The translations under genes were made by a program, and so were the position numbers. A stretch of 64,000 nt of DNA, from NCBI RefSeq assembly GCF_003610695.1, contig NZ_RAQH01000004.1, positions 1 to 64,000 on the forward strand. The letters are read 5' to 3'. The notes under the pieces were generated by a model that was not told the origin of the DNA, made no database searches, and was given only the letters and a program-made list of their open reading frames with translations. Origin of the DNA: Epilithonimonas arachidiradicis (lineage in GTDB: Bacteria > Bacteroidota > Bacteroidia > Flavobacteriales > Weeksellaceae). Of this stretch, positions 1 through 64,000 are shown in pieces (position 1 is the stretch's first letter; each line of letters starts with the position of its first letter).

Positions 1-231
1 TATTTGGAATCCTAAAAACGATCTTTTTATTCATTACCTACTCTTTGCATTTTATTTATAAACTAACTTGTTATTTACTATAAACTTTAATCAATCTTAT
101 AAATAATAAAGTTATCAGAATGTAATTAGAACTAATGAGTTTAAATTCTAATTTTATTAATAGAAAACATTTAGAAGTAATGGAGAATAGTTTAAAAATT
201 AATTCTAATGGTAGTGAATTAAATCAAAGAA

Positions 232-526
232 AAGAGAAGCGCTATAAGCCGGATTCTGTTAAAGCTTGTTATTTATCTAAGTTTTACATTACTACAAAAC
301 TTGAGCTGCTTACCCCTCATCAACGGACGGGCCGCCCTTTACTGATGATATACTTAGCATTGCACCGCATAGAGTTTACCTGGTTTCACTACAGCCGAAC
401 TGTACATACTTTCTGTTGCACTTGTCCTATTCTCTCGAATGACGGATGTTATCCGCTATGCTGCCCTACGGTGTCCGGACTTTCCTACCCAAATTGAAAT
501 TTGAATCAACAAGCCACGCTTCTCAC
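232..526 (-). ncRNA. rnpB: RNase P RNA (bacterial class A)
   Basis: Catalytic RNA of ribonuclease P, which removes 5' leaders from tRNA precursors. Read on the minus strand it starts with GAGAAGCG, contains the conserved block GGTAGGAAAGTCCGGACACC near its 5' end, and closes with the typical 3' block ACAGAATCCGGCTTATAGCG. The first eight bases (517-524) pair perfectly with CGCTTCTC at the 3' end (234-241), forming helix P1, so both ends are well placed. The conserved AAACCAGGTAAACTC core segment is also visible. A -7 box lies directly upstream. The 120-codon frame on the opposite strand over this stretch is only a by-product of the RNA gene. The exact ends may be a few bases longer. Confidence 0.95.
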
Positions 527-529
527 TTG

Positions 530-537
530 CAAAAATA
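530..537 (-). promoter_or_regulatory. -7 box of rnpB promoter
   Basis: TATTTTTG on the minus strand matches the Bacteroidetes consensus TAnnTTTG and ends five bases before helix P1 of RNase P RNA, so transcription would start at the mature 5' end. It lies just past the stop codon of the metallopeptidase gene. Confidence 0.7.
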
Positions 538-549
538 ATTAATAACTTT

Positions 550-1911
550 TTAATTCTTGATCATTTTTCTAGATAATATCATTTCACCCTTATTATATAC
601 ATTAATGAAATAAATTTGAGAAGTTAATTTTGAAACATCTATTTTTTCTCGTTTGTTCAAATCGATAGTTTGCTTTTTGATAAGCTTACCAGAATTGTCA
701 GTTATTCTCACTTCTGTTTTCTCTGTAAAGCCAGATTTGCTTTCTATAATAATGAAATCTTCCGCAGGATTTGGATATAAAGTAAAATCATATTGTTTTG
801 ACCTTAAATCTGAAATACCTAACTCAGTTTTATTAATAGTCCAGGAAATTGTAGAAAGATGTATTGTACTATGATTGTTCGTTCTTACCATTGTTGTATT
901 ATCATAAACACTGAAGAGAACCGTATTATTTCCTATATTCAATTGACTTGGTTGAATTGTAATATTGTTGGTATCATTTTGAAAAGTAGTCCCATTGATT
1001 TTCCATTCAGATTTTAAAGTATTAGGAACTGGTAAAATTAAGTTTACAGATAAATCAACATTAGAATTTGTATTAATTGTAGCAGAATTAGACGGTGTGA
1101 AGCTATCGATAGGATTTTTTACGGTATGTATTTTTTCGATTAATGTTTCTCTGCAGACATTACAAAATTGTCTATTCAGGTAGCGCATTTCACAATTTTG
1201 ATGTGGACGATACCAAGCTGTATTCTCTGTAAATTGATAGATTCCGATATTTCCTGTATTGAGCCAGTTTTTCCAACGAACCGTTTCCGGGTCTGATGTT
1301 TTTGTTTTGTTCGGAGACTCGCCGGAGCCGGAGAACCAATATTCATCTGCTAATTTGCCGAATGAATGCCCTAACTCGTGATAAGCTACATCAGGAGCTT
1401 GATCATTTCTGGAAAGAAAAGCGTAAGTTCCACCACAACCACCATATTCGGTATTATTTCCTAAAATTAGAGCAATGTCAAATTCAGGAATGTTTGCGGC
1501 CAAAGTTTGAGTCACTTTAGTCGTGTTTCCGTAGATGCAGCGATGCGTTCCGGAGGTATCATAAGAAGTATTAAAATAATTGGTTGGGTTTGAGACGGGA
1601 ATAACAGGTTCTGTAACGTCGGAAGCAGTTCCAGGATGTTTTACACCACTTTCTTGGGAAATCACTTTCAGGGCGTAGACATTAAAATAATTTTTATAGT
1701 TGGAATAAGGCGGTTTATTCATTAAATAATTCGAAACAAAAGTTGCATCTTGCATAAAGTCAGCCTGCTCACTAGCTGTATAGCCATCTCCTAAGATTAC
1801 CAGATTGATTCTTTTGTCCTTTGTGCCGTTTTCTAATAAAGGAACCAAATCAAATATCTGGCTGTACGATAAATTGAAGATTAGAAAGCATAATAAGTAG
1901 AAATTTTTCAT
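550..1911 (-). CDS. Secreted M64-family metallopeptidase with type IX secretion sorting domain
   Basis: Zinc endopeptidase of the IgA peptidase M64 type, predicted to be exported and then secreted or surface-anchored by the type IX system. The 453-residue protein has a signal peptide (about 1-18, ending SYSQ) and the M64 motif INLVILGDGYT near residue 35. The zinc site HELGH is at 178-182, followed by SFGKLADEY, as usual in M64. A C-terminal sorting domain of about 75-80 residues begins at YPNPAEDF and ends KMIKN. The lipoprotein gene transcribed just before it ends two bases upstream, so the two are probably co-transcribed. Family and secretion route are clear from motifs; the natural substrate is unknown. 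Confidence 0.88.
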   Translation of the reverse strand: MKNFYLLCFLIFNLSYSQIFDLVPLLENGTKDKRINLVILGDGYTASEQADFMQDATFVSNYLMNKPPYSNYKNYFNVYALKVISQESGVKHPGTASDVTEPVIPVSNPTNYFNTSYDTSGTHRCIYGNTTKVTQTLAANIPEFDIALILGNNTEYGGCGGTYAFLSRNDQAPDVAYHELGHSFGKLADEYWFSGSGESPNKTKTSDPETVRWKNWLNTGNIGIYQFTENTAWYRPHQNCEMRYLNRQFCNVCRETLIEKIHTVKNPIDSFTPSNSATINTNSNVDLSVNLILPVPNTLKSEWKINGTTFQNDTNNITIQPSQLNIGNNTVLFSVYDNTTMVRTNNHSTIHLSTISWTINKTELGISDLRSKQYDFTLYPNPAEDFIIIESKSGFTEKTEVRITDNSGKLIKKQTIDLNKREKIDVSKLTSQIYFINVYNKGEMILSRKMIKN

Positions 1912-1913
1912 AA

Positions 1914-2405
1914 TTATAGTTTTAGAGTGAAAAGTAGGGTAGAGCGATCATTTTCTGACTTATGGATTTCCAGTTTTGAGATATTGCCATAGTCATTGTA
2001 ACGGTAAAAAAACTCAGCTTTATTAAGTTGTCCAATTTGTTTTTCCATAGATTCTTGTCCATAAGACTCAAAGACCGGTGAGAAAGGATTATCAATTTTA
2101 GCGGTTTTATAAACCTGATTATTCCTGTCGAAAAGGATTATTTTATAAAATGTATTGGTGATGTCTTTTGCTGTTCCAAATTCTTCATTTTTAAAAAATC
2201 CATCAGATACTTTTTTATCGACTAATGTTATGATCTCTTTCCCGTCAGCCGTTTTTTCTCCTTCAAAGAAAAGGTAAACCATTTTAGGTTGTGGTTTTTC
2301 ATTCCTTTTATCCATTTCCGGATCTGACCGTACAATTGATTGATTGGTACAACTCATAATCATAATGAAAAGAAAAAAGAAATTGGCAACTTTATTGTTA
2401 ATCAT
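1914..2405 (-). CDS. Hypothetical lipoprotein
   Basis: A 163-residue protein of unknown function. The N-terminus has a hydrophobic stretch followed by the lipobox MIMSC, so it should be lipid-modified at Cys19 and carried in the envelope. The mature part is polar and rich in Lys and Glu, with no motif I recognise. It is the first gene of a two-gene minus-strand unit with the M64 peptidase, separated by two bases, which hints at a partner or inhibitor role, but nothing in the sequence proves that. It is divergent from the ECF sigma gene. Confidence 0.75.
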   Translation of the reverse strand: MINNKVANFFFLFIMIMSCTNQSIVRSDPEMDKRNEKPQPKMVYLFFEGEKTADGKEIITLVDKKVSDGFFKNEEFGTAKDITNTFYKIILFDRNNQVYKTAKIDNPFSPVFESYGQESMEKQIGQLNKAEFFYRYNDYGNISKLEIHKSENDRSTLLFTLKL

Positions 2406-2499
2406 AAGTCAAATATAATCAATAATATATAATTAAATTAACATTTGTTTAACAAAATAATTTAAATCTCAATAAATATCTCCCAAACGAATAAATTCT

Positions 2500-2507
2500 T
2501 ATCTTCG
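2500..2507 (+). promoter_or_regulatory. -7 box upstream of ECF sigma gene
   Basis: TATCTTCG, a one-mismatch TAnnTTTG box, ends eight bases before the ATG at 2516. Transcription would start within a few bases of the start codon. Confidence 0.5.
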
Positions 2508-2515
2508 TCTCCGGA

Positions 2516-3010
2516 ATGGAAAACAAACAGAAAGAATTTTCTAAGTTAATTAAAGATAATCAGGGACTTATCATAAAAGTCTCGCGTCTTTATACCCATT
2601 CTTTGGAAGATCAGGAGGATCTTTTTCAGGAGATTGTGTTACAACTCTGGAAATCTTACGACTCATTCCAGGGCAATTCGAAGATATCCACTTGGATGTA
2701 TCGTGTGGCGCTAAATACAGCTATCACTTTGTTCAGAAAAAAGACAAAGCAGCCACAGACAGATGAATTGCAGGATTTTCACAGCAAAAACTATTTAGAA
2801 GATTCGGACGAAAAGCAACAGCAGATCTCTTTGTTGTATAAAGTGATCAAAATGCTGCCAGATGTAGAGCGGGCTATTGTAATGATGTATCTGGATGATG
2901 AACCTTATAAAGAAATTGCGGAAACGCTTGGTATCACAGAAGTGAATGCAAGGGTGAAAATGAACCGATTAAAAAAAACATTAAAAGAATTAATGATAAA
3001 GCATGCCTAA
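2516..3010 (+). CDS. ECF-family RNA polymerase sigma factor
   Basis: Sigma-70 family factor of the extracytoplasmic function group, directing RNA polymerase to a small regulon. The 164 residues hold region 2 (about 20-85, with DQEDLFQEIVLQLWKSY and the promoter-melting segment KISTWMYRVALNTAI). A short linker leads to region 4 (about 112-160, ERAIVMMYLDDEPYKEIAETLG then a recognition helix with VNARVKMNRL). The next gene, a membrane protein, starts eight bases before this one stops, which implies translational coupling. The N-terminus begins MENKQKEF, close behind a -7 box. Confidence 0.93.
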   Translation: MENKQKEFSKLIKDNQGLIIKVSRLYTHSLEDQEDLFQEIVLQLWKSYDSFQGNSKISTWMYRVALNTAITLFRKKTKQPQTDELQDFHSKNYLEDSDEKQQQISLLYKVIKMLPDVERAIVMMYLDDEPYKEIAETLGITEVNARVKMNRLKKTLKELMIKHA

Positions 3011-3686
3011 TCAAGACTTTGATATAGATTCTCTGAAAAAATCTTGGCAAGACCAGGTGATTTCTGATGATTATAATCAGGAGGAAATCGAAGTGATGCT
3101 GAACAAAAAATCCAGAAATTATGTGAAATACATTCTGTGGATCAGTGTTGCAGAATTTGTAATATTCGGGATCATCAATTTTATAGCCTTGTTCTCCAAC
3201 AGCTTCCATACAGATTTTACCAATATTCTTAACAAACTGCAAATCAGAAATCAAAATGAGGTAGAGTTTTCTTTGGACAAAATTTATAATGTAATGAAGG
3301 TTGCTAGTCTTGTGATAACCGGCGTCTTTGTTGTTATTTTTTATTCCAATTATAAAAAAATCAATATAGAAGCGAATCTCAAAAAATTCATTATTCACAT
3401 TATCAAATTTAAGAGAGCAGTTAATCTGTTTATTTTCAGTAATATATTGTTGCTGTTTTTATTTATAGGAAGTTCTACTGCATTTATAGTTTTCACCATA
3501 AAAAAGCAAAATATTGAGATTGACAATCCCACATTTTGGAGTTTAATCATTGCGGTGATTGTAAGTTTGTTGGTATGTATAGTTCTGGTTCTGCTCTATT
3601 ACAAAATCGCCTACGGAATTATATTGAAACGACTTTCTAAGAATCTGAAGCAGTTAGAAACCATAGATTCTCAAAAAGACTATTAA
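3003..3686 (+). CDS. Four-helix membrane protein coupled to the ECF sigma factor
   Basis: A 227-residue integral membrane protein. A soluble N-terminus of about 35 residues (DIDSLKKSWQDQ) precedes four hydrophobic segments near 38-62, 96-118, 136-162 and 176-200. Its frame overlaps the end of the sigma gene by eight bases. Proteins like this regularly follow ECF sigma genes in Flavobacteriia and may act as membrane-bound partners. No anti-sigma zinc motif (HxxxCxxC) is present, so an anti-sigma role is inference from position only. Confidence 0.75.
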   Translation: MPNQDFDIDSLKKSWQDQVISDDYNQEEIEVMLNKKSRNYVKYILWISVAEFVIFGIINFIALFSNSFHTDFTNILNKLQIRNQNEVEFSLDKIYNVMKVASLVITGVFVVIFYSNYKKINIEANLKKFIIHIIKFKRAVNLFIFSNILLLFLFIGSSTAFIVFTIKKQNIEIDNPTFWSLIIAVIVSLLVCIVLVLLYYKIAYGIILKRLSKNLKQLETIDSQKDY

Positions 3687-3784
3687 TTAGTTTTAAGATT
3701 ACGCGAAGCTCGACTCGTACGATTCGGACACCAGATAGTTCAAGTATAATTGGTTTTCAATTATGACATTGCGACATTTTTCCC

Positions 3785-3792
3785 TATCTTTG
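3785..3792 (+). promoter_or_regulatory. -7 box of nusB promoter
   Basis: TATCTTTG, a perfect TAnnTTTG box. It decides the nusB start: the longer frame opening at 3750 begins upstream of this promoter, so the ATG at 3816 is used. Confidence 0.65.
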
Positions 3793-3815
3793 CACCCATT
3801 AAAAGTTCTTTGAAA

Positions 3816-4721
3816 ATGCTGGGAAGAAGACAAATCCGCGAAAAAGTTATAGAAACGCTCTATTCTTATTATCAAAACCCCATCAAGTATGATGTTCTGG
3901 AGAAAAATATGTTCTCAGAAATCAACAAAATCTATCATCTTTATATTTACGAACTTAATTTTCTGGTAGGTCTGAAGCGTTTAGCAGAAGATCAGATCGA
4001 AATCGGAAAAAACAAATTTCTCAAAACGGATGAAGATGAAAATCCTAATCAAAAATTTATCAGAAACCAAATTCTCGCTCAGATAGAAGATAATGAAGAG
4101 AGAAGAAGCTTTTCTGAGAAACACAAAGAATTGATCTGGGATCCGAATGATGAAATTTTGGTAAAAACTTTTCAAAGAATCAAAGCTGGAAAACGTTATC
4201 AGGATTATATGGCTGATAGCGAAATTTCTTTCGAAGATGACCAAAAATTTATTGGTAAATTATTTTTGAGATATGTTGCGGAAAATACAGATCTGCATGA
4301 CAGATTTGAAGAGAAAGAGATGTCTTGGGCGGATGACTTCCATATTGCCAATTCAATGATTCAGAAAACGATTGGTTTTATGAAGGAATCAGAAGCTTCT
4401 CACACATTAATCAAAATGCTGAAAGATGATGAAGATGAAGATTTTGCAAGAAAACTGGTGAGACAGGCGCTTAATAACTGGGACGAAACCGAAAAAAAAT
4501 TGGAGTCGAAACTATTAAACTGGGATCTGGAAAGGATTTCTTTAATTGACAGAATTATTTTGGTTGCGGCAATTACGGAATTGGACAGTTTCCCATTGAC
4601 AGCTTCAAGAATTATCATTAATGAATATATTGATGTTTCCAAAGTGTACGGAACAGACAAGTCCAATGTTTTTATTAATGGGATTCTTGACAAATACACA
4701 AAAGATTTAAATCGAATTTAA
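3816..4721 (+). CDS. nusB: Transcription antitermination factor NusB
   Basis: RNA-binding factor that joins NusE/S10 on boxA RNA to prevent premature termination in rRNA operons. The product is 301 residues, about twice the E. coli protein. The N-terminus MLGRRQIREKVIETLYSYY matches the family start, and the helical NusB core lies in the C-terminal half, ending with LDSFPLTASRIIINEYIDVSK and NGILDKY. The long form with a helical insert is normal in Flavobacteriia. The start at 3816 was chosen over 3750 because a -7 box lies between them. It leads a three-gene run with a DUF1573 lipoprotein and yajC. Confidence 0.93.
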   Translation: MLGRRQIREKVIETLYSYYQNPIKYDVLEKNMFSEINKIYHLYIYELNFLVGLKRLAEDQIEIGKNKFLKTDEDENPNQKFIRNQILAQIEDNEERRSFSEKHKELIWDPNDEILVKTFQRIKAGKRYQDYMADSEISFEDDQKFIGKLFLRYVAENTDLHDRFEEKEMSWADDFHIANSMIQKTIGFMKESEASHTLIKMLKDDEDEDFARKLVRQALNNWDETEKKLESKLLNWDLERISLIDRIILVAAITELDSFPLTASRIIINEYIDVSKVYGTDKSNVFINGILDKYTKDLNRI

Positions 4722-4742
4722 TCAAAATATATTTTTAGTATT

Positions 4743-5243
4743 ATGAAATCAATCAAAATATTAGCAGTAGCCGCACTTTGCACTCTTGCTTTTTCTTGTA
4801 ACAAAAAAGAAGAGACAACTTCTGTTGAAAATAAAGATTCTGCTCAGGCAACAACAGTTGTGGAAGCGCTATCTCAAGAGTCTGCACATCCGGATGATGC
4901 AGCGTTAGTAAAAGAGGCACAGAGCAAACCACTGACAACTATTGCATTCAGTGAAACTGACCATAACTTTGGTGACATCAAAAAAGGTGAGAAAAAAGAA
5001 CACGTTTACGAAGTAACCAACACTGGAACCAATCCGTTGATTATCTCTAATGTTAAGCCTGGTTGTGGATGTACAGTTCCAGATTATACAAAAGAACCAA
5101 TCTTGCCGGGACAAAAAGGTAAAATCACTTTACATTTTGATTCTTCTAACTTTGATGGGGCAATCTACAAAGCAGCTGACGTTTTCTTAAACGTTGAAAA
5201 AGCACCGGTTAAATTAACATTCTCAGGTAACGTTATTCCATAA
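4743..5243 (+). CDS. DUF1573 domain lipoprotein
   Basis: A 166-residue envelope protein with a lipobox (LAFSC, Cys at about 19), a low-complexity Thr/Ser/Glu-rich linker to about residue 60, then one DUF1573 domain. That domain has the usual pattern HNFGDIKKGEKKEHVYEVTN, then VKPGCGCTVPDYT and ITLHFDSSNFDG, and resembles an immunoglobulin-like fold. It sits between nusB and yajC, four bases before yajC, an order found in many Flavobacteriia. The biochemical role is unknown. Confidence 0.88.
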   Translation: MKSIKILAVAALCTLAFSCNKKEETTSVENKDSAQATTVVEALSQESAHPDDAALVKEAQSKPLTTIAFSETDHNFGDIKKGEKKEHVYEVTNTGTNPLIISNVKPGCGCTVPDYTKEPILPGQKGKITLHFDSSNFDGAIYKAADVFLNVEKAPVKLTFSGNVIP

Positions 5244-5246
5244 TAT

Positions 5247-5576
5247 ATGTTGACAATATTTTTACAAGCAGCTCCAGCACAATCGATGACGCCAACGTTG
5301 TTGATGATTGGATTGATGTTCGTCGGATTTTATTTTCTGATGATCCGTCCACAGATGAAAAAACAAAAACAGGAAAAAACATTTCAGGAAGCTTTGAAGC
5401 CGGGCGCCAAAGTGGTTACAACTTCTGGAATGCACGGAACAATCTTCTCTATTAATGAAGATGGCGTAGTTTTAGAAACATTAAGCGGAAAATTGAAGTT
5501 TGAAAAAGCAGCAATCTCCAGAGATTTTACAATGGCCAGATTCCCGGAAACTTTTGGAGTAGAAAAGAAGAAATAA
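5247..5576 (+). CDS. yajC: Preprotein translocase subunit YajC
   Basis: Small single-pass membrane subunit that associates with SecDF in the Sec protein-export complex. The 109 residues show one membrane helix (about 14-33, ending FYFLMIRPQMKKQ, the family signature), then a basic soluble domain with GAKVVTTSGMHGTIFSI. It follows the DUF1573 gene by three bases and is followed by a strong intrinsic terminator. Confidence 0.95.
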   Translation: MLTIFLQAAPAQSMTPTLLMIGLMFVGFYFLMIRPQMKKQKQEKTFQEALKPGAKVVTTSGMHGTIFSINEDGVVLETLSGKLKFEKAAISRDFTMARFPETFGVEKKK

Positions 5577-5599
5577 TTTCAATCATTATTCTAAATATA

Positions 5600-5635
5600 A
5601 ATCGCCCGAAATCGAAGATTTCGGGCGATTCTTTT
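5600..5635 (+). terminator. Intrinsic terminator after yajC
   Basis: A 14-bp perfect stem (AATCGCCCGAAATC, loop GAA) followed by CTTTTT. It lies between the convergent yajC and thioredoxin genes. Confidence 0.9.
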
Positions 5636-5672
5636 TATCATCAAATCAACGATTTAACAAATTACCAAATCA

Positions 5673-6230
5673 TCATTTCGTCACTTGATCAATAAACTCA
5701 AGAACAGAATCCTTGCTCCAATCCATAGAACTATCTTCTTTTTTCAGGATTCTTCCGTCTTTCCCAATCAGATAAGTTGTAGGAAAAGCAACAGGCAAAA
5801 CTTTCGGATCCAATGGACTTTCAGCGATATAAACAGGAGCCGTATAATTATTTTCTTTCAGGAATTTTTTCACATCTTCCTCTTGATCCTGCATCGCAAT
5901 GAGAGCAAATTCCAACTTATCTTTTCTCAGGTGATAAAGTTTCTCAATCGTCGGCCATTCAGTTCTGCAAGGTGGACACCATGTTCCCCAAAAATTAAGG
6001 AAAAGCACTTTTCCGCGCAGATTTTTCAGATTGGTACTACTTGTATTGATGCCTTTCAAATCGATGTTGAGAACATCGTCGGAAAGTGTTGTCTCATCAT
6101 TGATTTTTGCAACTGTCGGACTCATCGCAATCTGTTCCGATACAAAATCACGAAGCGGTTTTATTAACGCAAAAGCCGACAAAACAACAACCAGTACAAT
6201 ATAGATTAGATTTTTTCTCAGAAAATTCAT
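5673..6230 (-). CDS. TlpA-like membrane-anchored thioredoxin
   Basis: Periplasm-facing thiol-disulfide oxidoreductase of the TlpA/ResA group. With the start at 6230 it has 185 residues: an N-terminal membrane anchor (about 6-25), then a thioredoxin fold with the active site WGTWCPPCRTEW and the cis-proline region VAFPTTYLIGKDGRI. Such proteins usually reduce cytochrome c or other envelope cysteines. A longer frame opens at 6278, but its first 16 codons run into an intergenic repeat, so 6230 is preferred. Client proteins are unknown. Confidence 0.87.
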   Translation of the reverse strand: MNFLRKNLIYIVLVVVLSAFALIKPLRDFVSEQIAMSPTVAKINDETTLSDDVLNIDLKGINTSSTNLKNLRGKVLFLNFWGTWCPPCRTEWPTIEKLYHLRKDKLEFALIAMQDQEEDVKKFLKENNYTAPVYIAESPLDPKVLPVAFPTTYLIGKDGRILKKEDSSMDWSKDSVLEFIDQVTK

Positions 6231-6247
6231 ATCAAATAATTTAAAAA

Positions 6248-6380
6248 TTGGGGCGTATCCCTCGCCAACGCTTATCATCCAGCCGCTCGGGTCGGGCTAT
6301 CCACTACTATCTTTTGCTTGTCTTGCAAGACAAGCAAAAGGATATCCGTTTCTATCCCTTACGCAGATTCGTCATCAGTA
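6248..6380. repeat. Intergenic palindromic repeat with 30-bp perfect palindrome
   Basis: This spacer between two thioredoxin-like genes contains GGGGCGTATCCCTCGCC, then CTCGGGTCGGGCTATCC. A 30-bp perfect palindrome follows (6311-6340, half-site CTTTTGCTTGTCTTG), then GGATATCCGTTTCTATCCCT and a tail ACGCAGATTCGTC. GGGCTATCC and GGATATCC flank the palindrome as further partial pairs. The layout is that of a REP-like element common in Flavobacteriia. The tail CAGATTCGTCG recurs at 43496-43506. Confidence 0.7.
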
Positions 6381-6385
6381 GAACA

Positions 6386-6952
6386 TTATAACAATTCCAG
6401 AAGTTCCTCTATCGTATCGAAGCCTCTGTTTTTAGCATAATAAGTCTGCAGTTCCACGTAGAATTGGTCTTTCGTGAATTCTTCAGGATTTGCTTTATGT
6501 TTATTCAAAAGTTCAGTGCCGTGCTTTGGTCTCGGCCCCCAATGAGCGATTTCGTTGAATTCTTCATCCAGAAAAATAACAATCGGAATTGATTTTCCGC
6601 CATTGGTTAAATAGCTGTCAATCAAACTTGGTTCTTGGTCTCGATAAGTAATTCTAACTTCAAACTGTTCAAAAAACTTCACAACAACAGGAATCACCTG
6701 ACTGGCGTCGCCGCACCAAGACTCAGAAATAATCAATATTTTTCCCCGGAAGTTTTTTTGTGCAAACTTTTCAACCTGTTCAGAATTAGGAAGATATTTC
6801 TCTGTCATTCTGTTCATTCTTTGGATTCCTAATCGATAATATTCTGCGTAGTCGGCTTCTTGAGTATCTTTCGGATTTCCTAATCTCTCTCCGGCATCAC
6901 GAAGATATTCTGTGTAAGAAACAGCGTTGTCCCAATATGGTTTGATGTCCAT
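6386..6952 (-). CDS. Thioredoxin family protein with single active-site cysteine
   Basis: A 188-residue cytoplasmic protein (no signal peptide) with a thioredoxin-like fold around SESWCGDASQVIPVVVKFF. The second cysteine of CxxC is replaced (C-G-D-A), and a later GGKSIPIVIFLDEE resembles the cis-proline loop. Related proteins are annotated as thioredoxin family in Flavobacteriia. The single cysteine suggests a monothiol or mixed-disulfide function rather than a classic reductase, which is inference. Its ATG overlaps the aroC stop (TAATG), so the two are translationally coupled. Confidence 0.78.
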   Translation of the reverse strand: MDIKPYWDNAVSYTEYLRDAGERLGNPKDTQEADYAEYYRLGIQRMNRMTEKYLPNSEQVEKFAQKNFRGKILIISESWCGDASQVIPVVVKFFEQFEVRITYRDQEPSLIDSYLTNGGKSIPIVIFLDEEFNEIAHWGPRPKHGTELLNKHKANPEEFTKDQFYVELQTYYAKNRGFDTIEELLELL

Positions 6953-8013
6953 TATATTTTTCTGGTTTTATTGATTAAATACATATCTGCCAAAACAAAA
7001 GCAGCCAAACTTTCTACAATTGGCACGGCTCTTGGAACCACGCAAGGGTCGTGTCTTCCTTTGCCTTCAACAGTTACAGATTCTCCATCTTTATTGATGC
7101 TTTCTTGCGGACGAAGAATCGTTGCCACAGGTTTGAAAGCTGCTCGGAAATAAATGTCCATTCCGTTAGAGATTCCACCTTGGATTCCGCCTGAAAGATT
7201 AGATTGTGTTGTTCCATCTTGATTGAAAAGGTCGTTGTGTTCCTTTCCTGTCATTTTTGCACCGCAGAAACCACTTCCATATTCAAAACCTTTGCAGGCG
7301 TTGATATTTAGCATTGCTTTTCCTAATTCAGCGTGCAGTTTATTGAAAATAGGTTCACCCAACCCGGTTGGAACATTTTTTATGACACAAGTCACCGTTC
7401 CTCCAATCGTGTTGCCTTCTTTTTTAATTTCTTTGATTCTTTCAATCATCTTTTCGGCAGTTTCCTGATCTGGACAACGTACGATATTGCTTTCGGTTTT
7501 AGAAAAATCCAAAGCCTGATAAGGTTTCTCACAGAAGATTTCTCCAACTGAAGAAACATACGCATTAATTTCAATTTCCGGAAGAAGTTGTTTGGCTAAA
7601 GCGCCTGCAACAACCCAATTCAGAGTTTCACGTGCAGAAGATTTTCCGCCGCCGCGATAATCCCGGATTCCGAATTTTTGGTCGTAAGTATAATCGGCGT
7701 GACTGGGGCGATAAGCCTGTGCGATGTGATCGTAATCTTTGGAACGTTGGTTTTCATTTTCTACGATAAAACCAATTGGAGTTCCTGTAGATTTTCCATT
7801 AAAAATCCCTGATAAAAATCGAACTTTATCGCCTTCTTTTCTTTGTGTAACAATAGCAGATTGTCCTGGTTTTCTTCGATCCAGTTCTTGCTGAACTTTC
7901 TCAATATCGATTTCAAGACCAGCGGGAAAATTAGTAATAATTCCACCATAAGCTTCTCCGTGACTTTCGCCAAAGGAAGAGAGCGTCAAAAAGTTTCCTA
8001 AAACATTAAACAT
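6952..8013 (-). CDS. aroC: Chorismate synthase
   Basis: Last step of the shikimate pathway: converts 5-enolpyruvylshikimate-3-phosphate to chorismate using reduced flavin. The 353 residues carry all the usual motifs: [13 protein letters not shown] at the N-terminus, [45 protein letters not shown], and near the end a segment [17 protein letters not shown]. Length is normal. Translation begins only four bases after a -7 box, so the mRNA looks leaderless. It is divergent from an SDR gene and overlaps the next gene by one base. Confidence 0.97.
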
Positions 8014-8017
8014 ATTA

Positions 8018-8025
8018 CAAAATTA
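8018..8025 (-). promoter_or_regulatory. -7 box of aroC promoter
   Basis: TAATTTTG on the minus strand, four bases before the aroC ATG (8013). This predicts a leaderless transcript. Confidence 0.6.
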
Positions 8026-8049
8026 AGGATTTTAAAGTGTTCTATTCTA

Positions 8050-8057
8050 TATTTTTG
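8050..8057 (+). promoter_or_regulatory. -7 box of the divergent SDR gene
   Basis: TATTTTTG, four bases before the ATG at 8062. It forms a compact divergent pair with the aroC box. Confidence 0.6.
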
Positions 8058-8061
8058 TAAA

Positions 8062-8790
8062 ATGAATTCTAGTAAAACTGTTCTGATTCTCGGTGCTAAT
8101 TCGGATGTTGCAAAGCAAGCCATCAAACTTTACATTAATAAAGGCTATTCTGTGATTGCGGCTTCCAGAAATCTAAAATCTCTGGAAAAATTTGCTGATG
8201 AAAATCATCTAGATAAATCAAAAATAGAGATTAAATATTTTGATGCAACTGACTTTTCTTCGCATCAGAATTTCTATGATGAATTATCTGTAAAACCGAA
8301 TATCGTTGTTTATGCAGCTGGATTTTTAGTAGAAAATCAGGAGGCTTTGAAGAATTTTGATGGAACTTTTGAAATGATTAAAACCAATTACATTGGAGCA
8401 GTTTCTATTCTAAATATCATAGCAACAGATAAGTCGAACAAAAATCTGGAAAGAATTGTTGGTTTGTCGTCACTTTCAGGAGTTCGAGGCCGTAAAAGTA
8501 ATTTTGTTTATGGAAGTACAAAATCAGCTTTTACACAATATTTGGCTGGACTAAGACAGGAATTAAATTCAAGAAAAATTACTGTGAATGTTTTGGTTAT
8601 CGGTTATATCAATACCAAAATCAATTCTGGATTGGAACTTAACAAAAATCTGATAATGGAACCGGATTATGTCGCTAAGTTCATTGTTGATGCTGGCAAT
8701 TCTTTCACAATCGTACCGAACTGGAAATGGAAAATTATCTATTGGATTTTAAAATTATCTCCGGAATTTTTGGTTGCGAGATTGCCTTAA
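8062..8790 (+). CDS. Short-chain dehydrogenase/reductase
   Basis: NAD(P)-dependent oxidoreductase of the classical SDR fold, 242 residues. The nucleotide-binding turn is LILGANSDVAKQ (residues about 8-19), a variant of TGxxxGxG. The catalytic Ser is in SSLSGVRG and the Tyr/Lys pair in VYGSTKSAF (YxxxK). The N-terminal motif and C-terminal tail resemble the DprE2-like 2-ulose reductase branch, but the substrate cannot be fixed from sequence. Divergent from aroC. Confidence 0.85.
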   Translation: MNSSKTVLILGANSDVAKQAIKLYINKGYSVIAASRNLKSLEKFADENHLDKSKIEIKYFDATDFSSHQNFYDELSVKPNIVVYAAGFLVENQEALKNFDGTFEMIKTNYIGAVSILNIIATDKSNKNLERIVGLSSLSGVRGRKSNFVYGSTKSAFTQYLAGLRQELNSRKITVNVLVIGYINTKINSGLELNKNLIMEPDYVAKFIVDAGNSFTIVPNWKWKIIYWILKLSPEFLVARLP

Positions 8791-8856
8791 TTTAACTCTA
8801 AATTTCCCTTAACCAATCGCTGTATGGATACCAAGATCTAAAAGCAAAAACAAATA

Positions 8857-8888
8857 ATAAAAAAGGCAATTGCAAAAGCAATCACCTT
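8857..8888 (-). terminator. Intrinsic terminator of the minus-strand SDR gene
   Basis: On the minus strand AAGGTGATTGC, loop TTTT, GCAATTGCCTT, then a T run. The stem has one 2-base internal mismatch. Confidence 0.7.
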
Positions 8889-8909
8889 CTATATATCGTT
8901 TTTGTGATT

Positions 8910-9896
8910 CTATGCTTTTGGTCTGAGTCGTCTGGACAAAAACACTAGTGCAGCGATGCCCAAGCCTGTCAAAAGCAAGTTTTTTTGTTTCTTCGATGGA
9001 CTTAACATTGTTTGACCATAGATTCTCATTGGATTTTTGGAAGGTGTCAGAATGTTTCCGTCGGTATCTGCTTCGCTGCCTTCTTTCATTAATAAACGCA
9101 ATGCCGCTGAAGTCGAATTGATAAGTGGTTTAGGAATCAGGCTATACATCCCTTTCATCACTAGAGAAGAGAAATCTGTAAATTTACTTTTTTGCGGATT
9201 TTTTGCCATTTCCACCATTGCTGCAGCTAACTTTTTTGGGTCAGAAGCTGTTGGCGGAATTTTAAAATCCAATCCGGAATATTTTGCCGAATGCATATTG
9301 CCTGTCGATTTTTGGATACTTGGATATAATCCACAAATATGAATATCCGGTTCATCCGAAACTTCGCCCTGAAGGCATTCCGTCATTCCACGGATGCCAT
9401 ATTTGGAAGCAGAATAAGCTGTGCCGTAAGGAGCCGGCATCCAGCCACCAATCGAGATGTTATTAATAAGAACACCGTGCTTTTGCTTTTTGAAAATAGG
9501 TAAAACACTTCTAGCACCGTGGAGATAGCCCAAAAGGTTGGTTTTGATGATCTGGTCTATGACCTCAATCGGTGTTTCTTCATATCTTCCGGTTGCCATT
9601 ACACCGGCATTATTAACCCAGAAATCGATTGTTCCATTGATTTTCAATGCTTCTTCTGCCAGATGTTCAACATCCTTAAAATCCGAAACGTCAGTCGCTA
9701 CACCTATAGCTATAGCACCAAGATTTTGACAGGTTTCAACTGCGCTTTCCAAGGCTTCTTTTCCGCGTGCTGCCAGTACAACATTGCAGCCTTCCCTGGC
9801 AAAAGCTTCCGCAGCCGCCAATCCTACGCCACTTGACGCACCGGTGATGACAACAGTTTTCTGACTGATAGACACTGGTTGTTCTGTACTTTTCAT
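8910..9896 (-). CDS. SDR family oxidoreductase with C-terminal hydrophobic tail
   Basis: A 328-residue short-chain dehydrogenase. Visible motifs: cofactor site TGASSGVGLAAAEAF (about 18-32), NNAG near 98, catalytic Ser in NNISIGGWM and YSASK near 165. It is longer than a typical SDR by some 80 residues. The tail ends with a hydrophobic segment LLLTGLGIAALVFLSRRLRP, so it may be anchored in the inner membrane. Substrate unknown. Transcribed alone. Confidence 0.85.
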   Translation of the reverse strand: MKSTEQPVSISQKTVVITGASSGVGLAAAEAFAREGCNVVLAARGKEALESAVETCQNLGAIAIGVATDVSDFKDVEHLAEEALKINGTIDFWVNNAGVMATGRYEETPIEVIDQIIKTNLLGYLHGARSVLPIFKKQKHGVLINNISIGGWMPAPYGTAYSASKYGIRGMTECLQGEVSDEPDIHICGLYPSIQKSTGNMHSAKYSGLDFKIPPTASDPKKLAAAMVEMAKNPQKSKFTDFSSLVMKGMYSLIPKPLINSTSAALRLLMKEGSEADTDGNILTPSKNPMRIYGQTMLSPSKKQKNLLLTGLGIAALVFLSRRLRPKA

Positions 9897-10175
9897 AAGA
9901 ATTCATTTTGTGATTAGGTCAAATTCAAAGAGTATACCACCAGAGCTCTTCATTTTCATTATTGTTAAAATAAAATTAAAAAGTTAAATAATTGATAATG
10001 TCATAGTGACAAATAGAGGAAGAAAGAATGGATACACTCTAGAGCTGTAAATGCAATTTCAAAAAATCAACTCTTCAATAATAATTGAAATTAATTATCA
10101 AGTTTCTATCATCTTGGCAAAGCTTTTGTTTATAGGTAGGAACACTGAATTTATAATCACTAATACTTTTTTGAT
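9897..10175. other. Intergenic region without recognised gene
   Basis: AT-rich spacer of 279 bases between two divergent genes. No open frame with a convincing ribosome site, no tRNA and no repeat of the families listed elsewhere. It must hold promoters for both neighbours, but I cannot place a clear TAnnTTTG box. Confidence 0.5.
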
Positions 10176-10583
10176 ATGGAAGCCACAGAACTTAGACTTA
10201 ATAATTTGCTGATGTACGGGGATTCGATTGTCCCGATTATGGGTGTCGAAAATAATAACGAGAGTGTCTTGGTCAAAATTGATGAAGATACTGCGATTGA
10301 TTATAGAAAGTTAAAACCGATTGCACTCACGGTTGATTGGTTTTCAAAATTGGGATTCAAAGAAGCTTATCGCTCCAATAGCAGAATCAGATTCGATTTG
10401 CCAAATTGTTGCCGTTATGATTTTGATTTGGATTCAAACAAAATTTTGGAAGGATTTTTATTCTTCGGCAATTATATCAAGTGTAATTATCTTCATCAGC
10501 TTCAGAATATCTATTTTACATTAACTGGTGAAGAGCTCAAAATAGAGCACAAATCTCCCAAGATCCAAACCACTCTATCATAA
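10176..10583 (+). CDS. Conserved hypothetical protein (HQLQN family)
   Basis: A soluble protein of 135 residues without signal peptide or membrane segment. The N-terminus (ELRLNNLLMYGD) and the C-terminal motif YLHQLQNIYFTLTGEEL match a small family that I know from Bacteroidetes genomes and phages, where the motif HQLQN-YF-LTG-EL is the hallmark. No function is known. It is single, followed by its own terminator, and no other phage gene is nearby. Confidence 0.72.
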   Translation: MEATELRLNNLLMYGDSIVPIMGVENNNESVLVKIDEDTAIDYRKLKPIALTVDWFSKLGFKEAYRSNSRIRFDLPNCCRYDFDLDSNKILEGFLFFGNYIKCNYLHQLQNIYFTLTGEELKIEHKSPKIQTTLS

Positions 10584-10592
10584 ATATTCTTG

Positions 10593-10624
10593 AAACCTGA
10601 TTTTTATAAGTCAGGTTTTTTTTA
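10593..10624 (+). terminator. Intrinsic terminator
   Basis: AAACCTGA stem, AT-rich loop, TCAGGTTT followed by a run of T. Placed ten bases after the stop codon of the HQLQN-family gene. Confidence 0.85.
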
Positions 10625-10692
10625 TTTTATTAATAATGAAGGAAATCTCACTTCTCACTTCTAATTTCTAACATCTTTCAAAGAAAACTCCT

Positions 10693-10700
10693 TACTTTTG
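10693..10700 (+). promoter_or_regulatory. -7 box of mpl promoter
   Basis: TACTTTTG, a perfect TAnnTTTG box, 17 bases before the TTG start codon of mpl. No other in-frame start lies between. Confidence 0.65.
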
Positions 10701-10717
10701 TGTAAAATTGTTTAGAA

Positions 10718-12055
10718 TTGAAAACCCATTTTATTGCGATTGGCGGTTCTGCGATGCATAATCTCGCTATTGCACTCAAAGATAAAGGCTATCAGGTCAC
10801 TGGTTCCGATGATGCTATTTTTGAACCTTCTAGATCCCGACTGGAAAAGAAAGGAATTCTTCCCGAAGAAATGGGCTGGTTTCCGGAAAAACTGACTTCG
10901 GATATTGATGCCGTGATTCTCGGGATGCATGCCCACGCTGATAATCCGGAATTGGCAAAAGCAAAAGAATTGGGACTGAAAATCTATTCTTATCCGGAGT
11001 TTCTTTACGAACAATCCAAAGAAAAAACCAGAGTTGTGATTGGTGGTTCGCACGGCAAAACAACTATTACATCAATGATTCTTCACGTTCTGAACTTTCA
11101 TCAGAAAGACATCGATTATATGGTTGGTGCGCAATTGGAAGGCTTCGATTGTATGGTTAAGATTACAGAGGATAATGATTTTATGATCCTAGAAGGTGAC
11201 GAATATTTGTCTTCCCCAATCGATCTGCGTTCCAAATTTTTATTATACCAGCCCAATATCGCTTTGATTTCAGGAATTGCCTGGGATCACATCAATGTGT
11301 TTAAAACATTTGATGACTATGTGGAACAATTTAGAAAGTTTGTGGCGAGTATTACGCCAGGCGGCGTTCTCGTTTACAACGAAGAAGATGCTGAAGTTGT
11401 AAAAGTAGTTGAGTCTGCCGAAAATTACTTCCGGAAAATCCCTTACAAAACACCTGATTATGAAATCGTCAACGGCATTGTAAACCTTAAAACTGATATG
11501 GGTGACATTCCGTTATCCGTTTTCGGCAAACATAACCTGCTGAATATGGAAGGCGCAAGATTTATCTGTTCTCAGTTGGGCATAATGGAAGAAGAATTTT
11601 ATGAAGCTATTATGAGCTTCAAAGGCGCTTCCAAAAGATTGGAGAAAGTAGAGAGACAAGATGGCGGTTTGCTTTATAAAGATTTTGCCCACGCACCAAG
11701 TAAAGTGAAGGCGACAGTTGCTGCTTTTGCAGAGCAGTTTTCAAAAACTGAAACATTTGGTTTTTTAGAATTGCACACTTACTCAAGTCTTAACCCGGTT
11801 TTCCTGGAACAATATGATCACGCTTTGGATGGATTAGATAATGCCGTCGTTTTCTATTCGGAAGATGCTTTGAAAATCAAAAGAATGTATCCGATTTCTC
11901 CCGAATTGATCAAAGAAAAATTCAAAAACGAAAACCTGAAAGTCTTTACCAATGCAGAAGATCTGCACGCTTATTGGAAGAATCTTGATAAGACTAAAGG
12001 TGCTTTTGTAATGATGAGTTCCGGTAATTTCGGTGGCTTGGATTTGACAAAATAA
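10718..12055 (+). CDS. mpl: UDP-N-acetylmuramate:L-Ala-gamma-D-Glu-meso-DAP ligase (peptidoglycan recycling)
   Basis: Cytoplasmic Mur ligase that attaches recycled murein tripeptide to UDP-MurNAc using ATP. The 445 residues begin FIAIGGSAMHNLAIALKD (UDP-binding domain with GxGGxxM-like loop), then have the Walker A HGKTTITSMI near 110, the central HINVFKTFDDY segment, and a C-terminal domain with HAPSKVKATVAAF and ELHTYSSLNPVF. The DFAHAPSK motif separates Mpl from MurC. The start codon is TTG (10718), placed just after a good -7 box. The AraC-type gene follows three bases after the stop. Confidence 0.93.
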   Translation: MKTHFIAIGGSAMHNLAIALKDKGYQVTGSDDAIFEPSRSRLEKKGILPEEMGWFPEKLTSDIDAVILGMHAHADNPELAKAKELGLKIYSYPEFLYEQSKEKTRVVIGGSHGKTTITSMILHVLNFHQKDIDYMVGAQLEGFDCMVKITEDNDFMILEGDEYLSSPIDLRSKFLLYQPNIALISGIAWDHINVFKTFDDYVEQFRKFVASITPGGVLVYNEEDAEVVKVVESAENYFRKIPYKTPDYEIVNGIVNLKTDMGDIPLSVFGKHNLLNMEGARFICSQLGIMEEEFYEAIMSFKGASKRLEKVERQDGGLLYKDFAHAPSKVKATVAAFAEQFSKTETFGFLELHTYSSLNPVFLEQYDHALDGLDNAVVFYSEDALKIKRMYPISPELIKEKFKNENLKVFTNAEDLHAYWKNLDKTKGAFVMMSSGNFGGLDLTK

Positions 12056-12057
12056 TA

Positions 12058-12456
12058 ATGACAACACTTCCTAAAAAAATATTAGCCAGACAAAAAGAAA
12101 TCACTAATGATTTTCTGAAAATTGTTGACCAGAATCTGGCTGATGTTTTATCCGGAAAATCCGAAAACATCTACGAAATACGAGATGTTGCGGAGTTGAT
12201 GCATATCCATCCGCGACATCTTAGTAATACCATAAAATTAGTCACGGGTAATTCGCCGTGTTCTTTTGTTGAAGATAAAATTCTTGATATCGCCAAGCAA
12301 CATCTCGAAGACAACAAAATCAGCATCGCAGAAATTGCCAAAATGCTCACTTACGATCCTTCCAACTTTACTAAGTTTTTCAAGCGATTTGCAGGAATGA
12401 CGCCGAAACAATACCGTGAAGCACATCTGGAAAAATCTGAAACTGTCACCATTTAA
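12058..12456 (+). CDS. AraC-type regulator lacking a sensor domain
   Basis: A DNA-binding protein of 132 residues consisting almost only of an AraC/XylS double helix-turn-helix. The first HTH is around IYEIRDVAELMHIHPRHLSNTIK (about 40-62). The second is around ISIAEIAKMLTYDPSNFTKFFKRF, followed by the signature GMTPKQYRE. There is no effector-binding domain, only about 35 helical residues at the N-terminus. It follows mpl by three bases and precedes an SDR gene with its own promoter. Two 18-bp direct repeats across its stop codon are probable binding sites. Confidence 0.9.
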   Translation: MTTLPKKILARQKEITNDFLKIVDQNLADVLSGKSENIYEIRDVAELMHIHPRHLSNTIKLVTGNSPCSFVEDKILDIAKQHLEDNKISIAEIAKMLTYDPSNFTKFFKRFAGMTPKQYREAHLEKSETVTI

Positions 12457-12475
12457 ACTGAAACAGTCACCATTT
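12437..12475 (+). promoter_or_regulatory. Tandem operator, probably for the AraC-type regulator
   Basis: Two 18-base direct repeats, CTGAAACTGTCACCATTT (12437-12454) and CTGAAACAGTCACCATTT (12458-12475), differ at one base and are offset by 21 bp, two helical turns. AraC-family half-sites have this geometry. The downstream copy ends 18 bases before the -7 box of the SDR gene, a position suited to activation. Confidence 0.6.
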
Positions 12476-12493
12476 TTTTTATCGGTTTAATTC

Positions 12494-12501
12494 TAACTTT
12501 G
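12494..12501 (+). promoter_or_regulatory. -7 box of SDR promoter
   Basis: TAACTTTG, a perfect TAnnTTTG box. It overlaps the ATA/GTG-rich stretch upstream of the SDR gene and rules out the longer frame opening at 12499; the ATG at 12520 is 18 bases downstream. Confidence 0.65.
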
Positions 12502-12519
12502 TGGTATAAAATTTACATT

Positions 12520-13281
12520 ATGTCACAAAACAAAATTGCATTAATAACAGGCGGAAGCCGTGGACTTGGAAAAGAAATGGCTTTCCGGATTGCAGAAAAA
12601 GGATTAGATGTTATCATCACTTATAATAGCAAAAAAGAGGAAGCGGAAGCAGTAGTTTCTGAAATCGAAAAAACGGGGCGGAAAGCTTTGGCTATTCAAT
12701 TAGACGTTTCTGATTCCAGAAATTTTGATTCTTTTTTCTCTCAACTCAAAACAGCTTTAAAAGATAAATTCGGTATTGAGAGATTTGATTATCTAGTAAA
12801 CAATGCAGGAATCGGCATCAATGCGCCAATTGCAGAGATGAATGAAAATGATTTTGATGCTTTGGTTAATATCCAGTTCAAAGCCCCTTTTTTCCTGACT
12901 CAAAAATCTCTTGAACTAATGAATGACGGTGGTGGAATTATTAATATCTCTTCCGGATTAGCGAGGTTTTCAATGTTAGGTTACGGCGCTTATGGTGCTT
13001 TGAAAGGCGCTATCGAAGTTTTGACAAGATATGAAGCTCAGGAATTTGGAAAGCGCGGAATCAACGTCAATGTTGTTGCTCCGGGCGCTATTGAAACCGA
13101 TTTCGGAGGTGGTGTTGTAAGAGATAATGTCCAGATCAATCAGCATATTGCCGGAACAACAGCGCTTGGCAGAGTTGGACTCCCGTCTGATATTGGTGGC
13201 GTTGTTGCTTTTCTTTGTACCGATGATGCGAAATGGATTAACGCACAAAGGATTGAAGTTTCCGGTGGCGTTAATCTTTAA
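12520..13281 (+). CDS. SDR family oxidoreductase
   Basis: Classical short-chain dehydrogenase of 253 residues, FabG-like in layout. It has TGGSRGLGKEMAF (about 9-21), NNAG near 91, catalytic Ser in NISSGLARF, YGAYGALKGAIE (YxxxK) and the C-terminal WINAQRIEVSGG. It would reduce a ketone or oxidise an alcohol with NAD(P)(H). The start at 12520 follows from the -7 box at 12494. The position behind the AraC-type gene and its tandem repeat suggests control by that regulator. Substrate unknown. Confidence 0.88.
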   Translation: MSQNKIALITGGSRGLGKEMAFRIAEKGLDVIITYNSKKEEAEAVVSEIEKTGRKALAIQLDVSDSRNFDSFFSQLKTALKDKFGIERFDYLVNNAGIGINAPIAEMNENDFDALVNIQFKAPFFLTQKSLELMNDGGGIINISSGLARFSMLGYGAYGALKGAIEVLTRYEAQEFGKRGINVNVVAPGAIETDFGGGVVRDNVQINQHIAGTTALGRVGLPSDIGGVVAFLCTDDAKWINAQRIEVSGGVNL

Positions 13282-13289
13282 AAATACTC

Positions 13290-13319
13290 AAAGCCTTTTG
13301 TATTAATCAAAAGGCTTTT
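13290..13319. terminator. Bidirectional intrinsic terminator
   Basis: AAGCCTTTTG, loop TATTAAT, CAAAAGGCTT with T runs on both sides. It lies between convergent genes and includes the last codons and stop of the thioredoxin gene on the minus strand. Confidence 0.85.
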
Positions 13320-13753
13320 CTTATCATAGTTTTCAGCGACTTATTATCAATCAATCCTTCCTGATAAAACAAAACCTTTCCTGCAGAATTAATCAAAATC
13401 CAGGTTGGATAAACCGGTTTTTTGTTTCTTTCCAATTCTAATGCCAATTCGTGGATACCTGCATTTCCATTCGAGATATACTGGTAAGTTTTGCCAAAGA
13501 ATTCAATTTTCTCTTTCGATTTTTCTGTATCGAAGATGACAAAATAAACTTTTTCATTCATTTGATTTTTCAATTCGGGATCTTTTTCAATCTGGTGCAT
13601 CTGGATTTTACAAATCGAACACCAACTTGTTTTCATATAAATCAAAGTTGGTTTCTCTAATTTCTCAGGTAAATTTTGGAATGAATAAGTTTTCAATTCC
13701 TGAGAATGAAGAATTCCAAAAGTCATTAATAGTAAAGAAGTTAATAGTTTCAT
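13307..13753 (-). CDS. Secreted thioredoxin-family protein
   Basis: A 148-residue exported thiol-disulfide protein. A signal peptide (about 1-16, LLLMTFGILHSQ) precedes a thioredoxin fold with the active site KTSWCSICKIQM (CxxC) and the cis-proline segment KPVYPTWILINSAGKVLF. It is transcribed after the TonB receptor gene (85-base spacer with a repeat). Receptor plus thioredoxin pairs of this kind are common in Flavobacteriia. A role in maturing or reducing a metal or thiol ligand handled by the receptor is plausible but unproven. Confidence 0.82.
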   Translation of the reverse strand: MKLLTSLLLMTFGILHSQELKTYSFQNLPEKLEKPTLIYMKTSWCSICKIQMHQIEKDPELKNQMNEKVYFVIFDTEKSKEKIEFFGKTYQYISNGNAGIHELALELERNKKPVYPTWILINSAGKVLFYQEGLIDNKSLKTMIRKAF

Positions 13754-13761
13754 CTTTTATT

Positions 13762-13836
13762 TTCTTAACACAAAGTCACAAAGGAATCACAACGAACACA
13801 AAGCTTTGTGATTCCTTTGTGTCTTTGTGGTTTATT
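13762..13836. repeat. Inverted repeat of CACAAAG type
   Basis: ACAAAGTCACAAAGGAATCACAA and its near-complement TTGTGATTCCTTTGTGTCTTTGTGG form a long imperfect hairpin around AAAGCTTT. Similar CACAAAGTCACAAA arms flank spacers at 29409-29500 and 36556-36680. Confidence 0.7.
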
Positions 13837-13838
13837 AA

Positions 13839-15878
13839 CTATCTGATTTGATACCGAATACCAATAAAACTTCGGATTCCCTGCATTGGCGCATAGCCGT
13901 ATGTCGTATCAAAAGTATAACCATAAGGATTATTTATTACATCATCTACATTTTTATCAAACGGATCAAACGGTCTCAAAATCGGATTTTTTGGAACAAA
14001 ATTCAACAGGTTTCTGATTCCACCATAGATTTCAAAACCATTTTCAAATTTCTTACTTAGCTGGATATTCATCAGTGTGAACCACGGCGAATATTCCGGT
14101 CGGAAATCGTTGGGAACCGTCGGTAAGCGCATTGGTCCGTATAATTGCCCGGTTAAATCCAGCGAAAATTGATTCTCGAATTGATAAGTCAAATTATAAG
14201 TTCCGCCCCATTTCGGAGCGTGCAATTGTTGTGTTTTTTCGTTGTCGTTCACAGAATAGACATCCATATAAGTTACACCAAGCATCATTTGGAATGGTAA
14301 AGTCCAATTCGTGCTCACATCAGCCGAAATTCCTCTGGAAATGGCGTGACCAGATAAATTGTTGTAAATGATTTTGTCCGGCTCCGAATCAAAATCACCA
14401 ATGATCTTATTATTGAAATAAGAATAAAATCCATTCAAATCAACATTGATAAAATAATTGTTTACCGGAATTTTCATCAAATAACTAAAATTCGTGTTCA
14501 GAGATTTCTCCGGTTTCAAATCTTCTTTGATGACAACTTCCCTTGAACCAGTGAGTGCTGCGTGGTCTTCTGTAAAAAGATTCACAACACGAAAACCAGT
14601 CCCGAAACTCAATCTCAAAGTATTGTATGGATTGGGCTCAAATTTCCAGGCCAGTCGTGGCGAATGCACAGATTTGTGAGTCTTGTGATAATCATAACGA
14701 TAGCCGATCAGTAAAGTGTTTTTGTCATTGATTTCCCACTTATCTTCTACATAAATTCCCGCAATGGGCGATTTCATTGGTTGATTTTCTCCTAATAAAT
14801 TGGCTGTTCCAGGTGTATTGTCATCGTAGAAATTTGATTTATAACTGATTCCTGATTTCAGGTTATGTTTTCTCAATTGCTTTTCCCAATTCAGTTGCAG
14901 AAACAACACTTTTTGAGTCGCCATATACGGCGTGTTACCGTAGAAAGAATTTTGATCGTGATAATTATAGGAATATTGAAGCAGAAATTTTTCTTTCATC
15001 GGCAGTTGATAAATCCCAAAAAGTTCAAACCGATTAGTATAAATGCTTTCACCGTAAACATTGTCCGAACCTCGGTTTTTCTTTTTCCACTGCATTTCTC
15101 CGCCAAATCTGTCCTCATAAAAATACCTCAAAGCAAAACTCGCCAATCGGTTTTCTTTTCTTTTAAAATTCCATTTGTTGAAAATGGAGATTCGGTGTTG
15201 CAAAGCAGTGTCGGTAAAATTATCTTTATTCAGGTCAATTCTGTTTCCAAAATAGAAATAATTTAAGCTCAATAAACTCGAAAAATTTTTGTTGTCAATC
15301 ACTTTTTTCGCAATGTCTAAATTGATTTCTCCTTGATTTCCGGTCATCATATCCGCTGAAAAATTCGGTGCTTGCAAGGCATTTTTTGTAATGATATTAA
15401 TGATGCCGCCCATCGCTTCCGAGCCATAAATTGATGAAGCAGGGCCTTTTGTAATTTCGATTCTGTCGATCAGACTATTCGGGATTCCGCTCAGTCCATA
15501 AACTGTAGACAATGAACTTACAATCGGCATTCCGTCAATTAAAATCATCGTGTAAGCGCCTTCCAAACCATTAATATGAATGTCGCCTGTATTACAAACC
15601 GAGCAATTCAGCTGAGGCTTCACGCCGTTTACCATTGCAATGGCTTCGAAAACATTGGGTGTTGGATTCTTTCTGAAAAATTGTTGCGAATAAACATCCG
15701 TTGAAATAGGACTGTTTAGTTTTTTTACAGAAAACTGGGTGATTGTGACTTCATCAATCTCATTAGATCTCTTAATAGAATCAACAACAGTAGTTTTCGC
15801 AGAATCAATTTTGATGGAATCTGTCTGAGCAAAAATAAAATTTGATAAAACAAAAAAAGAAAGCAGGATTAATCTCAT
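13839..15878 (-). CDS. TonB-dependent outer membrane receptor with cysteine pair in the plug
   Basis: Outer-membrane active transporter of about 679 residues. Signal peptide MRLILLSFFVLSNFIFAQ, a TonB-box region (EVTITQFSV), a plug domain with GLEGAYTMILIDGMP and RIEITKGPASSIYGSEAMGG, and a 22-strand barrel ending GIRSFIGIRYQIR. A cysteine pair sits in NCSVCNTGDIHI just before the plug core. The start at 15878 was chosen because the -7 box at 15897-15904 lies downstream of the alternative start at 15908. No carboxypeptidase-like N-terminal domain is present. Ligand unknown; related proteins are linked to metal or cofactor uptake. Confidence 0.92.
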   Translation of the reverse strand: MRLILLSFFVLSNFIFAQTDSIKIDSAKTTVVDSIKRSNEIDEVTITQFSVKKLNSPISTDVYSQQFFRKNPTPNVFEAIAMVNGVKPQLNCSVCNTGDIHINGLEGAYTMILIDGMPIVSSLSTVYGLSGIPNSLIDRIEITKGPASSIYGSEAMGGIINIITKNALQAPNFSADMMTGNQGEINLDIAKKVIDNKNFSSLLSLNYFYFGNRIDLNKDNFTDTALQHRISIFNKWNFKRKENRLASFALRYFYEDRFGGEMQWKKKNRGSDNVYGESIYTNRFELFGIYQLPMKEKFLLQYSYNYHDQNSFYGNTPYMATQKVLFLQLNWEKQLRKHNLKSGISYKSNFYDDNTPGTANLLGENQPMKSPIAGIYVEDKWEINDKNTLLIGYRYDYHKTHKSVHSPRLAWKFEPNPYNTLRLSFGTGFRVVNLFTEDHAALTGSREVVIKEDLKPEKSLNTNFSYLMKIPVNNYFINVDLNGFYSYFNNKIIGDFDSEPDKIIYNNLSGHAISRGISADVSTNWTLPFQMMLGVTYMDVYSVNDNEKTQQLHAPKWGGTYNLTYQFENQFSLDLTGQLYGPMRLPTVPNDFRPEYSPWFTLMNIQLSKKFENGFEIYGGIRNLLNFVPKNPILRPFDPFDKNVDDVINNPYGYTFDTTYGYAPMQGIRSFIGIRYQIR

Positions 15879-15896
15879 TAAAACAAAAATGTTAGA

Positions 15897-15904
15897 CAAA
15901 GCTA
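15897..15904 (-). promoter_or_regulatory. -7 box of TonB receptor promoter
   Basis: TAGCTTTG on the minus strand, 18 bases before the ATG at 15878. It excludes the upstream ATG at 15908. Confidence 0.65.
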
Positions 15905-15954
15905 ACAAATTTATTTTAAAATGGAAGTTTTGTTTTAAAGTTAAATTTCAACGT

Positions 15955-15983
15955 AAAAAAAACTCACCAAATTTTGGTGAGTT
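15955..15983 (-). terminator. Intrinsic terminator of the BI-1 gene
   Basis: AACTCACCAA, loop AAT on the minus strand, TTGGTGAGTT and then a run of T when read on the minus strand. Confidence 0.85.
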
Positions 15984-16043
15984 AATTATTTATATCTGTC
16001 TGAATTTATAAAATGCAGTCCGAGGCTCTCGAAGATTACTATA

Positions 16044-16727
16044 CTAATCTCTTCTGCTCAGAAAGATTCTCAGTATGTACCAGAACAAAAGCATAATCGA
16101 AGCAAACATCTGCAAAGCTGCACCGACATATTGCTCCTTATTGTAGATATTTTTGATGTTATATGTTTCGTAAAGAATGCTTGCACTTGCCAATCCAACC
16201 ATTGCCAAAGAAAACCAAAGTCCCAGATTAAAACCAAAAACTGCACCTGCGACAATGACACCCAAAGCTACAAATCCGCCGATAACAATGATGTTTCTAA
16301 GAAAAGAAAAATCTTTGTTGGTGAAAAAAACAGTAGCAGTCAACCCTGCAAACATAAAAAGCGTTACCAGTGCAGCCTGAGTGATGACTTGTGGTGCATA
16401 CAAACTTGCGATGCCCAACATCGGCAGAAAGATCACGGCTTCTATCAGAACATATAGTCCCAATCCCATATATTGTGTATTTCTGGAGAGAGAAAATGAT
16501 AATTTGGTAGCCAGCATAGATGCTAGCCAAAATACACCGATAACCAAAAGCCAGATGTATTTTCCGGAAATCATAGTTAGGATAGTTTCCAGCGGTATCA
16601 TTTTCAATAATAAATATTCTACTGCGCCGAAGGCTAAGATTGCCACCGCAACGTGCATATAGGTTTTTCTGTAAAATTCTGCTTTTTCGATTTCTGACAA
16701 CTGAGAAACCATTAACGAATCATTCAT
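16044..16727 (-). CDS. Bax inhibitor-1/YccA family membrane protein
   Basis: A 227-residue multi-pass inner-membrane protein. A short N-terminus (SEIEKAEFYRKTYMHVAVAIL) precedes seven hydrophobic segments, and the family pattern is visible in ALVTLFMFAGLTATVFF and in the last segment SILYETYNIKNIYN. BI-1 proteins are thought to act as pH-gated cation leak channels; in bacteria the role is unsettled. It is monocistronic, with a promoter (16750-16757) and a terminator. Confidence 0.9.
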   Translation of the reverse strand: MNDSLMVSQLSEIEKAEFYRKTYMHVAVAILAFGAVEYLLLKMIPLETILTMISGKYIWLLVIGVFWLASMLATKLSFSLSRNTQYMGLGLYVLIEAVIFLPMLGIASLYAPQVITQAALVTLFMFAGLTATVFFTNKDFSFLRNIIVIGGFVALGVIVAGAVFGFNLGLWFSLAMVGLASASILYETYNIKNIYNKEQYVGAALQMFASIMLLFWYILRIFLSRRD

Positions 16728-16749
16728 TTGTTGTAAAATTAGTTATTCT

Positions 16750-16757
16750 CAAAGATA
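16750..16757 (-). promoter_or_regulatory. -7 box of BI-1 promoter
   Basis: TATCTTTG on the minus strand, a perfect TAnnTTTG box 22 bases before the ATG. Confidence 0.65.
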
Positions 16758-16805
16758 ACATTTTATATTGATAAAGCTATCTTAACATTTTCATAATTCT
16801 TTTTA

Positions 16806-16945
16806 AAGCCGGGATTTTCAGGAGCCGGGAACCTGCTGTCCGCTATATCTTTTTTGTCATTGCGAACAGAGTGAAGCAATCTGTTCAACATTGTACAATC
16901 GCAATGACAAAAAAGGATGCCGCTACCATCAGGGCTAGGGTTTTT
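16806..16945. repeat. Intergenic hairpin element with TGTCATTGCG arms
   Basis: Long imperfect inverted repeat. Outer arms are CCGGGATTTTCAGGAGCC versus CTACCATCAGGGCTAGGG, middle arms GTCCGCTATATC versus GGATGCCGCTACC, inner arms TTTTTTGTCATTGCGA versus TCGCAATGACAAAAAA. The inner arms recur in the element at 44873-45001. With the 65-bp element after it, this fills the 368-base gene-free stretch between the BI-1 and hmgA genes. No RNA gene or ORF is seen here. Confidence 0.7.
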
Positions 16946-16991
16946 GACACCAAACAACTTTCAATACATTATAACTTTTTGCTGAGGTAAC

Positions 16992-17056
16992 TGCCTTTGC
17001 GAGCCTTGTAGTCTTTCAATAATTAATAAAAATCTTTATGGACTTTGCGCTCAAAC
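16992..17056 (+). repeat. 65-bp CTTTGCG element, copy upstream of hmgA
   Basis: Two CTTTGCG boxes in direct order, 50 bases apart, with a shared internal AAAAATCTT. It aligns with copies at 30970-31030 and 33029-33088. All three lie just upstream of a plus-strand gene. Confidence 0.6.
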
Positions 17057-17066
17057 AAAAAAATAT

Positions 17067-17074
17067 TACATTTG
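17067..17074 (+). promoter_or_regulatory. -7 box of hmgA promoter
   Basis: TACATTTG, a perfect TAnnTTTG box, 21 bases before the ATG at 17096. It excludes the longer frame opening at 17045. Confidence 0.65.
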
Positions 17075-17095
17075 AGAAAAGCCAAATCTAATAAA

Positions 17096-18247
17096 ATGAG
17101 ATACGTTCAGCTGGGGAAAGTTCCTCAAAAAAGACACACGATTTTCAAATCCGAAGATGACCAGTTTTACTACGAGCAACTCTTTGGGACAGAAGGTTTT
17201 CACGGGATTGCATCGTTGCTTTATCATACGCATCGTCCGACTCAAATCAAATCGATTGGCAATGTGAAAGATATCACGGCAAAAATTGCGGTAGAAAAAA
17301 ACGTAACGCCCAGAATGATAAAAGGGGCAAAAGTGACCGCTGAGGATGATTTTTTGGAAAGCCGAAAAGTCCTGATGCTAAACAACGACCTCAAAATGGG
17401 CTTGGCAAAACCTAGAAAATCCACAGATTATTTTTATAAAAATGCAGAATGTGACGAACTCCTTTTTGTCCACGAAGGAAAAGGTGTTCTGAAAACAATG
17501 CTCGGCAATATTGAATTTTCTGTTGGTGATTATCTTATTATTCCAAGAGGAACCATTTACCAGTTGGAATTGGAAACGGAAAATAACGTTTTCTTTTTTA
17601 TAGAAGCACATTCGCCGATTTACACGCCAAAGCGTTACCGGAATGAGTTTGGGCAATTGCTGGAACATTCGCCATTTTGCGAGCGTGATATTATTCCGCC
17701 AACTTTCGTGGAACCAAAAAATGAGAAAGGCGATTTTCTCATCAAAGTCAAAAAAGAAAACCAAATTACCGATTTCGTCTATGCAACGCATCCATTTGAT
17801 GTTGTCGGTTGGGACGGTTATTTTTATCCTTACAAATTCAATATCAAAAACTTCGAACCTATTACAGGTAGAATTCATCAGCCGCCTCCGGTTCATCAGA
17901 ATTTTGAAGCGCACAACTTTGTGGTTTGCTCGTTCTGTGCACGGATGTACGATTATCATCCTCAGGCTATTCCTGCGCCTTACAATCATTCCAACATCGA
18001 TTCAGATGAGGTTTTGTTTTACACAGAAGGCGATTTTATGAGCCGGAATCACGTGGATCTGATGGATTTTTCATTGCATCCGGGCGGAATTGTTCACGGT
18101 CCGCACCCGGGTGCGATGGAACGAAGCATTGGCAAAAAATTCACGGATGAATATGCGGTGATGGTGGACCCGTTCAGACCTTTGAAACTGACAGAGGAAG
18201 CTATAAAAGTAGAAGACCCGACTTACAAAACGAGTTGGTTGGAATAA
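17096..18247 (+). CDS. hmgA: Homogentisate 1,2-dioxygenase
   Basis: Non-haem iron(II) enzyme that opens the ring of homogentisate to maleylacetoacetate in tyrosine breakdown. The 383 residues form a double cupin. The N-terminal half has SLLYHTHRPTQIK and a cupin with VHEGKGVLKTMLG. The C-terminal half has YDYHPQAIPAPYNHSNIDSD and LHPGGIVHGPHPGAMERS, which supplies the conserved His and Glu iron ligands. Length is typical of the Bacteroidetes form. It stands apart from hpd and fahA by about 4 kb but belongs to the same pathway. Confidence 0.93.
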   Translation: MRYVQLGKVPQKRHTIFKSEDDQFYYEQLFGTEGFHGIASLLYHTHRPTQIKSIGNVKDITAKIAVEKNVTPRMIKGAKVTAEDDFLESRKVLMLNNDLKMGLAKPRKSTDYFYKNAECDELLFVHEGKGVLKTMLGNIEFSVGDYLIIPRGTIYQLELETENNVFFFIEAHSPIYTPKRYRNEFGQLLEHSPFCERDIIPPTFVEPKNEKGDFLIKVKKENQITDFVYATHPFDVVGWDGYFYPYKFNIKNFEPITGRIHQPPPVHQNFEAHNFVVCSFCARMYDYHPQAIPAPYNHSNIDSDEVLFYTEGDFMSRNHVDLMDFSLHPGGIVHGPHPGAMERSIGKKFTDEYAVMVDPFRPLKLTEEAIKVEDPTYKTSWLE

Positions 18248-18258
18248 TATAAAAAACA

Positions 18259-18290
18259 AATAAAAGCTAACACAAGTGTTAGCTTTTATT
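18259..18290. terminator. Bidirectional intrinsic terminator
   Basis: A 15-bp perfect stem AATAAAAGCTAACAC with loop AA, between the convergent hmgA and hypothetical membrane protein genes. A/T runs on both sides. Confidence 0.85.
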
Positions 18291-18969
18291 ATCTCATCCA
18301 GCCTTCTACCATATAATTCTTCTCAATTAATTTTTGTTCAGGTTTATTATCTGGTTTAAAATAAACTGAAATTTTTGAGCCATAAGGTTTTCCCCAATCT
18401 CCTTCATAAATTGTAAAAATTTTATGGAATAATTGTAAGTTGTCGTTTGGTTTTACTTTTATCAAACTTTTCTCCTTTATTTGTTGTTTAGATAATGGAA
18501 TATTCTGTGTGATTTCGGATGCTTTCACATATAATTCCCCTTTTTTACTCGGCTTGTACCAGAAATAATATTCATAAATCCCAGGTTGAGAGTCATTTTT
18601 AATTTCTAAAGTATTATGTTCTCTGATAGTTAATGTGTCAATTTCAAATTTCGGTTTTTCAAACTTTATATTTTTTGGAATTTCTAAATCATCAGCAAAA
18701 AAATCATTAGAATAAAACATTAAAAAAGTTATTAAATAAATTATTGTGACTCCCAAAACTCCAAATTGTAAAAGACTGTAATACCATTTCGATTTGAAAA
18801 CAATATACACTGATGAAATTATTACAATGATAATTGGGAAATATAATAACCATTCAAATATTTCTATGATAAATTTGTTGGCACATAATAAACTAATCAG
18901 GTAAATTCCGTAAATAACTAAATACAGAATAATTGGTTTCCACCAAGTTTTAAGAAAGTTACCAATCAT
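18289..18969 (-). CDS. Hypothetical membrane protein
   Basis: A 226-residue protein of unknown function. Four hydrophobic segments occupy about residues 8-105, followed by a soluble C-terminal half (about 110-226, with EIPKNIKFEKPKFEIDTLTI and YYFWYKPSKKGELYV). That half is probably outside the cytoplasmic membrane. I chose the ATG at 18969, four bases after the upstream gene's stop. The longer frame from 19008 would overlap that gene. It forms a two-gene unit with the small membrane protein upstream. Confidence 0.65.
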   Translation of the reverse strand: MIGNFLKTWWKPIILYLVIYGIYLISLLCANKFIIEIFEWLLYFPIIIVIISSVYIVFKSKWYYSLLQFGVLGVTIIYLITFLMFYSNDFFADDLEIPKNIKFEKPKFEIDTLTIREHNTLEIKNDSQPGIYEYYFWYKPSKKGELYVKASEITQNIPLSKQQIKEKSLIKVKPNDNLQLFHKIFTIYEGDWGKPYGSKISVYFKPDNKPEQKLIEKNYMVEGWMR

Positions 18970-18973
18970 TATC

Positions 18974-19264
18974 CTAACTTCCGGCAAAAGGACTTCCGAA
19001 AATCCCAACCGCCAATTCTGCCCAAACCAAAAAAAGAACTGCTAATGTTATCATTATCAATATCAATCTGCTTTTGGTTGTTTTGAATTTCTCCAGAATT
19101 AACTTAACAGTCAATGCTGTTCCGAAAAGTAAAATTCCTCCAATAACAAAATCAGATAACGACCAATTGACTTCTTTAGTAAACTGCATCGCAATCAGTG
19201 GAATGCTTAACAACGCTGCCGGAATCAAAAATAGAATAGTGTTTCTTTGACTTTTTGTAATCAT
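18974..19264 (-). CDS. Hypothetical small membrane protein
   Basis: 96 residues with three or four hydrophobic segments (about 10-28, 35-53, 65-90). Not recognised. It is the first gene of a two-gene minus-strand unit, with the ATG four bases after a -7 box, so probably read from a leaderless mRNA. Confidence 0.6.
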   Translation of the reverse strand: MITKSQRNTILFLIPAALLSIPLIAMQFTKEVNWSLSDFVIGGILLFGTALTVKLILEKFKTTKSRLILIMITLAVLFLVWAELAVGIFGSPFAGS

Positions 19265-19268
19265 AGCT

Positions 19269-19276
19269 CAAAAATA
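19269..19276 (-). promoter_or_regulatory. -7 box of small membrane protein gene
   Basis: TATTTTTG on the minus strand, four bases (AGCT) before the ATG at 19264. Confidence 0.6.
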
Positions 19277-19510
19277 TTAAATTAAACAATTGTAAAGAAC
19301 TTTGAATTACAAAGTAAATAAATTTTATTTGAAATTTGAAAATTTATTTTCAATTATTTCTCAAAAAAGACTATTGAGTTGCATTAGCAAACGATTGGTT
19401 TATAAATTGATGGGTTTCTATATTTTAATTTATATGACTTTTTACCAAACTGATAACGCTCATTTTTTTGCTTATCTTTAGAAGGTAAATTTGTAAAAAA
19501 ATAACTCGTT

Positions 19511-20782
19511 ATGATCAATTACGTCAGCGCAGAAGAAGCGGTTTCAATCATTAAAAGTGGTGACAGGATTTTTGGACACGGTAGTGCCTGTACGCCAAAT
19601 CTTTTGTATGATGAATTAGCCAAACAGTCTTCCCGTTTGAAAAATGTGGAAATGGTTTCCATCACACAACAAGGAAATGTAGAAATTGCTAAACCCGATT
19701 ATAAAGACAGTTTTTATATCAATTCTCTATTTACATCAACGCCTGTGCGTGAAGCGGTTAATTCCGACCACGGTGACTTTGTCCCGATATTCCTAAGTGA
19801 AATTCCGATTCTTTTCAAAAACGGGATTCTGCCGATTGATGTGGCTTTGATAACGGTTTCACCACCGGATAATCACGGTTACTGTACCTTGGGAACTTCG
19901 GTTGATGTTGCTAGAAGTGCTATTGATACGGCTAAATCCATTATTGCTATCGTTAATCCAAAAATGCCGAGAACCCACGGTGACGGAATGATCCATATCA
20001 ATAGAATTGAGAAAATGGTTTGGAGCGAAGAAGATCTTTTAACCATTGATTATGGTGCAAAAGTTGGTGCTGAGGAAATGCTTATCGGAAAACACGTTGC
20101 GGAATTGATTGATGACAAAGCGACGTTGCAAATGGGAATCGGAACCATTCCGGATGCAGTTTTGAAATGCTTGGGTAATCATAAAGATCTGGGCGTCCAT
20201 ACGGAAATGTTAAGTGACGGTGTTATTGATTTGATTAAAAATGACGTTATTAACAATAAATATAAGGGAACACATACCAACAGAACAATCACGAGTTTCT
20301 GCTTCGGGACGCGAAAATTATACGACTTTGTAGATGATAATCCATCGATTGCTTTTATGGATGTTCAGCACGTTAATTTCCCGATTAACATTATGAAAAA
20401 CAAAAAAATGCATGCTATCAATTCGGCAATAGAAATTGACTTGACAGGTCAGGTTTGTGCAGATTCCATCGGGACTTATCAGTTCAGCGGTATCGGCGGA
20501 CAAATGGATTTTATGCGTGGTGCTGCTTTGAGCGAAGGTGGAAAACCAATTATGGCAATCTCATCCAGAACCAAAAAAGGCGTTCCGAGAATTGTTCCTT
20601 TTCTGAAACAGGGCGCTGGTGTGGTGACGACCAGAGGACATATCCATTATGTGGTGACGGAGTTTGGAACAGCTTATCTGTATGGCAAAAACCTGCGTCA
20701 AAGGGCAAAAGCTTTAATCGAAATTTCGCATCCGGATGATCGAGAGATGCTGGACAAAGCAGCATATGAAAGATTCAGATAA
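19511..20782 (+). CDS. Acetyl-CoA hydrolase/transferase family protein
   Basis: Family I CoA-transferase fold, 423 residues. It has VSAEEAVSIIKSGDRIFGHGSACTPN at the N-terminus, GIGTIPDAVLKCL and HTEMLSDGVIDL in the middle, and GIGGQMDFMRGAALSEGGKPI with AISSRTKKGVPRIVPFL in the C-terminal half. Members move CoA between acetyl-CoA and a short acid such as 4-hydroxybutyrate or succinate, or hydrolyse acetyl-CoA. The exact substrate cannot be read. It lies among tyrosine degradation genes, whose end product acetoacetate needs CoA activation, so a link is possible but only inferred. Confidence 0.85.
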   Translation: MINYVSAEEAVSIIKSGDRIFGHGSACTPNLLYDELAKQSSRLKNVEMVSITQQGNVEIAKPDYKDSFYINSLFTSTPVREAVNSDHGDFVPIFLSEIPILFKNGILPIDVALITVSPPDNHGYCTLGTSVDVARSAIDTAKSIIAIVNPKMPRTHGDGMIHINRIEKMVWSEEDLLTIDYGAKVGAEEMLIGKHVAELIDDKATLQMGIGTIPDAVLKCLGNHKDLGVHTEMLSDGVIDLIKNDVINNKYKGTHTNRTITSFCFGTRKLYDFVDDNPSIAFMDVQHVNFPINIMKNKKMHAINSAIEIDLTGQVCADSIGTYQFSGIGGQMDFMRGAALSEGGKPIMAISSRTKKGVPRIVPFLKQGAGVVTTRGHIHYVVTEFGTAYLYGKNLRQRAKALIEISHPDDREMLDKAAYERFR

Positions 20783-20797
20783 GTTAATTTATTATTG

Positions 20798-20823
20798 AAA
20801 AGCCTTTATGTAAAGGCTTTTTA
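20798..20823 (+). terminator. Intrinsic terminator
   Basis: AAAAGCCTTTA, loop TG, TAAAGGCTTTT and more T, after the CoA-transferase gene. Confidence 0.88.
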
Positions 20824-20855
20824 TGTATATTTGATTGACATTATAACATATTTGA

Positions 20856-21650
20856 TTGAAATCGATTTATAATTTAATTAAAGAAGAGATACGCCGGCAA
20901 CCTAAGATCCAGGATTCTATTTTGGCAGATACTGACCCTTGGAAACGGAGTCATTATATTATTCTTGCCGAGATCATAAAAGAAGAATTGGCGCATAGAG
21001 AGGAGCTGCAGAATGACAGAAAATTTGAGTTAGGAACGAGTATTTCTCATATTACATTACAACGTTTCTTTGAGAGCGATTATGATTATAAAACGCATAA
21101 TGATCTGCGTTTTCTTAAAACACTGGACAAAATATGTATTTTTCTGGGTTTCAAAGATCTTAACTCTTTTGTGAAAAGTGTCAAAGGCAATAACAGCTAT
21201 GACGAATCCAAAGTTGGAAAGGAGTTTACAAAAGATATTGTTTATAAATACTGTCGGACCAATTTTGAATTTTTTAAATTTTTTCCGGAGCTGAGAATTG
21301 ATGTTTTTGAAGACCTTATCTTCACAGAGTCGCCTTTTATTGAAAGAATCAAGAACTATAGTTCTCAGCTTTGTAAGAAAAAACTGAAACTTTTTACCAA
21401 TAACAACCGTTCCAACTTCGAGATTTTTGACATCGATATTATTTCTGAAGAGAAGGAAATGGTGGTTATTAAAACTCAGGAATTTTGGAATCTTGTCTTT
21501 GTTGTAGAAAATTCCGACGAAGAATATATCGTTAATGAGTTGGATACACAGATCTATTTTATCAAAAAGATAAATAATGTCTGGAAAATTTGGGATAATT
21601 ATAATCCTAATTCTGGATTGCTCAATAACGTAATACAAAAAAAGCCGTAA
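20856..21650 (+). CDS. Hypothetical protein with HTH-like N-terminal region
   Basis: 264 residues, soluble, start codon TTG (20856). The N-terminal 110 residues are helical, and the segment ISHITLQRFFESDYDY followed by FLKTLDKICIFLGFKDLNSFVKS resembles a small Bacteroidetes HTH module of the type STLKRF...TLdaLaryLGy-sWedF. This suggests DNA binding. The C-terminal half (about 150-260) is an alpha/beta region, and its fold FEIFDIDIISEEKEMVVIKTQEFWNLVF looks NTF2/SnoaL-like; both readings are weak. Its stop codon sits inside a hairpin that terminates a minus-strand transcript. Confidence 0.6.
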   Translation: MKSIYNLIKEEIRRQPKIQDSILADTDPWKRSHYIILAEIIKEELAHREELQNDRKFELGTSISHITLQRFFESDYDYKTHNDLRFLKTLDKICIFLGFKDLNSFVKSVKGNNSYDESKVGKEFTKDIVYKYCRTNFEFFKFFPELRIDVFEDLIFTESPFIERIKNYSSQLCKKKLKLFTNNNRSNFEIFDIDIISEEKEMVVIKTQEFWNLVFVVENSDEEYIVNELDTQIYFIKKINNVWKIWDNYNPNSGLLNNVIQKKP

Positions 21651-21662
21651 GACTGACGGCTT
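21637..21662 (-). terminator. Intrinsic terminator on the minus strand
   Basis: Read on the minus strand AAGCCGT, loop CAGTCTT, ACGGCTT, then a T run of seven to eight bases. On the plus strand no T run follows, so it serves a minus-strand transcript although no minus-strand protein gene is near. Confidence 0.8.
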
Positions 21663-21709
21663 CATAAATCGTTCGGAAACACTTATGTTTTTAGAATCTT
21701 CGTAATTCT
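21637..21709 (-). ncRNA. Candidate small RNA
   Basis: A -7 box (21714-21721, minus) and an intrinsic terminator (21637-21662) bracket about 70 bases with no sensible ORF. Near the 5' end AGAAT/ATTCT can form a short hairpin, followed by a single-stranded stretch AAAAACATAAGTGTTTCC and the terminator hairpin. The 3' part overlaps the end of the plus-strand gene by about 14 bases. The start is estimated from the box. Confidence 0.5.
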
Positions 21710-21713
21710 TTAG

Positions 21714-21721
21714 CAAATATA
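21714..21721 (-). promoter_or_regulatory. -7 box of candidate small RNA
   Basis: TATATTTG on the minus strand, a perfect TAnnTTTG box, about 75 bases upstream of the minus-strand terminator. Confidence 0.55.
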
Positions 21722-22053
21722 GAAATACTCCTTTAACGATTGCGAACTTAAACAAACTTAAAAATACATATTATTTATTTCGTATTATTTTACTGTTTTT
21801 TATATTTTAAAAATTAATAAAGTGTAATTATTTTTGATTATTTTATATAATAATTTTGAAAAATAATACTGATTAATATTTGTAATCATTTGAATTTTAT
21901 TATAGTAATTATATTTATTTATTTTTAAGAAATTCATTTTTAGTGAACCTTCAAAATAATAATTCTTATAATTATAATAAAACTAACAACTGTTAGTTTA
22001 TTGCTGAAAAATGCTTATCTTGGCATCATTAGATATAAAAGTAAAAAAGTAAA
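21722..22053. other. AT-rich intergenic region upstream of hpd
   Basis: About 330 bases, very AT-rich, dominated by short A/T runs. Near the gene lies TATCTTGG (22017-22024), a near-consensus -7 box, about 30 bases before the hpd ATG. No ORF or stable hairpin is evident; the AT bias may mark a curved or protein-bound upstream region. Confidence 0.5.
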
Positions 22054-23184
22054 ATGTCAACACTCACTTTTGCCGAGAAAATCGCACAAGCCGAGAATTT
22101 TCTCCCAATCAACGGAACCGATTTTATAGAGTTTTATGTAGGAAATGCCAAGCAGGCCGCTCATTTTTACAAAACGGCGTTTGGTTTTCAGTCTGTCGCT
22201 TATGCCGGCCCGGAAACGGGTGTCAGAGATAGAGCGTCTTATGTTCTGCAGCAAGGAAAAATCAGATTGGTTTTAACTTCTGGTCTTAAGTCAGATTCTC
22301 CAATCTGCGAACATCAGAGAAAACATGGTGATGGTGTCAAGATTTTGGCACTTTGGGTAGATGATGCTTACAAAGCTTTTGAAGAAACAACTAAACGTGG
22401 AGGAAAGCCTTATTTAGAACCTCAAACTTTGACCGATGAATTCGGGGAAGTCAGAATGTCCGGAATTTATACTTATGGCGAAACGGTGCATATGTTCATC
22501 GAGCGCAAAAATTATACAGGCGCATTTATGCCAGGCTACGAAAAATGGGAAAGCGATTACAATCCTTCAGATGTTGGATTATTATATGTTGACCATTGCG
22601 TAGGCAATGTCGGCTGGGATAGAATGATTCCGACAGTAGAGTGGTACGAGAAAGTAATGGGATTTGTGAATATTCTTTCATTTGATGATAAGCAAATCAA
22701 TACAGAATATTCTGCATTAATGTCAAAAGTAATGTCCAACGGAAATGGTTTTGCTAAGTTCCCAATCAATGAACCAGCCGAAGGTCAGAAAAAATCTCAG
22801 GTGGAAGAATATCTGGATTTCTACGAAGGCGAAGGCGTTCAGCATATCGCAGTGGCAACAAAGGATATTGTAAAAACTGTAACAGAACTTAAAAATAGAG
22901 GTGTAGAATTCCTTTCTCCACCACCAGAAGCATATTATGAGATGATTCCGGAAAGAGTAGGTGCTATTGATGAAGATATTAAAAAACTTCAGAATCTTGG
23001 AATTTTGGTGGATTGTGATGAAGAAGGTTACTTGCTTCAGATTTTCACAAAACCTGTGGAAGACAGACCAACATTGTTTTACGAAATCATCGAGAGACAC
23101 GGCGCTCAGAGTTTCGGAGCTGGGAATTTCAAGGCGCTTTTCGAAGCTTTGGAAAGAGAGCAGGAGAGACGCGGAAATCTTTAA
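22054..23184 (+). CDS. hpd: 4-Hydroxyphenylpyruvate dioxygenase
   Basis: Iron(II) enzyme converting 4-hydroxyphenylpyruvate to homogentisate, the second step of tyrosine breakdown. The 376 residues contain two VOC domains. The first (about 15-150) has FYVGNAKQAAHFYKTAFGF. The second (about 170-345) has YVDHCVGNVGWDRM, with the first iron His, and GVQHIAVATKDIV with the second. LLQIFTKPVEDRPTLFYEIIERHG supplies the Glu and the signature C-terminus, with the lid helix GAGNFKALFEALE. Length and motifs are complete. A terminator-like hairpin lies between it and fahA. Confidence 0.96.
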   Translation: MSTLTFAEKIAQAENFLPINGTDFIEFYVGNAKQAAHFYKTAFGFQSVAYAGPETGVRDRASYVLQQGKIRLVLTSGLKSDSPICEHQRKHGDGVKILALWVDDAYKAFEETTKRGGKPYLEPQTLTDEFGEVRMSGIYTYGETVHMFIERKNYTGAFMPGYEKWESDYNPSDVGLLYVDHCVGNVGWDRMIPTVEWYEKVMGFVNILSFDDKQINTEYSALMSKVMSNGNGFAKFPINEPAEGQKKSQVEEYLDFYEGEGVQHIAVATKDIVKTVTELKNRGVEFLSPPPEAYYEMIPERVGAIDEDIKKLQNLGILVDCDEEGYLLQIFTKPVEDRPTLFYEIIERHGAQSFGAGNFKALFEALEREQERRGNL

Positions 23185-23211
23185 ACCCAAATTATTTTCT
23201 TATATTTTTAC

Positions 23212-23246
23212 AATTAAAGCATTATTTTTAATGCTTTAATTTTTTA
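23212..23246 (+). terminator. Terminator-like hairpin between hpd and fahA
   Basis: ATTAAAGCATTA, loop TTTT, TAATGCTTTAAT followed by five further T. The stem is perfect but AT-rich, so read-through into fahA is likely. Confidence 0.65.
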
Positions 23247-23267
23247 ATCTAATTCTAAATTCAAAAA

Positions 23268-24515
23268 ATGAAATCCTTCATCAATTATCCTTCAGATTCC
23301 GATTTTTCAATTCATAATATTCCGTTCGGCGTTTGTGTTTTCAACAAAGAATTTATTGCCTGTGCTACAAGAATCGGCGATATTGTCATCGATTTGGCAA
23401 CGTTATTTGATCTTGGTTATTTTGAAAATATTAAAGGCTTTGAAGAAAATGTTTTCGAAGGGTATACGATTAACGAATTTATAGAATTGGGAAAACCAAT
23501 TACGAATAAAGTTCGTGAGAAAATTCAGGAATTGTTGTTAGAAGATTCTTTGCTGTCGAAAGACGAAAGAGCTCTGGAAGAATGTTTTTACAATCTGGAT
23601 GAAATCCAAATGATGATGCCTTTACACATCCCGAATTATACTGATTTCTACAGCAGTATCCAGCACGCCACCAATGTCGGGATGATGTTCCGTGATCCTG
23701 CGAATGCGTTATTGCCCAATTGGAAACATTTGCCGGTGGGTTATCACGGTCGTGCTTCGTCCATTGTTTTATCAGGAATTGATATTACAAGACCTTGCGG
23801 ACAAATCAAACCTGCTGATTCTGATAAACCGATTTTCAGCGCATCGAAACAACTCGATTTCGAATTGGAAATGGCTTTTGTTGTCAATAAAAATACGGAT
23901 TTGGGAGAAAGGATTTCTATTGCAGAAACTGAGGATGCGATTTTTGGAATGATGATTTTCAATGATTGGTCTGCAAGAGATATTCAAAGTTGGGAATATG
24001 TTCCGTTGGGTCCATTTTTAGGGAAAAACTTCGGGTCTTCTATTTCGCCTTGGATTGTGACTTTGGAAGCTTTACAACCATTTAAAACTGAATCTCCGAA
24101 GCAGGAACCTGAAGTTTTGGATTATTTGAAGTTCGAAGGCAATAAAAATTATGACATCAATCTTCAAGTTTATCTTAAGCCGGAAAATTCTGAAGAGAAT
24201 CTGATTTCTGAAAGCAATTACAAATTTATGTATTGGAATATGTGTCAGCAATTGGCGCATCACACAGTGAATGGTTGTAATGTGGAAGTTGGTGATGTTT
24301 ACGCCAGTGGAACGATTTCCGGTGAAGATGAAAAATCCTACGGTTCTATGTTGGAATTGACTTGGAGAGGCACAAAACCTTTGCAACTCAAAAACGGAAT
24401 CGAAAGAAAATTCATAGAAGACGGTGACACTATTACGATGAAAGCCTGGTCAGAAAAAGACGGAATCCGGGTTGGATTTGGCGAAGTTTCGGGAAAAATT
24501 TTACCAGCTATTTAA
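23268..24515 (+). CDS. fahA: Fumarylacetoacetase
   Basis: Hydrolyses fumarylacetoacetate to fumarate and acetoacetate, the last step of tyrosine degradation. 415 residues: an SH3-like N-terminal domain (IPFGVCVFNKEFIACATRIG), then the catalytic domain with YTDFYSSIQHATNVGMMFRD, LPVGYHGRASSIVLSG, FELEMAFVV and MIFNDWSARDIQSWEYVPLGP, which carry metal ligands and the His/Glu pair. GSMLELTWRGTKP near the C-terminus is also typical. Length is normal. It follows hpd by 83 bases. Confidence 0.96.
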   Translation: MKSFINYPSDSDFSIHNIPFGVCVFNKEFIACATRIGDIVIDLATLFDLGYFENIKGFEENVFEGYTINEFIELGKPITNKVREKIQELLLEDSLLSKDERALEECFYNLDEIQMMMPLHIPNYTDFYSSIQHATNVGMMFRDPANALLPNWKHLPVGYHGRASSIVLSGIDITRPCGQIKPADSDKPIFSASKQLDFELEMAFVVNKNTDLGERISIAETEDAIFGMMIFNDWSARDIQSWEYVPLGPFLGKNFGSSISPWIVTLEALQPFKTESPKQEPEVLDYLKFEGNKNYDINLQVYLKPENSEENLISESNYKFMYWNMCQQLAHHTVNGCNVEVGDVYASGTISGEDEKSYGSMLELTWRGTKPLQLKNGIERKFIEDGDTITMKAWSEKDGIRVGFGEVSGKILPAI

Positions 24516-24520
24516 ATTTA

Positions 24521-24973
24521 ATGAAAGTTTCTATTTGTTTATTTGTTCTCATCATTTTATCCAGTTGCAAAAAAGCTTCGGAAGGAATTAGCGATTGTAT
24601 TTGTATGGTAAAAGACACTACGGATTCAATAATCACGATTACAAATCCTGCTTTTGAAATTAAAAATAATCAAGGATTTATAAATTACAATTGTGCTGAA
24701 GTTGAAATTGCAATCGCTTCTATAACAGATTCTGCTGGAGATGAGGTTTGTGAAAATTTAGTGGATGTTAAATGTATTTCGAATAAAACTTACAGTTTAA
24801 AATTGGCGAGCAAACTAAATTACTCATCTTCAAAATTCAAAGAAATAAATTCGACCGATGAATCTGATAAACGTTTCCTGATGAATGAATTAAAGGCAAA
24901 TGCAAAACAAATTTTTGAGTTGAATATTAATAAGCAAAGAGAAATTATATCAATTAGAAAATTTGAAAAATAA
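24521..24973 (+). CDS. Hypothetical lipoprotein
   Basis: 150 residues with a lipobox (LILSSC, Cys16) and a charged mature part; no known domain recognised. Several cysteines (SDCICMV, NYNCAEVE, DEVCENLVDVKC) could form disulfides. It starts five bases after fahA and six before the flavin reductase-like gene, so it rides in the same transcript. No function can be given. Confidence 0.65.
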   Translation: MKVSICLFVLIILSSCKKASEGISDCICMVKDTTDSIITITNPAFEIKNNQGFINYNCAEVEIAIASITDSAGDEVCENLVDVKCISNKTYSLKLASKLNYSSSKFKEINSTDESDKRFLMNELKANAKQIFELNINKQREIISIRKFEK

Positions 24974-24979
24974 TACTTA

Positions 24980-25801
24980 ATGAAAACCATCATCCCTTCC
25001 GATATTTCCGCAGTTCAATTGCAACAAGTAATGCAAACGGCGATTGCACCAAGACCAATTGCTTTGGCAAGTACGATTAACAGCAAAGGAGAAATCAATC
25101 TTTCGCCTTTTAGTTTTTTCAATATGTTCAGCACGGTTCCGCCGGTTGTGATTATTTCGCCTTCCAGAAGAGTGCGTGATAATACCACAAAACATACTTT
25201 GGAAAATCTGAAAGAAGTTCCGGAATTGGTGATTGGAAATGTCAATTTCGATATGGTTCAGCAGGTTTCTTTAGCCAGTACAGAATACGAAGATGGCGTA
25301 AATGAATTTATCAAATCCGGATTGACAATGAAACATGCTGACATCGTAAAACCACCGATGATTGCAGAATCTCCGGTTAATTTTGAATGCAAAGTTTTAG
25401 AAATTAAATCGCTTGGGAATTTTGGAGGTTCAGGAAATCTTGTGATTGCGGAAATTGTCAAAATTCATATCCAAGAAAAATATCTGGATGAGGCTGGAAA
25501 TCTTGAACAGAAGCAGTTGGATTTGGTGGCGAGATTAGGAGGTAATTTCTATTCCAGAAACAATGAAAATAATATCTTCGAAGTTCCTAAACCATTAGTA
25601 ACAAAAGGAATCGGTTACGACCAACTCCCTAACGAGATCAAACAAAGCGATGTTTTTACAGGCAACGATTTGGGAATGTTAGCGAATGTAGAAATTTTAC
25701 CGATTGGGAATTTTTCTTCGGAAAAAGATGTACATTTATCAGCACAAAAGTTTTTAAAAAACAATGAAATCGATAAGGCTTGGGAAATTTTGAAACTTTA
25801 A
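24980..25801 (+). CDS. Flavin reductase-like (split-barrel FMN-binding) protein
   Basis: 273 residues with the FMN-binding split-barrel fold of the flavin reductase family (DIM6/NTAB). The FMN segment is TAIAPRPIALASTINSKGEINLSPFSFFNMFS, with IISPSRRVRDNTTKHT, and the C-terminal part extends beyond the usual domain. Members reduce flavin or serve as partners of oxygenases. It is the last gene of the hpd-fahA run, so a link with aromatic breakdown is possible. The specific reaction is unknown. Confidence 0.85.
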   Translation: MKTIIPSDISAVQLQQVMQTAIAPRPIALASTINSKGEINLSPFSFFNMFSTVPPVVIISPSRRVRDNTTKHTLENLKEVPELVIGNVNFDMVQQVSLASTEYEDGVNEFIKSGLTMKHADIVKPPMIAESPVNFECKVLEIKSLGNFGGSGNLVIAEIVKIHIQEKYLDEAGNLEQKQLDLVARLGGNFYSRNNENNIFEVPKPLVTKGIGYDQLPNEIKQSDVFTGNDLGMLANVEILPIGNFSSEKDVHLSAQKFLKNNEIDKAWEILKL

Positions 25802-25849
25802 TAATGATTTAAAAAACTATAGCTTATAACCAAAAACTAACCCAAAACT

Positions 25850-26095
25850 ATGAGAAAAACGGTATATAATGCCATCATCAGTATTCTGATTATGGTTATT
25901 TTGGTATCCGTTTTCGGTGTTATAAATACTCAAGTCAATCTGAAATATGAAACCGAAAATCCAAAAGGTTGTATTTCTATCATTACTGGTAGAGATCTTT
26001 GTTTATGGATTAAAAGTCTGAAAATTATCATTATCGTTTGTCTGATCTTGACTTCCGGAATGATAAGTTTTAGGTATAAATTGATTAAGGATTGA
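25850..26095 (+). CDS. Hypothetical small membrane protein
   Basis: 81 residues, two membrane segments (about 10-27 and 55-74) separated by a polar loop with two cysteines (GCISIITGRDLCLW). Not recognised. It ends five bases before the convergent toxin gene. Confidence 0.6.
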   Translation: MRKTVYNAIISILIMVILVSVFGVINTQVNLKYETENPKGCISIITGRDLCLWIKSLKIIIIVCLILTSGMISFRYKLIKD

Positions 26096-26100
26096 ATTGA

Positions 26101-26421
26101 TTATTTTTCTCGTTCAATTTTTAACGGATTTTGGCGAGTGTCAAAAATATCAACGATTCTGACTTGTAGACTCTCATCGTTTATTGAATATATTATTTTA
26201 TAATTCGATTCTATAATATAGCGGTACTCAATATTTTTATGTTCTAAGGAGATTTCTCTTTGTCCAATTCTTGGAGTATTGATTAACTTATCAGGAGCTA
26301 AAAGAATTTTAACTATGATTTTTTGTGCAATTTCATAACTTTTAGATTTTTCTTGATAGTAAAGAAAAATTTCATCAATTTGTTGTTCAGAAAACTTTGA
26401 CCAGACAATTTTATAAACCAT
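26101..26421 (-). CDS. RelE/ParE-type toxin
   Basis: Toxin component of a type II toxin-antitoxin pair. The 106 residues begin VYKIVWSKFSEQQIDEIFLYY and have the family core KLINTPRIGQREISLEHKNIEYRYI, IIESNYKIIYSI and the C-terminal VRIVDIFDTRQNPLKI, typical of ParE/RelE folds. It acts either as an mRNA nuclease or a gyrase poison; sequence alone does not decide. The start at 26421 fits the family length and lies 11 bases inside the antitoxin gene. The longer frame from 26508 would lie almost wholly within it. Confidence 0.85.
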   Translation of the reverse strand: MVYKIVWSKFSEQQIDEIFLYYQEKSKSYEIAQKIIVKILLAPDKLINTPRIGQREISLEHKNIEYRYIIESNYKIIYSINDESLQVRIVDIFDTRQNPLKIEREK

Positions 26422-26641
26422 ATTTTGAAAGAAGTTCTTCGGTTGTTTTGAATCTCCCATTTTCAAAATCTTCTTCAGATTTTGCGATTCTTTCTTGAAG
26501 TTCCTCAATTGTAAACGGTTTCAACTCTTTTTCAGATTGTTTGGCTTTTTTCAGAAGTTTTTCGAATTGAGAAATCAATTCCTCATTTTGAAGATTCAGA
26601 AAAGCCTGAACAAATTCTATTTTTCTCGATTCGATATTCAT
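26411..26641 (-). CDS. Antitoxin of the RelE/ParE pair
   Basis: 76 residues, helical, with acidic and basic repeats. The first half (VQAFLNLQNEELISQFEKLLKKAK) could dimerise, and the second half (FTIEELQERIAKSEEDFENGRFKTTEEL) is of a type that wraps around RelE-like toxins. It precedes and overlaps the toxin gene by 11 bases. The start at 26641 is downstream of a -7 box (26660-26667); the longer frame from 26680 starts upstream of it. No classical DNA-binding motif is obvious. Confidence 0.75.
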   Translation of the reverse strand: MNIESRKIEFVQAFLNLQNEELISQFEKLLKKAKQSEKELKPFTIEELQERIAKSEEDFENGRFKTTEELLSKYGL

Positions 26642-26659
26642 TTTCAATAGGTTTTTAAT

Positions 26660-26667
26660 CAAAATTA
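26660..26667 (-). promoter_or_regulatory. -7 box of the toxin-antitoxin promoter
   Basis: TAATTTTG on the minus strand, 18 bases before the antitoxin ATG (26641). Confidence 0.6.
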
Positions 26668-26692
26668 CAAATTTATTCAATTCAATTTTAAA

Positions 26693-28441
26693 TTAAATCG
26701 TCGTATCTCCATCCTCATTCACAACCTGCGCTTTGTAAAGAACAGAGTAATAACCATTTTTAGCAAGAAGTTCCTGATGCGTTCCTTCTTCCACAATCAG
26801 TCCGTGGTCCATTACGATAATTTTATCTGCTTTTTCGATGGTGGAAAGTCTGTGCGCTATGATGATTGAGGTTCTGTTTTTCGTGATTTTTTCCGTTGCT
26901 CTCTGGATGAGTTTCTCACTTTCGTGGTCGATGGAAGAAGTTGCTTCATCGAGAATCAGAATTTTTGGGTCAGAAAGATAAGCTCTTAAAAATGATAATA
27001 ATTGTCTTTGTCCCAATGAAATAGAAGAACCTCTTTCACTCACCACATAATCATAACCGTTGGGCAATCTTTCGATGAACTCATCAACCTCAATTTCTCT
27101 CGCCGCTTTTTTGATATTTTCGAGTGTAATATCTTCGTCACCCAAAGTCAGGTTTTCGAAAATACTGCCGTGGAAAAGGAAAACATCCTGAAGTACAACA
27201 CCAATATGACTTCTCAGATTGTATAATTCGTAATCTCTGATGTCCACATCGTCCAGCATTATTTTTCCTGAATTGATATCGTATAATCTGGTAATTAAAC
27301 TGATAATCGTAGATTTTCCAGCTCCGGTTGCTCCAACAATCGCAACAGTTTCGCCTGGATTTACTTTGAAATCAATACCTTTCAGAACTTCCTGTTTTTC
27401 ATCATAAGCAAAATGAACGTTTTGGAATTCGATCTTTCCATCAAAATGGTCTTTAGCAATTGTTCCGTTATTCGGCATCGCTTGGTCTTCGTCCATTACT
27501 CCGAGAACCCTTTCTGCTCCTACAATTCCTCTCTGAATATTATTAAATCTATCCGCAATCTGCCTCAAAGGGCGAATCAGCATATTAATAAACTGAATAA
27601 ATGCAATGATAATTCCGGGTGTAGATTTAATAAAACCACCATAAAATAAAATGAATCCAATAAAAAGCGATGAAATCAATTCAACAACGGGAAAGAATAA
27701 TGAGAAGATGAAAACTGTTCTTAACAATGCTTTTTTTAGTTCAATATTGATTTTATCAAATTTTGAAAACTCGGCTTCTTCTCTGTTAAAAACCTGAATC
27801 AAAGGCATTCCCGCCAAACGCTCCTGAACAAAACTGTTTTGTGTCGCCGTCCAGCTCCTTTCCGAGCCAAAAGCTACTTTTAACCGTTTTTGGAAAGCTC
27901 GTGTGATGATAACCATCAAAGGCAGAATCGCCAAAGAAATCATACTAAGATGGGTGTCCACCTGAAACATCGCAAAAAGAACCATTACGATTCTCAGGAT
28001 ATCGCCAAAAACCATCAAAAATCCATCGGTATAAACCGTTGCAATGGTTTCAACATCACCGACAGCTCTGGTTACAAGATTTCCAATGGCGGTTTTGTCA
28101 AAAAATGCAGTTTTGAAATAAATGAGCTTGTGATACAATCTTTCGCGGATATCACGGATAACATTCTGCGAAATGAAATTCGAGAAATAAACCAGGAAAA
28201 AATTAAGTATCGTTTCAGCAACAACTAGTCCGATGAGCAAATAAATATGCTTCATCAGCTGGGCTTTATCCTTTAGCTGAACAATGTCTATATCGACAAC
28301 ATTTTTAGTAAGAATCGGTCTGTAAGTGGAAACTATGGCGAGAAAAATTGAAATAATCAGTGTGAAAATAAACCACGACCTAAATTTCATTCCGATTAAA
28401 AATAATCGCTTGACAATGTCCCAGGTATTTTGTTGCTTCAT
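26693..28441 (-). CDS. ABC exporter (fused permease and ATPase, MsbA/MDR-like)
   Basis: 582 residues with the fused exporter layout. Six membrane helices in about 1-320 are followed by a nucleotide-binding domain with Walker A GATGAGKSTI (about 370), signature SLGQRQLLSF, Walker B ILILDEATSSID and the H-loop AHRLSTI. It works as a homodimer or with a partner half-transporter. Related proteins export lipids, peptides or drugs; the substrate is not readable. It is preceded by a structured leader of about 130 bases with its own -7 box, and truA lies upstream on the same strand. Confidence 0.92.
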   Translation of the reverse strand: MKQQNTWDIVKRLFLIGMKFRSWFIFTLIISIFLAIVSTYRPILTKNVVDIDIVQLKDKAQLMKHIYLLIGLVVAETILNFFLVYFSNFISQNVIRDIRERLYHKLIYFKTAFFDKTAIGNLVTRAVGDVETIATVYTDGFLMVFGDILRIVMVLFAMFQVDTHLSMISLAILPLMVIITRAFQKRLKVAFGSERSWTATQNSFVQERLAGMPLIQVFNREEAEFSKFDKINIELKKALLRTVFIFSLFFPVVELISSLFIGFILFYGGFIKSTPGIIIAFIQFINMLIRPLRQIADRFNNIQRGIVGAERVLGVMDEDQAMPNNGTIAKDHFDGKIEFQNVHFAYDEKQEVLKGIDFKVNPGETVAIVGATGAGKSTIISLITRLYDINSGKIMLDDVDIRDYELYNLRSHIGVVLQDVFLFHGSIFENLTLGDEDITLENIKKAAREIEVDEFIERLPNGYDYVVSERGSSISLGQRQLLSFLRAYLSDPKILILDEATSSIDHESEKLIQRATEKITKNRTSIIIAHRLSTIEKADKIIVMDHGLIVEEGTHQELLAKNGYYSVLYKAQVVNEDGDTTI

Positions 28442-28473
28442 CTGTTTTTATTAATTTTTCTAAGGTCAGATGG

Positions 28474-28526
28474 AACACCTTTAATTATACAAGGATAATT
28501 AAAAGAAAATTTGGTGAAGAGGTGTT
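28474..28526 (-). promoter_or_regulatory. Structured leader of the ABC exporter gene
   Basis: Nested inverted repeats: an inner stem TTTAATTAT/ATAATTAAA (9 bp, loop 6) enclosed by AACACCT/AGGTGTT. It lies in the predicted 5' leader (promoter box 28579-28586, gene start 28441). It is not a riboswitch class I recognise and could also simply be a weak pause or terminator. Confidence 0.35.
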
Positions 28527-28578
28527 TCATTTTACTCTTAGAATTCCGGCGTTTTTTCAATATCGAAAAAAATCTTTG

Positions 28579-28586
28579 CAAAAATA
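28579..28586 (-). promoter_or_regulatory. -7 box upstream of the ABC exporter
   Basis: TATTTTTG on the minus strand in the truA-ABC spacer, giving a leader of about 130 bases. Confidence 0.5.
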
Positions 28587-28630
28587 AGACTTTAAAAATT
28601 GAAATCTCAGCTTAATGATTTAAATATAAA

Positions 28631-29365
28631 TTAAAAATCATAGCCAACGTCTACCAGAAAAAGACCTTGTGCAGGCGCTGAAACACCAGCAGAATTTCGG
28701 AATTTGTCTTCGATGATTTGTCGCAAATCGTTTGGCGTAATTTTTCCGCTTCCGACTTCAACCATCGTTCCAACGATTGCTCTTACCATATTTCTCAGGA
28801 ATCGGTCAGCAGAAATCGTGAATTTTAATTGATTGCCAATCTGTTCCCATTCTGCTTTGTAGATTTTACAGATGTTGGTTTTGTTATCAGTATGAAGTTT
28901 GGCAAAGCTCGTAAAATCATCGTAGTCAAAAAGGATTTTGCAGGCCTCATTCATCAATTCGGTATTCAGAGGTTTCTGACGCCAATATTGCCAAGAGGAA
29001 TCTTTGGAAAACGGATTTTTTTCCAATGAAATATAATATTCATAAGTCCTGTAAGTCGCACTGAATCTGGCGTGCAAATCAGCTGGAACTTCAAAAATTC
29101 TTTTAACGGCGATATTTTCTGACAAAAAAGAATTGAGTTTATGAACTAAGTTATCATCAAGGTTTTGTTCAGTTTCAAAATGCGCAAACATTTTCTTAGC
29201 GTGAACGCCAGTATCTGTTCTTCCTGCTCCGGTTGTTTTGATTGGTTCGCGGAGAATTGTTGACAAGGCTTTTTCCAATTCTTCCTGAACAGAAATCTGC
29301 TTAGGCTGAATCTGATAACCAAAATAAGCCGAACCGTTGTAAGAAAACTCTATAAAATATCTCAT
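28631..29365 (-). CDS. truA: tRNA pseudouridine synthase A
   Basis: Converts uridine to pseudouridine at positions 38-40 of the tRNA anticodon arm. 244 residues with FSYNGSAYFGYQIQP at the N-terminus, the catalytic Asp in TTGAGRTDTGVHAKKM (about residue 52), and RFLRNMVRAIVGTMVEVGSG near the C-terminus. Length is standard. Confidence 0.96.
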   Translation of the reverse strand: MRYFIEFSYNGSAYFGYQIQPKQISVQEELEKALSTILREPIKTTGAGRTDTGVHAKKMFAHFETEQNLDDNLVHKLNSFLSENIAVKRIFEVPADLHARFSATYRTYEYYISLEKNPFSKDSSWQYWRQKPLNTELMNEACKILFDYDDFTSFAKLHTDNKTNICKIYKAEWEQIGNQLKFTISADRFLRNMVRAIVGTMVEVGSGKITPNDLRQIIEDKFRNSAGVSAPAQGLFLVDVGYDF

Positions 29366-29408
29366 TTCAGCTGTAAATTTCCTGATTTTTTTTTAATTAT
29401 AAAGTCTA

Positions 29409-29502
29409 ATAAACCACAAAGTCACAAAAGCTTTTTATTATCTAAATTTTTGAAGTTTAAAAAACGGGGAAGAATTTTCTTTTGTGACTTTTTGTGGTTG
29501 AG
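29409..29502. repeat. Inverted repeat of CACAAAG type
   Basis: AACCACAAAGTCACAAAAG at one end and CTTTTGTGACTTTTTGTGGTT at the other form arms of about 20 bases around an AT-rich centre. Same family as 13762-13836 and 36556-36680. It lies between truA and a small membrane protein gene. Confidence 0.65.
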
Positions 29503-29552
29503 AAATGTATTGTTACATAATTCGTAATTTCGTATTTCAAAATTCATTAAAA

Positions 29553-29855
29553 ATGAAACCACTTAAAACCAACAAACTTTCCAATCCTTCCGAATTCATC
29601 AAGCTAATGATCATCATTTTTGTTTTGGTGTCAGTTTTTCTTTTCAGTCAGAAAACATCGGAAGACCAGTTGATTATCAACTTTTTTGTTTTGGGAATTC
29701 TGTTTTTTATCCTGCAATTGGTTTTTGTGATCATGTATAAAAAAGGAACTAAAACGTTGGCATTTTGGTTTCTGATTTTACTGGGATTATTACTCGCTGG
29801 CTCAATTGGAACAATTTGGTATATATTAAAATATGGTTCGGCTTTCCAGCATTAA
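29553..29855 (+). CDS. Hypothetical small membrane protein
   Basis: 100 residues with three hydrophobic segments (about 16-34, 42-63, 70-94). Not recognised. The ATG at 29553 (MKPLKTNKLSNP) is preferred to the frame start at 29505, which lies in the repeat and promoter region. Confidence 0.6.
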   Translation: MKPLKTNKLSNPSEFIKLMIIIFVLVSVFLFSQKTSEDQLIINFFVLGILFFILQLVFVIMYKKGTKTLAFWFLILLGLLLAGSIGTIWYILKYGSAFQH

Positions 29856-29870
29856 TGAAAAAATCAGTTC

Positions 29871-29878
29871 GTATTTTT
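29871..29878 (+). promoter_or_regulatory. -7 box of phosphoesterase gene
   Basis: TATTTTTG, 19 bases before the ATG at 29898. Confidence 0.6.
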
Positions 29879-29897
29879 GTAATCGAATCTAATTAAA

Positions 29898-30395
29898 ATG
29901 AAACGTATTCTTCTTTTATCAGACACTCATTCTTACATCGATGACAGGATTCTCGATTATGCAAAAGATGCCGATGAGGTTTGGCATTGTGGCGATTTCG
30001 GAAATATGACTGTGATTGAGGAATTAGAAAAAATAAAACCCATTCGGGGTGTTTATGGTAATATTGACGAAGCCAAAATCAGAACGATTTTTCCGGAAGT
30101 TTTAAGTTTCAAATGTGAAGATGTGGATGTTTTGATGATTCATATCGGTGGTTATCCAGATAAATATTCGCCGCTAGCGAAAAAAGAAATTGCTGAAAAA
30201 AAGCCGAAATTATTCATTTCCGGACATTCTCATATTCTGAAAGCAATGTTTGATAAAAAGAATAATCTTCTTCATCTTAATCCTGGCGCCTGTGGAAAAT
30301 CCGGTTGGCACAAAGTGAGAACAATGATGCGTTTCACGATCCATAAAGATGAAATTAAAGATTTGGAAATCATAGAACTCGGAAGTCGGGTTTGA
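29898..30395 (+). CDS. YfcE/MJ0936-type metallophosphoesterase
   Basis: 165-residue calcineurin-like phosphoesterase using two metal ions. The metal motifs are all visible: LLSDTHSY (D-x-H), HCGDFGN (GD), GVYGNID (GN), MIHIGG (H) and SGHSHILK (GHxH). Small soluble members hydrolyse phosphodiesters in vitro; the natural substrate is unknown. The Smr gene follows after 54 bases. Confidence 0.9.
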   Translation: MKRILLLSDTHSYIDDRILDYAKDADEVWHCGDFGNMTVIEELEKIKPIRGVYGNIDEAKIRTIFPEVLSFKCEDVDVLMIHIGGYPDKYSPLAKKEIAEKKPKLFISGHSHILKAMFDKKNNLLHLNPGACGKSGWHKVRTMMRFTIHKDEIKDLEIIELGSRV

Positions 30396-30449
30396 GAATT
30401 TTAGAATTTTGTGAGTTTTTTAATCATTTATCATCACTTATCAATTATT

Positions 30450-30944
30450 ATGAATGTTGGAGATTTAGTTTCTGTCATTGATGAAAATCTTAGAGGAAAA
30501 GTTCTGAAGATTATTGCCAATCAGGTAAAAATCGAAGATGAACACGGTTTTACCTATCAATTTTCTAAGGATAAATTAACAATCATTGATTCCGATTTGT
30601 ATAAAAATTCTCCAATTATAAAGAAAAAAGAAACGCCCAAAATCACTTCAAAAAAGCATAACAAAGCGCCTTTGAAATTGGATTTGCATTTTGAGTTGTT
30701 AGTCAAAAATCCTTCGGATTACGATGCCTTTGAAAGACTGATGATTCAGAGAGAAAAATTACAGGAAACGATTGATTTTTGCAGAAAAAACAAAATCAAA
30801 ACCTTACAAATCATCCATGGAATCGGCGATGGTGTTTTGCAAAAAATGGTTTATGATATTTTGGAAGGTCTTACAAATATCGAATACGACAGCGACGGAT
30901 TTTTTTATCATCAATCCGGAAATGTTGAAGTCAAATTTTTATAA
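30450..30944 (+). CDS. Smr-domain protein
   Basis: 164 residues (start at 30450, MNVGDLVSVIDENLRGKV). An N-terminal small beta-barrel (about 1-45) with a basic linker precedes a C-terminal Smr domain (about 75-164). That domain has LKLDLHFELL in place of the LDLHG motif and IIHGIGDGVLQKMV matching the HGxGxGxL nuclease loop. Smr domains nick or cleave nucleic acids; related proteins act in ribosome rescue and mRNA decay. The specific role here is not known. Confidence 0.85.
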   Translation: MNVGDLVSVIDENLRGKVLKIIANQVKIEDEHGFTYQFSKDKLTIIDSDLYKNSPIIKKKETPKITSKKHNKAPLKLDLHFELLVKNPSDYDAFERLMIQREKLQETIDFCRKNKIKTLQIIHGIGDGVLQKMVYDILEGLTNIEYDSDGFFYHQSGNVEVKFL

Positions 30945-30969
30945 AAGTTTCAACTTCTATAAGCGAAGC

Positions 30970-31030
30970 GCCTTTGTGAGCCTTAAAGTAATTAATACTA
31001 AAAAAAATCTTGGTGTGCTTTGTGTTTAAC
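30970..31030 (+). repeat. 65-bp CTTTGCG element, copy upstream of the esterase gene
   Basis: Diverged copy with CTTTGTG boxes in direct order and internal AAAAATCTT, aligning with 16992-17056 and 33029-33088. The gene starts about 20 bases downstream. Confidence 0.55.
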
Positions 31031-31048
31031 AAATAATAAAAAATAATT

Positions 31049-31888
31049 ATGTTCAGAAAACAAATCAGTCTTATTTTAATTTTAGTGTTTGCACTCAGCT
31101 TTGCTCAGACAGAATATAAAACTGAAAGCAATATCTCTTATTATCCTGAAAAAATCGGTAAAACGGATACTTACATCAGTTCTCAATGCAAACTGAATTT
31201 TTATTATCCAACTAATGTGAAAAATTTCTCAACCGTAATTTGGTTTCACGGTGGCGGATTAACTGGTGGAAATAACGAGTTGCCAAAAGAATTATTGAAT
31301 GAAAATATTGCTGTGGTAAGCGTGGAATATCGGTTAGCTCCAAAAGTAAAAGCACCGGCTTACATAGAAGACGCAGCCGCTGCAACCGCTTGGGTTTTCG
31401 AGAATATTGAAAAATATGGCGGAAATAAGAACTTAATTTTCCAATCCGGACATTCGGCTGGAGGTTATCTGGCGATGATGATTACACTGGACAAAAAATA
31501 TCTTCAGAAGTATAAAATCGATGCGAACCAAATTGCTGGACTGATTCCCTTCAGCGGACAAGCCATCACACATTTTCAGGTCAGAAAAGAACAAGGGATT
31601 CCGGAGCTGCAACCGACAATTGACCAATATGCACCATTGTTCCATGTCAGAAAAGATGCGCCGCCAATCGTTTTGATTACCGGCGATAGAGAATTGGAAT
31701 TATTCGGACGATACGAAGAAAATGCTTATTTGGCAAGGATGTTGAAATTGGTCAATCATCCATCTGTAAAAATGCTGGAAGAAGATGGGTTCGATCACGT
31801 AGCGATGGCAAAACCTGGTTTTCCATTACTATTAAAAGAAATCAGAGAATTATCAAAGAAGATAAAAACACAGAAAAATTTAGAATAA
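31049..31888 (+). CDS. Exported alpha/beta hydrolase (HSL-like esterase)
   Basis: 279 residues with a signal peptide (about 1-19, ALSFAQ). The hormone-sensitive-lipase-type oxyanion motif is WFHGGGLTGG (about 70), the nucleophile elbow GHSAGGYLA (Ser near 135), the Asp candidate is in VLITGDRELE and the catalytic His in DGFDHVAMAKPG. It cleaves a carboxylic ester in the periplasm or outside; substrate unknown. Its stop overlaps the ATG of the next gene. Confidence 0.87.
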   Translation: MFRKQISLILILVFALSFAQTEYKTESNISYYPEKIGKTDTYISSQCKLNFYYPTNVKNFSTVIWFHGGGLTGGNNELPKELLNENIAVVSVEYRLAPKVKAPAYIEDAAAATAWVFENIEKYGGNKNLIFQSGHSAGGYLAMMITLDKKYLQKYKIDANQIAGLIPFSGQAITHFQVRKEQGIPELQPTIDQYAPLFHVRKDAPPIVLITGDRELELFGRYEENAYLARMLKLVNHPSVKMLEEDGFDHVAMAKPGFPLLLKEIRELSKKIKTQKNLE

Positions 31889-32277
31889 TGTTTACATTAG
31901 CACAAATAGAAGAAGCGCATTCCAAAGTTGAAAGCGGGAAAGGATTTCCTCAATTCGCAAAAACCATAAGAGAATTGGGCGTTAAAAGTCTGGAAACTTT
32001 TGTAGAAGACGGCTCGACTAATTACATAGGAGATGATGATTACAAAGTTTCCGCACCACAACAATACGCACCATTGTTGATTTACGGAATTGCAAATCCG
32101 GAGAAATTTTTAGCTGATTTACGAAATCATCAGCAAGGCGGAACCGATTTTTTCCAATTCTGCAAAGATTGTGCAGACAGCGGAATTTACAAATGGATTG
32201 TCGATATAGATGTTAAAACCTGTACCTATTATACAGAAAACGGAACAATCGTTTTTGAAGAGCGAATCCCGATTTAA
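31888..32277 (+). CDS. DUF1398 family protein
   Basis: 129 residues, soluble, matching DUF1398: an N-terminal helix with AQIEEAHSKVESGKGFPQF, then GVKSLETFVEDGSTNYIGDDD and the C-terminal IDVKTCTYYTENGTIVFEE. Function unknown; E. coli YbcV is a family member. It overlaps the esterase stop by one base (TAATG), so coupled translation is likely. Confidence 0.85.
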   Translation: MFTLAQIEEAHSKVESGKGFPQFAKTIRELGVKSLETFVEDGSTNYIGDDDYKVSAPQQYAPLLIYGIANPEKFLADLRNHQQGGTDFFQFCKDCADSGIYKWIVDIDVKTCTYYTENGTIVFEERIPI

Positions 32278-32290
32278 TAGGGATTTTTAT
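32265..32290 (+). terminator. Weak intrinsic terminator
   Basis: AATCCC, loop with the stop codon, GGGATT and a T-rich tail, between the convergent DUF1398 and yqgE genes. Only six pairs in the stem. Confidence 0.4.
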
Positions 32291-32291
32291 T

Positions 32292-32840
32292 TTAATTCAA
32301 ACTCACATCTTCCGGCGCATTTGCCCAGAGAAGAAATTCCCCACCAAGATTCTGCATAATGTTTTTCCAAAGATTCTGGTCATTCGGAAGTGTGTAATCC
32401 AAATTGTAAACATCCACAATTGTCCACATTTTACGTTGGATTTCGCTTTCCAATTGCAACGGAGACCAACCGGAATAGCCGGAAAAAACCTTGATGTCTC
32501 CAATGTTAGTAGAACCTTCAACAATTGACGAAACAACCGAATCAATATCTTCCGTAATGTAGAATTCATCATTGATTTCAGAATATTGTTCCGTAATTTT
32601 TTGACCTTTCAGGATAAAATAAACCTTATCATTTTCCACAGGTCCGCCTTCATACAAATCCACCGGAAACCCGAAAATATTCAGCAGACGGGAACTCATA
32701 TTTTTGTTCTTTTTGTTCAAAATCAGCCCAAATGCACCATTCTCGTTATGCTCAATAATCAGCACCACGGAACGCGAAAATATATCGCCGGAAATATCAG
32801 GCGTTGAGATTAAAATTTTACCTTTGTAAGAGTAATTCAT
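32292..32840 (-). CDS. YqgE/AlgH family protein
   Basis: 182 residues of the conserved YqgE/AlgH fold: KILISTPDISGDIFSRSVVLIIEH at the N-terminus, GAFGLILNKKN, YEGGPVENDKVYFI and SGYSGWSPLQLESEI. The family is widespread and its biochemical function is not settled. Translation starts four bases after a -7 box. Confidence 0.92.
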   Translation of the reverse strand: MNYSYKGKILISTPDISGDIFSRSVVLIIEHNENGAFGLILNKKNKNMSSRLLNIFGFPVDLYEGGPVENDKVYFILKGQKITEQYSEINDEFYITEDIDSVVSSIVEGSTNIGDIKVFSGYSGWSPLQLESEIQRKMWTIVDVYNLDYTLPNDQNLWKNIMQNLGGEFLLWANAPEDVSLN

Positions 32841-32844
32841 CTAT

Positions 32845-32852
32845 CAAAGCTA
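32845..32852 (-). promoter_or_regulatory. -7 box of yqgE promoter
   Basis: TAGCTTTG on the minus strand, four bases before the ATG at 32840. Confidence 0.6.
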
Positions 32853-32920
32853 TTAAAAAATATTTTTTTTGAAAAAGAATTCAATGAAAATTTAAGTTAA
32901 ATTGATTCAGATTCTAATAA

Positions 32921-32960
32921 TTGGGGTGCCTTTATCCGCCCTCCGTTCCCGCTTCGCAAA
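32921..32960. repeat. Partial copy of the GGAAGGCGGA hairpin element
   Basis: GGGGTGCCTTTATCCGCCC then TCCGTTCCCGCTT, the same end sequence as the elements at 43393-43510, 44873-45001 and 49801-49890, without the partner arm. It looks like a truncated copy. Confidence 0.55.
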
Positions 32961-33028
32961 GTTGAAGATTTTTCATTCAAATATAATTTCCCCATAATTT
33001 GAAGTTTTTATCTTTGATGAGTTTTACG

Positions 33029-33088
33029 TCTTTGCGAACTTAAAACAGTAATTATCTGAAAAATCTTAGCGAACTTTGCGTTCAAATA
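33029..33088 (+). repeat. 65-bp CTTTGCG element, copy upstream of pdxH
   Basis: CTTTGCGAACTTAAAAC followed after about 30 bases by AAAAATCTT and AACTTTGCGTTCAAA. The pdxH ATG lies 20 bases further on. Same family as 16992-17056 and 30970-31030. Confidence 0.6.
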
Positions 33089-33108
33089 ATTTCCAGCATT
33101 CAAATAAA

Positions 33109-33759
33109 ATGAACAACGAAAACCTCCACGATAAAAGAAAAGTTTACGACAAATCTCAGTTAATCGAAAGCGAAATCAAGGAAAATCCAATCGAACAATT
33201 TCGCAATTGGTTTCTGGAAGCCGAAGAAAATCCACAAGTTTCCGAAGCCAATGCAATGGCAATTTCTACAGTCGAAGACGATGGATGTCCAAGAACCAGA
33301 ATGGTTTTGCTGAAGTCTTACAATTGGGAAGGTTTCATTTTTTATACGAATTACGACAGTCGAAAAGGAAAATCGTTGGAGAAAACTCAAAAAGCTTGTC
33401 TTCATTTTTTCTGGCCAAGTCTTGAAAGACAAATTATTATCAAAGCCAATGTTGAGAGAATTGCAGAAAACCTAAGCGACGGCTATTTTCATTCTCGTCC
33501 AAAAGGAAGTCAGTTAGGTGCAGTTGTTTCGCCGCAAAGTCAGGAAATTCCAAACAGAGAATTTTTAGAAAGCAAGTTAAAAAATTTAGAAACCGGATAT
33601 GAAAATAAAGAAATCCCAAGACCTAAAAATTGGGGTGGTTACATCGCAAAACCCTACGAAATCGAATTTTGGCAAGGCCGTCCGAATCGTCTTCACGATA
33701 GAATTCTTTACTCGTTGACAGAAGATTTTGATTGGAAGATTTCCAGATTGGCACCTTAA
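33109..33759 (+). CDS. pdxH: Pyridoxamine 5'-phosphate oxidase
   Basis: FMN enzyme that oxidises pyridoxine or pyridoxamine 5'-phosphate to pyridoxal 5'-phosphate. 216 residues: RKVYDKSQLIESEIKENPIEQF at the start, the FMN and substrate segments CPRTRMVLLKSYNWEGFIFYTNYDSRKG, RPKGSQLGAVVSPQSQ, and the C-terminal signature WQGRPNRLHDRILY. The start at 33109 matches the family; the upstream frame start (33076) lies in the repeat. Confidence 0.95.
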   Translation: MNNENLHDKRKVYDKSQLIESEIKENPIEQFRNWFLEAEENPQVSEANAMAISTVEDDGCPRTRMVLLKSYNWEGFIFYTNYDSRKGKSLEKTQKACLHFFWPSLERQIIIKANVERIAENLSDGYFHSRPKGSQLGAVVSPQSQEIPNREFLESKLKNLETGYENKEIPRPKNWGGYIAKPYEIEFWQGRPNRLHDRILYSLTEDFDWKISRLAP

Positions 33760-33846
33760 GTCTTAACATTTTTATAAAAGCTTTAACTCAGATTTTGGTT
33801 AGATTTTTCGTTATTTGTTTTATTAATAACAATCAAAACAATAATT

Positions 33847-34428
33847 ATGAAGAATCTATTGAAAATTATCAGTGTTGTTGCGCTCAGCATTTTGCTGTCT
33901 TTCAGCTTATCAAAGGAGAAAAAAGTAGTGGTCATTGATGCTGGTCACGGTGGAAATGATTTGGGAGCTAACAGAAATGGGATTTCTGAAAAAGAAATTG
34001 TCCTTAATATCGCTAAAAAAATAAAAGCTCTCAACCAAAATCAAAATCTCGAAATCATATTGACTAGAGATGATGATAGTTATCCATCATTAGCGCAAAG
34101 AACAGAAAAAATCAATGAATTAAAACCTGATTATGCCATTTCTCTTCACGTCAACAACTCACCGAGACAAAGTACGGAGATGAAAGGCTTTGAAGTTTTC
34201 TTTCAAGACAATGAAGCTTCAAAAAATTTGGCAAATAAGTTTTCAGAAAAATTTAAAGATTCTAAAGTGAAAACTGCAAATCTCCATATTTTGAGAGAAT
34301 CCAAAACGCCAACTGTCTTACTGGAATTGGGATTTATCAATAATCCGGACGAGAGAGATTATCTTGCCAGCGAAAAGGGACAAACTGAAACTGCAGAAAA
34401 AATATTAAGTGTGATTAATGGGCATTAA
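33847..34428 (+). CDS. N-acetylmuramoyl-L-alanine amidase (AmiC-type)
   Basis: 193-residue exported zinc amidase that cuts the bond between MurNAc and L-Ala in peptidoglycan. A signal or anchor segment (about 5-20) precedes the Amidase_3 domain: VVIDAGHGGNDLGA (zinc His), SEKEIVLNIAKKI (Glu), AISLHVNNSP (second His) and TPTVLLELGFINNPDERDYL (catalytic Glu). There is no cell-wall-binding extension, so it is the catalytic domain alone. Followed by a terminator shared with hisIE. Confidence 0.92.
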   Translation: MKNLLKIISVVALSILLSFSLSKEKKVVVIDAGHGGNDLGANRNGISEKEIVLNIAKKIKALNQNQNLEIILTRDDDSYPSLAQRTEKINELKPDYAISLHVNNSPRQSTEMKGFEVFFQDNEASKNLANKFSEKFKDSKVKTANLHILRESKTPTVLLELGFINNPDERDYLASEKGQTETAEKILSVINGH

Positions 34429-34447
34429 TCATCCCAATAAAATAGAT

Positions 34448-34473
34448 AAAAATCCAGCAAACGCTGGATTTTT
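34448..34473. terminator. Bidirectional terminator at the end of the his operon
   Basis: AAAAATCCAGC, loop AAAC, GCTGGATTTTT with A/T runs on both sides, between the convergent amidase and hisIE genes. Confidence 0.88.
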
Positions 34474-35060
34474 TATTTATTTCTGGATTTCAAAATTTTC
34501 TCGACATCTTCTATTGTAAAACCTTTAGCTTTTAGTAAAATTAAATAATGATAAAGCAAATCCGCTGCTTCATTCAGGAAAAGATTATCATCATTATCTT
34601 TAGCTTCGATGACTAATTCTACGGCTTCTTCGCCTACTTTTTGTGCGACTTTATTAATGCCTTTTTTATACAAAAGATTGGTGTAAGAGTTTTCATCATT
34701 ATTGTCAATCTTGTCAGAAATCGTTTGTTGCAATTCGTATAAAAATCCTTTTTCAGATTCTTCTGCAAAGCAAGTCGTTGTTCCGTTATGACAAGTTGCT
34801 CCAAGCGGTTTTGCTTTGATAAGAATTGTATCATTGTCGCAATCTAATTTCCAATCTATTAATTCTAGAAAATTTCCCGAAGTTTCGCCTTTTGTCCAAA
34901 GCCTATTTTTGGAACGGGAAAAAAAAGTCACTCTTTTTTTCTGCAAAGTTTTATCAAAAGCTTCCTGATTCATATAACCTAACATCAAGACTTTTAGATT
35001 AAGATAATCCTGAATAATAACAGGAACTAATCCTGTGTTCTCATCAAATTGTATTGTCAT
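34473..35060 (-). CDS. hisIE: Bifunctional phosphoribosyl-AMP cyclohydrolase / phosphoribosyl-ATP diphosphatase
   Basis: Steps 2 and 3 of histidine synthesis in one 195-residue protein. The HisI domain (about 1-110) has [26 protein letters not shown], and zinc-binding cysteines in DCDND and [11 protein letters not shown]. The HisE domain (about 115-195) has [23 protein letters not shown] and [13 protein letters not shown]. Last gene of the operon; its start overlaps the hisF stop by four bases. Confidence 0.96.
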
Positions 35061-35809
35061 CTTATTGGTAAGTTTTTGGATTTGAGATAATTTTTAAGTT
35101 CCGGAATTTCGATTTCATTAAAATGAAAAATACTCGCTGCCAAAGCTCCGGTTGCTTTAGTTTTTGTGAAAACGTCTTCAAAATGTTGCATCGTTCCAGC
35201 GCCTCCCGAAGCAATCACGGGAATATTCACCAATTCCGAAAGTTGTTTTGTAATTTCTATAGCAAATCCTGATTTTGTTCCATCTGTATTCATCGATGTT
35301 AGGAGGATTTCGCCGGCGCCTAGATTTTCAACTTCTTTTGCCCAAGAAAATAATTCTTTTTCAGTTTCAGCTTTTCCGCCGTTACTAAAAATTTTGTTTT
35401 GATTTTCAACCAATTTGGTGTCAATTGCCACAACCATACATTGCGAACCAAATCGTTTGGAAACTTCGGTTATCAGATTCGGATTGGAAATCGCAGCCGA
35501 ATTAATCGTGATTTTATCTGCTCCGTTTTTCAAAAGTTCTTCCACGTTTTCAAGTGTATTAATTCCACCTCCAACTGTGAAGGGAATGTTGATGTATTTT
35601 GCTATTTCTCTCACCAATGGAATCAAAGTTTTTCGACGTTCTTCGGTTGCAGAAATATCAAGAAAAACCAATTCGTCTGCGCCTTGGTCAGAATATTTGA
35701 TGGCCATTTCCACAGGATTTCCGACTTCTTTCAAATCCAAAAAATTGACACCTTTTACCGTTTCTCCGTTTTTGATATCGAGGCAAGGGATGATTCGTTT
35801 TGCTAACAT
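35057..35809 (-). CDS. hisF: Imidazole glycerol phosphate synthase, cyclase subunit
   Basis: Forms imidazole glycerol phosphate and AICAR from PRFAR with ammonia from HisH. 250-residue TIM barrel: [19 protein letters not shown] at the N-terminus (catalytic Asp), [25 protein letters not shown] (second Asp in the same family position) and [15 protein letters not shown]. The initiation codon overlaps the hisA stop by one base. Confidence 0.97.
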
Positions 35810-36525
35810 TAGAGAAATGGTTTTAAATCGTTAAACGTAATTCTGTTTTCATACAAGGCTTTGCCGATAATTGCGCCTTCACAACCCAAAGATTTTAATT
35901 GAACTAAATCGTTAGTAGAAGTAATCCCACCAGAAGCAATTAATTTGATATCGGGATTTTCGACAATTATTTTTTCATATAATCCGAAAGATGGACCTTT
36001 CAGCATTCCGTCTTTATCGATGTCTGTTGAAATGACGTACTTGATTCCGGATTCTGTTTTTTCTTTGATGAAGTCATAAATATTGGTTTCACTTTCTTCT
36101 AACCAACCGGAAACAGCAATTTTTTCTTTCCTTGCGTCAGCTCCCAAAATGATTTTTTCCGGGCCGTATTTTTCCAAAATTTCTAAAAATAATTCAGGGT
36201 TTTTGACAGCAACGCTTCCCAAAGTCACTTGTTTTGCGCCACTTTCAAAAGCGATTTTGATGTCTTCTTCGGATTTCAAACCACCCCCAAAGTCTATAAT
36301 TAAGTTGGTTTTGATTGAGATTTCTTCTAATATTTTTTGATTGATGATTTGATTTTGTTTGGCGCCGTCCAAATCAACCAAATGCAAAAATTGGATTCCA
36401 TTATCCTCAAAGTTTTTGGCGACATCCAAAACGTTTTTGCTGTAAATTGTTTTCTTGTTGTAATCGCCTTTGGAAAGCCGGACGCATTTTCCGTTGATGA
36501 TATCTATTGCTGGGATTATTCTCAT
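35809..36525 (-). CDS. hisA: Phosphoribosylformimino-AICAR ribotide isomerase
   Basis: Amadori isomerase of histidine synthesis converting ProFAR to PRFAR. 238-residue TIM barrel, with [20 protein letters not shown] (Asp), [12 protein letters not shown] and [16 protein letters not shown] (second Asp), [12 protein letters not shown] near the end. It follows hisH after a 160-base spacer that holds a CACAAAG inverted repeat. Confidence 0.97.
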
Positions 36526-36555
36526 TTTCTATTTTGATTTTTAATGATTAAAAAG

Positions 36556-36682
36556 TTCAAACCACAAAAGCCACAAAAGATTTTTTTCATATTTGTTAGA
36601 TATTCAAAAGCTTAAAAAAATCGGTTTCTTTTGTAAGGTATAATTTTCAGTAGTTGCTTTTGTTCCTTTTGTGGTTTTAAAA
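36556..36682. repeat. Inverted repeat of CACAAAG type between hisA and hisH
   Basis: AAACCACAAAAGCCACAAAAG at the left end and CTTTTGTTCCTTTTGTGGTTTT at the right end, with an AT-rich centre. Imperfect arms of about 20 bases. Same family as 13762-13836 and 29409-29502. Confidence 0.6.
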
Positions 36683-36685
36683 CAA

Positions 36686-37267
36686 TCATAATTTCAAAAA
36701 ATTTTCTAATATTTTACTTCCGAAAACGCCACTTTTTTCTGGATGAAACTGGACGCCGAAAAAATTGTCTTTTTGCAAAGCTGTGCTGTAAGTTTCGTAA
36801 TAATCGGTTGTGGCAATTGTATTTTCATTTTTCTCAGCATAATAACTGTGAACGAGATACATATAACTTTGCTCAGGAACATTTTTGAACAAATCCGATT
36901 TCAAATTATAAATCTGATTCCAGCCAATCTGTGGAACCAGCACAGAATCAGGAAATTTCTTCGCCGAAACATCAAAAATCCCCAAAGCTTTGGTGCCGCT
37001 TTCCTCCGAATATTTACAGAGCAATTGCATCCCAAGACAGATTCCCAAAAGGGGTTGTTTTAATTCAGGAATCAGTAAGTCCAGGCCAGTTTTTTTCAGA
37101 GAATTCATTGCAAAATACGCTTCTCCAACACCTGGAAATATCACTTTGTCAGCTTTGGAAATCTCGTCTGGATTGCTGGTTAATTTTGCTGAAAATCCTA
37201 ATCTTTCTATCGCAAACAGAAGACTTTGCACATTTCCTGCTTTATAATCTATGATGACTGTTTTCAT
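36686..37267 (-). CDS. hisH: Imidazole glycerol phosphate synthase, glutaminase subunit
   Basis: Releases ammonia from glutamine and channels it to HisF. 193 residues, class I amidotransferase: VIIDYKAGNVQSLLFAIERLG start, FPGVGEAYFAM oxyanion region, nucleophile in LLGICLGMQLL (Cys about 76), and HPEKSG near the C-terminus (His, Glu). The start is set at 37267; the upstream frame start (37318) lies inside the intergenic hairpin. Confidence 0.96.
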   Translation of the reverse strand: MKTVIIDYKAGNVQSLLFAIERLGFSAKLTSNPDEISKADKVIFPGVGEAYFAMNSLKKTGLDLLIPELKQPLLGICLGMQLLCKYSEESGTKALGIFDVSAKKFPDSVLVPQIGWNQIYNLKSDLFKNVPEQSYMYLVHSYYAEKNENTIATTDYYETYSTALQKDNFFGVQFHPEKSGVFGSKILENFLKL

Positions 37268-37282
37268 ATTTTTTAATTTTGA

Positions 37283-37360
37283 GATGATAGATAAAAGACG
37301 GATAGATAACAGATGCAAGATTCAAAATCTATTATCTATCTGTCTGTCATCTATTGGTCT
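37283..37360. repeat. Intergenic hairpin between hisB and hisH
   Basis: GACGGATAGATAACAGAT pairs imperfectly with ATCTATTATCTATCTGTCTGTC, with flanking GATGATAGAT and ATCTATTGGTC extending the stem. Built from GATAGAT/ATCTATC words, it resembles the hairpins inside the ABC operon (60135-60188, 62622-62702) in placement. Confidence 0.6.
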
Positions 37361-37361
37361 A

Positions 37362-38495
37362 TTACAACATTCCTTTTGTTGATGGTAAAATCATTTTGTC
37401 CGAATCACGTTTTACTGCTGATTTTAAACACTTTGCAAAAGCCTTGAAAATCGATTCAATTTTGTGATGTTCATTATCGCCTTCGGCTTTGATATTGAGA
37501 TTCGCTTTCGCCGAATCTGAAAAAGATTTGAAGAAATGGAAGAACATTTCAGTCGGCATTTTTCCAATCATTTCTCGTTTGAATTCTGCATCCCAAACCA
37601 TCCAATTTCGTCCGCCAAAATCCAGTGCCACCTGCGCCAGACAATCATCCATCGGCAAAACAAAAGCGTAACGTTCGATTCCCAATTTATTTCCTAAAGC
37701 CTGATAAAAAGCTTCGCCTAGCGCAATTCCTGTGTCCTCAATTGTGTGATGTTCATCCACTTCCAAATCGCCTTCAACCTTGATTTCCAAATCCATTTGT
37801 CCGTGTTTTGCAATCTGGTCCAGCATATGGTCGAAGAATGGAATTCCCGTATCGATGTTGGATTTTCCTGTCCCGTCGAGGTTAAGTTTGATTTTGATTT
37901 TAGTTTCGTTGGTATTTCTGATAATTTCCGAAGTTCTGTTTTTGAGTTTCAGAAATTCATAAATAGCTTTCCACGAAGTCGTTTTTAGAGCAATAACATT
38001 TTCCAAATCATCGTTTTCTAAAATCTCGTCAGCTCCAAGACTTTCGTCATTATTAATGAAAATCGCTTTTGAGCCGAGATTTTTTGCCAATTTCACGTCC
38101 GTAATTCTGTCGCCAATCACGAATGAATTTTCCAAATCGTAACTATCCTTATCAAAATATCTCGTCAATAGACCTATATTCGGTTTTCTGGTTGGCGCAT
38201 TATCTTTGGTGAATGTTTTATCTATGAAAATGTCTTCGAATTTAATACCTTCACTTTCAAAGGTTTCGATAATGAAATTTTGAACTGGCCAGAAGTTTTC
38301 TTCCGGATGTGACTTTGTTCCCAAACCGTCCTGATTCGTAACCATTACCAATTCATAATCCAATTCTTTCGCAATTTTTGATAAATAAGTGAAGACTTGC
38401 GGATAGAATTTCAGTTTCTGAAAAGAATCAACCTGATAATCTTCCGGTTCTAAAACCAAAGTTCCGTCACGGTCTATAAATAGCATTTTTTTCAT
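37362..38495 (-). CDS. hisB: Bifunctional histidinol-phosphatase / imidazoleglycerol-phosphate dehydratase
   Basis: Steps 7 and 9 of histidine synthesis. 377 residues: an N-terminal HAD phosphatase (about 1-165) with [20 protein letters not shown] and [12 protein letters not shown], then the dehydratase domain (about 180-377) with [31 protein letters not shown] and [19 protein letters not shown], which carry the manganese-binding histidines. The fusion is typical for Bacteroidetes. Confidence 0.97.
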
Positions 38496-38522
38496 TTTTT
38501 TATGGACTTTTTATTTTTATTA

Positions 38523-38586
38523 AGGCTTCGAGAGCCTCAGCCTGACAGCGTTTGATAAGCAATGTCACGCTGAGCGGAGTCGAAGT
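38523..38586. repeat. Intergenic hairpin between hisC and hisB
   Basis: CTTCGAGAGCCTCAGCCTGACA and TGTCACGCTGAGCGGAGTCGAAG form imperfect arms around GCGTTTGATAAGCAA. The word GAGGCTCTCGAAG also appears at 16021-16033 near the BI-1 gene. Confidence 0.6.
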
Positions 38587-38594
38587 GTCTGTTT

Positions 38595-39629
38595 TTAGTT
38601 ATTAATATTTTGAAGAGCTTGTATCAATTTTTCATTTTCTTCAGGAGAACCGATAGTAATTCTCAAACAGTTTTTAATTACAGAATTTCGGTTTCTGATA
38701 ATCACATTTTTATTAACTAATTTCTGATAAACTGAATCTGCATTTTCTACTTCAATCAAAATAAAATTGGTGTCGGAAGGAAATGTTTTTTTTACCAAAT
38801 TGATTTTTTTTAGACTTTCAATTAGATTCTTTTTCTCTTTCTGAATGATTTTGATATTTTCTGAAACCTGATTAATTTTTTCATTACTAAGTGTGTTTAG
38901 AATCGTATCCTGATTGAGCTGACTGATATTGTAAGGCGGTTTCACATTATTATAAAATTTGATAATTTCTTTGGAAGCGTAAGCAATCCCAACCCTCACA
39001 GAAGCCATTGCCCAAGCTTTACTGAACGTTTGGCTCACGATAAGATTCGGATAATTTTTGATCTGGTTTCTGAAACTTTCTTCTGGACTGAAATCGATGT
39101 AAGCTTCGTCAATGAAAACAATTCCGTTAAAATTTTCAAGAATATATTTAATATTTTTAATCGAATTTCCTGTCGGATTGTTTGGCGAGCAGATGAAAAT
39201 AATTTTCAAATTTTCGTCATTCAAATAGGATTTTAAAGTCCCAAAATCGATTTGAAAATTCTTGTCCAAATCAAGATTGATTAGCTCTACATCATTGATA
39301 TTGGCTGAAACTTCGTACATCCCGTAAGTTGGCGAAAATGTCAAAACCTTATCTTTTTTCGGTTCACAAAATATCCGGAAAGCCAAATCAATCACTTCAT
39401 CGCTCCCATTTCCTAAGAAAATATTTTCAGTTGGGATTTGATTTATCTCACTTAATTTCTGTTTTACTTTGCTCTGATAAGGGTCAGGATAACGATTCAG
39501 TTCTCCGAAAGGATTTTCGTTCGCATCCAGAAAAATACCGTTTTCACCTTTGAATTCGTCTCTTGCTGAAGAATATGGTTCAAGATTCAGGATATTTCTT
39601 CTGATTAATTTTTGAATATCAACTTTCAT
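38595..39629 (-). CDS. hisC: Histidinol-phosphate aminotransferase
   Basis: PLP enzyme of step 8: imidazole-acetol phosphate plus glutamate to histidinol phosphate. 344 residues, class I/II fold, with LDANENPFG, RYPDPYQ, GNGSDEVIDL, CSPNNPTGN, FIDEAYIDFS and the PLP lysine in SQTFSKAWAMASVRVG. Its start lies within the last codons of hisD (overlap of 11 bases). Confidence 0.96.
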   Translation of the reverse strand: MKVDIQKLIRRNILNLEPYSSARDEFKGENGIFLDANENPFGELNRYPDPYQSKVKQKLSEINQIPTENIFLGNGSDEVIDLAFRIFCEPKKDKVLTFSPTYGMYEVSANINDVELINLDLDKNFQIDFGTLKSYLNDENLKIIFICSPNNPTGNSIKNIKYILENFNGIVFIDEAYIDFSPEESFRNQIKNYPNLIVSQTFSKAWAMASVRVGIAYASKEIIKFYNNVKPPYNISQLNQDTILNTLSNEKINQVSENIKIIQKEKKNLIESLKKINLVKKTFPSDTNFILIEVENADSVYQKLVNKNVIIRNRNSVIKNCLRITIGSPEENEKLIQALQNINN

Positions 39630-40914
39630 TTTCTAAATATTTTAATCTTACCGAAACGGCATTTTTATGAGCCATCAACTCTTCGGCTTCCGCCATTAAC
39701 TCAATGGTTTTTCCAATGTTTTGAATTCCTTTTTTTGTGATATTCTGAAATGTGATTTTCTTCACAAAACTTTCCAGAGAAACACCGCTGTAATTTTTGG
39801 CAAAACCGTTGGTAGGCAAAGTATGATTGGTTCCGGAAGCATAATCGCCGGCACTTTCCGGACTGTAATTTCCAAGAAATACTGAGCCTGCGTTCTTGAT
39901 TTTATCAGTGAAATTTTCAGCATTTTTAATTGCTAAAATCAAGTGTTCCGGAGCATAATAATTCGAAAATTCAATCGCTTCATTAATAGAATTCAACAAA
40001 ATGGATTTGCTGTTTTGTAAAGCAATTTCTGCAATTTCTTTTCTTGGTAAATCCGTTATTTGTTTCTTAATTTCAATATTAATTTCATTAATAATTTTCT
40101 CAGAATTACTTAATAAAATCACTTGAGAATCTGTTCCGTGTTCGGCTTGTGAAAGCAAATCTATAGCAACAAATTCAGGAGTCGAAGTTTCATCAGCAAT
40201 CACCAAAACTTCACTTGGACCGGCTGGAATATCAATTGCAACACCATAATTCTGAGCCAGCTGTTTGGCCGAAGTCACATATTGATTGCCTGGTCCGAAG
40301 ATTTTATCAACTTTCGGAATGGTTTCTGTGCCAAACGTCAAAGCTGCAATCGCTTGACTTCCGCCAATTTTGAAAATGTTTTTAATCCCAATCAAATCAG
40401 CTGTAAATAAAATCGCGGGATTTATTTTTCCGTTCTTATCGGGTGGCGAACAAAGTGCAACATTTTGACAACCTGCAATAGTCGCTGGAATTCCCAGCAT
40501 CAGAACCGTAGAAAACAGAGGCGCAGTTCCTCCAGGAATATAAATCCCAATATTTTCAATTGCCCGACTTTCTCTCCAGCAAAAAACACCCTCTGTCGTT
40601 TCAATGATATTCTTTTCCTCTTGCTGTGAATTGTGAAATTTTTTAATATTTTCAGAAGCGATTTTAATGGCTGATTTTAGTTCCTCAGAAACTAATTTCT
40701 CTGCTTCATTGATTTCCGATTCAGAGACTTTCAAATCTTGGATTGAAACTTTATCAAATTTTTCTGTGAAGAATTTTAGTGCTTTATCACCGTTATCTTT
40801 AACTTCAGAAAAAACTTCTTTAACTTGACTTTCAAGATTTTCTTGATTTTGTAAAGGCCTCTCACAAAGCGATTTCCATTCGGAAATTGGTGGATATTTG
40901 TACTGCTTCATCAT
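39619..40914 (-). CDS. hisD: Histidinol dehydrogenase
   Basis: NAD enzyme that oxidises histidinol to histidine in two steps with zinc. 431 residues, full length: GGTAPLFSTVLMLGIPATIAG, FGPGNQYVTSAKQLAQ, the signature IDIPAGPSEVLVIADE, LSQAEHGTDSQVIL (Gln and His metal ligands) and YAPEHLIL (catalytic Glu-His). The ATG at 40914 overlaps the hisG stop as ATGA. Confidence 0.97.
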   Translation of the reverse strand: MMKQYKYPPISEWKSLCERPLQNQENLESQVKEVFSEVKDNGDKALKFFTEKFDKVSIQDLKVSESEINEAEKLVSEELKSAIKIASENIKKFHNSQQEEKNIIETTEGVFCWRESRAIENIGIYIPGGTAPLFSTVLMLGIPATIAGCQNVALCSPPDKNGKINPAILFTADLIGIKNIFKIGGSQAIAALTFGTETIPKVDKIFGPGNQYVTSAKQLAQNYGVAIDIPAGPSEVLVIADETSTPEFVAIDLLSQAEHGTDSQVILLSNSEKIINEINIEIKKQITDLPRKEIAEIALQNSKSILLNSINEAIEFSNYYAPEHLILAIKNAENFTDKIKNAGSVFLGNYSPESAGDYASGTNHTLPTNGFAKNYSGVSLESFVKKITFQNITKKGIQNIGKTIELMAEAEELMAHKNAVSVRLKYLENES

Positions 40915-41768
40915 AATATCATTTTTTCAATTTCTAATACCAAAATTCCTTGCGCGCCTTCGTTTTTTAAATTCTCAATCACGTCCCAAAATTGATCTTC
41001 TTTGATTACTGAATGGATGGATGACCAGCCACTTTCTGCCAGAGGTAGAACCGTTGGCGATTTCATTCCGGGTAAGAGATTGATAATTTTTTCAAGATTC
41101 TGATTAGGTGCATTCAGAAGAATATACTTGCTCTCGGAAGCTTCTTTTACGGCATTAATTCTGAATAAAAGTTTGTTTAAAATCTCCAGATTTTCATTAG
41201 ATAAATTCTCATTGGAAATCAAAACGGCTTCGCTTTCCAAAACAGTTTCAACTTCTTTCAAACCATTAGTCAGTAGAGTAGAGCCGGTACTGATGATGTC
41301 AAAAATGCCGTCGGAAAGTCCAATTCCTGGCGCAATTTCTACACTTCCGCCAATCTTTTCGATTTGTACATTGATGTTATTTTCTTGGAAATAGTTTGAA
41401 AGAATCTCTGGATAAGAAGTTGCTACTTTCTTATTTTCAAAATATTGGATTCCGTTATAATTTTCTTCTTTCGGAATTGCCAGAGACAATCTGCATTGCG
41501 CGAATCCAAGTTTCTGAACAAGATCAATATTTTTCTTTTGTTCCAGGACTTCATTCAGTCCGATGATTCCGATATCAGCAACGCCTTGCTCCACATATTG
41601 TGGAATATCATCATCACGAAGAAATAAGATTTCTAATGGAAAATTAGAAGAAACAGCCTTGAGCTTTCTGGTTCCGTTGGAGATTTTGATGCCACATTCT
41701 TCCAGCAGTTTCAGAGACTTTTCGCTCAGTCTTCCGTTTTTTTGAATGGCTAATTTTAGTTTACTCAT
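40911..41768 (-). CDS. hisG: ATP phosphoribosyltransferase
   Basis: First step of histidine synthesis, condensing ATP and PRPP; usually inhibited by histidine. 285 residues of the long form: LKLAIQKNGRLSEKSLKLLEECGI, VADIGIIGLNEVL, the PRPP loop IISTGSTLLTNGLKE, and a C-terminal regulatory domain (about 210-285) with GMKSPTVLPLAESGW. It is the first gene of the operon, preceded by a leader peptide and an attenuator. Confidence 0.97.
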   Translation of the reverse strand: MSKLKLAIQKNGRLSEKSLKLLEECGIKISNGTRKLKAVSSNFPLEILFLRDDDIPQYVEQGVADIGIIGLNEVLEQKKNIDLVQKLGFAQCRLSLAIPKEENYNGIQYFENKKVATSYPEILSNYFQENNINVQIEKIGGSVEIAPGIGLSDGIFDIISTGSTLLTNGLKEVETVLESEAVLISNENLSNENLEILNKLLFRINAVKEASESKYILLNAPNQNLEKIINLLPGMKSPTVLPLAESGWSSIHSVIKEDQFWDVIENLKNEGAQGILVLEIEKMIL

Positions 41769-41820
41769 TTTTGATTTTTATAGATAAAGCCTGAGTAAAC
41801 AACAAGGAAAATTGGGAAAC

Positions 41821-41848
41821 AAAAAACCGCCTGATTACTCAGACGGTT
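41821..41848 (-). terminator. Attenuator (intrinsic terminator) of the his operon leader
   Basis: On the minus strand AACCGTCTGA, loop GTAA, TCAGGCGGTT followed by TTTT. It lies between the leader peptide and hisG. The 3' arm word TCAGGCGG is repeated exactly inside the leader peptide gene, which allows an alternative pairing with the 5' arm. Confidence 0.88.
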
Positions 41849-41876
41849 AATATTATTTTGAAGTTATGACATATCA

Positions 41877-41933
41877 CTACCTTCCCGCCTGAACGTGAAA
41901 ATGGTGATGATGATGCATAAGTTGTATAGACAT
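41877..41933 (-). CDS. hisL: Histidine operon leader peptide
   Basis: An 18-codon ORF on the minus strand, read as MSIQLMHHHHHFHVQAGR, with five His codons in a row, then Phe and another His. It lies between a -7 box and the attenuator upstream of hisG. Slow translation at low His-tRNA would hold the ribosome in the His run. This leaves the downstream TCAGGCGG free to pair with the terminator's 5' arm and permits transcription of the operon. When histidine is plentiful the ribosome reaches the stop codon, covers TCAGGCGG, and the terminator forms. Confidence 0.9.
   Translation of the reverse strand: MSIQLMHHHHHFHVQAGR
41885..41892 (-). promoter_or_regulatory. Antiterminator segment of his attenuator
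   Basis: TCAGGCGG on the minus strand, within codons Val-Gln-Ala-Gly of the leader peptide. It equals the 3' arm of the terminator (41827-41834) and complements its 5' arm CCGTCTGA (one G-U pair), so it can replace that arm. Confidence 0.75.
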
Positions 41934-41953
41934 TTCTTGCTTTTTTGTTGGGA

Positions 41954-41961
41954 CAAATGTA
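41954..41961 (-). promoter_or_regulatory. -7 box of the his operon
   Basis: TACATTTG on the minus strand, 20 bases before the leader peptide ATG. Confidence 0.65.
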
Positions 41962-42000
41962 GAACTAATTTTTAAATAATTATAAAATTATGTAAAAAAA

Positions 42001-42807
42001 TTAATTAAAACTATCTTTCCATTGAGTAATCATTTCTGAAAATCTCGTGTTCTCAAAAGTTTTATTTCTGATTTTTGAAACTGTGTGAATGCCTTTTTCA
42101 TCGGAGATTCTCAGGATTTCTTCAGCTTTTTGAGATTCGAAGGCGATGATTTCTGCTTCTTCTATTTCAGCCAGTTTATTTTTGTGGACAAAAGTGACAA
42201 AGTTTTCCATCAAAGGCGAAATGTATGCGCCTTCCGTTTGTTTTGGAATTTTAATGACATTCTCTTGAAGAAACAAAAGATTTCCAAAAATACTTCTTGC
42301 GATTTTTTTGTTCGGATTCAGAAGAATAACGTCATCCAAATCATTTTCTTTCGCATAAATTTCAGCATAGATATTCTCGGTTGAATGAACTCGGATATTA
42401 CTCAAAAGATTCGCATTAACATTGATTTCCTTAATGAGATCCAGTTCAATATTACCTTGGATATCAAGAATGTCTCCCGATTCTTCCACTTCAAAATAGA
42501 AAGCGGTTTCAGATTTCGGAAGCGGTTTGTCTTCCTGCTTTCTGTAAGCCATCAGTTGGATAATTCCATTCTGAATACCTTTACTCATAACTTCTCTTTG
42601 GAATAATTCCTGAAAAAATTCTAAGGTGTATGTCAGCGGAATATTCAACCTCATTTTTCGCATCGATGCCATCAGGAAAAAATAAGATTCCTCGGCCATT
42701 ATGAGATTTCCGTTTCTTACAAAGAACGATACCCAAACCGAATCACCATAAAGAAAAGAACGGTTGATAAGTTGAAGATTTTCTTCGGTGTAAACTAATT
42801 TTTGCAT
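42001..42807 (-). CDS. Class IV aminotransferase homologue, PLP lysine apparently missing
   Basis: 268 residues with the fold-type IV transaminase layout (aminodeoxychorismate lyase/BCAT relatives): NRSFLYGDSVWVSFFVRNG at the start and LDDVILLNPNKKIARSIFGNLLFLQ in the PLP domain. Where relatives have the Schiff-base Lys (pattern N-L-K-T before the helix), this protein reads LLSNIRVHSTENIY, with Arg in its place (about residue 139). It may be a non-catalytic relative. The start at 42807 is preferred to 42849, which lies inside a hairpin terminator. The START-like gene lies upstream. Confidence 0.72.
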   Translation of the reverse strand: MQKLVYTEENLQLINRSFLYGDSVWVSFFVRNGNLIMAEESYFFLMASMRKMRLNIPLTYTLEFFQELFQREVMSKGIQNGIIQLMAYRKQEDKPLPKSETAFYFEVEESGDILDIQGNIELDLIKEINVNANLLSNIRVHSTENIYAEIYAKENDLDDVILLNPNKKIARSIFGNLLFLQENVIKIPKQTEGAYISPLMENFVTFVHKNKLAEIEEAEIIAFESQKAEEILRISDEKGIHTVSKIRNKTFENTRFSEMITQWKDSFN

Positions 42808-42824
42808 TGTAGTATAAAAAAATA

Positions 42825-42845
42825 ATGAACGATAAAATCGTTCAT
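42825..42845 (-). terminator. Hairpin between START-like gene and aminotransferase homologue
   Basis: ATGAACGAT, loop TTT on the minus strand, ATCGTTCAT, then TATTTTTTATA. It follows the stop codon of the START-like gene. Confidence 0.7.
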
Positions 42846-42855
42846 CCATTTATTT

Positions 42856-43242
42856 TTAAGCGGCGCCTAATTTTATCTGTAAGTTCTCTATCAGGTTTTC
42901 CCAATAGAGTTTGTTTTCTTCCTCATCGCCAGGCTCACAAAAGTCGGTGATGTTAAGCGAAAGGTCATCCGTTATTTCATCAATGACGATAGAAAGCTCG
43001 AAGAAATATTTCGTCCCTTCATCCTCTTCCCAACGGAAACGCACAAAACTTTCCGGCTTGTAACGGATCAGTGTCGCCTTCTCAGCAGGGCCACCGCCCC
43101 AGCTGAAATAGAAATCGTCTCCACGTTCTACAACGTCGTCTGCAAACCATTCAGATAATCCTTCTGCACTTGCAAGATACTCATACAAAATCTCCGAGAG
43201 ACAATGCATATTGTATTCATACTGCACTTTCGTTTTCGCCAT
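42856..43242 (-). CDS. START-like domain protein (SRPBCC fold)
   Basis: 128 residues, matching the small START-like/AHSA1-related family of Bacteroidetes: YEYNMHCLSEILYEYLASAEGLSEWFADDV, FYFSWGGGPAEKATLI, FVRFRWEEDEGTKYFFELS and LNITDFCEPGDEEENKLYW. The fold forms a cavity for hydrophobic ligands; the ligand and role are not known. The class IV aminotransferase homologue follows downstream, an order I recall from other Flavobacteriia. Confidence 0.85.
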   Translation of the reverse strand: MAKTKVQYEYNMHCLSEILYEYLASAEGLSEWFADDVVERGDDFYFSWGGGPAEKATLIRYKPESFVRFRWEEDEGTKYFFELSIVIDEITDDLSLNITDFCEPGDEEENKLYWENLIENLQIKLGAA

Positions 43243-43392
43243 ATACTAATTCTAATTGTGGCGCAATATATAAATTAATTTCTTATTTCCAAATCAAAAT
43301 GTCTATGGAAATTCAATTTTTTTATAGAAAATAAATATGATTTTTATTAGCTGATTTTGTACAGTTGATGAACACTAATTTTTATAATTATT

Positions 43393-43510
43393 AGGGCAGC
43401 TTAATCCGCCTTCCGCTCCCAATCTTTTTTGCAGACCATTCCAGATTTCCTAGAAATTGAGTGCCAGCAAAAAAGGATTTCCGCTCAAGTCGGGCTGCAG
43501 ATTCGTCGTT
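43393..43510. repeat. GGAAGGCGGA/GACTTGA hairpin element
   Basis: Read on the minus strand: CAGCCCGACTTGAGCGGAAA at one end and GGGAGCGGAAGGCGGATTAA then GCTGCCC at the other, with TTTTTTGC arms toward the centre. The same ends occur at 44873-45001 and 49801-49890, and one end at 32921-32960. The middle differs between copies, which is consistent with a conserved stem and free loop. Confidence 0.7.
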
Positions 43511-43539
43511 AAATCAAGATTTTTTCTAAAAACTCAATA

Positions 43540-43593
43540 TTGTCATTCCGTAGGAATCTCGACAGCGACGTTTAGATTCCTACGGAATGACAA
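43540..43593. repeat. Perfect 20-bp inverted repeat
   Basis: Arms TTGTCATTCCGTAGGAATCT and its exact complement, separated by 14 bases. Such TGTCATTCCG hairpins are known intergenic repeats in this lineage. It lies 20 bases downstream of the aminotransferase stop on the opposite side of the element at 43393-43510. Confidence 0.8.
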
Positions 43594-43613
43594 ATTGGAT
43601 TTTAATTTAAAAT

Positions 43614-44798
43614 CTATCCCACTTCATTTAAAGCTTCAATAATAATGGCGCAGCCTTTTCGGATTTCGTCTTCGGAGATTGTCAAAGGTGGTGAGATTCT
43701 CAGATATTCGTTTCTGTATAGTTGCCAGAAAACAATCAGACCTTTTTCCATACATTTTGAAGCGACTTTCAAAGTATATTCCGGAGAACCGAGATTCACT
43801 GCTAACATCAGTCCTTTCCCGTTGACGTTTTTGATTTTCGGATGAACCAATAATTCCCGGAAGAGTTTTTCCTTCTCATCTGTCTCATTCATCAGTCCGC
43901 TTTCCAAAACTTCTTTCAGAGTAGCGTGAGAAGCCGCAGCAATTAGTGGATTTCCTCCGAATGTCGTGATATGTCCCAGCTTCGGCGAATGTGAAAGGCT
44001 TGTCATAATTTCTTTCGAACTCATAAAAGCGCCAACCGGAACACCGCCGCCCATCCCTTTTCCCATTACCAAAATGTCAGGAACAATGCCATAATGCTCA
44101 AATGCAAACAATTTTCCTGTTCTTCCAAATCCAGGCTGAATCTCATCCAGAATCAACAAAGCACCAACTGCTTCGCAGCGTTTTTTCAGGTTGATGAAAT
44201 AATTGTCTTTCGGAGTAATAAATCCAGCCGCTCCCTGAATGGTTTCTACAATGACGCAAGCTGTTTTCTCCGTGATTTTATCAAAATCATTTTCATTATT
44301 AAACTCGATAAAATTAACCATTGGCAACAAAGGACGGAATTCTCTTTTGTGAACTTCGTTTCCTGCAACAGACAATGCACCGTGTGTATTTCCGTGATAA
44401 GCATCTTTGAAGGCGATGATTTCTTCTCTTCCAGTATAACGTTTAGCTAATTTCAAACTGCCGTCAATCGCCTCTGCTCCAGAATTCACAAGATAAGTCA
44501 CTTCCAAAGGTTCTGGTGTTGCTTTTGCCAAAAGCCTGCAAAGTTCCACCGGTTTTTCCTGAGCATATTCGCCGTAAACCATAACGTGCAGGTATTTATC
44601 TGCTTGTTCTTTGATGGCGTTAACCACTTTTGGATGAGAATGTCCAAGTGTATTGGCAGAAACGCCGGCTACAAAATCCAAATAGGCGCGTCCGTCTTTT
44701 CCATAGATGTAGCTGCCTTTCGCTTTTTCCACTTCGAAGCCTGCTGCATAAGGTGTTGTTTGAGCTTGATATTGATAGAAATTTTCTTTTAAATCCAT
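43614..44798 (-). CDS. Class III aminotransferase (acetylornithine/ornithine aminotransferase type)
   Basis: 394-residue PLP enzyme of the omega-aminotransferase group: YLDFVAGVSANTLGHSHPKV at the N-terminus, VNSGAEAIDGSLKLAKRYTGR, KDAYHGNTHGALSVAG, ILDEIQPGFGRTGKLF and the PLP lysine in MGKGMGGGVPVGAFM. Members use acetylornithine, ornithine or similar amino donors; I cannot decide among them, as no arginine gene is adjacent. A repeat element separates it from the OstA-like gene. Confidence 0.88.
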   Translation of the reverse strand: MDLKENFYQYQAQTTPYAAGFEVEKAKGSYIYGKDGRAYLDFVAGVSANTLGHSHPKVVNAIKEQADKYLHVMVYGEYAQEKPVELCRLLAKATPEPLEVTYLVNSGAEAIDGSLKLAKRYTGREEIIAFKDAYHGNTHGALSVAGNEVHKREFRPLLPMVNFIEFNNENDFDKITEKTACVIVETIQGAAGFITPKDNYFINLKKRCEAVGALLILDEIQPGFGRTGKLFAFEHYGIVPDILVMGKGMGGGVPVGAFMSSKEIMTSLSHSPKLGHITTFGGNPLIAAASHATLKEVLESGLMNETDEKEKLFRELLVHPKIKNVNGKGLMLAVNLGSPEYTLKVASKCMEKGLIVFWQLYRNEYLRISPPLTISEDEIRKGCAIIIEALNEVG

Positions 44799-44872
44799 TG
44801 TAAATAAAAACTGTTACAAAGTTCGCGAATTTTTGAATTTTTTAGTGATTCAAATGACAAAAATTTCAATCT

Positions 44873-45001
44873 TGGCGAAGCGCGCCCCGACTTGAACGGA
44901 GCTCTTTTTTTGTCATTGCGATTGTAGAAAGGTTCTACAGATTGTTTCACGTTGTTCGCAATGACAGAAAAAGCGGGAGTGGAAGGCGGATAAAGGCGCC
45001 A
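44873..45001. repeat. GGAAGGCGGA/GACTTGA hairpin element with TGTCATTGCG arms
   Basis: Ends: CCCCGACTTGAACGGAGCTC and AGCGGGAGTGGAAGGCGGA. Inner arms TTTTTGTCATTGCG and CGCAATGACAGAAAAA pair almost perfectly around a 36-base loop with a smaller hairpin (GTAGAAAGGTTCTAC). The inner arm matches the element at 16806-16945, so the two types seem to combine modules. Confidence 0.75.
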
Positions 45002-45033
45002 CATTTTTACTCTACTCAATGCGAAAGATATTC

Positions 45034-46788
45034 TTACTTCTTAACCCGAACCGGTGTTTTTGGTTTGTTTTGCTCCTCAAGTTTTTTACGCTCAGCTTCT
45101 GCACGCTCAAAAAGAGAATTGTCGGATTGATAAACAATTTCCGGATAGTTCGGCGTGTCTAGAAAAATATCGCCCCATTTCTGCAGCCGGTCTCTGGTAT
45201 TCCAGTTAAAATCCTTGAAGAAACGTTCATCTTTGGAGATTTTACTCATTGGATAAATATCCGAATTGGCACCGATATTACAATCGACCTGTTCCAGTTT
45301 TCGTTCTATGAAATGGGCCACAATTTCACCGCAAGTGGACAATGCGACGCCAATTCTGGTCACTTCTTTTGTTTTCTCGTTGGTGTCGTCTGCATAAGTT
45401 ATGGCCTGTGCGTTGCCAACTGCTTTTGCAATATCTATGGCGTTATCTTTGAGATAAACAATCATATTCTTGCTTTTGATTTGATTGAACTCATCTTTCA
45501 AATTCAATGAGTCGGCTTTGCTGATGGCAAAAGCATTTCCAAGAACACGGATGGAATCGGTGATTTCTTTTTCAGGATTGCTGTAAACCCGGATTTCGTC
45601 GCCGGTGACCTGTTTTGCACCCATCCAGAGAATTGGTTTGCGCATTAGATGCATCTCGCCATCGGTCTCGTTGAAGCTCAATGAATCTGCGCGGCCCTGC
45701 ATATTGGTTTTAAAAATCCGTACTTTTCTGAAGGCTCTCAGAAAGCTTTTCTTTTTCAAAGCGTTGGCAGAATCTGGCCTTTGAAATGTCAGAAATTTCT
45801 CTGCCGACATATATACCGAATCTTTGCTAAGAATTTTGACAGCGTAAGGTTTGTCGGTAATCATAGCCGAATCTTTTTTCTCGTAGATTTCTCCGTATCC
45901 TCCTTTGATATAGCGTTTTTGCTGTGGGTCGTCCAAAGTCACATTGCCGTTTCCTTCCCCGAAGCCTGTATTCCTGTTGAAGTATAATTTGTCTCCTGTC
46001 AGAATTTTATCGTTGTAATGGATTCTAGAGTTTTTATTAAGGAAAGATTCTCCTGTTTTAGAATTATATGTTCCTAATTCTGTGTAAACATATTGTTTGT
46101 AATTTTCCTTACTCCTGATGGTTGTTGGCCCAAAAAAATCGGATACGCCTGTATTTTGATTAGTCTTGATGTTATCGCTGACAATGGTATATTTATCCGT
46201 TTCGATGTTGGATCGGCCAACGAAATCAATCATTTTGGTATTGAGGTAATAAGTTGCCGTTTTGGTATACATTACGCTGCCATCATTGCTGTAGATGGTT
46301 CCGCCGGTGTTGAAATAAGCCGTGTTAGGAATTTTGTCGTAATAAAGCGTTTCGGTTTTTATGGTTTGCTTGGGGTCTGTCAATACTACATTTCTTTTGG
46401 CAATGCCTCGCTGTGTGTTGCCGTCGTATTCCATTTCTTCTGCGGTGATTCTGTTACCTTCGGCTGTAGTTAATATGACATTGCCAATAGCTTTGAGGAA
46501 ATTTTCTTTTTGATAGAAAACAACTTCGTCAGCCGTCAAAACAGAACCTTGATGTTCAAACTGGACATTCCCAGAGAAAACCATATTTCCATCATACTTA
46601 TCAGGGCTTATACCTGCAGTATCGGAATGGACGTGCTTTACTTTCTTAGAAGCATCAGTTTTAGCAGTAGGATTCTGATTATTGAAAAAAGGATCTTTTA
46701 CCAGACCTGGATTTTGGGTTGGTGGTGTAACCTGTGAAAATATTCTAACAAAAATCAGAAATAGAACAACAAAAAAGGATTTCTTCAT
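45034..46788 (-). CDS. OstA-like protein (LptA/LptD N-terminal domain family)
   Basis: 584 residues with a signal peptide (about 1-18) and repeated OstA/LptA-type beta strands of the pattern GNVQFEHQGSVLTADEVVFYQKE, GNVILTTAEGNRITAEEM and NVVLTDPKQTIKTETLYYD. Proteins with this fold carry lipopolysaccharide across the periplasm. The polar linker and basic C-terminus (KPKTPVRVKK) are typical of the Flavobacteriia form. It starts at the Fur gene's stop (one-base overlap). Confidence 0.85.
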   Translation of the reverse strand: MKKSFFVVLFLIFVRIFSQVTPPTQNPGLVKDPFFNNQNPTAKTDASKKVKHVHSDTAGISPDKYDGNMVFSGNVQFEHQGSVLTADEVVFYQKENFLKAIGNVILTTAEGNRITAEEMEYDGNTQRGIAKRNVVLTDPKQTIKTETLYYDKIPNTAYFNTGGTIYSNDGSVMYTKTATYYLNTKMIDFVGRSNIETDKYTIVSDNIKTNQNTGVSDFFGPTTIRSKENYKQYVYTELGTYNSKTGESFLNKNSRIHYNDKILTGDKLYFNRNTGFGEGNGNVTLDDPQQKRYIKGGYGEIYEKKDSAMITDKPYAVKILSKDSVYMSAEKFLTFQRPDSANALKKKSFLRAFRKVRIFKTNMQGRADSLSFNETDGEMHLMRKPILWMGAKQVTGDEIRVYSNPEKEITDSIRVLGNAFAISKADSLNLKDEFNQIKSKNMIVYLKDNAIDIAKAVGNAQAITYADDTNEKTKEVTRIGVALSTCGEIVAHFIERKLEQVDCNIGANSDIYPMSKISKDERFFKDFNWNTRDRLQKWGDIFLDTPNYPEIVYQSDNSLFERAEAERKKLEEQNKPKTPVRVKK

Positions 46789-47267
46789 TAATTTTCAGAC
46801 TTCTTGTGTCCGTAGAAGTATAAAGAGTGCGTATCAATACTTACGCCAAATGCTTTCTCGATAGAATCTTTGATCCCTTGGATTCTTGGGTCACAAAACT
46901 CGATGATTTCTTCTATTTCTTTATCAGAATTTTCTTTATAAATAACCAAGTGGTCGTGCTGCTTATCAAAGTAAGATTTCTCGTAGGAAGATGTGCTCAA
47001 TGTTTTTTCCCCAAATTGGTGCTTCCTAATCAATCCGGCATCCAGAAAAATCTCAATTGTATTATATATCGTCGCTTTACTTACGTGATATTTTTTCTGC
47101 ATCATCAGCAGATAAAGGTCATCCACGTTGAAGTGGTGCTCCATATTGTAAATCTCCTCAAGAATTGTATATCTCTCGGGCGTATTACGGAAGCCTTTAT
47201 CCATAAGATATTGTCTAAGGACGTCTTTTATAGTTGCGATATTCAACTCTTTTTGTTTCGTATCCAT
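46788..47267 (-). CDS. Fur-family transcriptional regulator
   Basis: 159 residues: a winged helix N-terminal domain (FRNTPERYTILEEIYNMEHHFNVDDLYLLMMQKK, then VSKATIYNTIEIFLDAGLI) and a C-terminal dimerisation domain with FDKQHDHLVIYKENS and EIIEFCDPRIQGI, which give the metal-site His and Glu. The CxxC zinc motif found in many Fur proteins is absent, so only the regulatory site may bind metal. Metal specificity is unresolved. Translation starts four bases after a -7 box. Confidence 0.9.
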   Translation of the reverse strand: MDTKQKELNIATIKDVLRQYLMDKGFRNTPERYTILEEIYNMEHHFNVDDLYLLMMQKKYHVSKATIYNTIEIFLDAGLIRKHQFGEKTLSTSSYEKSYFDKQHDHLVIYKENSDKEIEEIIEFCDPRIQGIKDSIEKAFGVSIDTHSLYFYGHKKSEN

Positions 47268-47271
47268 AGTA

Positions 47272-47279
47272 CAAAATTA
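47272..47279 (-). promoter_or_regulatory. -7 box of fur-family gene
   Basis: TAATTTTG on the minus strand, four bases before the ATG at 47267. Confidence 0.6.
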
Positions 47280-47295
47280 AAGAAATTTTTCGGGA

Positions 47296-49275
47296 TTATT
47301 CGTAATGCTTCTGTTCTACTTTTTCGATTCTTTCGATTTTTATTTTTTGATCAAGAAGCGGCGCCGATTCTACAACAACGTTATGACTTGCAACACCATA
47401 GGCGGTAAAATCATTGCTTCCCAATTTTTTCACGAAGTTATAAATGTTAAGAATAATCTTGTCCCTTATGGTCAGAAGGAAGTCATTGATATAAACATTA
47501 TCGATGATAACGAATTTTAAATCCGGAGGTATGTTGTGCGCTCTCAGTGACGGATGCGAACTTCTTGGCGGAATCGTTCCATCTTCCATCATTTCTGCTA
47601 AAATCTGCTGAAAATAATCGTTGATTCTACGGTCTCTTTTGAATCCTAACAGGAAACTGATTTTGTAGATGGTTCCAGGCAGGATTTCCTCCACATGGTA
47701 TTTAAAAGTGTAAGGATCTTCCTGATTGACGATGTTGAGGATGAAATAATGGTCGGCTCTTTTTGGTTGTGCTCTAATAATTGAATAAATGATTTTCGAT
47801 TCTACTTCATCATCACGTTTTGCACGGCTGAAAAAGGCGAGGTTGGTCGCATATTTCGGAATCGTCTCATCCAGTTTCATATCCTTGATGGTCGAGATAT
47901 ATTTTTCAAGTTTTACGAATTTAATAAAAGTCGTCTTGATGATTCTGCCGTTGTACCAAGCATACATACAGATGCCAATGAAACCTGCGAGCAAAACCGA
48001 CATCCAACCACCTTCGAAAAACTTGATGATATTAGCACTGAAAAATCCACCTTCGATCAGGATATAAACGACAGCGAAAAGACCAATCCATACTTTGTTA
48101 GTTCGTGTTTTAAGAAACCAGAATACCAGCAAGATTGTGGTCATCAGCATTGTGACTGTAATAGAAAGTCCGTAGGCAGCCTCCATTCTTCCCGATTCTT
48201 TGAAATACATTACCACCACGAAACAAAGCAACAAAATGCCCCAGTTGATTTTCGGAATGTACATCTGGCCTTTGATTCCGGACGGATATTCGATTTCCTG
48301 ATTCGGCCAGAAATTGAGCGCCATAGCTTCGGAAAACATTGTGAACGCACCGGTGATTACGGCCTGACTGGCAATAATCGCAGCAGCTGTTGCAATCACG
48401 ACGCCAGGAATAATAAACCATTCCGGCATAATTCCGAAAAATGGGTTCTTGCCGCGGAATACCTCGTGATAGTTGCTCAGTAACCAGGCGCCTTGACCTA
48501 GGTAATTGAGAATCAGCATTACTTTAACGAAAATCCAACTGATGCGGATGTTCTTGATGCCGCAATGTCCCAAGTCGGAGTATAAAGCTTCAGCTCCAGT
48601 TGTACAAAGAAAAACAGCGCCGAGAATGACAATCGCACTTGGTGAATTGTAAATGAGCTTGACCGCATAATAAGGATTAAAAGCCTTCAAAATCATTGGA
48701 TGTTCCACCAAGTGAACCAATCCGAAACCGCCTAAAACTAAGAACCAAAGCACCATTACCGGTCCGAAAAACTTCCCGATAAAGCTGGTTCCAAATTGCT
48801 GAACAACAAAGATAATAATGAGAATTGCCAATGTAATCGGAACCACAGGTGGCTTGTGCATAACCAGCTCAAGACCTTCGATGGCCGACATTACGGTTAA
48901 AGAAGGCGTGATGATGCTGTCTGCAACCAGAGCGGCTGCGCCAATGATGGCAATGATGTAAAGCCATTTTTTCTTGAACCTTTTGACCAAAGAGTAAAGC
49001 GATAGAATGCCGCCTTCGCCTTTGTTATCGGCTCTCAGCGCAATGATCACATATTTGATGGTCGTTTGTAAGGTCAATGTCCAGATGATACAGGACAGTG
49101 CGCCTTCGATATATTCTTCGGAGATGATACCGCCAGCTTTTCCTGCATTGATAATGGCTTTCATCACGTAAAGCGGAGATGTTCCGATATCTCCGAAAAC
49201 GATTCCCAAAGAGACGAGAACGCCTACCCAGGAAAGTTTTTTGAGGTCAAAGTGACCACTGCTATCTTGCGACAT
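47296..49275 (-). CDS. kup: Kup-type potassium transporter
   Basis: 659-residue KUP/HAK/KT family transporter for potassium-proton uptake. LSWVGVLVSLGIVFGDIGTSPLYVMKAI opens the first helix. About 12 membrane segments fill residues 14-460, with VVADSIITPSLTVMSAIEGL-like family core and FLCTTGAEALYSDLGHCGIKNI. A soluble C-terminal part (about 460-659) follows. The start lies 29 bases after a -7 box (49305-49312, minus). Confidence 0.93.
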   Translation of the reverse strand: MSQDSSGHFDLKKLSWVGVLVSLGIVFGDIGTSPLYVMKAIINAGKAGGIISEEYIEGALSCIIWTLTLQTTIKYVIIALRADNKGEGGILSLYSLVKRFKKKWLYIIAIIGAAALVADSIITPSLTVMSAIEGLELVMHKPPVVPITLAILIIIFVVQQFGTSFIGKFFGPVMVLWFLVLGGFGLVHLVEHPMILKAFNPYYAVKLIYNSPSAIVILGAVFLCTTGAEALYSDLGHCGIKNIRISWIFVKVMLILNYLGQGAWLLSNYHEVFRGKNPFFGIMPEWFIIPGVVIATAAAIIASQAVITGAFTMFSEAMALNFWPNQEIEYPSGIKGQMYIPKINWGILLLCFVVVMYFKESGRMEAAYGLSITVTMLMTTILLVFWFLKTRTNKVWIGLFAVVYILIEGGFFSANIIKFFEGGWMSVLLAGFIGICMYAWYNGRIIKTTFIKFVKLEKYISTIKDMKLDETIPKYATNLAFFSRAKRDDEVESKIIYSIIRAQPKRADHYFILNIVNQEDPYTFKYHVEEILPGTIYKISFLLGFKRDRRINDYFQQILAEMMEDGTIPPRSSHPSLRAHNIPPDLKFVIIDNVYINDFLLTIRDKIILNIYNFVKKLGSNDFTAYGVASHNVVVESAPLLDQKIKIERIEKVEQKHYE

Positions 49276-49304
49276 ATTTTGTGTTGTCTTGAAAAATAAT
49301 TCTG

Positions 49305-49312
49305 CAAATTTA
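49305..49312 (-). promoter_or_regulatory. -7 box of kup promoter
   Basis: TAAATTTG on the minus strand, 29 bases before the ATG at 49275. Confidence 0.55.
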
Positions 49313-49408
49313 GATTATTTTCCATTCAGAGAAATTTTTTTGTTGAAAATGTAATATTGAGCGAAATTAACCTCAAATCAGACATTGAAATTATATTGTT
49401 TCAAAAGC

Positions 49409-49738
49409 TTAAATATATTTGAAAAAGCTCCAAAATTTTCGGCTCATGAGATAATCAGGATTGTGCTCATTGGCGTAAGCTTCTCTTTCGAAACTAATAT
49501 TTCGGTATGCGAGGTCAGGATTTTTATATTTCAGATATCTGAGATAATATTCGGTGAGATACCAGATATAGAAAGGTACCACTAATAATTCCAACTGCTG
49601 GCGGATGTGGATTCTTTCGTGGTTGATGAGCGTGCTATTTTGTCTGTACTCACTTTTTCTCAGCAATATAAACGGGAACAATGTAATCCCCGAAATTTTA
49701 GTATTTTTGAGTAATCTTTGGCAGATAATAATTATCAT
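49409..49738 (-). CDS. Small HExxH-motif protein
   Basis: 109 residues with one hydrophobic segment near 42-67 and the motif NHERIHIRQQLELL (HERIH, about 39-43), a zinc-peptidase-like HExxH. It is followed by FYIWYLTEYYLRYL and FEREAYANEHNPDYL, where FEREAYANE could give a third ligand (Glu). Small proteins of this layout occur in many Bacteroidetes and are called conserved hypothetical. Activity is not proven, and the short length makes catalysis uncertain. Confidence 0.72.
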   Translation of the reverse strand: MIIIICQRLLKNTKISGITLFPFILLRKSEYRQNSTLINHERIHIRQQLELLVVPFYIWYLTEYYLRYLKYKNPDLAYRNISFEREAYANEHNPDYLMSRKFWSFFKYI

Positions 49739-49800
49739 TTTGAGAATTTAGAGGTTAGAAGCTGACGCTAAATGGCATTGAAAAATTGGATTGGAGGACT

Positions 49801-49890
49801 AATCTGCAGCCCGACTTGAACGGAGCTCATTTTTTTGCGGTTGGAAAAGTGAGGCAAAAATAGCGGGAGTGGAAGGCGGAAAAGCTGCCA
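49801..49890. repeat. GGAAGGCGGA/GACTTGA hairpin element, short copy
   Basis: CTGCAGCCCGACTTGAACGG at the left, AGCGGGAGTGGAAGGCGGAA and AAGCTGCC at the right, with the shortest centre of the family copies. Together with 60 bases on either side it fills the spacer between the HExxH protein and the DUF5522 gene. Confidence 0.75.
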
Positions 49891-49948
49891 TAATAATTTA
49901 CATCAATAATCTATCAAAGATAAAAATTTTGGTACAGTTTTTTAACTT

Positions 49949-50125
49949 ATGAAACTAAATGGCATCAAAGAAAACGAAGACTTTTATTATAACGAGCAAG
50001 GTTATAAGGTTTTTACAGAAAAATTCCACCTGAAGCGTGGTTATTGCTGTAAAAGCGGATGCAGGCACTGCCCGTACGGTTACGATAAAAAGACGGATAC
50101 TTTTATAAAGAAAGCTAAAAATTAA
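49949..50125 (+). CDS. DUF5522 family protein
   Basis: A 58-residue protein too short for many gene finders. It starts MKLNGIKENEDFYYNEQG, continues VFTEKFHLKRGYCCKSGCRHCPYGY and ends KKAKN. The cluster CCKSGCRHCPYGY with four cysteines matches the DUF5522 signature and probably binds a metal ion. Function unknown. The stop is 15 bases before the next gene's ATG, so the two are probably one transcript. Confidence 0.85.
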   Translation: MKLNGIKENEDFYYNEQGYKVFTEKFHLKRGYCCKSGCRHCPYGYDKKTDTFIKKAKN

Positions 50126-50140
50126 CAAATAATCTATGTT

Positions 50141-50674
50141 ATGAAAAAATATATATTTATCCTACTGACGGCTGTTTCTCTTGGAATTACTTCTTGTAGT
50201 CCCTTTCAGGTAAAATCTGATTATTCTGCAACGGCCAATTTTGCTAATTACAAAACTTACCTGCTAAGAACAGATGATTTGAAACTGAACGATCTTGATA
50301 AAGACAGAGTTTTGAATGAATTGTCCAAGCAGATTCAGGCAAAAGGATTAACATCGGGGCAAAATCCTGATTTGATTATCAATGTAAAAGCGTCTCACAA
50401 AAAAGTTCAAGACATTACCACTTCTTACGGCGGAGGCTGGGGTTGGGGAAGACCTTGGGGCTGGGGTGGCGGTTTCGGTATGGGAAATACCTGGACCAAC
50501 AATTACAACAGCGGGACAATTGTGATTGACATCATCGATGCAAAAACTCAAAAACTGGTTTGGCAAGGTGCGGGAAGCGGAATTTCTGTAGATTCGCCAA
50601 GATCGAAACAAAAACAAATTCCACAGGTTGTGGCTGAGATAATGGCTAATTATCCGCCGCAGAAAGGGAAATAA
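50141..50674 (+). CDS. DUF4136 lipoprotein
   Basis: 177-residue envelope lipoprotein with lipobox (GITSC, Cys19). The DUF4136 domain has VKSDYSATANFANYKTYLL after the signal, then NELSKQIQAKGL and a C-terminal IVIDIIDAKTQKLVWQGAGSG. A Gly/Trp-rich loop (GGGWGWGRPWGWGG) sits in the middle. Function unknown; common in Bacteroidetes. Followed by an intrinsic terminator. Confidence 0.88.
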   Translation: MKKYIFILLTAVSLGITSCSPFQVKSDYSATANFANYKTYLLRTDDLKLNDLDKDRVLNELSKQIQAKGLTSGQNPDLIINVKASHKKVQDITTSYGGGWGWGRPWGWGGGFGMGNTWTNNYNSGTIVIDIIDAKTQKLVWQGAGSGISVDSPRSKQKQIPQVVAEIMANYPPQKGK

Positions 50675-50760
50675 TTTTAAATATATCTCAGATTTTATAG
50701 ATTTCGCAGATGAATATTTGAGAAAAAATCTGCCTATTACAAAAATCTGCGGGAAGCATA

Positions 50761-50790
50761 AAAACCGCTATCATTTAGCGGTTTTTTTTT
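50761..50790 (+). terminator. Intrinsic terminator after DUF4136 gene
   Basis: AAAACCGCTA, loop TCATT, TAGCGGTTTT and T run, directly before the convergent nuclease gene's stop. Confidence 0.88.
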
Positions 50791-51628
50791 ATTCCGAAAT
50801 TTTTGTTATCATCAGTTCTTTAGCTTCTTTCAAAACTTCTGATTTCTTTTCTTGATTAAGTTCTAAAACATTCAACAAATTCTGATTATTGAATAATTCT
50901 TTTACCAAAACACATTTTTTCTCCAGCAATTTCTGCTTTTGTTTTCCCTCTAAAGTCGTCAGGCAAGTGATTGGATAAAGAGCATTTTGGTCCACCAAAC
51001 TTTTGATGTTCTTATCTTTCGGATAATCCCAGGACAACAATCTCAATCCATAATATTCTGAAAAGGCTACGGAATCTTTGGTAAAATAAGTATTGGTAAT
51101 CAGCCAGCCGTCGGTAAATTCGGTTTTGGTTCCGAAAAGATTGTATTGGATATCAGAAATATCTTTTATTCGGGATAAAACATACATTGGCGTTGTTACT
51201 GATATTTTCGTGTCTCCCGCATTCCGGAATTTACATTCTACCCAATAAGTTTTGTCGTTTTTCTTGGCGATGACATCCGCTTCGTGTGTCACCGAATGTC
51301 CTTTTATCAGTTGTCCCGTTTCGGTCTTGTAGCCGATGTTTTGAAAAACTCTTGATATCCATTGTTCAAAATAAAACCCTGCAGGTCCTAATTCCAGCAA
51401 AGCTTTTTTCAAACTATATCTAGCAGCGACAGAATTCGAGATTTTTTTCAGCTCTTCAAATGCCATTTTGTAAAGTTCGCCGGTTGTGATGCCTTCAAAA
51501 CATTTTGGTAAAACTATTTCCAAAACCCTTTTCACAGATTGTTCACCTGCTCCCGAATTCCGGAGTGAGTTTTCTAGCTTTGAAATTTCAAATTCTACCG
51601 TTTCGCCAGCATTATTTTTTATTTTCAT
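50789..51628 (-). CDS. ATP-cone plus Mrr-like nuclease-fold protein
   Basis: 279 residues with two domains. The N-terminal ATP-cone (about 1-85) is shown by VEFEISKLENSLRNSGA and LYKMAFEELKKISNSVAARYSLKKAL. The restriction endonuclease-like domain (about 90-200) has GYKTETGQLIKGHSVTHEADVIAKKNDKTYWVECKFRN, giving Asp118, Glu131 and Lys133 of a PD-(D/E)xK site. A helical tail follows. Such fusions occur in Bacteroidetes and have no defined role; a nucleotide-controlled DNA nuclease is a fair guess. No methyltransferase is adjacent. Confidence 0.8.
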   Translation of the reverse strand: MKIKNNAGETVEFEISKLENSLRNSGAGEQSVKRVLEIVLPKCFEGITTGELYKMAFEELKKISNSVAARYSLKKALLELGPAGFYFEQWISRVFQNIGYKTETGQLIKGHSVTHEADVIAKKNDKTYWVECKFRNAGDTKISVTTPMYVLSRIKDISDIQYNLFGTKTEFTDGWLITNTYFTKDSVAFSEYYGLRLLSWDYPKDKNIKSLVDQNALYPITCLTTLEGKQKQKLLEKKCVLVKELFNNQNLLNVLELNQEKKSEVLKEAKELMITKISE

Positions 51629-51639
51629 AATTTATATTT

Positions 51640-51715
51640 GAATTTATCGCAAAGTTTCTTTGCGTCTTTTAAACTTAGAATTTAATAAATTTTTGTGCCT
51701 TTGCGATAATTTTTT
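51640..51715. repeat. Inverted TTTGCG repeat
   Basis: ATCGCAAAGTTTCTTTGCG and GTGCCTTTGCGATAA bracket about 45 AT-rich bases upstream of the nuclease gene. Related words to the 65-bp elements, but in inverted order. Confidence 0.5.
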
Positions 51716-51740
51716 TTCGAATCTAAAGTCTTTTTTTCTT

Positions 51741-53057
51741 TTATTCCACAAACCAAATCTCAAACCGGCTTCCCTGTTCCAGAGGTTTATAATTCAAGTA
51801 GCCTTTATGGGCTTCGATAATACTTTTGCTGAGCGTTAAACCAATTCCGGAACCATTGCTTCTCGTCGTGAAAAACGGAAGGAAAATTTTATCCTGAATT
51901 TCCTTTGAGATTCCGGTTCCATTGTCTTCCACACTTAGAATGATACGTTTGTTGTGAGTTTTGATTTCGGTTTTAATTGTTCTTTCAACATTATCGGAAA
52001 CGGCGTAAATAGCATTGAGATAAAGATTAATTAAACATCTTTCAATCATCTTTTCATCAGCAGAAATCAGATGATTTTCCAATGAATTGATAATGGTGAT
52101 ATGTTTTTTTTCAAATTCAGGCTTAAGAAAATTGAGTGAAGATTCTACAATATTAGATATGGAAATTGTTTTAAAAACAGGTTTTGGAAGTTCGGCAACC
52201 TGTCGGTAATCATCCACAAAATTCAGTAATTGTTTTGATTTTGAATTGATAATCATCAGACTTTCCTTCATATCCTGCTGATCTTCCTTTTCGATAATTT
52301 CCTGGTTGGCAATATATTCAAGATTCTGAATCAGACTGTTAACAGGCGTTAAAGTATTCAGAAGTTCGTGGGAAATTACTTTCATCAGGTTATTCCAGGC
52401 TAATTTTTCTTTTTGTTCAATAATTTTCTGAACCGATTCTAAACTGATGATGCAAAAGCGGTTTTTCACATTCTGAACTTTTTTCGTCCTTAATGAAAAC
52501 GATTGTTTTGTATTTTCATTAATCGAAATATCAAAAAATTCCTGAGAGTTTTCGTAATTCGTTTGCTTGATGATTTGGTAGAAATCGGACGCTTTATTTT
52601 CGTAAAGATTCCACGAATTATACTTCGGGATTTCTAGAATTTCAAGAAAAATAGGATTCACATAAAAAACTTCCCAATCATCATTTTTCATTGACAAAAT
52701 CATCAAACCTATTTCGAGTTGATTCAAAATTTCCTCATACAATAGTTGGTAAGATGATAACGAAAGATGCTCTTCTTTACTTTGATAATACAATTTCACA
52801 GCATTATCAACCAGACCGTTTTCCTCAGTTTTTGGAAACAATGAAAAATCCTTTTTCTGAATCGCCAAAAGCAGTTTTTCTGTTTTCTGGATGTAAGACA
52901 AAGCCGAGGTCTGCGCCAAAATAATGCAGACCAAACCGACCAATGAAAACAAAACGCAATTGATCCATTTATTTTGAGAATAAAAATCAAAAGCAAAAAT
53001 CCCGCTGACAATCGAAAGCAGAATAAATATCAGCCAAAAAAACTGTTGTTTTTTCAT
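51741..53057 (-). CDS. Sensor histidine kinase
   Basis: 438-residue membrane kinase of the two-component pair with the gene upstream on the same strand. Two membrane helices at about 6-25 and 33-52 enclose almost no periplasmic loop, so it likely senses a cytoplasmic or membrane cue. A PAS-like region follows (about 105-210). The HisKA domain has KVISHELLNTLTP (His230), and the ATPase domain has INLYLNAIYAV (N box), VEDNGTGIS and GSGIGLTLSKSII. It resembles NtrY-type kinases. Confidence 0.9.
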   Translation of the reverse strand: MKKQQFFWLIFILLSIVSGIFAFDFYSQNKWINCVLFSLVGLVCIILAQTSALSYIQKTEKLLLAIQKKDFSLFPKTEENGLVDNAVKLYYQSKEEHLSLSSYQLLYEEILNQLEIGLMILSMKNDDWEVFYVNPIFLEILEIPKYNSWNLYENKASDFYQIIKQTNYENSQEFFDISINENTKQSFSLRTKKVQNVKNRFCIISLESVQKIIEQKEKLAWNNLMKVISHELLNTLTPVNSLIQNLEYIANQEIIEKEDQQDMKESLMIINSKSKQLLNFVDDYRQVAELPKPVFKTISISNIVESSLNFLKPEFEKKHITIINSLENHLISADEKMIERCLINLYLNAIYAVSDNVERTIKTEIKTHNKRIILSVEDNGTGISKEIQDKIFLPFFTTRSNGSGIGLTLSKSIIEAHKGYLNYKPLEQGSRFEIWFVE

Positions 53058-53230
53058 AGTTTTTTATAAATATACTTTCCTTAAAGTTCTTAATTTCAAT
53101 AAACTTGTTTATTCTTATTTAAAAATTAAGAAATGAAGAAGCCATTGATTCTAAATTTAAGAATTGATAAATCAATTTGATTAAGAATTTTAAGTTGAAA
53201 TATTTTACTTAACTTCTAAATGTTTTAAAA

Positions 53231-54574
53231 TTAAAGCTCAAATTTTTCCATTCTTCTGTATAACGCTGCTCTAGATAATCCCAAATCTTCCGCCGCCAGA
53301 GAAATATTTCCCCGATGTTTCTTCAATGCTTTTTTAATCAGGATTTCTTCCATTTCTTCGATGTTCAGATTCACGATTGTATTTTCTGATTCTTCATCTT
53401 GGGGCATCAGCAATTTAAGATTTTTTTCATTGGAAAGAATTACGCTTCGTTCGATGCAATGGTCGAGCTCACGGATGTTTCCAGGCCAGGAGTAATGGGT
53501 TAATTCAGAAATTAAATTTTCATTTAAAGCCAAATCAGGTTTGTGATATTTCTGCTTGTATTTTTCTAAAAAATAATCAGCTAAAGTTGAAATATCTTCA
53601 ATCCGTTCTCTCAGACTCGGAATATTCAATTCAACCGTATTGATTCTGTAATACAAATCTTTTCGGAAACGGTTTTCAGCAACGGCTTTTTTGAGGTTTT
53701 CATTGGTTGCAAAAATGAATCTCACATCCAACAATCGTTCTTTGCTTTCTCCGATTCTCGAAAGTTTTCTGTTTTGAATCAAACTCAACAATTTAGTTTG
53801 GAGATGAAGCGGAAGATTTCCGATTTCATCAAGAAAAACGGTTCCGTTTTCGGCATTTTCGATTTTTCCGGCATAATCCTGATGCGCATCCGTAAATGCA
53901 CCTTTTTTATAACCGAATAATTCCGATTCAAAAAGATTTTCCGAAAGACTTCCCAAATCGATATGAACAAAGGGCTGATTCTTCCTTTCCGACAATTCGT
54001 GAACGTGTTCTGCCAAAACATATTTTCCGGTTCCGTTTTCTCCCAAAAGCAAAACATTGGCATCGGTTGCAGAAACCCTCGAAATCTGATCCATCACTTC
54101 CTGCATTGCCGGAGATTGGGTTTCCAGTTGATATTGATTGGTTTTGATGCTGATATTTTCCCATTGATTCAGCTTCTTATTTTTTCGGGAAATATCGACA
54201 GCCAAATTTACGGAAGCGTAGAGTTTTTCGTTATTCCAGGGTTTTAGAATAAAATCGGAAGCACCGTTTTTCAGGGCTTCAACGGCTAATTCCACTTCAC
54301 CGTAAGCCGTCATCAAGATAATCGGAAGCTGAGGTTCCAGCGTTTTGATTTCCTGCATCCAATACAATCCGTCCTGTCCGTTTTCAAAACCTTTCCGGAA
54401 ATTCATATCCAGAAGAACCGCATCCACTTGCTGTTCGGATAAAAATTTCAGAATATTCTTGGGCTGACTGAGACAGCTCACTTCCGTAAAAAACTTTTTG
54501 AGCCAGACTCTCGCCGAAAACAAAATATCTTCGTCATCATCCACAATTAAAATATGAGCTTCTTTTTTTCGCAT
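53231..54574 (-). CDS. NtrC-type sigma-54 response regulator
   Basis: 447-residue transcription activator. The receiver domain (1-125) has ILIVDDDED and the phospho-acceptor Asp56 in VLLDMNF. The AAA+ domain (about 150-375) has Walker A GENGTGK (178-184), the sigma-54 contact loop GAFTDA (225-230, Asp in place of the usual Gly) and GTVFLDEIGNLPLHLQ. A C-terminal Fis-type HTH (about 400-447) has ISLAAEDLGLSRAALYRRM. It is divergent from the efflux operon, which carries a sigma-54 promoter and two probable binding palindromes. Confidence 0.95.
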   Translation of the reverse strand: MRKKEAHILIVDDDEDILFSARVWLKKFFTEVSCLSQPKNILKFLSEQQVDAVLLDMNFRKGFENGQDGLYWMQEIKTLEPQLPIILMTAYGEVELAVEALKNGASDFILKPWNNEKLYASVNLAVDISRKNKKLNQWENISIKTNQYQLETQSPAMQEVMDQISRVSATDANVLLLGENGTGKYVLAEHVHELSERKNQPFVHIDLGSLSENLFESELFGYKKGAFTDAHQDYAGKIENAENGTVFLDEIGNLPLHLQTKLLSLIQNRKLSRIGESKERLLDVRFIFATNENLKKAVAENRFRKDLYYRINTVELNIPSLRERIEDISTLADYFLEKYKQKYHKPDLALNENLISELTHYSWPGNIRELDHCIERSVILSNEKNLKLLMPQDEESENTIVNLNIEEMEEILIKKALKKHRGNISLAAEDLGLSRAALYRRMEKFEL

Positions 54575-54622
54575 TTAAAATTTAAATTTTGGCTAAAGCC
54601 TTTTTGTTTTGTCTACTTTTTA

Positions 54623-54640
54623 AATGGGCTAAAGCCCATT
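54623..54640. repeat. GGCTAAAGCC palindromic repeat
   Basis: AATGGGCTAAAGCCCATT with the following CCTATTGA is a recurring intergenic palindrome in this lineage. A shortened related GGCTAAAGCC occurs 31 bases upstream (54592-54601). Confidence 0.6.
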
Positions 54641-54701
54641 CCTATTGATATTAATGCTAATTATTTTTTTAAGCATTAAAATTATATTTGTTTAAAAAAA
54701 T

Positions 54702-54717
54702 CGAATTCTCGTGCCAG
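54702..54717 (-). promoter_or_regulatory. Possible sigma-54-like site facing the regulator gene
   Basis: TGGCACGAGAATTCGA on the minus strand has a perfect -24 block TGGCACG, but the -12 dinucleotide GC is replaced by CG. If used, it would give a leader of about 120 bases. Weak. Confidence 0.3.
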
Positions 54718-54795
54718 TGGAACGACAATTAAGTTATCAATTTTTCCCTAAAATAAAATGATTTATCATTTATAATTCATCATTTATAATTAATA

Positions 54796-54832
54796 TGTCC
54801 GTTTCCGTACAAAAAGTGTCCGATAATGAACA
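54796..54832 (+). promoter_or_regulatory. Tandem palindromic activator sites
   Basis: TGTCCGTTTCCGTACA (54796-54811) and TGTCCGATAATGAACA (54817-54832) share the form TGTCCG-N4-yGwACA and lie 21 bp apart, two turns of the helix. They lie about 64-100 bases upstream of the sigma-54 -24 element, the distance expected for enhancer sites of an NtrC-type protein. Confidence 0.7.
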
Positions 54833-54895
54833 GTTTTAAAATTAATAAAATTATATTTAATCACATTTACAGAGTGTTACAAGATTATAAATTTA

Positions 54896-54911
54896 TGGCA
54901 TTCACATTGTG
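54896..54911 (+). promoter_or_regulatory. Sigma-54 promoter of the efflux operon
   Basis: TGGCATTCACATTGTG aligns with TGGCACG-N4-TTGCW at correct spacing: GG at -24 and TTG at -12. Transcription would start about 20 bases before the ATG at 54944. Confidence 0.7.
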
Positions 54912-54943
54912 TAATTATCTGTAAGTAAAACAGTTATCTAAAT

Positions 54944-56185
54944 ATGGATACGAAAATAGTAAAAAAGAAATCTAAACTAAAATTTGTCTCAATTATCATC
55001 GCATCTGCATTAGCGGTTTCGGTTTTCGGATGGTATTTTTTGAATCAGAAAAAAACGTATAATGTAAAGTCAGAAGATATCACGATTGATGAAGTGACGA
55101 ATGGAAAATTCGAAGATATGTTGATGGTAACTGCACAGACGCAATCTCTTAATTCTTCTCTGGTGAATGTTTTGGAAGGTGGCGCGGTAAAAGAAATTTT
55201 TGCGGAGGACGGACAAATGCTGACAAAAGGACAACCCATCGCAAGAGTTTACAATCCGAATACAGAATTTAACTATCTGAATCAGGAAACGGGAATTATG
55301 CAGCAGATCAGCCAGATGAGAAGTTCGCTTTTAGAATTAAAGAATCAGGAATTCAGTCAGGATAAAGAATTATTGCAGTCTCAGAATGATTATAATACGG
55401 CGTTGCAGACTTTTAATCTTCAGAAAAGATTGTACGATGCGGAAATCGGAAAGAAAACCGATTATGATATTGCTTTACAAAATCTGAATTATCAGAAAGA
55501 CAGAAAACGAATTGTTGAAAAAGGAGCTTCTAATGAGAAAACTTCGAGAAATGCCCAGTTTGCGGCGATTAATAATTCCATTAATCAGATGGAAAAAAGC
55601 TTGAATATTCTTCGCTCCAACAAAAATAATTTCCTCATAATGTCGCCGGCTTCGGGAAGGTTGTCGTCATTCAATATTTCTCTCGGACAAAATCTGACAA
55701 GTGGTGAAAGCATCGGGAAAATAGATTTGATGGGCGGTTACAAGTTGGTCGCAAAAGTGGATGAATATTATATTAATAAATTAACTACAGGAATCAAAGG
55801 AACGCTTGACAACAACGGAAAAGAATATGAAGTGATTATCACGAAGATTCTTCCGGAAGTGAAAGACGGACAGTTTTCTGTGGAACTGAATTTCATTGAT
55901 GCAAAAATTTCAACCCTGAAAATCGGGATGACTTTCGGAGTGAAACTGAAATTATCTGCCGACACACAAAGTATGATGATTCCGAAAGGAAATTTCTACA
56001 AAGACACGAACGGGAAATGGATTTTTGTAGTGAAAAATAATAAAGCCGAAAAGCGAAACATCAGTCTCGGAAGAGAAAATCCTCTGTATTATGAAGTGGT
56101 TTCCGGATTAAAACAAGGCGAGTCTGTCATTACTTCGGATTATTCTGAATTGAAAAAATACGAATTATTAGATATTCAAAAATAA
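54944..56185 (+). CDS. HlyD/MacA-type membrane fusion protein
   Basis: 413-residue periplasmic adaptor anchored by one N-terminal helix (about 11-30). After it come a lipoyl-like half motif (LEGGAVKEIFAEDGQMLTKGQPIARVYNP), a coiled coil (about 110-215, rich in Gln/Leu/Lys), the second half motif with SPASGRLSSFNISLGQNL and a beta-barrel with VAKVDEYYINKL. It would link the inner-membrane ABC permeases to an outer-membrane channel, though no TolC-like gene is in view. It is the first gene behind the sigma-54 promoter. Confidence 0.93.
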   Translation: MDTKIVKKKSKLKFVSIIIASALAVSVFGWYFLNQKKTYNVKSEDITIDEVTNGKFEDMLMVTAQTQSLNSSLVNVLEGGAVKEIFAEDGQMLTKGQPIARVYNPNTEFNYLNQETGIMQQISQMRSSLLELKNQEFSQDKELLQSQNDYNTALQTFNLQKRLYDAEIGKKTDYDIALQNLNYQKDRKRIVEKGASNEKTSRNAQFAAINNSINQMEKSLNILRSNKNNFLIMSPASGRLSSFNISLGQNLTSGESIGKIDLMGGYKLVAKVDEYYINKLTTGIKGTLDNNGKEYEVIITKILPEVKDGQFSVELNFIDAKISTLKIGMTFGVKLKLSADTQSMMIPKGNFYKDTNGKWIFVVKNNKAEKRNISLGRENPLYYEVVSGLKQGESVITSDYSELKKYELLDIQK

Positions 56186-56228
56186 CAGTCAGAGCCTGAT
56201 TATTAAATAACACTAAAAAAATATAACG

Positions 56229-57005
56229 ATGCAAAAACTATTATTACTATTAATAACAATGATTATCGGACTTTTTGTGTCCACAACAACATTGAAAGGA
56301 AATGATTTTTCGAATGGGATTCAGAAATCAGAAACAAAAACTTTTAATTTGGGTTTATTCAATGCTGTGAAAACTTCCCAGGCAATCGAAGTGGAAATTA
56401 TAAAATCAAATGAAGAAAAAGCGGTTGCGACAAGCACGCATTTTTCAGAACTTAAAATCGAAGTGAAAAATAAAACGCTTTACATCCAATACAGACCTAA
56501 TGTTTCGCTTCAGAATGCCGATACAAAAGTGGTTGTTTACGCAAAAGAGCTTGTAAAAGCAGAAGCCGGAAATGCCTCTTCTATAAAAGTGAAAAGCCTT
56601 TTTGAAACTGCTGAACAAACTTTTGAAAGCAATGGAAGCGGAAGAATTGTTGCGGATTCTAAAGCTTCGGTTGTTAATATCAATACCGATAGTGCAGGTG
56701 GATTTTCAGGAAAAATCAATACGAAAAATCTGAATGTTGATGCTAATTCTGCAAGTTCGGTAAAAATCAGCGGTTCTGCAGATAATGCGAAAATCAATGT
56801 GGATAGTGCAAGTTCTGTGGATGCCAAAAATATGAATATTCAAACTGCAAAAGCAACGGCAAGCGCAACATCATCGTTAACTTTAAGCGTTTCCAAAGAA
56901 TTGACAGCTTCTGCAAGTTCATTAGCTAAAATCAGATACAAAACGTTATCGGGAATCAAATTTTCTGCGAACAGAAGTTCTGGTGGAACCATTGACTCAC
57001 TTTAA
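56229..57005 (+). CDS. GIN-domain protein (DUF2807, head GIN domain)
   Basis: 258 residues with a signal peptide (about 1-21). The DUF2807 beta-helix fold has NAVKTSQAIEVEIIKSNE early, VYAKELVKAEAGNASSIKVKS, and Ser/Ala-rich repeats such as NVDANSASSVKISGSADN and INVDSASSVDAKNM, typical of the family. Probably periplasmic or surface-located. Function unknown; it follows the adaptor gene by 43 bases in an efflux operon, an unusual place. Confidence 0.87.
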   Translation: MQKLLLLLITMIIGLFVSTTTLKGNDFSNGIQKSETKTFNLGLFNAVKTSQAIEVEIIKSNEEKAVATSTHFSELKIEVKNKTLYIQYRPNVSLQNADTKVVVYAKELVKAEAGNASSIKVKSLFETAEQTFESNGSGRIVADSKASVVNINTDSAGGFSGKINTKNLNVDANSASSVKISGSADNAKINVDSASSVDAKNMNIQTAKATASATSSLTLSVSKELTASASSLAKIRYKTLSGIKFSANRSSGGTIDSL

Positions 57006-57042
57006 AATAATTAAACTATAAACTTAGAAAACTCAGATTAAA

Positions 57043-58500
57043 ATGAAGACCTTAAAGATGATTAATAAAAGCATTTTGACTTTGATGATGTTTTTATTGA
57101 CGGTGAATCTGAAATCTCAATCAAAAGTGGATGTGGAATTCAACCCAAATATTGCCACGTATTCCGTTGTCGAATATCTTGTAGCGAAACATCAGGGAAG
57201 ACTTTTCTACATCGACGGGAAAGCGGACATCGGTCATTTACCTTTGGCAGATTTGGCGAACAGAGAAATGGAAAAATATGATAATTCGAAAATCATCAAA
57301 GCGATGCAGGATTATCTGCAGGTTGCCGGCCAGCAACAGGATTTGACTTATCAGGTTTTACTGAAGCACAATATTTTTCCTGCAAAAGGCTACGCTTACC
57401 AGATTGAGGAAAATGATAATGCGAAGAAAAAAGCAGTGGAGAAATTCGCCGAACAGTTGAGAGAATTTTACATCGAAAGAAATCTGGGAAAATTCTTCAA
57501 AGATCAAAGTCATTTTTTAGAAGGTGCAAAGAAGGAGGTAAGAAAAAATATTCCGGCTGGCTATATGGCTAAAATGGAGCAATATTATGGCGAGAGGTTT
57601 CTGGCGTACAGATTCTGGATTAATCCGTTGGATATTATGCCTAACATTCCGGTCTTCTGGCACGGCAACGGCCCAATGATTAAGTCTGACAAAGGGCAGA
57701 TTGCCAATATGATCAGCAGTCCTTATCTTCCGCTGGAAAAGAAAAATAATATCAGGGATTATAAAGAATTTGGTTTCGATCATCCGGAAACGCTCAACTT
57801 TTTAATCACACACGAGTTCGGGCATTCGTTTGTCAACCCGCATTTGGGCCCATATGAAGACAGGATTAACAAGAGCAGTAATCTGATGTCTGAGGCTCTT
57901 GTTGATAAGATGGCGATGCACGGTTATTCTTACTGGCCGTCTTGTGTTGCCGAGCATATCGTAAGAACTGGAGAAATCCGAATTGCGCTGGCTGATGGCA
58001 ATCAGAAATTGGCTGAAAATTTACGAAAACAACATATGAATGACTATTCCTTTGTTCTGATTCCTGAATTTGAAAAGAAAATGGAAGTATATGAAAACAA
58101 CCGTAAAAAATATCAATCGTTTAAAGATTTTGTTCCTGAATTGCTAAACGTTTTGGATGAAACCAGTGTCGAAAAAGTGAGAACAAAATTGGGTTTATCT
58201 AATGTAAAATACGAAGTGAATTTAACGGTAAATGTTCCCGAAAACAGCGGTGATGTTTATATTACAGGTAATCAGTCAAGCATCGGGAATTGGAATCCTA
58301 ACGTCATTAAACTTAATAAAACCGGTGAAACAACCAGACAAATTACATTCAAAACTTACCCTGATTTGAAATTCAAATTAACCAAAGGAAACTGGGAAAC
58401 AGAAGGGAAAATCGACGGAATCGAAGAAGGGAAAGATGTTTCTTTGTCACTGGATAAAAATACGAGTGTGAATTACACTGTGAAAAACTGGAAACAATAA
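57043..58500 (+). CDS. DUF4932 metallopeptidase with CBM20-like domain
   Basis: 485-residue exported protein. A signal peptide ends near SQSK (about 26). The DUF4932 region has a zinc site HEFGHSFVNPH (HExxH at 257-261, third His at 267). At the C-terminus (about 385-485) VNVPENSGDVYITGNQSSIG and WNPNVIKLNKT resemble a starch-binding CBM20-like beta domain. Predicted zinc peptidase acting in the periplasm or outside; its target is unknown. It lies between the GIN-domain and retropepsin-like genes within the efflux operon. Confidence 0.83.
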   Translation: MKTLKMINKSILTLMMFLLTVNLKSQSKVDVEFNPNIATYSVVEYLVAKHQGRLFYIDGKADIGHLPLADLANREMEKYDNSKIIKAMQDYLQVAGQQQDLTYQVLLKHNIFPAKGYAYQIEENDNAKKKAVEKFAEQLREFYIERNLGKFFKDQSHFLEGAKKEVRKNIPAGYMAKMEQYYGERFLAYRFWINPLDIMPNIPVFWHGNGPMIKSDKGQIANMISSPYLPLEKKNNIRDYKEFGFDHPETLNFLITHEFGHSFVNPHLGPYEDRINKSSNLMSEALVDKMAMHGYSYWPSCVAEHIVRTGEIRIALADGNQKLAENLRKQHMNDYSFVLIPEFEKKMEVYENNRKKYQSFKDFVPELLNVLDETSVEKVRTKLGLSNVKYEVNLTVNVPENSGDVYITGNQSSIGNWNPNVIKLNKTGETTRQITFKTYPDLKFKLTKGNWETEGKIDGIEEGKDVSLSLDKNTSVNYTVKNWKQ

Positions 58501-58521
58501 TTAAACAATCAATAAACTAAA

Positions 58522-59388
58522 ATGCAAAATCGATTATTGTTTTTAATCACAGTCATTATAGGTCTTTTTGTTAAAGGGCAAAGTATTGATTTTAAATGGG
58601 AAAAAGATTCTATTAATGGGAAATTAGTTGATAAAATCGCAATGAGCGTGCCTTTCACTATCGAAAACAAAACGTATCGGTTTCAATTTGATTTAGGTGC
58701 TAATATGACTTTAATCTATGATAAATGCTTTGAAAAAACAGAGTTTATTAAGAATAAGAAAGTAGATGAAGCAATGGAAGCAGCTGGACACAAAGTTTTC
58801 ACTGTCGATCATCAGAATTTCAGTGTTGGAAAATTAAAAGTTGAGAATTATAAACTTAACGGGCTTTTGAACTTCGAACAGGAGGAAGCTTGCGGTGTTG
58901 TGGGAGCAGATTTGTTTCAAAATAAATATCTGATTATTGATTTTCCTAACCAAAAAATAACTGTAAGTGAACAATTAAAAACCACTAAAAAAATTGATTT
59001 TGTTGACATCAAGATTATTAATAACAAACCGATTCTTCCTGTAGAGATTGATGGTAAAGTGTATCATTTTCAATATGATACGGGTGCAAGTATTTTTCCA
59101 ATAGTTTCTTATAAAAAGAATTTTCAAAACTTAATTGATTCATCCAAAATTATTGAAAACTTTAATATCAGAAATTTTAATAATCCTCTGGTTGTAAAAG
59201 CAATAGAAACCAATAAAAATGTGATCATCGGAAAATCGGTATTCAATACCAAAGAGTTTTGGTTTACAGACGAAGATTACTTTTCCTTTGAACAACAGGG
59301 GCTCGACGGAGTAATGGGAAATGTTTTTTTCCTCGATAAAACAATAGTCATTGACTTTAAAAATAAAAAATTCGGAATCATAATTTAA
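58522..59388 (+). CDS. Retropepsin-like aspartyl protease homologue
   Basis: 288 residues with a signal peptide (about 1-20). Two half-domains are visible: FQFDLGANMTLI (about 52-63, D-L-G in place of DTG) and FQYDTGASIFPI (about 183-194, DTGAS). The fold would need both aspartates; Asp is kept in both, so activity is possible. Such proteins in Bacteroidetes are exported and uncharacterised. It is 14 bases upstream of the ABC ATPase gene. Confidence 0.82.
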   Translation: MQNRLLFLITVIIGLFVKGQSIDFKWEKDSINGKLVDKIAMSVPFTIENKTYRFQFDLGANMTLIYDKCFEKTEFIKNKKVDEAMEAAGHKVFTVDHQNFSVGKLKVENYKLNGLLNFEQEEACGVVGADLFQNKYLIIDFPNQKITVSEQLKTTKKIDFVDIKIINNKPILPVEIDGKVYHFQYDTGASIFPIVSYKKNFQNLIDSSKIIENFNIRNFNNPLVVKAIETNKNVIIGKSVFNTKEFWFTDEDYFSFEQQGLDGVMGNVFFLDKTIVIDFKNKKFGIII

Positions 59389-59402
59389 AAAAATATACTA
59401 TA

Positions 59403-60125
59403 ATGATAAACATTCAAAACCTTTCAAAAGTCTATAAAACAGAAGATGTTCAAACCAATGCGCTTAACAATGTAAGCCTGCAAATCAAAGAGGGCGAATT
59501 CGTTGCGATAATGGGACCTTCAGGTTGTGGAAAATCCACTTTTCTTAATATTCTTGGACTTTTAGACAGCGCTTCTTCAGGTTCTTACCAATTTGAATCG
59601 GTTGAAACTATTGGAACTTCTGAAAAGAAAAAATCAGAGATCAGAAAGAAAAACATCGGTTTCATTTTCCAGAATTTTAATCTGATTGATGAACTGACAG
59701 TTTATGAAAACATTGAATTACCATTAATTTACAACGGTGTTTCCTCCTCAGAAAGAAAAAGAAGAGTGGAAGAGATTATGGAGAAAATCAATATCGCTCA
59801 CAGAGCGAAACATTATCCACAGCAGCTTTCCGGCGGTCAACAACAGAGAGCAGCGGTTGCAAGGGCTTTGGTAACGAGACCAAAATTAATTCTGGCCGAT
59901 GAGCCAACAGGAAATCTAGATAGTTCCAACGGAAATGAGGTAATGAATCTCCTTGCAGAACTTCACAGAGAAGGTTCTACGATTGCAATGGTAACGCACT
60001 CGTCTTACGATGCAGGTTACGCTTCCAGAATCGTGAATATGAAAGATGGTGAAATTTTCTCCGAAGAACATTCTTCCCAAAGAAAAGATGTTTTCGAAAA
60101 AGCAGACGCAAAAAACTTCGAATAA
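59403..60125 (+). CDS. ABC transporter ATP-binding protein (MacB/LolD type)
   Basis: 240-residue ATPase driving the permeases that follow: Walker A GPSGCGKSTFLN (about 39-50), Q-loop FIFQNFNLIDELTV, signature LSGGQQQRAAVARALV, Walker B LILADEPTGNLDS and H-loop VTHSS. The MacB/LolD group couples ATP use to mechanical work on periplasmic substrates. A spacer with a hairpin repeat separates it from the first permease. Confidence 0.95.
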   Translation: MINIQNLSKVYKTEDVQTNALNNVSLQIKEGEFVAIMGPSGCGKSTFLNILGLLDSASSGSYQFESVETIGTSEKKKSEIRKKNIGFIFQNFNLIDELTVYENIELPLIYNGVSSSERKRRVEEIMEKINIAHRAKHYPQQLSGGQQQRAAVARALVTRPKLILADEPTGNLDSSNGNEVMNLLAELHREGSTIAMVTHSSYDAGYASRIVNMKDGEIFSEEHSSQRKDVFEKADAKNFE

Positions 60126-60134
60126 TTGTTAAAT

Positions 60135-60188
60135 AAGGATGTCTGATGATGGATGTTAGGTGAAAAATTTCCTACATCCAGCATCCTT
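60135..60188. repeat. GGATG hairpin within the ABC operon
   Basis: AAGGATGTCTGATGATGGATG and CATCCAGCATCCTT form imperfect arms around TGAAAAATTTCCTA. Inside the transcript, between ATPase and permease genes. Confidence 0.65.
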
Positions 60189-60208
60189 CCTGCAACAAAA
60201 AAATAATT

Positions 60209-62623
60209 ATGTTTAAAAATTGGCTCAAAATTGCCTTTATCAATTATAAAAAGAACTGGTTGTCTACCATCATTAATTTGTTTGGTTTAACCATCGGTTT
60301 GACAGGATTTATGCTCATCCTGATGCACTGGAATGACGAAGAATCCTTTGAAAAGTGGAATCCGAAAAAGGATGATATCTATTATTTCCAGACTTATTAC
60401 AAAAAAGATAATGTTTATGGAGGTGCTATCTCAATTCCTTTGGCAGAAAATGCATTGAAACGAATCTCGGAAGTCGAAGATTATGTTTTGATGAATGGTT
60501 CTGATATGTCCTACAAAATGACCACCAAACATACGACGGCTTATCAGAAAGGCGGGATGTCGGTCTCAGAGAATTTTTTCAACTTGTTCCCATTCAAATT
60601 AGTTGCCGGGAGTTATAAAGACGTTCTCAAAAATGATAACAACATTGCTATTTCTAATGTTGTGGCAAAGAATCTTTTCGGAAAAACGGATGTCGCAGGC
60701 GAAACGATAAAAATTAACACCACAGATTATATTGTTACAGCAGTCTATGAACTGCCGGCCGGAAACAGCCAGATGAAGCCTGATTTTGTCTACAAACCTG
60801 CTGAGCAAATCAAAAATGATAAAGAAGCTTGGGGCAATTTCAATTATGCCGGTTTTTTTTTACTGAAAAAAGGTGCTGATCCTAGAAGCTTTGAGAAAAA
60901 ATTCCTGGATATTATTATGCTTCGGGCAAAAATAAACTCTAAAGGTTCCGGAATGACACCTCAGCAGTTTATTGATACTTACGGACCGACAGATACACTG
61001 CTAACCCCGCTTGATAAAATAAAACTGCATTCAGAATCTACCTGGTTCGGGAAACCGGATTTCAAATCATTGATGATTCTGTTTACTTTATCTGTTCTGA
61101 TTGTGATTTTATCAGCCATTAATTTTATTAATCTTAAAACAGCGCAGGCTTCTCAACGTGCGAAAGAAATTGGGGTTAGAAAATCGATTGGAAGTACAAA
61201 ATCCAGTCTGGTTCTGCAATTTTTGATGGAAACTTTCCTGATTTGTTTTGCATCTTATCTTTTATCATTAGCGCTCACAGAAATTCTTTTGCCAAGTCTT
61301 AATAAGTTTTATAACAAGGAAATCGTGATGAACGACTGGCATATTTACTTCTATTCATTGGTGATGGTGGTTTTGGTTACGGTAATTTCCGGTCTTATTC
61401 CTGCTTTATATTTATCCAATTTCAAAGCCATAGAAACCCTGAAAGGAAACTTTGCAAGAAGCAGAAACGGTGTTTGGCTCAGAAACGGAATCCTGACTTT
61501 GCAATTAATCATTTCGTCATTCTTTATCATCGGCGGATTGATTGTCAACCAGCAGGTAAAACATATGATGAACAAAGATTTAGGTTTCAATGGAAATCAG
61601 ATTTTTCAGATTAATTTCAATGAATTCAATAACGGAAAACCTTGGCTGAAATATGAAAGACTGAGAACAGAAATGGCTAAAATACCCGGTGTAGAAAGTA
61701 TATCTTTTTCAGAAGCGCCTCCGGGAAGCAACAATCAAAGCAGTTCTAATATGGATTATCTGAATACCAGTATTCAGGCTCGCCACGGTTCAATCGACTA
61801 CAATTACCTTCAGTTTATGAATGTTAAACTTCTGAAAGGACGTTTTCTAAATCCGAAATTATCATCAGATACAATTGACAATGCATTGGTTAATGAAGCA
61901 TTTTTGAGAAAGTTCGGATGGACCAATGAGCAGGCAATGAAAAGGGAAGTCAGACCGGGGTTCGATAACAAACCTTATCATATCATAGGAATTGTGAAAG
62001 ATTTCAACATCAGAAGCTTAAAAAGCGAAGTAGAGCCGATGATATTCTTCCACTACAGAGAAACTTCCTGGAAACGGTATAATGTCAGTAATATTCAATT
62101 GAAATTAAAAGCAGACGATATCGACGGAACTGTTAAAAGATTGAAAAATTATTGGCAGAATAATGTAGAACCGGGTTATCCGTTTGATTCTTATTTTATT
62201 GATAAGCAATTTGCCAAAACTTTTGAAACTTATCAGAAACAGCAGACACTTTTCACCATCCTGAACGCAATGGTTTTGATGGTAGCTTTATTAGGATTAT
62301 TTGCTTTGTCTTCATTAATGATTGAGCAGAAACTGAAAGATGTGGCGATTAGAAAAACGTTGGGCGCATCAGACGGAACTTTAATTTTTGTTTTGACGAA
62401 ACAATTTCTTTGGATTACGTTAATTGCGGTTCTAATAAGTATTCCGATCAGTTATTATCTGATGAACGAATGGCTGAAAGATTTTGCCTACCGAATCGAT
62501 ATGCCGGTCTTACCATTCATCCTGAGTATGATTTTATTATTGATACTGACTTTTGCAGTCGTAAGTATCAAAGCTTATGAGGCAACAAAAGTGAATTTAG
62601 TTAAATATTTGAAATACGAATAA
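60209..62623 (+). CDS. MacB/FtsX-type ABC permease, copy 1
   Basis: 804-residue inner-membrane permease. The first membrane helix (about 20-40, STIINLFGLTIGLTGFMLI) is followed by a large periplasmic domain, then three helices with an FtsX domain around VLIVILSAINFINLKTAQASQRAKEIGVRKSIGS. A second, similar set follows near the C-terminus (AMVLMVALLGLFALSSLMI, AIRKTLGASDGT), so it is a full-length double FtsX protein. Probably exports or repels an unknown compound with the adaptor. A closely related gene follows in tandem. Confidence 0.93.
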   Translation: MFKNWLKIAFINYKKNWLSTIINLFGLTIGLTGFMLILMHWNDEESFEKWNPKKDDIYYFQTYYKKDNVYGGAISIPLAENALKRISEVEDYVLMNGSDMSYKMTTKHTTAYQKGGMSVSENFFNLFPFKLVAGSYKDVLKNDNNIAISNVVAKNLFGKTDVAGETIKINTTDYIVTAVYELPAGNSQMKPDFVYKPAEQIKNDKEAWGNFNYAGFFLLKKGADPRSFEKKFLDIIMLRAKINSKGSGMTPQQFIDTYGPTDTLLTPLDKIKLHSESTWFGKPDFKSLMILFTLSVLIVILSAINFINLKTAQASQRAKEIGVRKSIGSTKSSLVLQFLMETFLICFASYLLSLALTEILLPSLNKFYNKEIVMNDWHIYFYSLVMVVLVTVISGLIPALYLSNFKAIETLKGNFARSRNGVWLRNGILTLQLIISSFFIIGGLIVNQQVKHMMNKDLGFNGNQIFQINFNEFNNGKPWLKYERLRTEMAKIPGVESISFSEAPPGSNNQSSSNMDYLNTSIQARHGSIDYNYLQFMNVKLLKGRFLNPKLSSDTIDNALVNEAFLRKFGWTNEQAMKREVRPGFDNKPYHIIGIVKDFNIRSLKSEVEPMIFFHYRETSWKRYNVSNIQLKLKADDIDGTVKRLKNYWQNNVEPGYPFDSYFIDKQFAKTFETYQKQQTLFTILNAMVLMVALLGLFALSSLMIEQKLKDVAIRKTLGASDGTLIFVLTKQFLWITLIAVLISIPISYYLMNEWLKDFAYRIDMPVLPFILSMILLLILTFAVVSIKAYEATKVNLVKYLKYE

Positions 62624-62702
62624 AGATGGAAGCTAGAAGATAGATGCTGGAAGTTTTTCCATATAATAATTAACATCCATCTCCCCTCATCCATCTTCCA
62701 AC
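62622..62702. repeat. GATGGAAG hairpin between the two permease genes
   Basis: AAGATGGAAGCTAGAAGATA and CATCCATCTCC followed by CATCCATCTTCCA give an imperfect hairpin built from GATGGAAG words, starting at the first permease stop codon. Same type of placement as 60135-60188. Confidence 0.65.
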
Positions 62703-62716
62703 CTAAAAACGAAACT

Positions 62717-64000
62717 ATGCTAAACAACTGGCTCAAAATAGCATTCATCAATTACAAAAAAAACTGGCTTTCCACCATCATTAATTTGTTTGGATTAACG
62801 ATTGGACTGACAGGATTTATGCTCATCCTGATGCATTGGAATGATGAAGAATCCTACGAAAGATGGAATCCAAAAAAGGAAAACATCTACGCTTTCCAAA
62901 CTCACAACAAAGCAGAAAATACCTACGGAAATAATATTTCTGTTCCAATGGCAGAGCGTGCTGTAAAAGTGATTCCGGAGGTTAAGGATTTTGTCTTGTT
63001 CAATGGCTCGGGGATGGGTTATAAAATGACCACGAAAGTCAAAACCGTTTATCAGGGTGAAGGAATGTCGGCTTCAGAAAGTTTTTTTAATTTCTTCCCG
63101 TTCAGATTGGTCTCCGGAAGCTATAAAGATGCTTTGAAGGGTGATAAAGTAATGGCACTTTCCACAAAAGCAGCCAAAAATCTCTTCGGTAAAACCAATG
63201 TTGCAGGAGAAACTGTGAAAATCAATAATAAAAGTTTTGTTGTAACCGCAGTTTATGAATTGCCTGAAGCGAACAGCCAGATAAAACCGGATTTTATCTT
63301 CTCGCCGTATGAGCAGATGAAGGGTGATAAAGAACAGTGGGGGAATTTCAATTACGGCTGTTTCTTTTTGCTGAAACCCGGAACAGATGTAGAAGCTTTA
63401 CAACAGAAATTCTACGACAATATCTTTTTGTACCGAGCAAAAATCAGTGCGCAAGGTGCAGGGGTTACACCTCAAAAATATCTGGAACTGTATGGTCCTA
63501 CAGGAAGTTTGTTTACGCCGATTGACAAGATAAAACTGCACGCCAAAGCCTCTTGGTTTGGAAATGGAGATTTCAAAACGATGATGATTCTGTTTACGCT
63601 TTCTGTTTTGATTGTTGTTTTATCAGCCATTAATTTTATTAATCTGAAAACCGCTCAGGCATCTCAGCGTGCTAAAGAAATCGGCGTCAGAAAAGCAATT
63701 GGAAGTACCAAATCCAATCTTGTTCTTCAGTTTTTGTTGGAAACTTTTGTGATTTGTTTGGCGTCATATCTTTTGTCTTTGGCTTTAACAGAGCTTCTTT
63801 TACCAAGCTTCAACAAGTTTTACAACAAGGAAATCGTGATGAATGACTGGCATATTTACTTCTATTCATTCTTGATGGTTTTGGCGGTTACATTGATTTC
63901 GGGATTGATTCCTGCTACTTATCTAGCCAACTTCAAAGCTATTGAAACTTTGAAAGGAAATTTCGCCAGAAGTAAACACGGTATTTGGCTACGAAACGGG
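62717..64000 (+). CDS. MacB/FtsX-type ABC permease, copy 2 (truncated by window end)
   Basis: An open frame of 428 codons runs from the ATG at 62717 to the window end without a stop. Its N-terminus (MLNNWLKIAFINYKKNWL) and core (LSAINFINLKTAQASQRAKEI) nearly match copy 1, and DNA identity in blocks such as TTATGCTCATCCTGATGCA is high. It is a tandem paralogue from duplication, probably forming a heteromer with copy 1. The second FtsX half is outside this window. Confidence 0.9.
   Translation, partial: MLNNWLKIAFINYKKNWLSTIINLFGLTIGLTGFMLILMHWNDEESYERWNPKKENIYAFQTHNKAENTYGNNISVPMAERAVKVIPEVKDFVLFNGSGMGYKMTTKVKTVYQGEGMSASESFFNFFPFRLVSGSYKDALKGDKVMALSTKAAKNLFGKTNVAGETVKINNKSFVVTAVYELPEANSQIKPDFIFSPYEQMKGDKEQWGNFNYGCFFLLKPGTDVEALQQKFYDNIFLYRAKISAQGAGVTPQKYLELYGPTGSLFTPIDKIKLHAKASWFGNGDFKTMMILFTLSVLIVVLSAINFINLKTAQASQRAKEIGVRKAIGSTKSNLVLQFLLETFVICLASYLLSLALTELLLPSFNKFYNKEIVMNDWHIYFYSFLMVLAVTLISGLIPATYLANFKAIETLKGNFARSKHGIWLRNG

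Follow-up and report, generated by a model that had tools for sequence, protein, structure and literature searches.

A conserved histidine leader-peptide attenuator upstream of hisG in Epilithonimonas arachidiradicis and its relatives, with an RNA strand that may link the terminator to the hisG start codon

In Epilithonimonas arachidiradicis, the hisG gene is preceded by an element that we take, with little doubt, for a classical leader-peptide attenuator, in which the ribosome would make transcription depend on histidine. This reading of the sequence is favoured because leader and terminator are conserved among relatives and the antiterminator strand, L1, changes together with the terminator arm. 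Between the terminator and hisG lies a further conserved strand, X, which its covariation marks as very probably a selected RNA pairing element. The whole model, an attenuator plus an X strand that would pass the decision on to hisG translation, appears to us rather probable; its dynamics, its response to histidine and the sign of the effect of X are what we infer from the sequences. The locus lies on the minus strand of the window, i.e., the whole stretch of 64,000 nucleotides that was analysed (contig NZ_RAQH01000004.1, positions 1 to 64,000), and comprises the following features.

41954..41961 (-): promoter -7 box TACATTTG, of the TAnnTTTG type, recognized from sequence and conservation
41877..41933 (-): leader peptide ORF MSIQLMHHHHHFHVQAGR, with the stop codon TAG at 41879-41877
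41907..41921 (-): protector helix segment 1 CUUAUGCAUCAUCAU, the His codons and flank, from the MFE structure and the own-versus-swapped test
41885..41892 (-): L1 antiterminator strand TCAGGCGG, in the Val-Gln-Ala-Gly codons, from sequence and covariation
41863..41876 (-): protector helix segment 2 UGAUAUGUCAUAAC, directly 3′ of the leader stop, from the MFE structure and the own-versus-swapped test
41839..41848 (-): terminator 5′ arm AACCGTCTGA
41825..41834 (-): terminator 3′ arm TCAGGCGGTT, with a T run that reaches 41821
41789..41800 (-): X strand GTTTACTCAGGC, complementary to segment A (41844-41835) and to the hisG start (41767-41759)
41759..41768 (-): hisG start ATGAGTAAAC, or S, the second partner of X
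40911..41768 (-): hisG, first gene of the his operon, with its ATG at 41768

The sequence places the leader ATG, at 41933, 20 nt downstream of the promoter box, whose TAnnTTTG pattern we take to be the Bacteroidota -7 motif. Six of the 18 leader codons encode His (41915-41901 and 41897-41895, minus strand). The terminator hairpin, AACCGTCTGA-GTAA-TCAGGCGGTT (41848-41825), has a predicted energy of -14.6 kcal/mol (z -4.8), and 0 of 200 shuffles were as good. Its 5′ arm together with the loop GTAA (41838-41835) makes up segment A, which has L1, the 3′ arm and X as partners. The genes 3′ of hisG on the same strand, down to 34473, are presumably hisD, C, B, H, A, F and IE. An initial annotation of this DNA had already described the promoter box, the 18-codon His-rich leader, the terminator with its T run and then hisG, and all of these are confirmed in the sequence, as are the coordinates of the 8-mer TCAGGCGG, present at 41892-41885 and repeated at 41834-41827 (minus strand). 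A third, partial copy of the repeated word, CTCAGGC, is found at 41795-41789, within a longer conserved element: the X strand, which that annotation had missed.

For the comparison, a HisG search over 197 genomes of the family, 158 of the order and 119 of the class found the protein in 138, 83 and 57 of them, respectively. Upstream regions were taken from 110 of the 138 family genomes with HisG, from 39 of 64 further order genomes with HisG (the endosymbiont genus g53 being represented by one only) and from 40 of 53 further class genomes, which belong to other orders. The main set of 173, mostly Flavobacteriales, joins the 110 family and 39 order regions with 24 named contigs (L124-L147) that may overlap with genomes of the set, while L111-L123, named contigs taken as copies of genomes in the set, were left out. 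Related sequences in all of the counts given here are not independent of each other. Column counts come from a MAFFT alignment of 73 sequences, whose rows were chosen for A:X pairing (p<=0.02) and for diversity, with no selection for X:S; the A:X counts therefore lean toward A:X pairing.

A leader ORF with at least three His codons followed by a terminator was found in 168 of the 173 regions, a number that still counts some divergent rows whose ORF call is wrong or doubtful (at least L153, L155, L160 and L164). In 169 of the 173 there is a leader ORF, whose His count ranges from 3 to 10 (median 5). The five regions without both elements are L109, a reduced genome with neither leader nor terminator; L125, where the leader begins with GTG; L135; L168, where the leader is present and the script called no terminator; and L186, from an endosymbiont-sized genome. 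Among the other orders of the class, leader and terminator are present in 31 of 40 regions, to which L202 and L224 add a GTG-started His leader recognized by eye. In 149 of 167 relatives the TAnnTTTG pattern stands 5′ of the His codons, against 12.7 expected from shuffles, and in half of them it lies 36-42 nt before the first His pair. In the terminator stem, 6 of 7 pairs show double changes in the 73 sequences. The comparison of regions upstream of hisG, which the initial annotation had proposed as a check, thus finds the His-bearing leader and the terminator in nearly all relatives, with an L1 that changes with the arm.

A search of Rfam with positions 41000-42500 returned ten weak matches up to E 5, none of which reached its gathering score; the T-box and other known riboswitches likewise gave no match at that level. 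The His_leader family, whose accession we assume to be RF00514, is absent from these ten. The ten were dismissed as chance, the best by bits, the L20 leader (RF00558), having scored 21.7 against a gathering score of 58.7.

That the leader copy of the 8-mer could pair with the terminator 5′ arm had been proposed from the single sequence, and comparison bears this out. Complementarity of L1 to the arm exceeds that of dinucleotide shuffles at p<=0.05 in 109 of 168 leaders and at p<=0.01 in 48. When each L1 is scored against its own arm and against swapped ones, z is 7.9 over 70 diverged leaders (the doubtful-ORF rows L155, L160 and L198 included), with 1.9 (p 0.03) and -2.3 for control stretches. 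L1 starts between about 15 nt before and 3 nt after the leader stop (5-95%), which is where a ribosome at that stop would cover it. In one clade (L044, L054, L055, L058, L069 and L072) L1 is weak, GCG alone being contiguous with the arm. This clade, L044 and its relatives, retains both A:X and X:S, and regulation there may perhaps lean more on X.

The initial annotation had also described a compact two-state attenuator devoid of a protector helix. This part of its description is refuted, because the His-codon and post-stop segments fit their own partner far better than a swapped one. The segment of His codons plus a 9 nt flank pairs with the 30 nt 3′ of the stop, with a gapped-duplex energy of -9.9 kcal/mol for own partners against -7.2 for swapped ones (z 10.0, n=67 after the doubtful-ORF rows L155, L160 and L198 of the 70 were left out; control z 0.9). 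The signal is found in the order set (z 7.3, n=40) as well as in the other orders (z 6.2, n=27), and an ungapped own-versus-swapped test gives z 6.0; an ungapped shuffle test does not see the pairing, with 19 of 168 at p<=0.05. The helix is also present in the MFE structure of the window itself. The protector helix exists, and L1 lies inside its loop.

Leader-peptide attenuation is a textbook mechanism. The enterobacterial hisL likewise has a run of His codons in a short ORF, alternative antiterminator and terminator structures and a protector helix, all located before hisG. Unlike in hisL, L1 here lies between both protector strands, in the loop, and is not one of them. As further differences from hisL, the X element and its pairing with the hisG start are added, and the region has no Rfam match at the gathering score. 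The abstract of Vitreschak et al. 2004 reportedly mentions Bacteroidetes/Chlorobi. Before Firmicutes were added, leader peptides were known only in Proteobacteria and Actinobacteria, as stated in passages of Naville and Gautheret (PMC2965389), and attenuation is mentioned for enterobacteria in PMC8305728. The Firmicutes his leaders described in PMC9413887 belong to another phylum and also consist of short ORFs with 3-5 consecutive His codons, a terminator and an antiterminator; the passages on them mention no element at the start codon.

Closer to the present lineage, passages of PMC9723704 report, for Flavobacterium psychrophilum, clues for leader-peptide attenuation before amino-acid operons; upstream of hisG they describe a structured 5′ element that other genera share and that has no Rfam hits. 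The gene is the same and the lineage related to ours; section 19 of that paper gives no peptide sequence, antiterminator or X, and does not call the hisG element a leader-peptide attenuator outright. In the same class, Bacteroides thetaiotaomicron has long 5′ UTRs with short ORFs that have been described as reminiscent of attenuation leader peptides (PMC7366714); the passages on them hold no his example, and the string “histid” is absent from the main text. Attenuation in this lineage, which the initial annotation had inferred from the sequence with Proteobacteria as the established case, is supported by conservation and covariation, and does not depend on Proteobacteria alone, given the clues within the flavobacteria in those passages of PMC9723704. 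The his attenuator itself belongs to a kind that is already known, and that source had hinted at it. Covariation extends the textbook attenuator to Bacteroidia, where only hints were found among the open-licence PMC matches listed. Among the same matches, no title or abstract opening deals with his attenuation in Chryseobacterium or Epilithonimonas, nor with an element that, like X, pairs with the hisG start. The new part would be the conserved X strand, whose complementarities appear to tie the terminator to the first gene at its start codon.

In the terminator arm and loop, X (GTTTACTCAGGC, 41800-41789) has GTCTGAGTAA as its partner. Tested against 200 spacer shuffles, X-A complementarity reaches p<=0.01 in 137 of 168 regions and stays at p>0.01 in 31, and scoring own against swapped partners gives z 12.4 (n=43 diverged leaders). 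In the 73 sequences, chosen for A:X, both partners have changed in 9 of 11 pairs and 94.8% of cells are paired, with 0 of 500 shuffles as good on each of the five measures; G-U pairs occur at most positions. In a fixed register of five positions with 55 distinct combinations, A:X is paired in 256 of 275 cells (z 11.4) and S:X in 209 (z 5.0), 4 of 143 rows (L070, L142, L169 and L170) having been skipped because their A lacks a TGA within the paired stretch. The distance from X to the hisG ATG has a median of 18 nt and an sd of 3.9, against an sd of 9.6 for that from X to the terminator. In the other orders of the class, X was found in 2 of 40 regions.

The second partner of X is TGAGTAAAC of the hisG start. 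Pairing between spacer and start reaches p<=0.01 in 52 of 168 regions and p<=0.05 in 101 (200 spacer shuffles); among the 137 with X, a start pairing at p<=0.05 overlaps X in 94. Scoring own against swapped partners gives z 6.6 for X-S (n=43), against 0.8, -1.7 and 0.2 for three windows deeper in hisG, and z 6.9 over 27 representatives with X, against 0.9 and -1.2 for hisG control windows. In the 73 sequences, 6 of 9 X:S pairs and 53 cells have changed on both sides and 85.8% of cells are paired. Three measures (cells included) were equalled in 0 of 500 shuffles, and two of the five do not beat shuffles, which did as well in 38 of 500 cases for the number of pairs changed and in 155 of 500 for the pair types. 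Examples of words that go together are ATGAACAAA in hisG with TTTGTTCA in X, ATGAGTACT with TGTACTCA, and ATGAGTTCA with AGAACTCG. In L030, L041, L142 and L162, X:S is missing or weak though A:X is kept, and A:X may therefore have another job in such lineages.

Predicted energetics, in models that take no account of pseudoknots or ribosomes, depend on whether L1 is included. Without L1, the predicted openness of the hisG start over 137 species is 0.31 with the terminator formed and 0.51 with its 3′ arm excluded, against 0.47 and 0.49 once the spacer is shuffled; it rises by more than 0.1 in 84 of the 137 and falls in one. For the window, the corresponding values are 0.26 and 0.56, and 0.75 when the core of X is replaced. 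These predictions suggest that X may sense whether A sits in the terminator. With L1 included, equilibrium favours L1:A plus X:S, the mean probability of A:X is 0.11, and the start openness is 0.31 in the replete state versus 0.34 in the starved one (up in 16, down in 1). In the role proposed below, A:X must therefore be transient and co-transcriptional. The predicted barrier for X to take A is 5.3 kcal/mol from L1:A and 20.0 from the terminator (medians, n=136, one of the 137 rows having too few L1:A pairs). Once the start is made, return from A:X meets a low predicted barrier, 4.1 kcal/mol, and because A:X is so easily lost at that stage the state with an open start must be a kinetic one. 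Compared as bare duplexes, A:X exceeds L1:A in strength in 103 of 137; among the structures formed before the start is made, it is at least as stable in just 71 of 137, and for the window L1:A has the advantage, -15.5 versus -12.6.

The mechanism that we propose would run as follows. When histidine is present, the ribosome would get to the leader stop and mask L1, the terminator would form and transcription would halt. When histidine is short, the ribosome would stall on the His codons, the protector helix would be broken and L1 would pair with A, so that RNA polymerase would continue; with no ribosome on the leader, the protector helix would enclose L1 and termination would be favoured. In Flavobacteriales, X, located 3′ of the terminator, could pair with the hisG start codon or, alternatively, with A and its loop. 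Where a transcript leaks past a terminator that has formed, X would most likely conceal the hisG start. Where A is held by L1, X would capture A via the free loop, in a toehold exchange, before the hisG start is made; the start would be left open, and ribosomes would presumably bind it first, while the transient A:X state lasts. By this capture, the ribosome-sensed decision would be written again at the level of hisG translation. That X couples to hisG translation in the direction stated is, from the sequences, a matter of roughly equal chances either way. We put forward only tentatively the idea of a single strand acting as a switch on two levels, in which the terminator 5′ arm and loop would mimic the hisG start codon and, when freed, capture the anti-start strand X.

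Several other readings of the same data have to be weighed. X could be a static translational brake that keeps hisG translation low at all times, with X:S as the ground state, A:X mattering little and the attenuator acting on transcription only. Equilibrium folding, which has X:S in both states, and the low barrier from A:X to L1:A plus X:S agree with this; we nevertheless think it unlikely, considering that A:X is better conserved than X:S (256 versus 209 of 275 cells, in rows whose choice for A:X favours it) and that X extends into the arm (CAGAC with GTCTG), an extension for which X:S has no use. A:X might also act otherwise on the read-through mRNA, by keeping the leader open, through mRNA decay or on a site 5′ of the start, the likeness to the start being secondary. 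Such a role would suit L041, L142, L162 and L169, where A:X persists with X:S weak or absent, but X holds its position relative to the hisG ATG more closely than relative to the terminator, and X:S covaries, with the start window only, and we regard it as quite unlikely.

Far less probable still is the two-state attenuator of the initial annotation, with no protector and nothing notable 3′ of the terminator: L1, the terminator and the His run on which it was built are real, and the low count of the ungapped shuffle test (19 of 168) speaks for it, whereas the own-versus-swapped fit of the protector (z 10.0) and the conservation of X do not. Hardly credible, finally, is a DNA operator for a repressor, with A and X as its half-sites and not as RNA partners. 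They do form an inverted repeat about 36 bp apart and 3′ of the promoter (41844-41835 and 41798-41789). G-U pairs, however, stand at most positions, and the words vary by lineage while remaining complementary (A reads GAGTAAA, GAGTATATCA, GAGTGTACTT or GTGCGTA); we reject the operator because words that drift while complementarity stays would be needless for a protein site.

An attenuator whose decision X passes on to hisG translation would have a parallel in the trp operon of Bacillus subtilis, which, in the passages of PMC12288461 devoted to it, likewise combines transcription attenuation with a sequestered initiation site of the first gene. The sensor there is TRAP, a protein that binds tryptophan, and the hidden part is a Shine-Dalgarno sequence (PMC12288461, same passages); here, the ribosome on the leader peptide would be the sensor and the start codon itself the part that is hidden. 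Bacteroidetes mRNAs are described, in PMC6847099, as lacking Shine-Dalgarno sequences, and initiation in Flavobacterium johnsoniae as tuned by secondary structure, and concealing the start codon could therefore be effective. If the model is true, it would represent a ribosome-sensed counterpart of the dual control by TRAP, and a group that lacks Shine-Dalgarno sequences could regulate initiation by concealing the start codon.

Other amino-acid operons were compared. For trp, 26 of 30 trpE loci of the order were scanned; a leader with at least two Trp codons and a terminator was found in 22 of the 26, and the spacer was testable in 20. X was detected at p<=0.01 in 0 of these 20, the start codon being poorly placed in three (L273-L275). 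In the genome of E. arachidiradicis itself, a Trp leader, MNTKNWWWLSNSLSGLKGLSVF, and a terminator stand upstream of trpE on contig C8 (L191 / L266), and the spacer 3′ of that terminator carries a direct copy of the terminator 5′ arm (GACTTCGACA). For thrA, 20 of 30 loci were scanned and five leaders called, of which the one from the same genome is alone convincing; X was found in 0 of the five. That leader, on contig C3 upstream of thrA (L193 / L236), is Thr-rich, MNFIFTTTTSTSTTTTSVSCRKVRL, and is accompanied by a terminator and an L1-like word, the gene 3′ of it encoding 814 aa with an aspartokinase domain. Still in this genome, no leader was evident by eye upstream of pheA and lysC, and no ilvB scored above the family cut-off. 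Upstream of its prephenate dehydratase gene (L188) there is an inverted pair, CTTCGACT / AGTCGAAG, which looks like a dispersed intergenic repeat.

With respect to hisG itself, the Epilithonimonas HisG is about 70% identical to those of genera g16, g21 and g23 and of the relatives of Flavobacterium aquatile, and just 55-60% identical to that of g20, of the same family, and 56% to that of G095, of its own genus. Going by these identities, hisG seems to have been transferred from lineage to lineage, perhaps together with its leader. In two genomes the gene is interrupted: at G080:C1 786927-789518 it lies in two pieces about 1.7 kb apart, and at G066:C1 366633-367477 it appears as two overlapping matches with an internal TAA.
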